From Bacillus sp. ISL-37 (GTDB lineage Bacteria; Bacillota; Bacilli; Bacillales; Cytobacillaceae): 37,041 bases of DNA. The notes below the pieces were generated by a model. The model did no database searches, was not told the origin of the DNA, and saw nothing but the letters and a program-made list of their open reading frames with translations. Below are positions 1 to 37,041 of the stretch, in pieces. Positions within the stretch are counted from its first letter, which is position 1, and each line of letters opens with the position of its first letter. Both the position numbers and the translations under genes were made by a program. The stretch covers positions 1-37,041 of the forward strand of contig NZ_JAGGQL010000056.1 of the NCBI RefSeq assembly GCF_018613315.1, written 5' to 3'.

Positions 1-335
1 CCAGTGAAGTCGTTCTTTGACTTCATTGGGCGGACCGAAATCGGAAAGTATAGCCGACTGTCCAGAAACGCAGAAACTGGAGACTCCGACAAAGAAGCGC
101 TTTTTGCTTCTGCCGGCGGAGTTGAAGTTTCGGAGTTTCTAGGAGGCGACACTAGACAATTCGAAATGCGGAGGCGACTGCTCAACTCCGACAAGCGCTG
201 GAGGGCCTGACAGTGAAGTCGTTCTTTGACTTCATTGGCAGGGCCGAAGCGTCTCGAGGAGTTAGGAGCCGCAGCTAGACAAGCGACTCGAGGGGCTAGG
301 CCCTGAAGCTAGACAATTCTCGAAGTGGAAATTTA
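1..335. repeat. Composite extragenic repeat at the left edge
   Basis: GC-richer, non-coding stretch built from short repeated modules. The hairpin-forming block AGTGAAGTC-N7-GACTTCATT occurs at about 3-27 and again at about 212-236. CTAGACAATT occurs near 151 and near 310, and a related CTAGACAAGC near 273. The block GACAAGCGCTGGAG at about 190-203 and the end block ACAATTCTCGAAGTG at about 313-327 are the reverse complement of parts of the 61-bp elements at 5308-5368 and 33751-33811. It therefore looks like a longer, degenerate, opposite-orientation relative of that element. It is cut by the window edge, so its full extent is unknown. A 68-codon open frame across it has no ribosome binding site and is not considered a gene. 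Confidence 0.6.
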
Positions 336-345
336 TTCTTTCTTA

Positions 346-377
346 TCTGGTAAAAACAACCCGGATCTGCATCCGGG
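346..377 (-). terminator. Rho-independent terminator of cls
   Basis: The perfect 7-bp stem CCCGGAT (360-366) / ATCCGGG (371-377) with loop CTGC is followed on the minus strand by a TTGTTTTTA tract. It begins a few bases after the cls stop codon. Confidence 0.8.
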
Positions 378-380
378 CAA

Positions 381-1892
381 CTAAAGCATCGGCGACAACA
401 GTCTCGACGTGGATTCGAGAAGTCTGTAGCCTATGTGGCGTTTACTGAAATCATCCATGACAATTTCTGTTGAGTCGAGTACATCGTTTTCATATTCTTT
501 AACAAGTTTGGCAGTGCTGCTAGTTTTGTAAAGGAAGGCGTTGACTTCGAAATTTAAGTGGAAGCTTCTCATATCCATATTGGATGTACCGATGGAAGCA
601 AGCTCACCATCGACGATGACGATTTTGCTGTGCATGAAGCCCTTTTCGTATTCATAAATTTTTGCACCTGCTTCGAGCAGTTCGGGAAAATACGATCTCG
701 AAGCAAAGAACACGATTTTTTTATCTGGCCGCTTTGGCACAAGGAGCCTGACATCCAGGCCACTTAGTGCCGCAACTTTTATTGCGCTGAAAATGTCTTC
801 ATCAGGAATGAAATAAGGCGACGCAATCCAAACTGACTTATCAGCTGAGGAAATCATTGAAAAAAAGATATTTTTGATGACACTCCATTCATTGTCAGGT
901 CCTCCGGCAATCATTTGGACCCCACCATGAGTGTTAGCCTTCAGGGCTGGCGATAGATAATCCGACGTCAGAAAGCTTTTGTTCGTCATATAATACCAAT
1001 CTTGCAGGAAGATCAGCTGCAGGCTGCGAACAGCTTCTCCTCGAGCCATTAGATGAGTGTCACGCCAAAAACCGAATCCTTTGTCCCTGCCAAGGTATTC
1101 ATCACCGATATTCAGGCCCCCAACAAAGCCAACAGTCCCATCAATGACAATGATTTTCCTGTGATTCCTGAAATTGAATTTACTGTTCAGGAACGGCAGG
1201 CGGACAGGACCAAATTCAACCACTTCTACCCCTGCTTCACTCAAGTCAGAAATATACTTTTTCGAGAGTTTCCAGGAACCAACGGAATCAAATAAGAACC
1301 TGACCTTTACACCTTTTCTTGCTTTTCTGATCAAAACTTCCTTAATTTCTTCACCAATTTTATCATGTCGGACAATGTAATATTCCATATGAATATGGTG
1401 GGTAGCCTTTTTTAGCTCTTCAAGAATATGGCTAAATGTCTCATCACCATTTGTCAGCACCTTTGTGGAGGTAGCAAAGGAGATAGGGCTGTTCCCGAGC
1501 TTCTGGGCAAGGGTAAACAAGCGGCGATGGTCCTCTTCCATATCGAGCATCCTCTCCTTGTTGACCCTTTCCGAGTCCCCTTCGATTTTTGAAAAAGCTT
1601 TTTTATCGAGGAAGTATTTGCGCCGGAACATCTTTTCCTTGCGTTTATTCCTGCCGAATAAAAGATAAAAAATAAAACCAATAACCGGGAAGCCGCCAAG
1701 CACGACAATCCAGGTCAACGTCTGGGCTGGATGACGATTCTCAAGGAATATCACAAAGCTGATGAAGATGACAGTAAGAGACATAAATATACTGATATAC
1801 CCAAGATAAACTGCATCAAGTTTTTCATAAAACAAATAATAAATGCCGGCCAGAATTAATAAAAAAGTTAAGATGCGCACTGTGTTCTTCAT
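381..1892 (-). CDS. cls: Cardiolipin synthase (PLD superfamily)
   Basis: Condenses two phosphatidylglycerol molecules to cardiolipin and glycerol at the cytoplasmic membrane. About 503 aa, the usual length for the Bacillus enzymes. Two N-terminal membrane helices (about residues 5-22 and 30-50) and a third hydrophobic stretch (about 60-80) precede two phospholipase-D domains. The catalytic HxKx4D motifs are both intact: HRKIIVID (about 244-251) and HSKIVIVD (about 421-428). The ATG at 1892 was chosen because AGGTGG lies 5-6 bases upstream. A GTG three codons further upstream overlaps that Shine-Dalgarno sequence and is less likely. Monocistronic, closed by its own terminator. Very likely a cardiolipin synthase; the paralogue type (clsA/ywnE or another) cannot be settled from the sequence alone. 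Confidence 0.93.
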   Translation of the reverse strand: MKNTVRILTFLLILAGIYYLFYEKLDAVYLGYISIFMSLTVIFISFVIFLENRHPAQTLTWIVVLGGFPVIGFIFYLLFGRNKRKEKMFRRKYFLDKKAFSKIEGDSERVNKERMLDMEEDHRRLFTLAQKLGNSPISFATSTKVLTNGDETFSHILEELKKATHHIHMEYYIVRHDKIGEEIKEVLIRKARKGVKVRFLFDSVGSWKLSKKYISDLSEAGVEVVEFGPVRLPFLNSKFNFRNHRKIIVIDGTVGFVGGLNIGDEYLGRDKGFGFWRDTHLMARGEAVRSLQLIFLQDWYYMTNKSFLTSDYLSPALKANTHGGVQMIAGGPDNEWSVIKNIFFSMISSADKSVWIASPYFIPDEDIFSAIKVAALSGLDVRLLVPKRPDKKIVFFASRSYFPELLEAGAKIYEYEKGFMHSKIVIVDGELASIGTSNMDMRSFHLNFEVNAFLYKTSSTAKLVKEYENDVLDSTEIVMDDFSKRHIGYRLLESTSRLLSPML

Positions 1893-1995
1893 TGTTACCA
1901 CCTGTTTTCTCTCTCTGAATTATTCCTGCAACCAGGAATAGGAACTTTAGATTTATATATACGTTTCTATTAAGTGAAGAGATTCATACAAATTA

Positions 1996-2029
1996 TATCA
2001 AAAAAGCCGATTTCATCTCTGAAATCGGC
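1996..2029 (-). terminator. Terminator of mecA
   Basis: The perfect 9-bp stem GCCGATTTC (2006-2014) / GAAATCGGC (2021-2029) with a 6-nt loop is followed by six Ts on the minus strand. It starts just after the mecA stop codon. Confidence 0.88.
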
Positions 2030-2035
2030 CTGCAA

Positions 2036-2707
2036 TCATGAAAAATGCTTTCTTATGACACTAAACACGTCTTCTTCGATAATCTTATTACCGTATTCAT
2101 CAAGACGGTGAATCGTTACTGTCGACTCCTGCCCATACTCTAGAAGAACGCTTAGTATATTGTCAATTTCTTCTTCATCCTCAAAATCTTGCTCAGGAAA
2201 CTCAATGTATAAATAATACTTGTCATCATAGCTGTATAAGCTTGTTTTGACTTTGTCTACTCCCGGGCGTTTCGAGAGTGAGATGACATCTTCGAAATCC
2301 TTGAAATACAGCAGGAATTCTAAATCATCCTCGAAGGCTGGATCAGCATCATCAATTCCTTTTGGATTGAATTGGTGGTCAAGCAGCTCTTCGATTCGTT
2401 CATCGACTGGCAGATCCTTCAGTTTATCGTTTGGAAGCGGCAGTTCGAACTTAGGACCGTCCTTCGATAGCTGAGCCTTTGTAACTAAAACCTCCAGACC
2501 TTTTTCCAGGGCCTGAACCTGTATCCATAAAGGACCTTCAACGGCAAACTCTTCCTCGGCATGTACTTCATCCATCATTTCCCAGAAAAGTTCTTCACTG
2601 CGATCACGGTTATACCAGATTTCCTCCCGGTCAAACCCGCGCTCTTCTATGTCCATATATGAAATATAGAACTTAACCGTATTTTCATTAATACGCTCGA
2701 TTTCCAT
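2036..2707 (-). CDS. mecA: Adaptor protein MecA
   Basis: Adaptor that delivers ComK, ComS-related and other substrates to the ClpC-ClpP protease and activates ClpC assembly, so it restrains competence. 223 aa with the MecA N-terminus MEIERINENTVKFYISYMD. The acidic N-terminal substrate-binding half is followed by a variable linker (about 80-120) and the C-terminal ClpC-binding half (FKDFEDVISLSKRPG onwards). The start at 2707 matches the B. subtilis N-terminus and has GGAAGGGAG upstream; the frame is open 17 codons further but without family similarity. Own terminator downstream. It lies two genes from spxA; in B. subtilis ClpXP, not MecA, degrades Spx, so the pairing is syntenic rather than a direct partnership. 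Confidence 0.95.
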   Translation of the reverse strand: MEIERINENTVKFYISYMDIEERGFDREEIWYNRDRSEELFWEMMDEVHAEEEFAVEGPLWIQVQALEKGLEVLVTKAQLSKDGPKFELPLPNDKLKDLPVDERIEELLDHQFNPKGIDDADPAFEDDLEFLLYFKDFEDVISLSKRPGVDKVKTSLYSYDDKYYLYIEFPEQDFEDEEEIDNILSVLLEYGQESTVTIHRLDEYGNKIIEEDVFSVIRKHFS

Positions 2708-3350
2708 TCGCTTTCTCTCCCTTCCAGGCAAAGATTTGAAGGGACTAAATACCCCCAAAAAAGCAGTTGGTCTTTATCATTTACCCTTAATAAATAAGCC
2801 TAAATCACCTTGATTTACAAAGGGACTGTGTAAATAGAAATAAACGATCTTGTACTTTTATTTTATGTTATATTAAGCCATTTTGGAAACAAAATATACA
2901 CCCATTTTTTATTAAGGCTGTTTTCTTAACGATTGTTGTTAAAATCCTAAAACCGATTTTAACGTAACAAACCTATTTTGCAGGTCTGAATTAAGTTTGC
3001 AGGCGCTTTTCTCATAAAAGAAGTATCAACTTTATGAAGGAATATAGATAATTCAATCCAGTTTTTGTATTCATTAGCAACAAAGTTTGAGAAAAGGGCC
3101 TTTTTAAAAGGTTAATGGATGATTTTGTCTGGATCGACTTACTGTTGATTAGGCTGCTGTTAAGGAGCGAATGCGTTGCCTTTTCGCAGGATTCTCTCCC
3201 CTTCAGCTACCATCAGCCAAGTTACCCCAAAAGTTATTGGTTTTTAACATACTATAAATTTTAAAGTATTCTTTATATTTTAGCAGAACTGCACCTATAT
3301 TTCAATTTGTCTGCACTGCCATGCGGCTATAGGATATGTTCTTTCATAGA
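2708..3350. other. mecA-spxA spacer, no gene found
   Basis: About 640 bases with no open frame of gene quality on either strand. It holds a 7-bp inverted repeat, ATTTACA (2813-2819) / TGTAAAT (2829-2835), about 110 bases upstream of mecA. It also holds the inverted-repeat element at 3001-3101, and a more GC-rich stretch at about 3150-3235 that may be a degenerate dispersed repeat. B. subtilis carries extra genes between spx and mecA; none is recognisable here. No convincing mecA promoter could be assigned. Confidence 0.5.
3001..3101. repeat. 101-bp element bounded by imperfect inverted repeats
   Basis: AGGCGCTTTTCTCA (3001-3014) and TGAGAAAAGGGCCT (3088-3101) pair at 13 of 14 positions and enclose 73 AT-rich bases without an ORF. 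The size and ends are compatible with a small non-autonomous (MITE-like) element or a long hairpin. No target-site duplication or second copy was found in this window. Confidence 0.4.
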
Positions 3351-3377
3351 AAATAAAAAGCCCCCAAAAGGGAGCTT
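3351..3377 (-). terminator. Terminator of spxA
   Basis: The stem AAGC-C-CCC / GGG-A-GCTT (3358-3377) has one internal mismatch and an AAAA loop. It is followed on the minus strand by TTTTTATTTT and lies 11 bases after the spxA stop codon. Confidence 0.75.
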
Positions 3378-3388
3378 GTTTGGTATGT

Positions 3389-3784
3389 TTAATTGACTAA
3401 ACGCTGAGCCTCACGCAACTGGAATGTACGCACTCTGCGGGGCAGGAATCGTCTGATTTCGTCTTCATTGTATCCAACCTGCAAGCGCTTTTCATCAATG
3501 ATGATCGGACGGCGAAGCAAGCCAGGATTTTCTTTGATAACCTCGAACAGTTCCTGTAGAGGCATGGTTTCCAAATTTACATCAAGCTTTTGGAAAGTCT
3601 TCGAGCGGGTAGAAATAATCTCATCCGTTCCATCTTCGGTCATTCGAAGAATTTCCTTTATTTCATCAATAGATAATGGCTCTGAGAATATGTTTCTTTC
3701 AGTATATGGAATCTCATGTTCTTCAAGCCATGACTTTGCCTTTCTGCAAGAGGTACAACTTGGTGAAGTGTATAAAGTGACCAT
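3389..3784 (-). CDS. spxA: Transcriptional regulator Spx
   Basis: ArsC-family redox regulator that binds the RNA polymerase alpha C-terminal domain and redirects transcription under disulfide stress. 131 aa, the exact family length. The CxxC redox switch is C10-T-S-C13. Gly52, needed for alpha-CTD contact, lies in TEDGTDE, and the conserved RRPI motif (Arg91-Arg92-Pro93) is present. The sequence is almost identical to B. subtilis Spx through the C-terminal FQLREAQRL. The ATG at 3784 has AGGGAGTG upstream. It follows yjbC as in B. subtilis, but the strong yjbC terminator and the long leader imply that it is mainly transcribed from its own promoters. Confidence 0.97.
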
Positions 3785-4171
3785 TGGTAATTCACACTCC
3801 CTTAGATTTACTTATATTATTTGCTTTAAATGAGCTTTCATTTCTTAAATAATAATAAGTTTTATTTTATAATTCATATTGTTTATTATACACTATGGAT
3901 TTAATAAAAGGTATCCCTTTTCATAATTTATTCCGGGTATTTATGTAAGGATATTTTTGCCCTTCTCTATATATAACGAACGAAATAGAAAAAAGTTTCA
4001 ATATAATTTATATTTTTCATCACCCTCTGATCTAAATCTATATAAATATTCGTACAATTCTACTTGTTTGTGTCCGTTAGACTTTCATTTTCATAATTTA
4101 ATTATATTTACCCGCTTGTAAAAGACTTAAACCTTTTTATCTAAAAAAAAGTTATATTCTCATTTAATTGA
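3785..4171. other. spxA upstream region, AT-rich, regulatory
   Basis: About 390 bases with no gene. Besides the ECF-type promoter candidate at 3975-4000, the minus strand has a perfect TATAAT (3885-3890) without a good -35, about 100 bases before the spxA start, and a TTACAT-N17-TATGAA pair upstream of that. Several overlapping promoters would fit the multi-promoter control known for spx in B. subtilis. Confidence 0.45.
3975..4000 (-). promoter_or_regulatory. Candidate ECF sigma (SigM/SigX-type) promoter for spxA
   Basis: On the minus strand TGAAAC (3995-4000) is followed after exactly 16 bases by CGTTAT (3975-3980). ECF sigma promoters of Bacillus have a TGAAAC -35 and a CGTC/CGTA-type -10 with 16-17 spacing, and a SigM promoter in front of spx is known in B. 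subtilis. The last -10 base differs from the SigM consensus. Confidence 0.45.
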
Positions 4172-4213
4172 GCAAAAATGAAAACGCAACCATGTTAAAA
4201 AACACTGGTTGCG
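4172..4213 (-). terminator. Terminator of yjbC
   Basis: The perfect 8-bp stem CGCAACCA (4185-4192) / TGGTTGCG (4206-4213) is followed on the minus strand by TTTTCATTTTTG. It separates yjbC from spxA. Confidence 0.8.
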
Positions 4214-4221
4214 CTCTTGAC

Positions 4222-4791
4222 TTAGATATCCTGTAGCAAATCCTCACGTTTATCTTCCACAGTTAAGACTTCCTCAACTGGCTGGTAGGATTCTCCGTAA
4301 AACTTTTTGTCTTTATAAGTATGAATCATATTGTAGGTCTTCTTCATCGACTCATATACTAAATCCTCTGAAGCCTCGTCTGGAGACCAGTAAAGGATTT
4401 CCATCTCATTGATTTCCTTCGTCGCTAGCGAACGACGTCTGTAACCAATCGTCCTTGCATGCTCGAAGCCTTCCCGTTTGTAAAAACGAAGACGTTTCTC
4501 CGTATCTGTGTCCTCATAGTTAACTGGTTCAACTTCAAGGATAATCGGTTTGCCCTTTTCCTTCAGCTTCTCAATCAGCTTATGGCCTAGTCCCTGACCT
4601 CGTGTCGTCTTAGAGACGAAAAGGTAATCGATGAAAACAAAATCATCTGTTTCAACGTACATGAGGACATGTCCGGGACCTTCATCCTTATGGTAAATCT
4701 CTGGTCTTTCCTTTAAAAGTGTTTCCATATGTTCCTTTGACTTCATTTCCTCAATCGGGAAATACTGATTTAATTTCTCATACCAATGCAT
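4222..4791 (-). CDS. yjbC: GNAT family N-acetyltransferase YjbC
   Basis: Acetyl-CoA-dependent acetyltransferase of unknown substrate, 189 aa. The GNAT acetyl-CoA pyrophosphate-binding motif R-G-Q-G-L-G is at residues 64-69, preceded by the beta-4 strand FIDYLFV. Beta-5 ILEVEPV follows, then the RFYKREGF segment typical of motif B. The stretch IGYRRRSLATKEINEMEILYW and the C-terminal extension match B. subtilis YjbC rather than generic GNATs. AGGAGATAAGCA precedes the ATG. It is paired with spxA as in B. subtilis, where yjbC and spx (yjbD) can be co-transcribed; here a hairpin terminator and 437 bases separate them. The cellular role is unknown. Confidence 0.9.
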   Translation of the reverse strand: MHWYEKLNQYFPIEEMKSKEHMETLLKERPEIYHKDEGPGHVLMYVETDDFVFIDYLFVSKTTRGQGLGHKLIEKLKEKGKPIILEVEPVNYEDTDTEKRLRFYKREGFEHARTIGYRRRSLATKEINEMEILYWSPDEASEDLVYESMKKTYNMIHTYKDKKFYGESYQPVEEVLTVEDKREDLLQDI

Positions 4792-4844
4792 TGCTTATCT
4801 CCTTTTTATTTTTATTCCTTCCTGATAAGCACCCAGCTTTTCTT

Positions 4845-4859
4845 ATATAATCATGATCA
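4845..4859. promoter_or_regulatory. Fur/PerR-family-like box upstream of yjbC
   Basis: ATATAATCATGATCA matches 11 of the 14 defined bases of the PerR consensus TTATAATnATTATAA, and equally well the Fur consensus TGATAATnATTATCA. It lies about 55 bases upstream of yjbC. AT-rich DNA gives such matches by chance, so this is only a candidate. Confidence 0.2.
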
Positions 4860-5001
4860 TAATACTTGTATTATTTTTTCTTTATAAAGTTCTTTTAATA
4901 CACCGGCAATTCTTTTAAAATAAAGATGTACGGGGATCATGAATTATATTTATCACAAAATCACTATTAAGACTTAGTGAAAAAAAAGGTGGAGGTTTAT
5001 C

Positions 5002-5187
5002 ATGGGCGGTTACATAATGGATTTAACTATCGTTGCTTTACTGATTGTGGGCATTACCGCGACAATTGGTGTGATTACCAATGGAATAGGAATCAGATTC
5101 TTTAGTGGAAATAAAAGAAATGAATTCGTAGATCAATCAACTAATTTGCAAACTGGTTGGAAAAATGTCGGCGGCAGCAAGAAGTAA
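5002..5187 (+). CDS. Small single-pass membrane protein, unknown function
   Basis: 61 aa. The N-terminal half (about residues 6-35) is one hydrophobic helix, DLTIVALLIVGITATIGVI. The polar C-terminal tail contains GNKRNEFVDQ and ends GGSKK. It has a strong Shine-Dalgarno sequence, AAAGGTGGAGG, six bases before the ATG, and its own strong terminator, so it is very likely expressed. It is the only plus-strand gene in the left 12 kb, divergent from yjbC. No family is recognised and no function is proposed. Confidence 0.75.
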   Translation: MGGYIMDLTIVALLIVGITATIGVITNGIGIRFFSGNKRNEFVDQSTNLQTGWKNVGGSKK

Positions 5188-5242
5188 TCCACATCCCAAC
5201 TGTAATTATAACTTATTTTGATATCGATAATCTAATGATATG

Positions 5243-5281
5243 AAAAGCCTGGAACGATTTTTAATCATTCCAGGCTTTTTA
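5243..5281 (+). terminator. Bidirectional terminator
   Basis: The perfect 12-bp stem AAAAGCCTGGAA (5243-5254) / TTCCAGGCTTTT (5268-5279) ends in a T-run on the plus strand and starts with an A-run that gives a T-run on the minus strand. It can close both the small membrane-protein gene and the convergent hydrolase-like gene. Confidence 0.88.
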
Positions 5282-5307
5282 TATAGTATTAGAAAATATA
5301 AATTTTT

Positions 5308-5368
5308 CACTTCGAGAATCGTCCAGCTCCAGCGCTTGTCGGGGCTGACCAAGGTGCTTGCGCTTTTC
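5308..5368 (-). repeat. 61-bp dispersed element, copy A
   Basis: Runs from CACTTCGAGAATCGTCC to GCGCTTGCGCTTTTC and is identical at 59 of 61 positions to copy B at 33751-33811. Both copies sit immediately downstream of a minus-strand gene; here it starts 11 bases after the stop codon of the hydrolase-like gene. It contains the direct repeat GCGCTTG and a CCAGC/GCTG inverted repeat. Related blocks in reverse orientation occur at 1-335. Confidence 0.8.
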
Positions 5369-5379
5369 TCACTTCCAGG

Positions 5380-6579
5380 TTATGGTGTGTAATCAACATT
5401 TGGTGAGTATCTGTTGCTTGCGTTCCATAATAAATATTCATTGATGCCCTGATCCTTCAAGGCCCTGATTTGGTCTTCGACTTCCTTTTTCCCGTAGACA
5501 AGGTAATTTCCACTGCCTAACCATGAGGCTGTGAAATCCTGCAGCCATGGACGTGAAACAGGCGGGGTCTTTAATTCATCAAGCTTCTTCTTCTCCAATT
5601 TTGCATATTCCTGAACGAGACGGTATGGCTCTGTGTCAGGCTTGGCAATTCCAAAATAAGAAGTCCAATGGCTTGGATAAATCATTGAAGAAATGACGTC
5701 AACATTCTCAGAAATTTTTGAGAAGTTCTGTCCGATTCCTGGTGCTTCAGGAAGTGTTGCCGTATAGCCAAAGATATCAACAGAAACTTTTACATCATAT
5801 GGCTTTAGCTCTTTTCGAGCGTATGCCACGAAATCAGTCACCGCTTTAACCCTCTTTTGGACATTATCCATTTCTACATCCTTATAGTCACCCATTGAAT
5901 ATTGGAGCGTAGCATCCCTCTTTTCAAATCCCTCAGGGAAACGAACATAATCAAACTGGATTTCCTGGAACCCCAGTTTAGCTGCTTCGATTGCAATTTG
6001 AACGTTGTAATCCCACACTTCTTTCACGAATGGATTTACGAACGATTCTCCTCTGCCATTTTTCCAAACCTGATTTCCATCTTTAAATGACCACTCCGGT
6101 TTATTATTTGCCAGGGCGGTATCTTTGAAAACAACTACCCTAGCAATAGGATAAATCTGTTTTTCTTCCAAAGTTTTCAATAGTTTTTTCGGATCTTTAA
6201 TATAAGGCTTTCCAATCTCTTTAAAAGGAGAATCTTCATCGGGTTTGTATGTAAGGTATCCGTGATCCTCTTTTATATCGATAACCATTGCATTTAAATC
6301 GGTGTCATCAATAAGTTTTGTAAGACTATTAAACCTCTCTCCTCCAGCTGAGTTCCCAGTTACATAGATCCCCCTTATAGCATCAGGATATTCAAATGTG
6401 TAACCTGAATCGAATTTGAACCTTGGCATCTGCTTTGGTATTTCCCTAACCAATGACTGATGTTCCCTGACCGGAAGCTTTTCTGTTTCATGTGTTTTCG
6501 ATTCTGCAAACACTGTACCTCCTGCTTGTGAAAAAGAGGCAGCCAATAATGCTGCTGCTGCGATTTTTTTAAACTGCAC
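5380..6579 (-). CDS. Secreted putative glycoside hydrolase (DUF4015)
   Basis: 399 aa. A signal peptide (about residues 1-25: KKIAAAALLAASF, cleavage probably after VFA) shows export. The mature protein has the TIM-barrel features of the DUF4015 / COG1306 glycoside-hydrolase-like family: IRGIYVTGNSAG at the start of the barrel, NAMVIDIKEDHG, and the strand IQFDYVRFPEG, whose Asp-Tyr-Val-Arg-Phe-Pro is the family hallmark and probable active-site edge. VDIFGYT, VISSMIYPSHW and EYLLWNASN follow. The GTG at 6579 is preferred because AAGGAG lies 8 bases upstream; the frame stays open 10 codons further without a better signal. Monocistronic. The substrate is unknown (a cell-wall or exopolysaccharide glycan would be typical). 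Confidence 0.82.
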   Translation of the reverse strand: MQFKKIAAAALLAASFSQAGGTVFAESKTHETEKLPVREHQSLVREIPKQMPRFKFDSGYTFEYPDAIRGIYVTGNSAGGERFNSLTKLIDDTDLNAMVIDIKEDHGYLTYKPDEDSPFKEIGKPYIKDPKKLLKTLEEKQIYPIARVVVFKDTALANNKPEWSFKDGNQVWKNGRGESFVNPFVKEVWDYNVQIAIEAAKLGFQEIQFDYVRFPEGFEKRDATLQYSMGDYKDVEMDNVQKRVKAVTDFVAYARKELKPYDVKVSVDIFGYTATLPEAPGIGQNFSKISENVDVISSMIYPSHWTSYFGIAKPDTEPYRLVQEYAKLEKKKLDELKTPPVSRPWLQDFTASWLGSGNYLVYGKKEVEDQIRALKDQGINEYLLWNASNRYSPNVDYTP

Positions 6580-6734
6580 AAACACCTCTCCTTTCAAAAC
6601 GTATCCCATTCTAAAAAGTATCTTTTTATATATTATGAATCTATATTTCTATTTTACCCACTTTCGACAGATTTAGATATTATAGATTAATTTTTTCACA
6701 TGGAATTTATTCCCTGACTCCAAAACAACCAGGT

Positions 6735-6767
6735 TAAAAAAAAACGATCTCAAATTAAGAGATCGTT
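6735..6767 (-). terminator. Terminator of the opp operon
   Basis: The perfect 9-bp stem AACGATCTC (6743-6751) / GAGATCGTT (6759-6767) is followed on the minus strand by an uninterrupted T-run. It lies 5 bases past the oppF stop codon. Confidence 0.9.
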
Positions 6768-6771
6768 AAGT

Positions 6772-7713
6772 TTATTTGACATATTGCTGTTGATATTGCT
6801 TCAGTTCTTTTTCAGAGCAATACACATAGTGCCCTGGAACAACTTCGCGCATCTTCACTTCTTCGCCGTCTGCATACTGATGCACATTTGGATCATATGA
6901 TTTGCGTCGACGTGTGCGCTCAGACTCAGGATCCGGAAGCGGTATCGCTGATAACAAAGATTGAGTGTACGGATGAAGCGGGTTCTTGTATAGTTCTTCA
7001 GCTGTTGTTAACTCAACCAGCTTACCAAAGTACATTACACCAATTCGATCGCTGATATATTTTACCATTGAAAGATCATGTGCGATAAACAAGTATGTTA
7101 AACCTTTTTCACGCTGCAATTTCCTCATCAGGTTGACTACCTGCGCCTGGATGGAAACGTCTAATGCGGAAATTGGTTCGTCTGCAATAATAAATTCGGG
7201 CTGCACAGCAAGAGCACGTGCAATTCCGATACGCTGCCTTTGTCCACCTGAAAACTCATGAGGATAACGGTTGGCGTGTTCTCTGTTTAAGCCAACTGTT
7301 TCAAGCAGTTCATATACCATTTCCATTCTTTCTTTATTGCTTTTTGCAAGACCATGAATGTCAATGCCCTCTGCAATAACATCAGAAACCTTCATCCTTG
7401 GGTTCAAGGAAGCATAAGGATCCTGGAAAATCATTTGCATACTTCTGTTGAATTTCTTCAAATCTTTTTTGTTCTTCTTGCCGTGTACGTTTTCTCCCTT
7501 GTAAAGGACCTCTCCATCTGTTGCTTCATAAAGCCTGATGATTGTTCGGCCAGTTGTGGACTTACCACAGCCTGATTCTCCAACCAATCCAAGAGTTTCT
7601 CCTTTAAAGATATCAAAAGTAATTCCGTCAATCGCTCTTACTTCATTTGGTTGACCCATATTGAAGTATTGCTTCAGATTCTTTATTTCAAGAAGCTTTT
7701 CTCTATTTTCCAT
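6772..7713 (-). CDS. oppF: Oligopeptide ABC transporter ATP-binding protein OppF
   Basis: Second ATPase of the oligopeptide importer; pairs with OppD on the cytoplasmic face of OppBC. 313 aa. Walker A GESGCGKS (45-52), ABC signature SGGQRQR (155-161), Walker B FIIADEP (174-180) and the H-loop IAHDLS are intact. The C-terminal oligopeptide-transporter extension is present but shortened: it lacks the usual Cys-rich GCPFHPRCP segment seen in the other F-type ATPases here and ends in [22 protein letters not shown] lies 8 bases before the ATG. Last gene of oppABCDF, 21 bases after oppD. Confidence 0.93.
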
Positions 7714-7734
7714 CAGCCAGTCCTCCTCCTACAG

Positions 7735-8769
7735 TTATTTCGTGCCCATGAATTTACGCATTCTGCTTTTCACAGCTTCCGGCGGTTCTACCTTAGGAGC
7801 ATCTGGATGCAACAGCCATGTAGCAGCATAATGTGTATCAGACACTTTAAACATTGGAGGCTGTTCCTCTAAGTCGATTTGCATAGCATATTCATTACGA
7901 GGTGCAAAAGCATCACCTTTTGGCGGATGCAACAAGTTTGGCGGCGTACCAGGTATTGCGTAAAGTTCCTCTTCTTTAGCATCCAGGCTTGGCATTGAAC
8001 TGATCAATCCCCAAGTATAAGGATGTTGCGGGTTGTAGAAGACTTCATCCACAGTACCAATTTCGACAATTTTACCACCGTACATGACTGCCACACGGTC
8101 AGCTACGTTAGCTACAACTCCAAGGTCATGAGTAATGAAAATAATTGAAGTATCAATTTTTTTCTGCAAATCTTTCATGAGTTCCAAAATCTGTGCCTGG
8201 ATCGTAACATCCAAAGCTGTGGTAGGCTCATCAGCAATTAGAACTTTTGGGTTACAAGCCAAAGCAATTGCGATTACAACCCTTTGTCTCATACCGCCTG
8301 AAAATTGGTGCGGGTATTGCTTGATACGCAATTCCGGTTTCGGGATACCTACCAGCTTCAAGAGCTGAACAGCGCGTTCTCTAGCTGCAGATTTACTCAT
8401 ATTTTGATGCTTAATCAATGGTTCCATGATTTGCTTTCCAACAGCCATTGTTGGATTTAAAGATGTCATTGGATCCTGAAAAATCATCGAGATATCCTGA
8501 CCCCTGATCTTCTGCATTTGCTTGTCGGTCAATTTCGCTAAATCTTTGCCTTCAAACAATATTTCACCCTGCTTGATTTCTGAATTACCAGGAGGAAGCA
8601 GTTTCATGATCGCTTTAGTCGTTACTGATTTACCTGAGCCAGACTCACCGACTATCGCAAGGGTTTCTCCCTTTTTAAGTTCAAAATTCACACCGCGGAT
8701 TGCTTTAACTTCGCCCGCAAATGTATGGAAGGAGATATTTAAATCCTTAACTTCTAAAATATTTTCCAT
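7735..8769 (-). CDS. oppD: Oligopeptide ABC transporter ATP-binding protein OppD
   Basis: First ATPase of the opp importer. 344 aa with Walker A GESGSGKS (41-48), Q-loop IFQDPMTSLNP, signature SGGMRQR (157-163) and Walker B LIADEP (177-182). The SGGMRQR signature separates D-type from F-type (SGGQRQR) ATPases. The C-terminal extension FAPRNEYAMQIDLEEQPPMF keeps a remnant of the family's cysteine cluster but without the cysteines. AGGTGA lies 7 bases upstream of the ATG; oppC ends 18 bases upstream. Confidence 0.93.
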   Translation of the reverse strand: MENILEVKDLNISFHTFAGEVKAIRGVNFELKKGETLAIVGESGSGKSVTTKAIMKLLPPGNSEIKQGEILFEGKDLAKLTDKQMQKIRGQDISMIFQDPMTSLNPTMAVGKQIMEPLIKHQNMSKSAARERAVQLLKLVGIPKPELRIKQYPHQFSGGMRQRVVIAIALACNPKVLIADEPTTALDVTIQAQILELMKDLQKKIDTSIIFITHDLGVVANVADRVAVMYGGKIVEIGTVDEVFYNPQHPYTWGLISSMPSLDAKEEELYAIPGTPPNLLHPPKGDAFAPRNEYAMQIDLEEQPPMFKVSDTHYAATWLLHPDAPKVEPPEAVKSRMRKFMGTK

Positions 8770-8787
8770 AATACATTCACCTGCCCT

Positions 8788-9816
8788 TTAATCGCGCATT
8801 TTCGGATCAAGCGCATCGCGCAATCCGTCTGCCAGCATATTGAAGGTAATCATAATGACACTAATGACAATAGCTGGAATTATCATTTCGTGTGGGTGCA
8901 ATCTCAGTACTTTGAATCCTTCATCAATCAATGTACCAAGTGAAGCGTATGGTTCCTGCAGTCCCAGACCGATAAAGCTCAGGAATGCTTCAAAAAATAC
9001 CGCATTTGGAATAGTAAACATCGTATTGATAATAATGACACCCGCAAGGTTTGGCAATAAGTGTTTAGAGATAATCTTACCATCACTGTTACCAAGAGTT
9101 TTGGAAGCCAGAACAAATTCCTGTTCCTTCAGTTTTAGTGTCTGGGCACGCACGACACGAGCCATACCAACCCAGCCTGTAATCGTCAATGCTACCGTAA
9201 TGGAAATAATACCAGGATCTAGAACCAGGATCATCAAGATAACAACAATCATAGTTGGAATACCCACAAGGATTTCGGTGATCCTTTGCATCACATTATC
9301 CAATCTACCACCGTAATATCCAGATATTGCGCCATAAGCAACACCAATGATCATATCAATGACCGCGGCCAAAAGTGCAATGTACAAGGAGATTTGGGTA
9401 CCTTTCCAGACACGAGTGAATAAGTCACGTCCAAGTGCATCTGTTCCAAACCAGTAGTACTCATCTACCTTTTTGACTTCATACATATCGATTTCTTTAC
9501 CCGTTTTATTCACCTTGATACCGTCAAACGGAAGCCAGCTGATATGTTCAAGTCCCTGGATTTTTGGCGGTAAGTTGTTGTGGCTAACATTTTGCTTGTC
9601 AAACTCTTTTCCGCTAACCAATGGTCCTACCAAGGCCATAATGATAACAATGCCCATCACAATCAAACTGACAAGAGCACCCTTATTTTTACGGACACGC
9701 ATCCAAGCATCCTGCCAGAAGGTTAAGCTTGGCTTGTTTATTTCCTCGCTTTTGGCCGAATCGATTTCTGCCGGCCTAAAACGATCTTTTGGAATTTTTG
9801 TTTCGAAGTCAGCCAT
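8788..9816 (-). CDS. oppC: Oligopeptide ABC transporter permease OppC
   Basis: Inner-membrane permease subunit, 342 aa. The polar N-terminal tail (about 1-40) is followed by the first helix, a long extracytoplasmic loop containing LPFDGIKVNKTGKEIDMYEV and the conserved FGTDALGRDLFTRVWKG segment, then five further helices. The EAA loop that contacts the ATPases is ASKTLGNSDGKIISKHLLPN, and the C-terminus [12 protein letters not shown] is typical. Its ATG shares one base with the oppB stop codon (TAATG at 9814-9818), which indicates translational coupling. The extra loop before GTDALGRD is longer than in the two other C-type permeases in this window. Confidence 0.94.
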   Translation of the reverse strand: MADFETKIPKDRFRPAEIDSAKSEEINKPSLTFWQDAWMRVRKNKGALVSLIVMGIVIIMALVGPLVSGKEFDKQNVSHNNLPPKIQGLEHISWLPFDGIKVNKTGKEIDMYEVKKVDEYYWFGTDALGRDLFTRVWKGTQISLYIALLAAVIDMIIGVAYGAISGYYGGRLDNVMQRITEILVGIPTMIVVILMILVLDPGIISITVALTITGWVGMARVVRAQTLKLKEQEFVLASKTLGNSDGKIISKHLLPNLAGVIIINTMFTIPNAVFFEAFLSFIGLGLQEPYASLGTLIDEGFKVLRLHPHEMIIPAIVISVIMITFNMLADGLRDALDPKMRD

Positions 9817-10745
9817 TACTTTTTCCCTCCAGACAGCCTGATACGTGGATCTATGATTCCATAAAGAATATCCACTACAAGGATGATAACTACAAATAAT
9901 GCTGCAAATAAGACGGTTGTTCCCATGATAACAGGGTAATCATTTACTGTAATAGATTTTACGAACTGTTCACCAAGTCCAGGGATCGCAAAAATTTTCT
10001 CAATTACAAGCGAGCCAGTCATCAAGGAAATCGCCAATGGCCCTAAAACTGTGACTAGTGGGATCATTGCATTTCTCAATGCATGCTTAAAAGCAATTTC
10101 AAAGAAGCTTGCTCCTTTTGCTTTTGCCAATGTAATGTAGTCAGAGCCTAAGACTTCAATCATTTCTGTTCTCATAAAACGAGCTGCAATTGCTATTGGC
10201 AGCATGGACAGAGCTATAGTCGGCAGGATGGTATATTCAAAACCACGCCAGAAAAGAACGGGGAACCAGCCTAATTTTACACCAACAAAATATTGCAGCA
10301 ATCCTGCAAATACGAAGTTAGGAATAGACTTACCCAATACTGCAACAAAAGTGGAACTGTAATCGACCCAGGTATTCTGTCTTAATGCAGCAAAAATACC
10401 AAGTAAAATACCAACGATTGTTCCGAGTAACATCGCCTGGGCACCTAGCTGCATGGATGGCCCTAAACGTTTGAGCATCAGGTCAGTAACCGGAGTGTTG
10501 TTAAATTGAAAGGAAATACCAAGATCCCCTTGAAGCAAGTTGCCAATATATTTAGCATACTGCACAGGCACTGGCTGATCTAGACCATACTTTGCCTTCA
10601 TGATTTCCATTTGTGCAGGACCCAATTTATTCGCACTTGCAAAAGGCGTACCAGGAATGATTTTCATTAAGAAAAAAGTAAGGGACGCAATGATGAAAAG
10701 AGTCAAAAACATATAAAGTACCCTTTTTAACAGGTATTTTGCCAT
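9816..10745 (-). CDS. oppB: Oligopeptide ABC transporter permease OppB
   Basis: Permease partner of OppC, 309 aa. It begins MAKYLLKRVLYMFLTLFII (first helix) and has the family segment MKIIPGTPF after it. The periplasmic LDQPVPVQYAKYIGNLLQGDLG segment comes before the remaining five helices. The EAA loop is RAKGASFFEIAFKHALRNAMIP (about 205-226), and it ends with the B-type signature IDPRIRLSGGKK. AGGAGG stands 10 bases upstream of the ATG. A large perfect palindrome lies between it and oppA, so oppB is probably transcribed by read-through. Confidence 0.94.
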   Translation of the reverse strand: MAKYLLKRVLYMFLTLFIIASLTFFLMKIIPGTPFASANKLGPAQMEIMKAKYGLDQPVPVQYAKYIGNLLQGDLGISFQFNNTPVTDLMLKRLGPSMQLGAQAMLLGTIVGILLGIFAALRQNTWVDYSSTFVAVLGKSIPNFVFAGLLQYFVGVKLGWFPVLFWRGFEYTILPTIALSMLPIAIAARFMRTEMIEVLGSDYITLAKAKGASFFEIAFKHALRNAMIPLVTVLGPLAISLMTGSLVIEKIFAIPGLGEQFVKSITVNDYPVIMGTTVLFAALFVVIILVVDILYGIIDPRIRLSGGKK

Positions 10746-10807
10746 ATGGGTGCACCTCCTGTATTATTTCAATTTTCCCTATTGTTCGACAAATGCTTTA
10801 CAGGGAA

Positions 10808-10837
10808 AAAGAGAGTATATCTAGATATACTCTCTTT
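10808..10837 (-). terminator. Intercistronic palindrome between oppA and oppB
   Basis: A 30-base perfect palindrome: AAAGAGAGTATATCT (10808-10822) and its exact complement (10823-10837). On the minus strand it is followed by only a few Ts and then CCCTG. It can act as a partial terminator or as a 3' stabiliser of the oppA message, and would lower oppBCDF relative to oppA. Confidence 0.75.
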
Positions 10838-10884
10838 CTATCCTCAGAATTATTACACTCTGAAATAAGAAACTGCTTCAGTTA

Positions 10885-12591
10885 TTATTCAGCTTCAGTG
10901 ATCTTAACCCATTGGAAGTTATAGTCAGGACCGTAGTTGTAGATCGCAAGACCTTTAACGCCAGGATTTAGAAGGATGTTAGCTGAACGCTGGTAAACAG
11001 GCGCTAGACCAGCATCTTCTTCAAGCATGATTCTTTCAGCTTCCTGCTGTGCTTCCCAGTTCTTTTCTGGGTCAGTAGCAAGCTCACCTTGAGCAGCTTT
11101 GATCAGCTTATCGTATTCTGGGTTAGCGTAGCCCATTCTGTTGCTTCCGCCGTCAGTGATCCAAAGGTCAGTGAACGACAATGCGTTACCGTAGTCAGGG
11201 CCCCATCCTGCGAATTGAAGATCGTAATCCATAGAGTTGTCACGCTCTAGACGAACTGCGAAAGGAACGCTTTCAAGCTTTACTGTCAAGCCTGGAAGGT
11301 TAGTTTCTAATTGGTTCTTGATATAAGCGTCAGTCTTTTTAGCTGCTTCAGTGTCTCCACCAAGGTAGCGAATTTCTAACTTATCTACACCAAGTTCCTT
11401 AAGACCAGTTTCCCAATGCTTCTTAGCTTCTTCAGCATTGAAAACGATTAGGTCGCCGTGCTTTTCACGGAAATCTTCACCGTTAGGACCTGTTACGAAG
11501 TCCTTTGGTACAAAGAAGTTTGCAGCGATAGATCCGTTGTTAAGGATGCTCTTTGCAAGGTCTTCTTTGTTGAAGCCCATAGCGATCGCTTTACGGATGT
11601 TTACGTTAGCAAGAGCTTCGTTCTTCTGGTTCATCTTGATCCAGAATACTACTGGCTCCATCCATGTAAGCATACGCTCATCACCTTCATAAGAAGGAAC
11701 GATATCAGAAGAAAGCAATCCAGTCATGTCTGTTTCGCCAGCTTCAAATGCGTTTACAGCAGAGTTAGAATCTTTAACAACGTTAACAGTGATTTTTTCA
11801 AGAGTTACATCGTCAGCACTGTGGTAATCTGGGTTTTTAACAAGTACCCACTCAGATGCGTCAGTGCCTTCCCATTTTTCCATTTTAAATGGACCATTGT
11901 AAAGTAAGTTTTCAGCATTGCTAGCGAACGCGTCGCCTTTTTCAGTTACGAACTTTTCGTTCTGTGGGTAGAATGTTGGGAAAGCGAATAGGTCTTCCCA
12001 ATAAACTACTGGCTTTTCAAGAGTTACTTCTAAAGTCTTGTCGTCGATTGCTTTAACACCAAGATCTTCTACATTGTATTCTTTCTTAGCAGCTCCAGCT
12101 TCAGTGATTTCAGCTGCTCCCTTGATTTTTCCGCCCATCATGTATGGACCATAAGGTGAAGCAGTTGCAGGGTCGATTGCACGGCGCCAAGCAAACACGA
12201 AGTCGTGTGCAGTTACAGGCTCACCGTTTGACCATTTAGAATCACGAAGCGTGAAAGTGTAAACCTTCTGGTCATCACTAATTTTAGGCTCGCCTTCTGC
12301 AAGAGCAGGAACTGGCTTGTGATCCTGGTCAAGGCGGTATAGACCTTCACCTACGTTATTTATGTAAGTGAAACTTGTAGAACCTTCAGCAAGTACGCTG
12401 TCCATAGTTGGGATTTCAGAAGAATCCAACATGTTTAATTCTTGTGGTACATTAGCTACTTCTTCGCCTGTTGCATCGTCTTTATCAGCAGGCTCTTTGT
12501 CTCCAGCCTCGTCTCCGCTGCTACATGCAGACAGGATTAACGAGAATACTAGAGTCAAAATCAATAGAAATGAAAATTTTGACTTTTTCAA
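10885..12591 (-). CDS. oppA: Oligopeptide-binding lipoprotein OppA
   Basis: Extracellular solute-binding protein (SBP family 5) that captures oligopeptides for OppBCDF; membrane-anchored. 568 aa. The lipoprotein signal peptide ends in lipobox L-S-A-C with Cys23 as the lipidated residue, followed by an acidic linker. The family 5 signature region is RDSKWSNGEPVTAHDFVFAW. The start is TTG at 12591, with GAGGGGG seven bases upstream. First gene of the operon, behind a near-consensus sigma-A promoter. A palindrome downstream suggests excess over the permease genes. A CodY-like box lies in its leader. Confidence 0.95.
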   Translation of the reverse strand: MKKSKFSFLLILTLVFSLILSACSSGDEAGDKEPADKDDATGEEVANVPQELNMLDSSEIPTMDSVLAEGSTSFTYINNVGEGLYRLDQDHKPVPALAEGEPKISDDQKVYTFTLRDSKWSNGEPVTAHDFVFAWRRAIDPATASPYGPYMMGGKIKGAAEITEAGAAKKEYNVEDLGVKAIDDKTLEVTLEKPVVYWEDLFAFPTFYPQNEKFVTEKGDAFASNAENLLYNGPFKMEKWEGTDASEWVLVKNPDYHSADDVTLEKITVNVVKDSNSAVNAFEAGETDMTGLLSSDIVPSYEGDERMLTWMEPVVFWIKMNQKNEALANVNIRKAIAMGFNKEDLAKSILNNGSIAANFFVPKDFVTGPNGEDFREKHGDLIVFNAEEAKKHWETGLKELGVDKLEIRYLGGDTEAAKKTDAYIKNQLETNLPGLTVKLESVPFAVRLERDNSMDYDLQFAGWGPDYGNALSFTDLWITDGGSNRMGYANPEYDKLIKAAQGELATDPEKNWEAQQEAERIMLEEDAGLAPVYQRSANILLNPGVKGLAIYNYGPDYNFQWVKITEAE

Positions 12592-12613
12592 GGATATGCC
12601 CCCTCTTTATTAT

Positions 12614-12628
12614 TGTTTTCTGAAAACT
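12614..12628 (-). promoter_or_regulatory. CodY-box-like operator in the oppA leader
   Basis: The minus-strand 15-mer AGTTTTCAGAAAACA matches the CodY consensus AATTTTCWGAAAATT at 12 of 15 positions, with the whole TTTTCAGAAAA core intact. It lies about 7-22 bases downstream of the expected oppA transcription start, where bound CodY would block elongation or open-complex formation. Confidence 0.55.
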
Positions 12629-12641
12629 TTTTACATTCCCT

Positions 12642-12670
12642 ATTATACATAGATTAAATTAAATGTTCAA
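12642..12670 (-). promoter_or_regulatory. Sigma-A promoter of the opp operon
   Basis: TTGAAC (12665-12670), 17 bases, then a perfect TATAAT (12642-12647) on the minus strand. The predicted start is near 12635, which gives a leader of about 45 nt. Confidence 0.85.
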
Positions 12671-12672
12671 TA

Positions 12673-12769
12673 TTTTTGCGCGAAAAATTTACAACTTTGA
12701 AACAATAGTAATAAATTACCTCCTTGAATTGTGTTATAATAGTGTCTTATAAGCCTTTTGCGCGCAAAA
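12673..12769. promoter_or_regulatory. Two TTTTGCGCG motifs in the oppA / DUF3899 divergent region
   Basis: TTTTTGCGCGAAAAA (12673-12687) directly abuts the -35 of the oppA promoter on its upstream side. TTTTGCGCGCAAAA (12756-12769) is a perfect 14-bp palindrome just downstream of the plus-strand -10. GC-rich cores in otherwise very AT-rich DNA, one per divergent promoter, look like operators. The binding protein is unknown. Confidence 0.35.
12732..12740 (+). promoter_or_regulatory. Extended -10 promoter for the DUF3899 gene
   Basis: TGTTATAAT (12732-12740) is an extended -10 (TG-N-TATAAT) with no good -35 at 17 bases. It lies about 125 bases upstream of the plus-strand DUF3899 gene. Confidence 0.5.
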
Positions 12770-12863
12770 TCACGGTGTTATTTATTGTAATATTTGATTA
12801 TTTTCAAAGGTTTAATCTCAAAATTACTTTTATGAAATAACAATATAAGGGAGATTTAGAAAA

Positions 12864-13229
12864 ATGCGTAATAGATTTGGGAAAATTTTTTATGGTTTTT
12901 TGATTTCACAGCTATTGATTTTTATCCTCTCACTTATCTATCAACAGAGCATTAGCTTGCTTAGTTACATAAATATTTCTTTTTACATCGCTAGTACCCT
13001 GCTGTTTACTTCTCTTATAGTTTTTACGGTTAACTCAGGTTTTTTTGATGCCATTTCTTATTCTTTTCGTATTGTTTTTGCTGGCAAAGAAGAGGGAGAG
13101 AAGAAAAAGTCATTACATGAGATGACGCCTTTATCCGAACTTGTCAACCTCAATGCCAATCCTCTACTAATGGTTGGGCTGTTAGATTTTATGTTGATGC
13201 TTGCCGCATTGTCCGTTTATTATCTGTAA
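12864..13229 (+). CDS. DUF3899 family membrane protein
   Basis: 121 aa with three predicted membrane segments: IFYGFLISQLLIFILSLIY (about 8-26), a second at about 34-57, and a C-terminal one (MVGLLDFMLMLAALSVYYL). The segment SGFFDAISYSFRIVF and the following charged loop GKEEGEKKKS resemble the DUF3899 family of short Bacillus membrane proteins. AGGGAGA precedes the ATG by about 9 bases. It is divergent from oppA and upstream of the trpS T-box. Function unknown; no terminator was seen before the T-box leader. Confidence 0.72.
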   Translation: MRNRFGKIFYGFLISQLLIFILSLIYQQSISLLSYINISFYIASTLLFTSLIVFTVNSGFFDAISYSFRIVFAGKEEGEKKKSLHEMTPLSELVNLNANPLLMVGLLDFMLMLAALSVYYL

Positions 13230-13246
13230 TAATCCTTCTGGTACTC

Positions 13247-13275
13247 TTGCTTATCATGGTTGATTTGATTATAAT
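13247..13275 (+). promoter_or_regulatory. Promoter of the trpS T-box leader
   Basis: TTGCTT (13247-13252), 17 bases, perfect TATAAT (13270-13275). The predicted start near 13282 is close to the 5' end of the T-box leader. Confidence 0.6.
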
Positions 13276-13297
13276 CATTTTTAATAAAAGGTTAAAA

Positions 13298-13542
13298 GCA
13301 ATGATGAAGAGTAGTACATTTGTTCAAGGCTTTTCAGAGAGTTTGTGGTTGGTGAAAACAAACAGCCTGGCAATTGGAATGGACTTTTGAGCTTCTGGTT
13401 TGAACTTAAGTAGATCCAGGCGTATTCCTGCGTTAAAGGAATCCATGCTTCACTGAGGCATGGGCAGAGTGACTCATTCGTGAGTAATTAGGGTGGCAAC
13501 ACGGACCATTCGTCCCTAGAAATTAGACGAATGGTCTTTTTT
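13298..13542 (+). ncRNA. Tryptophan-specific T-box riboswitch
   Basis: Leader RNA that reads tRNA-Trp charging and controls trpS by antitermination. Stem I elements are visible: an AGAGAG bulge region and the distal-loop GGTTGGTGAAAA. The specifier codon TGG is at 13380-13382 in the usual GAA-TGG-AC context. The T-box sequence AGGGTGGCAACACGG (13490-13504) has TGGC, which can pair with the tRNA 3' end GCCA expected for a tRNA-Trp with discriminator G. The terminator stem GACCATTCGTC (13504-13514) / GACGAATGGTC (13526-13536) is followed by six Ts. The terminator's 5' arm overlaps the T-box end, so the antiterminator excludes it. Uncharged tRNA-Trp should turn trpS on. Confidence 0.95.
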
Positions 13543-13617
13543 GTGTTCTTTTTTCTTCTGTTTTTACGTTAATGTAAATAAATTCAGACAGAATGAGAAC
13601 AAGATATATACTTATAG

Positions 13618-14619
<1,002 letters not shown>

Positions 14620-14621
14620 TA

Positions 14622-14659
14622 ATAAAAACGGAGCTGATAATGTGTCAGCTCCGTTTTTT
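14622..14659 (+). terminator. Bidirectional terminator between trpS and yjbA
   Basis: Stem AACGGAGCTGA (about 14627-14637) / TCAGCTCCGTT (14645-14655), T-run on the plus strand, and an A-run before the stem that gives a T-run for minus-strand yjbA. Confidence 0.9.
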
Positions 14660-14670
14660 CGTAAGAGTCA

Positions 14671-15417
14671 TCAATTTACTTTAGGGCCGTGCTCCATTTC
14701 CCAAAGTTTTTCGAAAAAGGATTGTCCTTTAATGATGTTTTCGCAAAACTTCTCGTGTTTATGTGACCAGCCAAACTTTGTCTCTTCATATAACCGTTCC
14801 CATACCTCTTCAAATCCAAGCCGTTGAATCTCTTCATATAATTCAGGTTTCCATTCAGTGAACCAGTAACGGACTTCAGCCACATTTTTTGAGGAACTCA
14901 ACTGGTCCATGGCCATGAACAATAATTGCTTCAACTGCCTCTCTTTACGCGTCAGCCCTCTCATTAAATCCGGAGCAGGCGATAAAATATGGAAGTCCTT
15001 TAAGGCACTTTGATCATTGAACCCATATTGGATCGTATCCTGATTTTCAATCATTTCGTACACGAGTTGCTCCTGGCGCGGGATAAGCCGGCTCTTTCGG
15101 ATTGGAATATTATAGCCGATGGTGTCAACAGCCAGTATGCCAGTTCCATCGGAAACAACGAAACAATAATCAAGCTGTGTACGTTCATGGTTTTTCCTCA
15201 AATATGCCTTACGGTAAATGTCATCCAGAAGCTGTTGAGGCAACTCTGATAAATCATTCTCAATGTAATTAAATAACAGATGGTCAATTTTAAGGAGCGG
15301 CACCTGGTCAAGCAGCTCAACTCCATCGTCCTTCCGCCATTCGTGGAAATGGCAGACATTATAGCCGTTCTCTTCCCCTTCGAACCAGTTTACCCAGACA
15401 TCATGAAGATACAACAT
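14671..15417 (-). CDS. yjbA: UPF0736 family protein YjbA
   Basis: 248 aa soluble protein of unknown function, conserved in Bacillaceae at this position next to trpS. It begins [19 protein letters not shown], as in the UPF0736 (DUF3603) family. The middle part contains [13 protein letters not shown] and the C-terminal part is rich in aromatic and charged residues ([24 protein letters not shown]). No signal peptide or membrane segment. GAGGGG stands about 9 bases before the ATG. Downstream of the small membrane-protein gene at 15499, with which it may be co-transcribed. Confidence 0.88.
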
Positions 15418-15498
15418 GATTTATAACCCCTCACTTCAAGAAACTGTTTGTCCATCAGTATGGGCATCACTAAGTAAAAATATTCCTTAAAAGGAAGA

Positions 15499-15714
15499 TC
15501 AATTTATATCATTATTATGAGGCCAATAAATGCTTAACCAAATGATGCCGATTCCAGCCGGCAGCATGTAGCACTCTACTCTCCGCGATACAAAAGCTAA
15601 ATACTCATCCAAACCGTGCCCAGCAACAATCAAATTCAAATAAGCGATTGAGCTGACCCCCCCTGATACAGCCAGTCCAAAACCAAACATTAAAACAAAC
15701 AATCTAAAGATCAT
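15499..15714 (-). CDS. Small two-helix membrane protein, unknown
   Basis: 71 aa with two hydrophobic segments, MIFRLFVLMFGFGLAVSGGVSS-type at the N-terminus and LPAGIGIIWLSIYW at the C-terminus, joined by a loop with HGLDEYLAFVSRRVE. The ATG at 15714 is chosen because AGAGGG lies 8 bases upstream. An ATG six codons earlier has no ribosome binding site. It precedes yjbA on the same strand by 81 bases. No function can be inferred; a conserved Bacillaceae hypothetical is likely. Confidence 0.68.
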   Translation of the reverse strand: MIFRLFVLMFGFGLAVSGGVSSIAYLNLIVAGHGLDEYLAFVSRRVECYMLPAGIGIIWLSIYWPHNNDIN

Positions 15715-15790
15715 CAGATTGACCCTCTTCATAACAGAAATTCATATCACACACTTCCCTCACCCCGGCCTGTCCATTTTTATCATATAT

Positions 15791-15883
15791 ATGAAGGAAG
15801 TTGGCGGGAAAGTACTGAAAGCTGATTTAAATGCACCTGAAGAAAAGGGCTTATTAATTGATAAATACAGCAGCGACTTATAG
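15791..15883 (+). other. Possible 30-codon ORF or gene remnant
   Basis: An open frame starting MKEVGGKVLKADLNAPEEKG and ending SSDL has normal protein-like composition, but no ribosome binding site, promoter or terminator. It stands between the small membrane-protein gene and the tandem array. It may be the tail of a decayed gene. Confidence 0.2.
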
Positions 15884-15921
15884 GAAAGATTCCGATTATG
15901 TATTACGTTCAAACTAACCAT

Positions 15922-16958
15922 ACACTTTTGGCCTAACGGAGGCTTCTTCGGACATTTCCAGCGATCCCAATCACTGTTTTGGTCGAACCAATGGGCACTT
16001 CGGACTTTTCATGCGTTTCCAACCGCTGTTTTGGTCAAACCTGGGGTGACTTCGGACATTTCATGCGGTTCCAACCACTGCTTTGGTCGAACCTGAGGCC
16101 ACTTCGGACATTTCATGCGCTCCCAACCGCTGTTTTGGTCGAACCTAGGGTGACTTCGGACATTTCCAGCGATCCCAACCACTGTTTTGGTCAAACCTGG
16201 GGCCACTTCGGACATTTCATGCGGTCCCAATCACTGCTTTGGTCGAACCTGAGGCCACTTCGGACATTTCATGCGCTCCCAACCGCTGTTTTGGTCGAAC
16301 CTAGGGTGACTTCGGACATTTCCAGCGATCCCAGTGGTTGTTTTGGCCGAACCTAGGACTACTTCAGACATTTACTTCGGTTCCAATCACTGTTTCGGTC
16401 GAACCTAGGGTCACTTCGCACATTTCATGCGGTTCCAATTACTGTTTTGGTCAAACCTGGGGTGACTTCGGACATTTCATGCGGTTCCATTCACTGTTTT
16501 GGTCGAACCTGGGGCCACTTCGCACATTTCATGCAGTTCCAATCGCTGCTTTGGTCGAACCTGGGGCCACTTCGCACATTTCATGCAGTTCCAATCGCTG
16601 CTTTGGTCAAACCTAGGGTCACTTCGCACATTTTCTGCAGTTACAGTGGTTGTTTTGGCCGAACATGGAGTAACTTCGAACATTTCCTGGGTTCCGGCTC
16701 GCTGTTTTGTCCGAACCTGGGACCACTTCGGACATTTCACGCAGTTCCAATCGCTGCTTTGGCCGAACATGGGGGCACTTCGCACATTTCTCAGGATCCA
16801 GCTAGCTGTTTTGTCTGAACATGGGCTCACTTCGGACATTTCATACTGTTCCAGTGGTTGTTTTGTCTGAATATAGGGTCACTTCGCACATTTCATGCGG
16901 TTCCAATCGTTGTTTTGGCAGAATCTAATGCTGCTTCGAACATTAGCAACAGTTCCTA
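15922..16958. repeat. 52-bp tandem repeat array 1 (about 20 units)
   Basis: The landmark ACTTCGGACATTT (or a close variant) recurs with exact 52-base spacing: the CTTCG position is 15946, 15998, 16050, 16102 and so on to 16934. That is 20 occurrences over 19 periods with only substitutions and no indel. Other constant blocks are TTTTGGTC and GAACCTGGGG. A GGTTC/GAACC inverted repeat encloses a 17-base interior in many units. Degenerate half units flank both ends. A 156-base (three-unit) segment is nearly duplicated at about 16093-16176 and 16249-16332. All units are spacerless, so this is not CRISPR. The frame shifts by one base per unit and no ribosome binding site is seen, so it is not considered coding. 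It lies just downstream of the second transporter operon's terminator. Confidence 0.95.
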
Positions 16959-16994
16959 ATCCCCCTATTACCTCACCCCTCAAATAGACAAAAT

Positions 16995-17025
16995 AAAAAA
17001 TCTACCTTTGTATGGTAGATTTTTT
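16995..17025 (-). terminator. Terminator of the second (app-like) transporter operon
   Basis: Stem AAAAAATCTACC (16995-17006) / GGTAGATTTTTT (17014-17025), 12 bp and perfect, giving a T-run on both strands. The 3' arm overlaps the stop codon of the C-type permease gene. Confidence 0.9.
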
Positions 17026-17932
17026 AACGGCGTGATCTTGGATTCAATGCATCTTTTAGACCTTCACCTACGAAGTTGATTGACAAGATCGTGAGTGTAA
17101 TGGCAAGTGCTGGTGGAATCCAGATCCACGGCTTTCCTTGTAATACGTCTGGTTCATTCGCGAATGCTAGCATGTTACCCCAAGATGGAATCTCAGAAGG
17201 TACACCGAATCCTAAGAAGCTTAGTCCTGTTTCTGCGACAATCATGGAAGCGAACAGGATTGTTGCCTGTACGATGATTGTTGAAAGGACGTTCGGCAGT
17301 AAATGCTTTGTGATTACTTTGAATGGTGAGCATCCGATTGAGATGGAAGCCAGAATGTATTCATTTTCCTTCTCTGCTAAAATCTTGCTTCGGACAATCC
17401 TTGCTACCCCACCCCAGCTCAGCAAGCTGATAACCATGATCAGGATAACTAAACCATTGACTTTACCATGGAAAATTGTAGCCAATACGATAACGAAAAC
17501 CAGGAATGGAAAGTTCAAGACGAAGTCAGTGAAACGCATAAGCATGCTGTCAACGATTCCGCCGAAGTATCCTGCGATCGATCCTACAATTGTTCCAAAA
17601 ATGATTACGAATAATGTACAGCTAATTCCGACTAAGAGTGATACCCTTCCGCCGTATAACAATCTGGTAAAAACGTCACGCCCGTTTTTGTCCGTTCCCA
17701 GCCAGTGCTCTGCAGATGGCTTTAAGGACATAGAGCCAATATTGATTTTTGTGATATCTGTTGTTGTAATATATGGAGCCAGGAAAGAGACAATCATTAC
17801 GAATAACAAGAAGATCAAGCTTGTCATCGCCAACTTGTTCTTCACAAATTTTCTTCTAGCGATGGCCCAAGGAGACATGCCTTTTTCCGGCTTCAGGTTT
17901 ATCTGTGTATTATTTGCTGTAGAAACTTCCAT
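17024..17932 (-). CDS. Peptide ABC transporter permease (OppC/AppC type), operon 2
   Basis: 302 aa inner-membrane permease. Six helices; the hallmark GTDKNGRDVFTRLLYGGRVSL follows the first helix and loop. The EAA loop is ASISIGCSPFKVITKHLLPN, and it ends GEGLKDALNPRSRR. The ATG at 17932 is preferred: the preceding B-type gene's stop codon runs straight into AAGGAGG, and this ATG has normal spacing, whereas an ATG two codons earlier directly abuts the Shine-Dalgarno sequence. Last gene of a D-F-A-B-C operon resembling B. subtilis appDFABC in order, but its binding protein is not the AppA orthologue. Imported peptide class unknown. Confidence 0.9.
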   Translation of the reverse strand: MEVSTANNTQINLKPEKGMSPWAIARRKFVKNKLAMTSLIFLLFVMIVSFLAPYITTTDITKINIGSMSLKPSAEHWLGTDKNGRDVFTRLLYGGRVSLLVGISCTLFVIIFGTIVGSIAGYFGGIVDSMLMRFTDFVLNFPFLVFVIVLATIFHGKVNGLVILIMVISLLSWGGVARIVRSKILAEKENEYILASISIGCSPFKVITKHLLPNVLSTIIVQATILFASMIVAETGLSFLGFGVPSEIPSWGNMLAFANEPDVLQGKPWIWIPPALAITLTILSINFVGEGLKDALNPRSRR

Positions 17933-17943
17933 AGCCATCCTCC

Positions 17944-18909
17944 TTAATCAAGCCTGATCCTTGGATCAACAATTCCGTATAGAATATCTGCAACCAGGTT
18001 ACCAAACAGTGTCAAGAACGAGAACATCATTGTCAAGGTCATTAAGACTGGATAGTCTCTTTGGCTGACAGAGTTCAAGAATAATTGACCGATTCCCGGA
18101 TAAGTGAAAATCGTTTCTGTGATGATCGCTCCACCGACCAACGCTACGATATCAAAACCAAGGAATGTAATCAGCGGGATGATTGAATTGCGCAAAATAT
18201 GCTGATTGTAAATTTTCTTTTCAGGTGTTCCTTTTGCTCGTGCCGTTCTTACAAAATCCTTACGGCTGTTTTCTATAATGTCATTACGCAGGAATTGCGT
18301 ATAGCTTGCAGTACTCAATAAACCTAATACAAGTGCTGGTAAGAAAACATGATGAATTCGGCTTAACCAATATGCAGCTGTACCTTCTGTTGTGGAAATA
18401 TCCACGGAACCGTTTGAAGGGAACCAGCCTAAATTAAATGAGAAGAAATAGATGGCGAATACCCCTGCAACGAATGAAGGGAGGGCCAACCCAATATAGT
18501 TTGCGGTACCTATGACATTATCACCAATTGTATATGGCTTCCTTCCGGCATAAATACCCATGATAAACGCTAGAACATATGTGATTAGTATACTTGAAAA
18601 ACCTAGAAATATCGTATTTGGCAGACGTTCGCCAATGATTTCACTCGCCGGGATTTTATAACGGGTTGATTTCCCGAAATCTCCCTGCATGAAGTTCGTA
18701 ATCCATGTAAAATATTGAATATGGACAGGGTCATTGTAACCAAGCTTCTCGCGCATCTCTGCTATGTATGCCGGATCCGTATTGTTCGGATCGATTTCCC
18801 CACTAAGTGAGTCCCCTGGCATAAGTTTCGCCAGGGAAAACACAACAATGGAGATAAGGAAAAGCATAGGAATCATGCCGAGTATGCGACGTAAACTGTA
18901 TTTAAGCAT
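17944..18909 (-). CDS. Peptide ABC transporter permease (OppB/AppB type), operon 2
   Basis: 321 aa permease, six membrane helices. It starts MLKYSLRRILGMIPMLFLI, has LAKLMPGDSL after helix 1, the periplasmic YNDPVHIQYFTWITNFMQGDFG segment, the EAA loop RAKGTPEKKIYNQHILRNSIIP, and ends with the B-type signature ILYGIVDPRIRLD. The ATG at 18909 gives 7-base spacing to AAGGAG; an ATG two codons upstream lies right against it. It is separated from the binding-protein gene by only about 37 bases with no hairpin, unlike the opp and app operons. Confidence 0.91.
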   Translation of the reverse strand: MLKYSLRRILGMIPMLFLISIVVFSLAKLMPGDSLSGEIDPNNTDPAYIAEMREKLGYNDPVHIQYFTWITNFMQGDFGKSTRYKIPASEIIGERLPNTIFLGFSSILITYVLAFIMGIYAGRKPYTIGDNVIGTANYIGLALPSFVAGVFAIYFFSFNLGWFPSNGSVDISTTEGTAAYWLSRIHHVFLPALVLGLLSTASYTQFLRNDIIENSRKDFVRTARAKGTPEKKIYNQHILRNSIIPLITFLGFDIVALVGGAIITETIFTYPGIGQLFLNSVSQRDYPVLMTLTMMFSFLTLFGNLVADILYGIVDPRIRLD

Positions 18910-18946
18910 ATGCATTCTCCTTAACTGAGTAGGTGGGATTTAATGA

Positions 18947-20668
18947 TTATTGCTTGATCCACCATTCATGAGGTGAGTTAGAACCAGAAACGTCGAATTT
19001 CACACCTTGAACGCGCTTAGAAACAGCCATAACTTCTTCTAGCTCAAGGATTGGAAGTGATGGTACTTCTTCGTTGAAAATCTTCTGCCAATCAGCATAA
19101 AGCTGTGCACGCTTTTCAGTGTCAGTTCCAACTACTTCTAGGTCTACAGCATCTTCAAGAAGCTTTTGAGCATCTTCATTTACCCAACGAGGGTAGTTCC
19201 AAACAGATTCAATACCCCAAAGTGGTAGTGGATCTGGATCTGCTCCAGTTCCCCATCCGCCATAGAATACTTCTAGAGCTGGATCGTCTTTTTCAAGTTG
19301 ATCATAGTAAAGGTTAACGTCAGTCATTTGAAGCTCAGATTTCAAACCAACTTCTTCCCAGTACTGAGTCATAGCTTTTGCACGTGCTTCGAATGTTGGG
19401 TTACCAGTAGCATAGTGAGAGAACTTTACTGTGAACTTTTCACCTTTAGGATCTTCACGGAATCCGTCTCCATCTTTATCTACGTAACCAGCTTTATCAA
19501 GAATTTCTTTCGCTTTTTCTGGGTTGTATTCGTATTGTACAGGCATATCTTTGTTATCTGCAGCAATCCAGTGTGAAGATGGGATTGGACGGTTCAACGG
19601 CTTTCCTAGTCCGCTGAAGAACGCATCTACCCACTCTTGACGGTTGATTGCGAATAGCATAGCCTGACGCAATTCTTTATTTGCATACTTGTCTTTATCC
19701 ATTACGTTTTTCTTGCCATCGTACTTACCAAGCTTGAAGCCAATGTAGTAGTAAGATAAGCCAGGGAATCTTACAACTTCTACGTTATCAAGTGCTTCGA
19801 TTTCTGGAAGAACTGTTGGGTGGAATGGTGTCATGTCAAGAGATCCATTCTTAAGTTCTCCAGTAGTCAGAGAAGAATCGATAACTTTAACTACGATCTT
19901 ATCTAAGTGAGGAGCGCCTTTCCAGTAGTTTTCGTTCTTAACTAGTTCTACTGATTCACCAGGGATAACTTTTGCAACTTTGAATGGTCCAGTTCCTACA
20001 GGCTTAGTACGAACCTGCTCAGAAGCAGCCATGTCTTTAGGGTCGATTCCTTCGAATTCTTTGCGAGAAAGAGGGTAAGCCCAGACGTTCTCAAGGTTGT
20101 TTACGCGAGCTTTGTCAAAAGTGATTTTTAAAGTATAGTCATCAACTACTTCAAGACCAGCAATCTTGTCAGCCTTTCCTTCGTTGAAGTCCTTAGCACC
20201 TTCGATTGTGTTAACGTTAGACCAGCGCTGGTGTTCTCCACCAAGAGTAGCGATTGTTTCAAGAGCGAATACCCAGTCATGAACTGTTAGTTCTTCGCCA
20301 TTGTGCCATTTTACGCCTTTTTCAAATGTGAATGTGAAAACCTTGTTGTCATCAGTAGTCCAGCTAGCGATGTTTGGTTCTGCTTTAAGGTTTTCATCAT
20401 AGTCGATCAATGCATCGTCGAAGAATGCGATGATATCATCGTCTCCATCAGCATCGTAGAAGTTCCAGTTCAAAAGGCCTTTGAATTCAGAACTTAAAGC
20501 GTAAGTCAATGTACCGCCGTCTTGCGGTCCTGTTTCTTCTGCTGCGTTGTCCTTGTCGTCTTCTTTTGGATCAGTTGTCGTCTTTTTTGTGTCTCCTCCG
20601 CTGCACGCAGCAAGGAATGTTGATAAAACCAATACTAGCATAGCTAGCCAAAGCAATGGTTTCTTCAT
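18947..20668 (-). CDS. Peptide-binding lipoprotein, operon 2
   Basis: SBP family 5 solute-binding lipoprotein, 573 aa. Signal peptide with lipobox L-A-A-C, lipidated Cys22, then a Thr/Asp/Glu-rich linker. The family signature region is FTFEKGVKWHNGEELTVHDW. It ends SNSPHEWWIKQ. It differs clearly from both OppA and AppA in this window (different substrate-site surroundings such as FYDADGDDDIIAFF), so a different peptide preference is likely but not deducible. The ribosome binding site is an unusual run of six Gs nine bases upstream of the ATG. Third gene of the D-F-A-B-C operon, 44 bases after the F-type ATPase gene. Confidence 0.9.
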   Translation of the reverse strand: MKKPLLWLAMLVLVLSTFLAACSGGDTKKTTTDPKEDDKDNAAEETGPQDGGTLTYALSSEFKGLLNWNFYDADGDDDIIAFFDDALIDYDENLKAEPNIASWTTDDNKVFTFTFEKGVKWHNGEELTVHDWVFALETIATLGGEHQRWSNVNTIEGAKDFNEGKADKIAGLEVVDDYTLKITFDKARVNNLENVWAYPLSRKEFEGIDPKDMAASEQVRTKPVGTGPFKVAKVIPGESVELVKNENYWKGAPHLDKIVVKVIDSSLTTGELKNGSLDMTPFHPTVLPEIEALDNVEVVRFPGLSYYYIGFKLGKYDGKKNVMDKDKYANKELRQAMLFAINRQEWVDAFFSGLGKPLNRPIPSSHWIAADNKDMPVQYEYNPEKAKEILDKAGYVDKDGDGFREDPKGEKFTVKFSHYATGNPTFEARAKAMTQYWEEVGLKSELQMTDVNLYYDQLEKDDPALEVFYGGWGTGADPDPLPLWGIESVWNYPRWVNEDAQKLLEDAVDLEVVGTDTEKRAQLYADWQKIFNEEVPSLPILELEEVMAVSKRVQGVKFDVSGSNSPHEWWIKQ

Positions 20669-20712
20669 GGTTTTCCCCCCGTTTTTCTTATATTATTGTA
20701 AAAATTATTGCC

Positions 20713-21699
20713 CTAGTAAAGGTGGCAAGCAACTCGGTGTCCTGGCTTCACCTCCTTTAAAGCTGGCTTCACTTGAGAACACTCTGCCATCGCAGCTGGG
20801 CAGCGCGGATGGAATGGACATCCTGTCGGAGGATTCAATGGACTTGGAACATCTCCTTCAAGTACGATCCTTTCCTTCTTCCTGCGCGGATCCGGCATTG
20901 GAATGGCTGAGATTAAAGCCTGTGTATATGGGTGGAGCGGCTCAGCATACATGCTGTTGCGATCAGCAATTTCTACCATATTGCCGAGATACATTACGCC
21001 GATCCGGTCACTCATATGCTTAACGACACTAAGGTCATGAGCGATAAATAAGAAAGTCAGGTCAAACTCCTTCTGAAGCTCCTTCAAAAGATTGAGAACC
21101 TGGGACTGCACGGATACGTCCAGTGCTGATACCGGCTCATCTGCGATGATAAGCTTCGGTCGGAGCGCCAGCGCCCTTGCAATGCCGATTCTTTGTCTCT
21201 GCCCGCCTGAAAATTCATGGGCATATTTATAGTAAGCATCTTCAGGAAGACCAACTTTTGTTAATAAATCCATTACTTCATCTTTAAGGTCCTTCAGGCT
21301 CGCATTCTTGAAGTTCCTGATAGGTTCTGAAACAATGTCCCCAACCATTTGCATCGGGTTAAGTGAAGCATAAGGATCCTGGAAGACCATCTGGATATCC
21401 TGGCGGATCGCCTGGAGCGTCTTGCCTCTTAGTTTAGTGATATCCTTGCCTTCAAAGATAATTTCACCATCTGTTGCATTCAGCAGGCGGATGATTGTCC
21501 TGCCTGTTGTAGATTTACCGCAGCCTGATTCTCCTACAAGTCCCAATGTCTCACCCTTTTTAATTTCGAATGATACATCATCGACAGCCTTGACATTGCC
21601 GACTGTACGGCGGAAAAAGCCACCTTTTACAGGATAGTAGGTTTTCAGATTCCTAATTTCCAGCAAATTCTCTTTTTCTACTAAAGTTGTATTGCTCAT
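20713..21699 (-). CDS. Peptide ABC transporter ATPase (OppF/AppF type), operon 2
   Basis: 328 aa ATPase. Walker A GESGCGKS (56-63), Q-loop [12 protein letters not shown], signature SGGQRQR (164-170), Walker B LIIADEP (183-189), H-loop IAHDLS. The C-terminal oligopeptide-transporter domain has the cysteine motif GCPFHPRCPAAMAEC. Its ATG overlaps the TAA of the D-type gene by one base (TAATG), so the two are translationally coupled. GAAGGGG is about 10 bases upstream. Confidence 0.93.
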   Translation of the reverse strand: MSNTTLVEKENLLEIRNLKTYYPVKGGFFRRTVGNVKAVDDVSFEIKKGETLGLVGESGCGKSTTGRTIIRLLNATDGEIIFEGKDITKLRGKTLQAIRQDIQMVFQDPYASLNPMQMVGDIVSEPIRNFKNASLKDLKDEVMDLLTKVGLPEDAYYKYAHEFSGGQRQRIGIARALALRPKLIIADEPVSALDVSVQSQVLNLLKELQKEFDLTFLFIAHDLSVVKHMSDRIGVMYLGNMVEIADRNSMYAEPLHPYTQALISAIPMPDPRRKKERIVLEGDVPSPLNPPTGCPFHPRCPAAMAECSQVKPALKEVKPGHRVACHLY

Positions 21700-22721
21700 T
21701 ATGCCTTAACCCCTTCTTTTGGCATACTTGCTTCATATAGAATGCACGCCACTTCATGCCCTTGCTCGACTTCTCCAAGCTGTGGAGTGATACTTGTACA
21801 CTCTGGCATTGCTTTCGGACAGCGGTTTGCGAATCGGCAACCAGTTGCCGGCATATTCTTAAGTGACGGGACAATCCCCTTGATCGAGCTTAATTCTTCT
21901 TTTTCCTCGTCCATTTTCGGAATGGCACCCATCATGAGTTCTGTATAAGGATGCTTAGGATTATAGAAAAGTGTATCGACATCAGCTCGTTCAACGATGC
22001 GGCCTGCGTACATTACGATGACTTCATCACACATCTCAGCAACAACGCCAAGGTCATGCGTAATCATGATAACTGACATATCATTTACTTCCTGTATACT
22101 CTTTAGCAAGTCGAGTATTTGGGCTTGTACTGTCACATCCAGCGCGGTAGTAGGCTCATCAGCGATCAACAATTTAGGCTGGTTAGCGATTGCCATCGCA
22201 ATCATGACCCTTTGTCTCATGCCGCCTGAAAGTTGGTGTGGATATTCATCCACGATTTTTTCAGGTCGTGATATACCAACGCTCTTCAACAGAGCAACAC
22301 TTTTTTGTCTAGCTTCTGCTTTGGAGATTTTCGTATGGTTGAACAATACTTCCTGCAGCTGGAATCCGATTGTGAAAACCGGGTTCATTGATGTCATCGG
22401 TTCCTGGAAGATCATTGAGATATCGCGTCCGCGGATTTTGTTCATTTCCTTCTCGGACATTTTTTCAAGGTGGACGCCTTCGAAAATGATTTCTCCACCT
22501 CTGATTTTGCCAACCCCTTTTGGAAGGAGCTGCATGACTGAAAGGCTCATTACCGATTTCCCGCACCCTGATTCGCCAACAACCCCGACAATCTGCCTTG
22601 GTTTGACAGCAAAACTGACCTTGTCTACAGCATTATAAAATTCACCATCGATATCAAAAGCTGTTTCAAGGTTCTTGACTTCTAGCAAAGGTGCATCTTT
22701 ATGTATTGAATAGTTGCTCAT
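21699..22721 (-). CDS. Peptide ABC transporter ATPase (OppD/AppD type), operon 2
   Basis: 340 aa ATPase. Walker A GESGCGKS (49-56), Q-loop IFQEPMTSMNP, signature SGGMRQR (165-171), Walker B LLIADEP (184-190), H-loop ITHDLG, and C-terminal cysteine motif GCRFANRCPKAMPEC. First gene of the second D-F-A-B-C operon, with GAAGGTG before the ATG. Its leader carries a promoter candidate and a CodY-like box. It lies where B. subtilis has appD (next to yjaZ), yet the true AppA orthologue is in the other cluster. Confidence 0.93.
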   Translation of the reverse strand: MSNYSIHKDAPLLEVKNLETAFDIDGEFYNAVDKVSFAVKPRQIVGVVGESGCGKSVMSLSVMQLLPKGVGKIRGGEIIFEGVHLEKMSEKEMNKIRGRDISMIFQEPMTSMNPVFTIGFQLQEVLFNHTKISKAEARQKSVALLKSVGISRPEKIVDEYPHQLSGGMRQRVMIAMAIANQPKLLIADEPTTALDVTVQAQILDLLKSIQEVNDMSVIMITHDLGVVAEMCDEVIVMYAGRIVERADVDTLFYNPKHPYTELMMGAIPKMDEEKEELSSIKGIVPSLKNMPATGCRFANRCPKAMPECTSITPQLGEVEQGHEVACILYEASMPKEGVKA

Positions 22722-22750
22722 TGGGACACCTTCTCACATTTAAATAATAA

Positions 22751-22765
22751 AATATTCTGCAAATT
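22751..22765 (-). promoter_or_regulatory. CodY-box-like operator of operon 2
   Basis: The minus-strand 15-mer AATTTGCAGAATATT matches AATTTTCWGAAAATT at 13 of 15 positions, the best match in the window. It lies just downstream of the predicted transcription start, the same geometry as the oppA box. Confidence 0.55.
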
Positions 22766-22782
22766 CGATATATTTTAATAAA

Positions 22783-22811
22783 ATGTTATTACAGATTTAT
22801 TACATTTGCAA
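22783..22811 (-). promoter_or_regulatory. Candidate sigma-A promoter of operon 2
   Basis: Minus strand TTGCAA (22806-22811), 17 bases, TAACAT (22783-22788), four of six matches in each box. Position and spacing fit transcription of the D-F-A-B-C operon. Confidence 0.5.
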
Positions 22812-22854
22812 TACTTTTTTTTCAATTGGGAAATTTATTATTTTTTAGAAATAA

Positions 22855-22883
22855 CAAAAAACCCGGTATTACAGGGTTTTTTT
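22855..22883 (-). terminator. Terminator downstream of the yjaZ-like gene
   Basis: AAAAAACCC (from about 22856) / GGGTTTTTTT (22873-22882), with GT/AC closing pairs and a short loop. Runs of A and T give T-tracts on both strands. Confidence 0.75.
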
Positions 22884-22894
22884 AGTTTTTATAT

Positions 22895-23548
22895 TTATTG
22901 AAATTTTATTAACTTTGTAAATTCAGTGGAAGGGATCTTAAACGATGCTTTTTCAGTAAAATATCCATGTTGTTTATATTGTTTTACAATTTCATAGCCA
23001 ATTGCATAGCCGAGAAGCGCAGGTCGGCCCCCTAATCCAAACAAAATTTCATCATGCTGACGATCTTCCCTCTGGATTAAGAGCTTCTCTTCAAGCTCTT
23101 TTTCCCAAAACTCAGCCAAAACTTTTGTCGAATATCGCCTGCTCCATTCTCCCGTATATTTTTCACCGCAATTTTCAGCGACTGCATGCTCGGCAAGACC
23201 TTCTAGAATAATAGAATCTAGGAGGGTGTATTCCGCCGGGTTTTTCTTTTGTGCCTGCATCCTGCATATATGGTGGTACTCGTGGACAAACAATGCTTCC
23301 AACTCTTTCTCATCGTTTATCGGAGTCAAGAAGAGAAACATTTTATCAATAAAAGATAGTCCGGATTTTCCTTTCCCTTCCCTCATTAACTTTGAATTCG
23401 ATTGATCCAGGGGAAAGATGAAGATTGGGATATCGGGGCCTTTCCATTTTCTTTTATACTTGTTGAAAATTTTTTCTGTCACTGACCAAAGCTTTCCTGC
23501 CTCCAGTTCTTCCAGTGTCTTCCTAGTTCTGCGGTCCGGCTTGTACAT
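22895..23548 (-). CDS. yjaZ: DUF2268 metalloprotease-like protein, N-terminally disrupted
   Basis: 217-residue open part of a yjaZ-like gene (DUF2268 putative zinc protease). The zinc motif H-E-x-x-H is present as HEYHH (His89, Glu90, His93 in this frame), followed by LLDSIILEGLAEHAV, where a Glu probably supplies the third ligand. The end, HDEILFGLGGRPALLGYAIGYEIV, is intact. The first ATG of this open part (23548) has no ribosome binding site. Family members continue about 45 residues further upstream. That sequence is present in the DNA but out of frame (see 23549-23683), so this copy may be inactive or poorly translated. It stands between two peptide-transporter operons; B. subtilis yjaZ is also next to app. 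Confidence 0.75.
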   Translation of the reverse strand: MYKPDRRTRKTLEELEAGKLWSVTEKIFNKYKRKWKGPDIPIFIFPLDQSNSKLMREGKGKSGLSFIDKMFLFLTPINDEKELEALFVHEYHHICRMQAQKKNPAEYTLLDSIILEGLAEHAVAENCGEKYTGEWSRRYSTKVLAEFWEKELEEKLLIQREDRQHDEILFGLGGRPALLGYAIGYEIVKQYKQHGYFTEKASFKIPSTEFTKLIKFQ

Positions 23549-23683
23549 GCCGAAGTTCTTTAAATAGCTGTATATTTTTTTTGAATCAACTTCACCTTCA
23601 AAATAATCAACCAGCTTTTCACATATCCGGTGTGGACTGTTGAATTCTGTTTCTAACCATTTATCAGTCCTGACTACCCCATC
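23549..23683 (-). pseudogene. yjaZ: Frameshifted N-terminal segment of the yjaZ-like gene
   Basis: An ATG at 23683 with an excellent GGAGGGAG ribosome binding site is followed by GGG and then TAG. One frame over, the DNA encodes V-V-R-T-D-K-W-L-E-T-E-F. After a run of three As (about 23651-23640 region) the original frame resumes with CEKLVDYFEGEVDSKKIYSY and joins the 217-residue part. The pattern fits one base lost in a G-run (four Gs where five would keep frame) and one base gained in an A-run about 35-40 bases later. The two indels compensate, but the intervening frame contains two TAG stops. Confidence 0.65.
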
Positions 23684-23772
23684 GCTCTCCCTCCGAAGAA
23701 ATCAATTTTTACAGCTATTCTATGAAAATAGCGGCCAATAGTTCTGGGATGCCTTAAAAATTTTCCCAACAT

Positions 23773-23805
23773 AAAAAAAAGCCAGGTTTCCCTGACTCAT
23801 TTTTT
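23773..23805 (-). terminator. Terminator of appDFABC
   Basis: Stem AGCCAGG (23780-23786) / CCTGACT (23791-23797) with one G-T pair and a four-base loop, followed on the minus strand by eight Ts. A T-run on the plus strand makes it potentially bidirectional. Confidence 0.82.
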
Positions 23806-23837
23806 AGCATGATTTACTCCTTGAAGAATTAAGACTG

Positions 23838-24752
23838 TTACTCATTTATCTTCGGGTCAAGTGCATCCCTGAGTCCATCGCCGACAAAGTTAAAACAAAT
23901 GACGGTCAGCAAAATCATTAATCCTGGTGCCAACGGGTACCACCAAGATTTTAATAAAATAGTGAAATTCTGTGCATCCTGGAGCATGTTTCCCCAACTT
24001 GCGTCCGGAGGCTGAATGCCCAGTCCCAAATAGCTCAATCCTGATTCAGCCAAAATGACATAGCCAACTGCCAATGTGGCTGAGACAATGATTGGACCCA
24101 TCGCATTCGGAAGAATATGCGAAAATATAATCGTATGTGTCCTGGTTCCGATCGTTTTTGATGCAAGGACAAATTCCCTAGACCTTAATGACAGGAATTC
24201 TCCCCTGACAAGACGTGCAGTAGTTGTCCAGCCTAGCAGCGCGAAGATTAAAATTAGCTTATCCACTCCTGGCTTGAAGATTGTGACTAGTGTAATCAAT
24301 AAGAAAATGGATGGGATTGATAGAATGATATCTACAAAACGCATGATAATAGCGTCAACAATCCCGCCAACATAACCAGCGACCGCTCCAAGAAACGTCC
24401 CGATTGTAATCGAGCCCAACACCGAAGCGAAACCGACCAATAGAGATATTCTTGCACCATATAAAAGCCTAGAAAAGACATCCCTGCCAAATCTGTCTGT
24501 CCCGAGCCAGTGGTCACTATTTGGCGGCTGCAATTTTAACAGCAAATTTTGTTTAGAAGGCGAGTACGGTGCGATTACCGGCGCTAAGAGAGCTGCCGAG
24601 ATAATGATGATTAAGAAAATCCCGCCAAAAATGGCAAGCTTGTTTTTGAAAAACTTTCTGACAATGATCCCGAGCATTGTGTCCCGCGAGGTTTTGATGC
24701 CATGCAAGTCAAGGCTGCCAGAAGTATTTCCAGCTAGATTTGTTTTTGCCAT
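23838..24752 (-). CDS. appC: Peptide ABC transporter permease AppC
   Basis: 304 aa permease with six helices. Cytoplasmic N-terminus, first helix [19 protein letters not shown], hallmark [25 protein letters not shown] loop [21 protein letters not shown]-terminus [21 protein letters not shown] precedes the ATG. It pairs with AppB, 12 bases upstream. Assigned to app because the cluster's binding protein is the AppA orthologue. Confidence 0.92.
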
Positions 24753-24764
24753 GTTTACCTCCCC

Positions 24765-25715
24765 TTAATACTCGATCCTTGGATCAAAAATCGCGTAAAG
24801 TATATCGGCAATCAGATTTCCGATGACGACAAACACCGATGAAATTACGGTTAAACCCATAAGCACCGGATAGTCCCGCTGGAACGCGGAGTCTACGAAC
24901 AATAAGCCAATCCCTGGCCAAGTGAAGATTTTTTCAACAATGACAGCTCCTCCAATGAAGGAAGGAATCATCAAGCCGAAAATCGTGATGACCGGAATCA
25001 GGCCATTACGGAGGCCGTGCTTATAAATAACTTTGTTTTCTCTAAACCCTTTTGCTCTGGCAGTCCTCATATAATCCTGCTTTATGACTTCGAGCATGCT
25101 AGATCTCGTATACCTGGTCAATCCAGCCATATCGGCGGAAGCCAAAACAAATGCCGGCATGATTAAATGGTGTATCCTGTCCCATAAACTGAAAGGAGCG
25201 TTCAGTGTCGCTACTCCTCCAGTCGGGAACCAGTTGTTCTGTACCGCAAAGACCATAATTAAAATCAGGCCAAGGAAGAAGTTTGGTGTTGCTACTCCAA
25301 GAAATGATGTGACTGTTACTGAATAATCCAGTTTAGAATACGGTCGCGTGGCCGAAATGACTCCAAATGGAATCGAAATCAATATCGCCAGGATTGTTGA
25401 AACGACCATCAGTAAAATCGTATTAGGCATCCTGTTCATGATCATTTCAATTACCGGAACACCTTTGCGGATAAGCGATGTACCAAAGTCACCCTGGAGC
25501 ATGGCTCCCAGCCACTTTAAGTACTGAATATGGACAGGATCGTTAAGCCCGTACCTTTCCATGAACCTTTCCTTATCAGCCGGCCTGATCGTCGGATCCA
25601 TCATCAGGCTGGCAGGATCACCGGGAGCTAGCTTCATGATTGCAAAGGATACAATCGTAATCCCCAGCAGCAAAGGAATGGCCATCAGTATTCGGCGAAT
25701 GATATAAGATAGCAT
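24765..25715 (-). CDS. appB: Peptide ABC transporter permease AppB
   Basis: 316 aa permease. It begins MLSYIIRRILMAIPLLLGIT, followed by MKLAPGDPASLMMDPTIRP. It has the periplasmic YGLNDPVHIQYLKWLGAMLQG, the EAA loop RAKGFRENKVIYKHGLRNGLIP, and the terminal signature ADILYAIFDPRIEY. AAAGGAG lies 7-8 bases before the ATG. A 243-base gap containing a strong GC-rich hairpin separates it from appA, so it is probably expressed at a lower level than the binding protein. Confidence 0.93.
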   Translation of the reverse strand: MLSYIIRRILMAIPLLLGITIVSFAIMKLAPGDPASLMMDPTIRPADKERFMERYGLNDPVHIQYLKWLGAMLQGDFGTSLIRKGVPVIEMIMNRMPNTILLMVVSTILAILISIPFGVISATRPYSKLDYSVTVTSFLGVATPNFFLGLILIMVFAVQNNWFPTGGVATLNAPFSLWDRIHHLIMPAFVLASADMAGLTRYTRSSMLEVIKQDYMRTARAKGFRENKVIYKHGLRNGLIPVITIFGLMIPSFIGGAVIVEKIFTWPGIGLLFVDSAFQRDYPVLMGLTVISSVFVVIGNLIADILYAIFDPRIEY

Positions 25716-25905
25716 GGCAATTCTCCTTTTAAAGTGAAGAGGTTTATATTAACTTCGTATATATTTTTAAATCAGCGTCCCTGTGGATGCTTCTTTCTTC
25801 TGCTAAACCTGGAAGGACATCAATCTCGTAAACTTTGGATCGCGACGTTGAAAATATCTATATTAATGACTCGCAAAGTCTTTTTTTTCATGATTCAAAG
25901 TTCGA

Positions 25906-25931
25906 GAGGGAAGGGAATCCACCCTTCCCTC
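25906..25931 (-). terminator. Intercistronic hairpin between appA and appB
   Basis: The perfect 10-bp stem GAGGGAAGGG (25906-25915) / CCCTTCCCTC (25922-25931) with a six-base loop lies about 30 bases after the appA stop codon. On the minus strand no T-run follows, so it is more likely a 3'-end stabilising or processing hairpin than a full terminator. Confidence 0.7.
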
Positions 25932-25958
25932 CCATACAGATGTTGTGGGTTAAAAAAC

Positions 25959-27611
25959 CTACTTTTTCAGCCACCACTTACTGATTTCATAAAAATCGTC
26001 CTTTGCGTGGAATACATAGCCTTCCAGATTCGCCGGCATTACCCTATGCACGTTAGGATAGTACAAGAAGGTGTATGGCTGATCTTCTGCCAGCATCTTG
26101 TAAATCTCAGCATATGCTGTCTTATATTCGTCTTGATCCAGAATCTGTTTCGCCTCTTCCATCAGCTTATCTGCTTCAGGATTTGAGTACCATACGAAGT
26201 TCAAGCCTTTTTCCATCTGGCTTGTGTGGAAAATATCATATTGATCTGGGAATGTAGACAAGCTCCATCCAAGAACAAGCGCGTCATAGTTCCAGTTCGG
26301 TGCGGAAATCTGCTCAATGAAGGCACTCCATTCCACAATTTCCGGCTTCGCTTCGATTCCTACTTCCTTCAATTGCTCTTGAAGGACCACGACAATATCT
26401 TCCCTTACTTTGTTACCCTGGTTCGTTTTTACCGTAAAGGAGAATTTCTTTCCGTCCTTATCAAGGATTCCGTCACCATCTGAATCCGTCCAGCCAGCTT
26501 CAGCCAGTAGTGACTTTGCTTTTTCAACGTCAAATTCGAATTTTGGAACATCTTCATTGTATGCAAACGATAGTGGACTTTCCGGAACGTGTGCCACTTT
26601 GCCGTCACCGTTCATGACAGAGCTGACGATCGCTTCCCTGTCAATAGCATGAGTGATTGCCTGACGAACCTTTTTGTCTTTGAACAGCTCATTCTTCTGG
26701 TTGTAGCCAAGATATGTGTAAGAAAGGCCCAAGCCTGACTCTACTTTAACGCCAGGGAATGATTTGACTGTTTCAATGTCAGTTCCAGGAACTCCTGCCG
26801 CAAAGTGGATATCACCAGCTTGGATTTGCGCAATCATCGCATCCATGTCAGGTACAATTTTATACGTAAGCGTATCAAGGTATGGACGGCCTTTGAAGTA
26901 ATCATCAAACGCTTCTACCTTTACGTATTCTCCGTCCTTCCATTCAACAAATTTGAATGGACCAGTACCAATTGGACTTTTAGTGTTGAATTCATGCTCC
27001 CCAAGGTCGGCAACAGGAACATCCTTAAGGATATGTTCAGGCAGGATGAAATAGCTTAATGAAACCGGATAGAAGGAAGCATCCTTCTTGCTCAGCTTGA
27101 ACTCGACAGTATAGTCATCGACTTTTGTAACTGATTCCATCGCTTCGAAAGCAGATCCGCGCTCACCATTATAATCAGGATCCTTTGGAATGTTGAAGGT
27201 GAAAACGACGTCATCTGCCGTAAATTCTTCTCCATCATGCCATTTGATTCCCTTTTTTAGTTTGGCTGTAAATGTCAAACCATCTTCAGAGATATCAATT
27301 GACTCGGCCATGCTCATTGTCGGATTAAATTCCGTATCAGAGGATACCAGACCATCAAAAATAAACCCTTCAATATTCGAGCTTGCTGTGTCAGTAGAAT
27401 AAAGTGGATTGAACACGGTAGGTGAACCAGTTGAACCAATGATTAAATCCCCGCCTTGCTGCGGACCAGTTGCTTCCTCTTCTGTCTTGCCATCGTCTCC
27501 AGGAGTTTCTTTCGGATCCTCAGAGGTATTTCCTCCTGTACAGGCTGTCAGGAAGATTGACAGGATCAAAGTAAGACTAATCAACCACCACGAAGCTTTT
27601 CTTAATTTCAC
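25959..27611 (-). CDS. appA: Peptide-binding lipoprotein AppA
   Basis: SBP family 5 lipoprotein that feeds AppBCDF. 550 aa. Lipobox L-T-A-C with Cys24, then a Gly/Asp/Glu-rich linker. The family signature region is KGIKWHDGEEFTADDVVFTF. Several long blocks agree with B. subtilis AppA: PIGTGPFKFVEW, KVRQAITHAIDREAIVSSV, DGILDKDGKKFSFTVKTNQG, GWSLSTFPDQYDIFH and YTFLYYPNVHRVMP. The start is GTG at 27611 with AAGGGGG seven bases upstream. A 214-base gap separates it from appF, which leaves room for an internal promoter, though none is convincing. Confidence 0.94.
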   Translation of the reverse strand: MKLRKASWWLISLTLILSIFLTACTGGNTSEDPKETPGDDGKTEEEATGPQQGGDLIIGSTGSPTVFNPLYSTDTASSNIEGFIFDGLVSSDTEFNPTMSMAESIDISEDGLTFTAKLKKGIKWHDGEEFTADDVVFTFNIPKDPDYNGERGSAFEAMESVTKVDDYTVEFKLSKKDASFYPVSLSYFILPEHILKDVPVADLGEHEFNTKSPIGTGPFKFVEWKDGEYVKVEAFDDYFKGRPYLDTLTYKIVPDMDAMIAQIQAGDIHFAAGVPGTDIETVKSFPGVKVESGLGLSYTYLGYNQKNELFKDKKVRQAITHAIDREAIVSSVMNGDGKVAHVPESPLSFAYNEDVPKFEFDVEKAKSLLAEAGWTDSDGDGILDKDGKKFSFTVKTNQGNKVREDIVVVLQEQLKEVGIEAKPEIVEWSAFIEQISAPNWNYDALVLGWSLSTFPDQYDIFHTSQMEKGLNFVWYSNPEADKLMEEAKQILDQDEYKTAYAEIYKMLAEDQPYTFLYYPNVHRVMPANLEGYVFHAKDDFYEISKWWLKK

Positions 27612-27825
27612 ATCATTTCCCCCTTAGATTTTCACTAGTTTTTTAGCCATTAACGAATCTTTTGTTGGTCATACTAAATAATGCACTCTTATAAACTTCG
27701 AGACTCATTTAAAAAAAGACTCAAAATTCGTATACATTAATAGTGGTAAAGGCAACAAAGGTTACGCAAATAGCTTTAACAATAGAAAAGTGCCGGTATC
27801 TCCTCCTTTCAAATCCTGCTGCTGC

Positions 27826-28848
27826 CTATGTATACAGATGGCAGGCAACAAAATGGTTGTTCTTGACTTCTTTGAAGTCAGGGTTCATTTGTTTGCAAAG
27901 GTCAAATGCGGCTGGGCACCTTGTATGGAAGACACACCCTTTTGGCGGGTTTGCCGGGCTTGGCAGCTCACCTTTTAAGATGATCCGTTCCCTCTTCATG
28001 GCTCCTTTTTTTCTAGGCACCGGCACAGCCGAAAGCAATGCCTGTGTATAGGGGTGGAGTGGTTCTGCGTAAATCTCCGTTTTTGAAGCAAGCTCCATCA
28101 TTTTTCCGAGGTACATAACCCCGACCCTATCACTTATATGCCTGACAACGCTTAGATCGTGGGATATAAAGATGTAAGTAAGGCCGAATTCTTCCTGAAG
28201 ATCCTCCATCAGATTGATAATTTGGGCCTGGATTGAAACGTCCAATGCTGACACAGCTTCGTCGGCAACGATCAGTTCAGGGTTCAATGCCAGCGCTCTT
28301 GATATCCCAATCCTTTGCCGCTGTCCGCCAGAAAATTCATGTGGATACCGATTGATGAATGAAGCATTGAGCCCTACTTTCTCCAACAGAATTTCGACTT
28401 TCTCATCCCGTTCCTTGCTTTTATAAAGATGATGGGTATCCAGCGGTTCCCTGATGATTGATCTCAGTGTTTTCCTAGGGTTAAGAGACGCAAACGGATC
28501 CTGAAAAATCATCTGGATGTTTTTTCGCACATCCTTGCGAAGCTCACTTTCAGATAGATGGGAGATATCCCTGCCATTAAAAATGATCTTTCCATCGGTA
28601 GGTTCATAGAGTCGGATAATGGTCCGGCCGACTGTTGATTTGCCACAGCCTGATTCTCCGACGATCCCTAAAGTCTCACCTTTATTCACCTTCAGATTTA
28701 TTCCATCGACTGCCTTTATATGACCTACTGTCTTTTGCAGCAAGCCAGATTTTATAGGAAAGTGCTTTTTTACATCCTGTAATTCAAGCAAGGTTTCAGA
28801 GCTATTTTCCTGTGAATTCTTTTCCAGGATTTCATTTGGCGAGGTCAT
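27826..28848 (-). CDS. appF: Peptide ABC transporter ATPase AppF
   Basis: 340 aa ATPase. Walker A GESGCGKS (64-71), Q-loop [12 protein letters not shown], signature SGGQRQR (173-179), Walker B LIVADEA (192-198), H-loop ISHDLS, and cysteine motif [15 protein letters not shown]. The Walker B motif ends in ADEA instead of the usual ADEP; the catalytic Glu is kept. Its ATG overlaps the appD TGA by four bases (ATGA at 28845-28848), so translation is coupled. AAGGAGGTGA precedes the start. Confidence 0.93.
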
Positions 28849-29828
28849 TTCTTCACCTCCTTGCTGTCATGCAAAAAGCACCTTACAGAACGATTGGCGT
28901 ATTTTCTCACAAGCTCTGGCATTTCACTGAAACAGCGCTCAAAGGCATGCGGACAGCGAGGCGCAAATCGGCATCCTTTTGGGAGATTCTCAGGTGACGG
29001 AACGTTTCCATCAATGGAGGCAAGTCGTGAATGGTCCTCGTCGATTGATGGGATCGAACCCATCAGGCCAGTGGTGTAAGGATGCAGCGGATTATCAAAA
29101 AGATCTTCAACCATTGCTTCTTCTACTACCTGCCCTGCATACAGGACGACGACTCGATCAGCAACTTCAGAAACCACTCCCAGGTCATGGGTAATGATTA
29201 GGATTGATGTTTCAAACTTTGTGCTCAGGTCCTTCATCAAGTCCAATATTTGCGCCTGGATGGTCACGTCCAATGCAGTTGTCGGTTCATCCGCTATCAA
29301 TAGCTTTGGGTTGCAGCTCATCGCCATCGCAATCATCACCCTTTGGCGCATCCCCCCCGAAAGCCTGTGCGGATAATCATTGATTATTTCCTTTGCACGG
29401 GAAAAACCCACCAACTCCAGCATCTCAATCGCCTTTTTCTTCGCCATAGCATTATTCAAGCCCTGATGGTATGTCAGGACTTCCGTGATTTGTTCGCCGA
29501 TGGTAAGTACAGGATTGAGCGATGTCATTGGTTCCTGGAAAATCATTGATATATCATTCCCGCGAATTTTGCACATCTCTTCCTCGCTTGCCCTGGCAAG
29601 ATCCCGTCCGTCAAAATAGATCTGCCCGTCCACAATTTCTCCGGGAGGACTAGGGATCAGCCGCATTATCGATAGAGAGGTAATGCTCTTGCCAGACCCT
29701 GATTCCCCTACCAATGCGACAGTTTCCCCTCTATTGATGACTAGATCAACCCCGTCAACTGCTGGAATGAGTGCCTTGTTCCTTTTAAAATAGGTTTTAA
29801 GATTCTTTAGTTCCAATAAGGCTGTCAC
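28845..29828 (-). CDS. appD: Peptide ABC transporter ATPase AppD
   Basis: 327 aa ATPase. Walker A GESGSGKS (41-48), Q-loop MIFQEPMTSLNP, signature SGGMRQR (157-163), Walker B LLIADEP (176-182), H-loop ITHDLG, and cysteine motif GCRFAPRCPHAFERC. The start is taken as GTG at 29828, which matches the family N-terminus (TALLELKNLKTYF). Its ribosome binding site is poor (AGGCGG further upstream), unusual beside the strong sites elsewhere in the window. First gene of appDFABC. A CodY-like box lies about 65-80 bases upstream. Confidence 0.92.
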   Translation of the reverse strand: MTALLELKNLKTYFKRNKALIPAVDGVDLVINRGETVALVGESGSGKSITSLSIMRLIPSPPGEIVDGQIYFDGRDLARASEEEMCKIRGNDISMIFQEPMTSLNPVLTIGEQITEVLTYHQGLNNAMAKKKAIEMLELVGFSRAKEIINDYPHRLSGGMRQRVMIAMAMSCNPKLLIADEPTTALDVTIQAQILDLMKDLSTKFETSILIITHDLGVVSEVADRVVVLYAGQVVEEAMVEDLFDNPLHPYTTGLMGSIPSIDEDHSRLASIDGNVPSPENLPKGCRFAPRCPHAFERCFSEMPELVRKYANRSVRCFLHDSKEVKK

Positions 29829-30107
29829 GTTTCTTGCACACCGCCTATCCCAATGAAATTAATATTAAGAGAAATGACTTTCTGACCAAGTGAAAGATTC
29901 TGATAATTATTAATTATTAGAAACAGTGTTCTTTTATTACACTTTCATTACTTTTTTCATTGCATTATTTTTTTCTTGGGATATAGGAATTGACCTTTTG
30001 TAGGTAAATTGTTTTAGCAGGAAAATAGTTTGAGCATTCTATTAAACCTGATAAGGATAATGGGATTGTTGATATATTGGATGTTAACTTTCTTTAAAGT
30101 AGATTTT
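29829..30107. other. appD upstream region
   Basis: AT-rich, no gene. It contains the CodY-like box and, on the minus strand, several TAATAA-type -10-like hexamers without a good -35, so the appD promoter could not be fixed. A plus-strand open frame that starts here and runs through the repeat array is regarded as accidental. Confidence 0.5.
29894..29908 (-). promoter_or_regulatory. CodY-box-like operator of appDFABC
   Basis: The minus-strand 15-mer AATTATCAGAATCTT matches AATTTTCWGAAAATT at 12 of 15 positions. It lies about 65-80 bases upstream of the appD start codon. Confidence 0.42.
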
Positions 30108-30558
30108 TGGGGATGGAATGCTCTGCTTTACCCAAATGCGGGGATAAGAACATTTTGGGCAATGCAGGTGCTCTCCTTTTACCATAATGCGGGGACAAGT
30201 ACTTTTTCGGGCAATGCAGGTGCTCTGCTTTTACCCAAATGCGGAGGCAAGTACTTTTTCGGGCAATGCAGGTGCTCTGCTTTTACCCAAATGCGGGGAC
30301 AAGCACTTTTTCGGGCAATGCAGCTGCTCTGCTTTACCCAAATGCAGGGACCAGTACTTTTTCGGGCAATGCAGATGCTCTGCTTTTACCCAAATGCAGG
30401 GACAAGTACTTTTTCGGGCAATGCAGCTGCTCTGCTTTTACCCAAATGCGAGGACAAGCAGATTTACGGGCAATGCACACGCTCGCCTTTTACCCAAATG
30501 CGGGGACAAGCACCTTTTTGGGTAATGGAGACGGTCTGCTTTTACCCAAAGTGCGGTA
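30108..30558. repeat. 52-bp tandem repeat array 2 (about 8.5 units)
   Basis: The landmark GGGCAATGCA recurs at 30157, 30209, 30261, 30313, 30364, 30416 and 30468, with a diverged GGGTAATGGA at 30520. The spacing is 52 except for one 51-base unit that lost a T in a TTTT run. Other constant blocks are TTTTACCCAAATGCGGGGAC and AGTACTTTTTCGGG. The sequence differs from array 1, but the unit length is identical. Spacerless, non-coding in appearance, edges more diverged than the centre. It lies between the appD upstream region and the fabF terminator. Confidence 0.93.
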
Positions 30559-30578
30559 CTGGAGCAATAAATCTATAT

Positions 30579-30623
30579 AAAAAAAGCAGAAACCCTAAAA
30601 TCAAATAGGGTTTCTGCTTTTTT
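30579..30623 (-). terminator. Terminator of the fabH-fabF operon
   Basis: Very strong stem: AAAAAAGCAGAAACCCTA (about 30580-30597) pairs perfectly with the segment 30606-30623, with an 8-base loop and T-runs on both strands. Confidence 0.93.
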
Positions 30624-30648
30624 ATGGTTGGAGGAGTTCTCTTCCTCA

Positions 30649-31893
30649 TTAAGCGTCGTATTTTCTGAAAGCAATTGTAGCATTATGGCCGCCGAAGCCC
30701 AGTGAGTTGCTGATTGCGGCATTTACCTGTTGCTTGCGTGCTGCGTTTGGCACATAATCCAGGTCACATTCTGGATCTGGTGTTTCCAGGTTGATCGTCG
30801 GCGGTAGGATTCCTTCCTTCAATGCCAGAACCGTGAAAATCGCTTCGATTCCGCCTGCTGCACCAAGCAAGTGGCCTGTCATCGATTTTGTTGAGCTGAC
30901 TGCAAGCTTGTACGCGTGCTCGCCAAATACTGTCTTGATGGCCATTGTTTCATATTTATCATTATATTCAGTACTTGTTCCGTGGGCGTTAACGTACCCT
31001 ACTTCTTCTGGTGCAAGGCCTGCATCATCAAGTGCCATTTTCATCGCTCTTGCTCCGCCTTCTCCTTCAGGAGCTGGTGCGGTAATATGATATGCATCTC
31101 CAGTAGCACCGTAACCAACGATTTCAGCATAGATTTTAGCTCCACGGGCCAATGCATGATCCAGATCTTCAAGGACAACGATTCCTGCACCCTCACCCAT
31201 AACAAATCCATCACGATCTTTGTCGAACGGCCTGCTCGCTTTCTGCGGGTCCTGATTAGTAGATAGTGCTGTATTTGCACAGAAGCCTGCAAACGACATT
31301 TTTGTAATAGGTGCTTCTGCACCGCCAGTAACCATCACGTCAGCGTCGCCGCGCTGGATCACCTTGAAGGCATCCCCAATTGAGTTGGTTCCAGTCGCAC
31401 ATGCTGTGACTGTACAAGAATTAAAACCTCTTGCGCCAAGTGTGATGGATACCTGTCCTGTTGCCATATCAGGAATCATCATCGGCACGAAGAAAGGGCT
31501 GACCCTGCGATATCCTCTGTTCATGAAGGTTTCGTGCTGCTGCTCGAATGTCTCCATCCCGCCAATTCCTGACCCAATCCACACTCCGACTCTAGGAGCG
31601 TTTTCATCGGTGATTTCCAGGCCAGAATCTTTTACAGCCATCAATGAAGCTGCGACAGCATAATGAGTAAAACGATCCATCTTCCTTGCGTCTTTCCGGT
31701 CCATAAAGTTCTCAACATTGAATTCCTTTACTTCTGCTGCAACCTTTGCAGGAAAGTCATCAGCATTTAATCTCGTAACCGGGCCGATTCCTGATACACC
31801 TTCAATGATATTGTTCCAGGTAGTTCCCGCGTCATTTCCAAGAGGCGTCACAGCCCCGATTCCAGTAACAACAACTCTGCGTTTCTCCATCAT
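30649..31893 (-). CDS. fabF: Beta-ketoacyl-ACP synthase II FabF
   Basis: Condenses malonyl-ACP with acyl-ACP in each round of fatty acid elongation. About 414 aa. The catalytic triad is Cys165 ([10 protein letters not shown]), His304 (NAHGTST) and His341 ([13 protein letters not shown]), with Lys336; numbering from the start chosen here. It ends [18 protein letters not shown]. The ATG at 31893 has AAAGGAG with 8-base spacing. The adjacent ATG at 31890 would give exactly the B. subtilis length of 413. The frame is open 15 codons upstream without similarity. Second gene of fabH-fabF, presumably under FapR. Confidence 0.97.
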
Positions 31894-31950
31894 TATTGCA
31901 TCTCCTTTATCTGTACTCTTATTTAATATTGAGTTCATCTTGTAATGAGT

Positions 31951-32883
31951 TTATTTACCCCAGCGCATTGCGATCGCGCCCCATGTCAAACCGCCGCCGA
32001 AGCCAACCATTACTACTACATCGCCATCCTTGATCTTTCCTGCTTCCAGTTCTTCAAAAAGCGAGATCGGAATCGATGCTGCTGATGTATTGCCGTATTT
32101 ATGGACGGTCTTTGACATTTTTTCTACAGGCAGCTCAAGTCGCTGGCGGGCAGCTTCCATAATCCTGATATTTGCCTGGTGGGGAATCAGGAAATCAACA
32201 TCCTCTTTTGAAAGTCCAGCTTTTTCAAGGACGTTGATGCTGCTCTCACCCATTTGCCTGACAGCAAATTTGAAAACTTCACGGCCATTCATCACAATAT
32301 AGTCATCCTGGTACAAATGCTTGCCGCCTGAACCATCAGATCCGAGTTCAAAGGATAGCACTCCTTTACCATCAGATACAGGTCCCATGACAACCGCACC
32401 CGCACCATCACCAAACAGCACAGCTGTGTTGCGATCGTTCCAATCGGTTATCTTGGAGAGCTTTTCTACACCTACTATTAAAACATACTTATAAGTGCCT
32501 ACTTCAATAAATTGTTTAGCAGTAACCATTCCATACATGAATCCCGCACATGCGGCACTCAGATCCATTGCGGCAGCTTTTTTTGCACCCAATTGATCCT
32601 GGAGCATACATGCTACTGTTGGGAAAGGCTGATCAGGCGTAACAGTCGCTACAAGGATCAAGTCGAGGTCCTCGGCTGAAATCCCAGCATTACTGATGGC
32701 CTCAACAGCAGCACGATAGGCTAAATCTGAAGTGTCCATATCGTCGCCTGCTATTCTTCTTTCTTCTATCCCTGTCCGTGTCCTGATCCATTCATCCGAG
32801 GTATCCATTTTCTTTTCCAAATCAAGGTTTGTTACAACTTCCTCCGGCAAATACCGCCCAACCCCAGTTATCCCTGCATTCAT
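31951..32883 (-). CDS. fabH: Beta-ketoacyl-ACP synthase III FabH
   Basis: Starts fatty acid synthesis by condensing an acyl-CoA primer (branched in Bacillus) with malonyl-ACP. 310 aa. Catalytic Cys112 (DLSAACAGF), His235 ([10 protein letters not shown]) and Asn265 (KYGNTSAAS); the C-terminus [15 protein letters not shown] is typical of the FabHA type. The ATG at 32883 ([16 protein letters not shown]) is chosen since AAAGGAG lies 9 bases upstream. An ATG three codons earlier touches the Shine-Dalgarno sequence. First gene of the fabH-fabF operon. Confidence 0.97.
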
Positions 32884-32943
32884 GGGATCCATCTCCTTTT
32901 ATCTTGGATTCTGTCTATTTTGTTAAAATTTTATTATCAATTA

Positions 32944-32960
32944 TTATGATTTGGTACTAA
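32944..32960 (-). promoter_or_regulatory. FapR-box-like operator of fabHF
   Basis: The minus-strand 17-mer TTAGTACCAAATCATAA keeps one complete FapR half-site (TTAGTACC) and a degenerate second half, 12 of 17 positions against TTAGTACCTGGTACTAA. It abuts the -10 hexamer on its downstream side, where FapR represses fatty acid genes until malonyl-CoA releases it. Confidence 0.68.
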
Positions 32961-32989
32961 TTTTAGCAGAAACTGCTCTTTCACTGCAA
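32960..32989 (-). promoter_or_regulatory. Sigma-A promoter of fabHF
   Basis: Minus strand TTGCAG (32984-32989), 18 bases, TAAAAT (32960-32965). The predicted start falls inside the FapR-like box. Confidence 0.7.
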
Positions 32990-33172
32990 CTTAAAATTAA
33001 CAATTCCGCTTCTGCCCTAGTCCAAATGGCCAGATCAATCATAAACTGACAGTGAAGACCGATGCTTTTGGGCCGGTTGTTAACGACCTAAGGCAGACTG
33101 AAATAAGCCAGTCTAACCAGTTGCTTACGATTTTTTTAAAACAGATAGAAACATAGAAAGGTGGGAGTGAAA

Positions 33173-33484
33173 ATGGAGGATGGAAGAGAAAGGGACTTAT
33201 TTGGCTTTAGGCTAAAGAGAGATAATGAAGAGAGTTCCGATCAACATGAACAAGAGTTTGCTCATTTCGATCAATTTATGTTCGGGCGGCCAAGATATAA
33301 CGAAGAATCTAGTGAGCAAAGTGTGAAAAATGATTCCCCCCTCAACAAGTATCTGGGACAAATTGATTTAGATGAAGTCATGTACCATGTAGATACATTG
33401 ATCACATCAGCCAGAGAGCTCAAGCCGTTAGTGGGCAAGGTAAAACCACTTTTTGACCATTTCATGGAAAAAAATAAAAGCTGA
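33173..33484 (+). CDS. Hypothetical acidic small protein
   Basis: 103 aa, soluble and charged. The N-terminal part has EDGRERDLFGFRLKRD, then a Ser/Glu/His-rich region with FAHFDQFMFGRPRYNEESSE. The C-terminal part (about 60-103) is the most ordered: LNKYLGQIDLDEVMYHVDTL and LKPLVGKVKPLFDHFMEKNKS, probably helical. The ATG at 33173 has AGGTGGGAG five bases upstream; GTG codons further upstream overlap that site. Its stop codon lies within the hairpin that ends comZ. Divergent from fabHF and convergent with comZ. The position resembles B. subtilis yjzB, but no homology was established. Confidence 0.72.
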   Translation: MEDGRERDLFGFRLKRDNEESSDQHEQEFAHFDQFMFGRPRYNEESSEQSVKNDSPLNKYLGQIDLDEVMYHVDTLITSARELKPLVGKVKPLFDHFMEKNKS

Positions 33485-33500
33485 GGCGCCCCTCAGCTTT
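33468..33500 (-). terminator. Terminator of comZ, shared with the convergent gene
   Basis: Stem AAAGCTGAGG (33477-33486) / CCTCAGCTTT (33491-33500), 10 bp and perfect with loop CGCC. On the minus strand TTTTATTTTTTT follows; on the plus strand the T-tract is weak. Confidence 0.85.
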
Positions 33501-33510
33501 CGTTCCTGAA

Positions 33511-33699
33511 TTATTCTTTTGCAGCATCTGCTTTTCCCAGCTCATAAGCTTCGTTCATTACATTAGTGAAAAGCGTGAAAAACGGCTGCAGGTTGTCCAT
33601 TGTCAATTCAATGCCAGCCTCCTGCAGTTTTTGCTGAGCTTCCGGAAGGTATTTCATCGCGATTTGCATGAACTCCATAGTTTTATCATTGCTTTGCAT
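33511..33699 (-). CDS. comZ: ComG operon repressor ComZ
   Basis: 62 aa. The sequence MEFMQIAMKYLPEAQQKLQEAGIEL and NVMNEAYELGKADA agrees with B. subtilis ComZ, a small helical protein, co-transcribed with med, that negatively regulates transcription of the comG (DNA-uptake pilus) operon. AGAAGGAGAT lies 8-9 bases before the ATG. It follows med, but a copy of the 61-bp dispersed element lies between them, which may affect co-transcription. Confidence 0.9.
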   Translation of the reverse strand: MQSNDKTMEFMQIAMKYLPEAQQKLQEAGIELTMDNLQPFFTLFTNVMNEAYELGKADAAKE

Positions 33700-33750
33700 A
33701 TAGATTATCTCCTTCTATTATATTTACTGGATAAGAAAGTATAAAATTTT

Positions 33751-33811
33751 CACTTCGAGAATTGTCCAGCTCCAGCGCTTGTCGGGGCTGACCAAGGCGC
33801 TTGCGCTTTTC
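33751..33811 (-). repeat. 61-bp dispersed element, copy B
   Basis: 59 of 61 bases match copy A at 5308-5368. It directly abuts the med stop codon, so the minus strand reads TAA-GAAAAGCGCAAGCG, and separates med from comZ inside what is one operon in B. subtilis. Confidence 0.85.
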
Positions 33812-34762
33812 TTACTGGTTGGGCAATTTGCCGGTTTCTTTATAAGAATTGATAAAAGTGCCTATTCTTTCCCTGAACTTGGAATCGACTTTAGGACTGA
33901 ACTCGCCGAGGGAAATAACTCCATCCTGAAAGTCGAATGATAGGTTGCCCGACTTTAATTCCCCGTTATTGAACTTCTTAGCTGTCAATTCATACAAGTC
34001 ATCAACATGCTGGACAGTACTCGTCAATACCGTCGACTCACCAAAATCTGACTGGTCCGAAATATAGCCAATTATATATAAGCCTCTGTCCTTTACCCTT
34101 TCAATCACGGGTACATTATACCCATCTCCAGCAGGATAAATGACATCAGCTCCCTCATCTAATACATCATCAAGAACATCCAGCGCTTTCTTTTGGTCAT
34201 CCCAGTGACCAACAAAGCGTATGTCGACCTTCATATCCTTGTTTTCAAACATCGCACCATCATAAAAGCCTTCGACTTCAGGCTGCCATTCATATGCGGC
34301 AATGATTCCTACCTTGCCGGTTTCTGACATGTGGCTCGCGACCATTCCGCCAAAAAAGCCCATGGCATACCCCTTAAAATTTAGGCTTGTCGTATTTTTT
34401 GTTCTGGCATCACCATTAAAGCTAATGAAATGTATGTCAGGATAGTTCCCTGACATCTTATTGAAATAAGCTGCGTACTCATTTCCATGCCCATATATGA
34501 GGTTAACTCCCTGGCGGTCGAACTCCTTCACTGCAGCCTCTACATCTTCCTGTGTATTCATACCTTCTTTGAAAAAGACATCAACTCCCAGGCTGGATTG
34601 GATTTGCAGAAGTCCTCGATATCCTTTCGTCCCCCACACCTGATCATTAATAGTTTCAGGCACCAACAGGCCGACTTTCTCCACCTTGCCTGTTGCAAGA
34701 GGTTGTCCGCAACCCCCAAGCAAAAGAAGGCTTAATAATATTAGCCCGAAACGTTTCAGCAT
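33812..34762 (-). CDS. med: Positive competence regulator Med (BMP-family lipoprotein)
   Basis: 316 aa. N-terminal signal with lipobox L-G-G-C (lipidated Cys18), then a BMP/PnrA-type periplasmic-binding fold: VGLLVPETINDQVWGTKGYRG, HFISFNGDARTKNTTSLNFKG, YAMGFFGGMVASHMS, and VGIIAAYEWQPEVEGFYDGA. In B. subtilis Med raises comK expression; BMP proteins otherwise bind nucleosides, so ligand sensing is plausible. The ATG at 34762 is chosen because AAAGGAG is 9 bases upstream; an ATG three codons earlier abuts it. Downstream are copy B of the dispersed element and comZ. Confidence 0.9.
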   Translation of the reverse strand: MLKRFGLILLSLLLLGGCGQPLATGKVEKVGLLVPETINDQVWGTKGYRGLLQIQSSLGVDVFFKEGMNTQEDVEAAVKEFDRQGVNLIYGHGNEYAAYFNKMSGNYPDIHFISFNGDARTKNTTSLNFKGYAMGFFGGMVASHMSETGKVGIIAAYEWQPEVEGFYDGAMFENKDMKVDIRFVGHWDDQKKALDVLDDVLDEGADVIYPAGDGYNVPVIERVKDRGLYIIGYISDQSDFGESTVLTSTVQHVDDLYELTAKKFNNGELKSGNLSFDFQDGVISLGEFSPKVDSKFRERIGTFINSYKETGKLPNQ

Positions 34763-34840
34763 CCGATGCATCTCCTTTATGCGCCACTGTGCAAATCCTT
34801 TAAATCATTCAGTGTTCGCTTTATTAAAATGGAACCGATT

Positions 34841-34853
34841 AAAAGAATCTTTT
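34841..34853. promoter_or_regulatory. Single ComK-type AT-box upstream of med
   Basis: AAAAGAATCTTTT fits AAAA-N5-TTTT. It lies inside an 8-bp inverted repeat, TAAAATGG (34825-34832) / CCATTTTA (34855-34862). ComK sites normally need two such boxes; no second one was found at the standard spacings. Confidence 0.22.
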
Positions 34854-34905
34854 ACCATTTTACTCTCTGGAGTATCACTTTGAAAAGTGGTTTATCGAAA
34901 TTCGC

Positions 34906-35733
34906 TTAGACTCTGCTGTCCTGTATTCGAGTAAAATGCTCCTTTTGCCTGCTTAATCCCTTGCTGATTTGCTCATTTTGTCCTATTGTCCTGACTCGGA
35001 TTGTTTCTTTTATTACTGGTGCTACAACCTCGTTCCTAAGTATTGCAGCATCCTGGCCAATTAGCTCCTCTGCACACTGCAGCCATCTTTCCTGTTCTCC
35101 ACTTGCTAGTATATACTGACCCTGTTGACCTGATTCAGCCATTTCCTTTATCGTTTTGACAGCATCATTTATATACAAGCAATCATGCGTCCACTCCCAT
35201 TTGCTAAGATCAGGAATCTTCCTGCCATTATTTGAAGAATGAGAGATCGCTTTCTGAAAAAAACACTCCTCCGGCTGCCAGGGACCATAAATGGTCGGCA
35301 AATAGATTGTTAGAAGTGTGGATTCCCGGTTGCCGATATATGTGCTAATTTTTGTTTCTGCCTCCCTAAAATCCATGTTTTCCTGGGCAAAATATGCAGG
35401 CAAAACAACAGCTGTCGGCAGCTTTTTCAAATGACGATTTTCTAATTTGCTGAGAAGTACTTCCAATAAATCATTTGTACCATTCCGAGTCTGCAGCGAC
35501 TCAAACAAAGTCACGAACAGAAACCCTTCTGCTCGCTCAGCTTCCCAATCTTCCAGACTGATCTCTGAGAAATTGGCATTCCTGCCGATTTCGAGACGTT
35601 TTTCCTCTGTAAAATACTCATCTATGTTTCCTGACTGATGGATTCCATCTATCTCAACGCCTAGATCAAGCATATGACGGCAAAGACTATATCCTATAAA
35701 GTCATATATTCCGAGAATCGTTGCCCTTTCCAT
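34906..35733 (-). CDS. yjaV: NAD(P)-binding SDR/epimerase-like protein YjaV
   Basis: 275 aa, soluble. The N-terminal TILGIYDFIGYSLCRHML resembles the dinucleotide-binding turn of extended short-chain dehydrogenases but lacks the canonical TGxxGxxG glycines. LLTIYLPTIYGPWQPEE and WEWTHDCLYINDAVKTIKEM match the SDR segments around the substrate pocket (xxYGPxQ) and the DVA-like motif. The YxxxK catalytic pair is not evident. It looks like a divergent, possibly non-catalytic SDR. Assigned to yjaV mainly by position (yjaU-yjaV-med). AGGAGG precedes the ATG, but this site is the 3' arm of a 13-bp hairpin. Confidence 0.72.
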   Translation of the reverse strand: MERATILGIYDFIGYSLCRHMLDLGVEIDGIHQSGNIDEYFTEEKRLEIGRNANFSEISLEDWEAERAEGFLFVTLFESLQTRNGTNDLLEVLLSKLENRHLKKLPTAVVLPAYFAQENMDFREAETKISTYIGNRESTLLTIYLPTIYGPWQPEECFFQKAISHSSNNGRKIPDLSKWEWTHDCLYINDAVKTIKEMAESGQQGQYILASGEQERWLQCAEELIGQDAAILRNEVVAPVIKETIRVRTIGQNEQISKGLSRQKEHFTRIQDSRV

Positions 35734-35742
35734 ATTGAACTC

Positions 35743-35801
35743 CTCCTTGCAAATACTCTCTTGTATCCTATGAATCTAAAACTGAAAATATTTGCAAGGA
35801 G
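35743..35801 (-). promoter_or_regulatory. RBS-sequestering hairpin between yjaU and yjaV
   Basis: CTCCTTGCAAATA (35743-35755) and TATTTGCAAGGAG (35789-35801) form a perfect 13-bp inverted repeat with a 33-base loop. In the minus-strand mRNA the 5' arm begins immediately after the yjaU stop codon, and the 3' arm ends in AAGGAG, the yjaV Shine-Dalgarno sequence, 12 bases from its ATG. Confidence 0.65.
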
Positions 35802-36539
35802 TTATAGGACTTGCTCATGTTTTGTAAAAAATTGTACGATTTGGCTCCCTACTTGAAGCATTTTTTCAGGAAGTACATAACTTATGGTAACCGGGAGGTC
35901 AGCTCTTTCCCATTCAACTGAAAGTTCCTTAATGATACTTGACTGCTTATATGCCCTGTTTCCTGATAATACATGGATGATTTTTACTGGCGTTTCTTTA
36001 TTGAAAACAGGACTGGAAGAGCCACCATCAAACCTCTCAAGGAGCTTGCTTATTTCGGTTTCATATGCAGCTTCTAGTTCTGCGACAAGCTTTTTATAAA
36101 AAAACTTATTCTCTTTTTCCTGCTCCAAATGCGTACTCAGTGAGAGGATTGGATTGATCAAGACCAGGCTCCTGATTTTTGAATCACCATCCGCTAAAAG
36201 CTTTAAGGCAACAAGCGCCCCCATCCCTTCAGCCACTACATGGAAAGAAGTATTCAATATTTCATTCCGGACGATATGGCTGCACAGTCTCATCGTTAAC
36301 TCGACAGCCTTCTCACTTCCCCAATGCCTTCCATATAAATTTGAATAAAAGACAGTATACCCTTCATTTTTCAATATGTTCAACAGTGAACGTTTACCTT
36401 CATTCTGCGTCCAGAAGCTGCTTTCACTGTTCACAAAGTGCCTTTCATCTCCAATCGTCAGGATACCGAAACCATTTGGCCTTTCAGGATAATGGATGAC
36501 ATTCCATTCGGTATCCAGTTTAAAGTTCCGGCTCTCCAT
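35802..36539 (-). CDS. yjaU: Alpha/beta-hydrolase-like protein YjaU, altered nucleophile elbow
   Basis: 245 aa, soluble. The fold signature of alpha/beta hydrolases is visible: YTVFYSNLYGRHWG before the cap, then FHVVAEGMGALVALKLL where the G-x-S-x-G elbow is expected, and SLVLINPIL after it. The nucleophile position is Gly105 (A103-E-G-M-G107) instead of Ser, so classical hydrolase activity is unlikely. The C-terminal part has PVKIIHVLSGNRAYKQ and ends in a helix. GAAGGGG precedes the ATG. Its stop codon lies at the foot of the hairpin controlling yjaV. The symbol rests on position. Confidence 0.7.
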   Translation of the reverse strand: MESRNFKLDTEWNVIHYPERPNGFGILTIGDERHFVNSESSFWTQNEGKRSLLNILKNEGYTVFYSNLYGRHWGSEKAVELTMRLCSHIVRNEILNTSFHVVAEGMGALVALKLLADGDSKIRSLVLINPILSLSTHLEQEKENKFFYKKLVAELEAAYETEISKLLERFDGGSSSPVFNKETPVKIIHVLSGNRAYKQSSIIKELSVEWERADLPVTISYVLPEKMLQVGSQIVQFFTKHEQVL

Positions 36540-36706
36540 CTTACCAACCCCTTCCCTACAGATTATTCATATTACTGTATGTAATTTAACAGGAAATGAA
36601 AGGGGATATGCCCATTTTTCCATATTAATCCCTTCTCACGGTGTTCAAATCTCCATAAGTCCGATATATTAATTTTACCAGGTTTTAGTAAAATAGAAGT
36701 GTACTA

Positions 36707-36721
36707 TGAAAACGCTTTTCA
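36707..36721. promoter_or_regulatory. cre-like sequence with one extra base
   Basis: TGAAAACGCTTTTCA resembles the CcpA operator TGNAANCGNNNNCA but has five instead of four bases between CG and CA. It lies between divergent yjaU and yjzD, about 40 bases upstream of the yjzD -10. Confidence 0.22.
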
Positions 36722-36757
36722 TTTTATTTAAAATTCATTTATAATTTATATGGCTTA

Positions 36758-36766
36758 TGGTAAGAT
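36758..36766 (+). promoter_or_regulatory. Extended -10 promoter of yjzD
   Basis: TGGTAAGAT (36758-36766) is a TG-N extended -10 about 35 bases before the start codon. No good -35 is seen. Confidence 0.4.
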
Positions 36767-36800
36767 GAGAAAAGATTTAATAATGTAAGAGGTGAAAATC

Positions 36801-36989
36801 GTGAAATATTTCTGGACTTTACTCTGGACATTCCTCCTGGTTCTAATGCTTAATTACGTAGCTGGCGCGATGATCGGCGTTGGATTGGACTTAGCTCAAA
36901 GCACGATCCTAGCGGTTGTGGCAACAATCATTATCCTTGTGATTCCTGCAGTTCTTCCAAATGGATCTGAAGAAAATCACCAACATTAA
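36801..36989 (+). CDS. yjzD: YjzD family (DUF2929) small membrane protein
   Basis: 62 aa with two membrane helices, FWTLLWTFLLVLMLNYVAG-type at the N-terminus and STILAVVATIIILVIPAVLP at the C-terminus, and a short polar tail. Similar in length and pattern to B. subtilis YjzD, which lies at the same place upstream of yjaU. The start is taken as GTG at 36801, with AGAGGTG six to seven bases upstream; a GTG at 36792 lies inside that site. Function unknown. Confidence 0.75.
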   Translation: MKYFWTLLWTFLLVLMLNYVAGAMIGVGLDLAQSTILAVVATIIILVIPAVLPNGSEENHQH

Positions 36990-36993
36990 AGTA

Positions 36994-37022
36994 CATAAAA
37001 AAAGTCATCCGACCGGATGACT
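36994..37022 (-). terminator. Terminator of a minus-strand gene beyond the right edge
   Basis: Stem AGTCATCCG (37003-37011) / CGGATGACT (37014-37022), 9 bp and perfect, followed on the minus strand by a T-run. The gene it closes must lie to the right of the window. Confidence 0.78.
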
Positions 37023-37041
37023 CAGCTTGTGGAGAAAGGGT

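Follow-up and report, generated by a model that had tools for sequence, protein, structure and literature searches.

What keeps the unit length of a non-coding tandem repeat fixed while its units collect substitutions? The question is raised by a 52-bp satellite of Bacillus sp. ISL-37, located in a stretch of 37,041 nucleotides (contig NZ_JAGGQL010000056.1, positions 1 to 37,041) which is referred to here as the window. Satellites of 52 nt have been published without an explanation of how a constant length goes together with a changing sequence. The class is thus not new; what is new here is a 27-bp dyad core, the conservation of its half-sites and a covariation test.

Array 1, its setting and its class

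Array 1, a 52-bp satellite of about 19-20 units assigned to family A, occupies positions 15922..16958 on the + strand, as defined by landmark spacing and by Tandem Repeats Finder (period 52, 18.7 copies, score 1000). The initial annotation had claimed 20 landmarks in exact 52-base steps over 988 bases with zero indels, and a recount confirmed this: CTTCG or CTTCA stands at 15946 + 52k for k = 0 to 19 (15946 to 16934) and the array is indel-free. Its autocorrelation reached 0.78 at lag 52, while lags 5-159 averaged 0.26, and a block of three units is duplicated within it. The array had also been placed outside genes, at the end of a transporter operon, and this was correct as well, since it is intergenic, bounded by the gene of a DUF3603 protein (14671-15417, - strand) and that of an OppC-like oligopeptide permease (17024-17938, - strand), the final gene of the operon. 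Between the permease gene and the array a stem-loop search found the terminator-like stem-loop of this gene (16994-17026, - strand); around array 1 the search gave 2 stem-loops against a mean of 1.6 in shuffles. No promoter-like site was found in the region of array 1 or of array 2 (see below), and there was no resolvase gene among the genes flanking array 1. On the DUF3603 side, positions 13292-13520 of the window are an ordinary T-box leader upstream of a tRNA synthetase gene (13630-14619).

Array 1 belongs to a published, unexplained class of 52-nt satellites. Subirana and Messeguer described non-coding satellites of this constant length in Bacillus and other Firmicutes, with several families per genome, a species-specific sequence and short signals accompanied by their reverse in one unit, and proposed either a polymerising nucleoid protein that needs a constant repeat size or small RNAs (PMC8161180). 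Our arrays resemble those described there in their constant 51-53 nt, non-coding position, variable copy number, several families per genome and signal with its reverse, which takes the form of inverted half-sites here. As far as the account in PMC8161180 deals with the unit, it mentions short signals; a fixed 27-bp dyad with shared ends, a comparison of half-site and spacer conservation and a covariation test do not appear in it. Among the titles listed in our literature search there was no paper on this particular 52-bp minisatellite.

In the source genome array 1 is one among many non-coding 52-bp arrays. When 619 kb of the genome was sampled without aiming at known arrays (the sample left out 10.5 kb of the array-bearing contig C26), 19 arrays of period 51-52 were obtained, i.e. 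approx. 1 per 33 kb, which by extrapolation would give roughly 145 arrays in the genome. Several array families of the same length coexist there. One of them, family B, is represented in the window by array 2 (30118-30556, + strand, Tandem Repeats Finder; approx. 8.5 units, of which some measure 51 bp), which is intergenic like array 1. Eight contig ends fall inside 52-bp arrays (the first base of L009, L012, L014, L016, L017 and L018, the last base of L021 and L024), thus array lengths in the assembly may be cut short. In 400 kb of a relative (G018) 12 arrays of period 49-55 were detected, one of them with a period of 53. In the trpS neighbourhoods of mixed Bacillota (80 named loci, 1.55 Mb) 52 was the commonest period at at least 2.5 copies, with 6 rows from 6 loci and at most 2 for any other period, apart from 6 more rows of period 104 or 156, which may describe the same arrays as the 52 rows.

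The check at the orthologous position gave a divided answer. An array was present in 8 of the 16 evaluable relatives of the same genus (G005, G008, G012, G013, G015, G016, G018 and G020), in G005 as two contigs both ending in it and in G008 with 2.7 copies. It was absent from the other 8, namely G007 and G014, where the intergenic region is short, and G001, G002, G003, G006, G010 and G019, which carry a similar longer insert; G004 breaks at the site and G009, G011 and G017 are outside the evaluable set. This partial conservation, together with a copy number that shifts at fixed sites (for example 3 versus 18 units), is as reported for the 52-nt class. The insert in G003 (L071:2414-3400) is an intact gene of 328 aa with a NERD domain. 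The right flank of array 1 resembles, by eye, the 3' end of this gene, hence the array appears to stand where the NERD-domain gene was lost or never gained.

The 27-bp dyad and its spread

Each unit of array 1 contains a 27-bp dyad. The core search returned 18 copies at 15980 + 52k (15980..16890, + strand; consensus TGGTCGAACCTGGGGTCACTTCGGACA), and more decayed copies are present at both ends of the array, the outermost of them read by eye. Among nine sequence families that could be told apart, the units of eight contain a core with two-fold symmetry which is exactly 27 bp long and bears the ends KGKC...GMCM (K = G or T, M = A or C), mostly TGTC-N19-GACA. Array 1 itself fails the strict test for this core and its left half-site is TGGTCGAA instead of the TGTCYGAA of most genus arrays; it is therefore a partly decayed copy.

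The rule on the ends was first suggested by a by-eye comparison of arrays. When 64 arrays were tested (31 from unaimed stretches, 33 chosen by similarity to array 1 or array 2), 42 had these ends at a total length of 27 bp, against 0-2 at every other length from 19 to 39 and about 0.5 per length in shuffled units. Since the rule was derived from the same genus arrays, the tests on other genomes and species carry more weight. The 22 arrays missed consist of 16 of family B and 6 others, array 1 included. The family B dyad of array 2 (8 copies in 30152..30547, + strand, core search) reads GGGYAATGCA-N6-CTGCTTTTACC(C), is 27-28 bp long and departs from the rule in its ends. In family C (L036:1341-1460 and L038:12583-12753) the period is 51 bp and the core still 27 bp.

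Of 27 published consensus repeats of other species, 5 have KGKC...GMCM ends at 27 bp and 22 do not; the ends occur once at each of the lengths 25, 34 and 37, and 19 repeats have them at no tested length (fewer if one repeat has two lengths). Two successive units, TGTC-N19-GACA-N25-TGTC-N19-GACA, occur in 69 of the 397 genomes of the order and in 30 of its 135 genera, up to 584 times per genome and 506 times in the genome of array 1. The expectation by chance is 0.4 sites over 397 genomes of 4 Mb, the reversed pattern as control gave 1 match in 1 genome, and 28-bp dyads at the same period were found in none of the 397. In a phylum sample of 199 genomes, 3 of them of the order, the pattern was present in our own genome only. 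In 30 loci of the order, which had been picked by N19, TGTC-N19-GACA appeared 160 times and no other gap length between 8 and 40 was seen more than 3 times; the TGTC-to-TGTC distance in these loci was 52 in 120 cases, 51 in 24, 50 in 5 and 53 in 2. The pattern was also observed in 19 stretches of viral contigs, from a collection whose total size is not given.

Conservation of half-sites and of unit length

Within arrays the half-sites are kept while the rest drifts. In 45 family A arrays the mean pairwise identity between units was 0.95 in the arms (the degenerate position 5 and its partner excluded), 0.78 in the loop and 0.72 in the middle of the spacer, and the arms exceeded the spacer in 45 of the 45. 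Between species the corresponding values were 0.94 for the arms, 0.66 for the loop and 0.46 for the spacer, based on orthologous arrays of three species in 23 pairings, not all of them independent because some loci recur. The unit finder scores the arms (66% weighted match), which introduces a bias in their favour; since 514 of the 517 intervals between found family A cores are one unit long, few units inside arrays can have been lost in this way. Only about 16 of the 52 bases per unit are held in family A and the held bases differ between families, which is why the repeats looked unconserved.

The combination of a symmetric repeat and a spacer of fixed length recalls CRISPR arrays. Unlike CRISPR spacers, however, those of our arrays are homologous copies within an array and not unique, and the period is a feature of the DNA in numerous arrays of one genome. 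A CRISPR-like layout of n+1 dyads bounding n spacers was considered and is unsupported: at an identity threshold of 0.6, the left outer flank is spacer-like in 13 and the right one in 16 of 34 arrays, which indicates that the arrays fade out via decayed units.

The length of the unit is constrained as well. After 3 intervals of 100 or more had been set aside, the family A core-to-core interval was 52 in 489 of 514 cases, 51 in 11, 53 in 12, and 50 and 55 in one case each, which agrees with the 51-53 nt of the published class. Complete freedom from indels thus belongs to array 1 and not to the whole class. Comparison of neighbouring units gave 25 length differences in 393 comparisons versus 2250 substitutions in the 28 loop and spacer columns, while the non-coding DNA flanking the arrays (27 alignments between orthologous arrays) showed 52 gap events per 375 substitutions. 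Length changes per substitution are therefore about 12-fold rarer in the arrays than in the flanking DNA (odds ratio 0.08), and the suggestion of the initial annotation that unit length may be under selection is upheld in so far as length is constrained.

A putative docking site and the competing explanations

We lean, by a modest degree, towards a reading in which each array would be a run of two-fold symmetric docking sites on double-stranded DNA for a putative dimeric DNA-binding protein. Each 52-bp unit would consist of one 27-bp dyad (TGTCYGAA / TTCRGACA in this genus, TGTC-N19-GACA order-wide) and a spacer of about 25 bp which is free in sequence and fixed in length. The protein, presumably present in some members of the order, would bind each dyad, and the period of five helical turns would put neighbouring dimers on one face of the helix, where they may touch and bind cooperatively. 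Since the arrays lie mostly at gene ends, the likeliest role would be an architectural one, with the nucleoprotein acting locally as a block or an anchor between one transcription unit and the next. Several results weigh against docking sites: no partner protein was found in our searches, family B and six further arrays do not follow the rule on the ends, 22 of the 27 published consensus repeats lack these ends at 27 bp, the rule was tested on the genus arrays that had suggested it, a slight excess is seen at position 11 (see below), and half of the evaluable relatives are without array 1.

The positions of the arrays relative to genes were as follows. Both neighbours are known for 30 of the arrays from unaimed stretches; 17 of these have co-directional neighbours, 11 convergent and 2 divergent ones, against 82, 25 and 30, respectively, among 137 background intergenic regions of more than 100 bp; the genes were called by a simple custom script, with a slightly different setting for the background. 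Arrays are weakly depleted between divergent genes (P 0.07 by Fisher's test, 0.026 by the binomial test), and their enrichment between convergent genes has a P of 0.047. In an earlier, array-selected sample 0 of 30 arrays lay between divergent genes. REP/BIME elements are tandem dyads at gene ends, too, and few of them lie in divergent intergenic regions. Our arrays resemble them in both respects and differ in the uniform 52-bp phase and in the absence of hairpin covariation.

A large part of the satellite class thus shares one anatomy, which can be tested. We suggest, more tentatively than the docking-site reading itself, that the seemingly unrelated 52-nt families of the order could be largely one site system, a 27-bp dyad with TGTC- or GGKC-type ends and 19 bp between them per five turns, read by a putative order-specific chromosomal protein which would load at many arrays and organise the chromosome between transcription units. 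The fixed dyad with conserved half-sites in 30 genera represents a concrete ligand, and a short oligonucleotide could be used to fish out the protein.

The strongest competing explanation, which we regard as unlikely, is an amplification drive: the dyads would be recognition sites of a recombinase or nuclease, e.g. a small serine recombinase, and amplification would favour the units whose dyads are intact, so that arms and length persist although the cell gains nothing from them. Small serine recombinases were considered because the res subsites of Tn3-type resolvases are, as far as PMC12217951 describes them, dyads of 12-bp half-sites, 25-34 bp long, with the centres of sites I and II generally five helical turns apart and the phasing important. 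Our arrays share with these res sites (as described in PMC12217951 and PMC9943657) the dyads of inverted half-sites, the spacing of about five turns and the phasing. The free change of copy number at fixed sites and the 3-unit duplication in array 1 also fit preferential multiplication. The arrays differ from res sites in being long and uniform, in occupying many places in the genome and in not adjoining a resolvase gene, as far as the flanking genes of array 1 and of 30 loci in other genera show. A serine resolvase, moreover, cuts at the 2 central bp of its site (PMC12217951), and a dyad of 27 bp, being of odd length, has no such middle pair at which a staggered cut could be symmetric.

The search for a partner spoke against such an enzyme, too. 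In favour of a resolvase, half-sites of these enzymes have a TGTC-type consensus; no paper giving such a consensus was found in the literature search. YneB, the genus-wide resolvase encoded in the lexA-yneA-yneB locus, was detected in 345 of the 397 genomes of the order and was absent from 13 of the 69 array-positive ones (E 1e-15), with no association between the two (Fisher P 0.12). It was therefore rejected as a required partner and is dispensable for the arrays; other resolvases could be involved. A second candidate, the small resolvase with an HTH_7 domain encoded in our own genome at L360:1414-2040, whose usual catalytic motif we take to be altered, gave zero matches at E 0.001 in the array-positive relatives G001, G010 and G013 and was rejected likewise. 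A partner gene adjoining the arrays was also dismissed, since no gene recurred when 59 ORFs flanking 30 loci in other genera were compared; apart from two weak matches, the comparison gave a single set of orthologous hits.

An RNA element, in which the array would be transcribed and each dyad would act as a hairpin in the RNA, appears improbable. Transcription of the 52-nt satellites has been reported for B. coagulans (PMC8625621). Of our own 22 arrays between co-directional genes, 17 carry the core antisense to the genes on either side, and G.T exceeds A.C on the gene strand at position 5 (68 versus 33). Over all positions of 37 co-directional arrays, however, the gene-strand counts were 189 G.T versus 166 A.C (20 arrays versus 14, with 3 ties), no promoter-like site lies near either array of the window, and none of the 4 Rfam matches in the 5 sources searched falls on an array. 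The covariation test drew on 296 distinct units from 46 arrays of the genus and on 96 units from 23 arrays at other loci; for both sets, arrays had been selected whose ends are intact and whose arms are for the most part paired. The Watson-Crick counts at positions 5-10 equalled the expectation for independence and no left-right covariation was seen. At position 11 double changes were slightly above expectation (10 versus 6.6 in the genus, 5 versus 2.1 in other genera). Position 5 of family A, with CG 250, CA 157, TG 83 and TA 35 (odds ratio 0.67, P 0.08), gave no pairing signal. Since the left and right half-sites vary independently, the hairpin is not the thing that is kept; with covariation absent and the strand bias inconsistent, the hairpin RNA is disfavoured, and a binding site on double-stranded DNA fits better.

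Least of all can the arrays be credited to slippage and unequal exchange alone, an already disfavoured and very improbable origin: copy number does differ between relatives, multi-unit duplications do occur in arrays and half of the evaluable relatives do lack array 1, but half-sites are kept against a drifting spacer in every family A array compared, the same 27/52 geometry recurs in 30 genera and length changes show the deficit given above. The preference of the initial annotation for a protein-binding element over slippage is accordingly favoured by the conserved symmetric half-sites and the absent covariation, while the binding itself, its cooperativity and the same face presented by every unit are putative.

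Some further observations concern the distribution of arrays and of other repeats. By hand count the core of 30 of 40 arrays in G016 and G018 was on the '-' strand in the first half of the chromosome record and on the '+' strand in the second; the bias, tested as 29 of 39, had a P of 0.003, with the origin assumed at the record start and orthologs counted twice. All 60 family A core matches of G018 are confined to 0.50-3.94 Mb of 4.70 Mb, so there are possibly few near the assumed origin; a single array of family B is located at 4.54 Mb. The genome of array 1 also contains tandem repeats of 20-21 bp (L039:13251-13451, L048:13589-13882 and L045:19034-19107), a length which is the other constant-length class in the account of PMC8161180. 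Finally, an element of about 34 bp, arranged as a tandem pair, is dispersed in the genome on both strands, at 247-316 of the window, L010:6136-6204 and L013:3769-3834.
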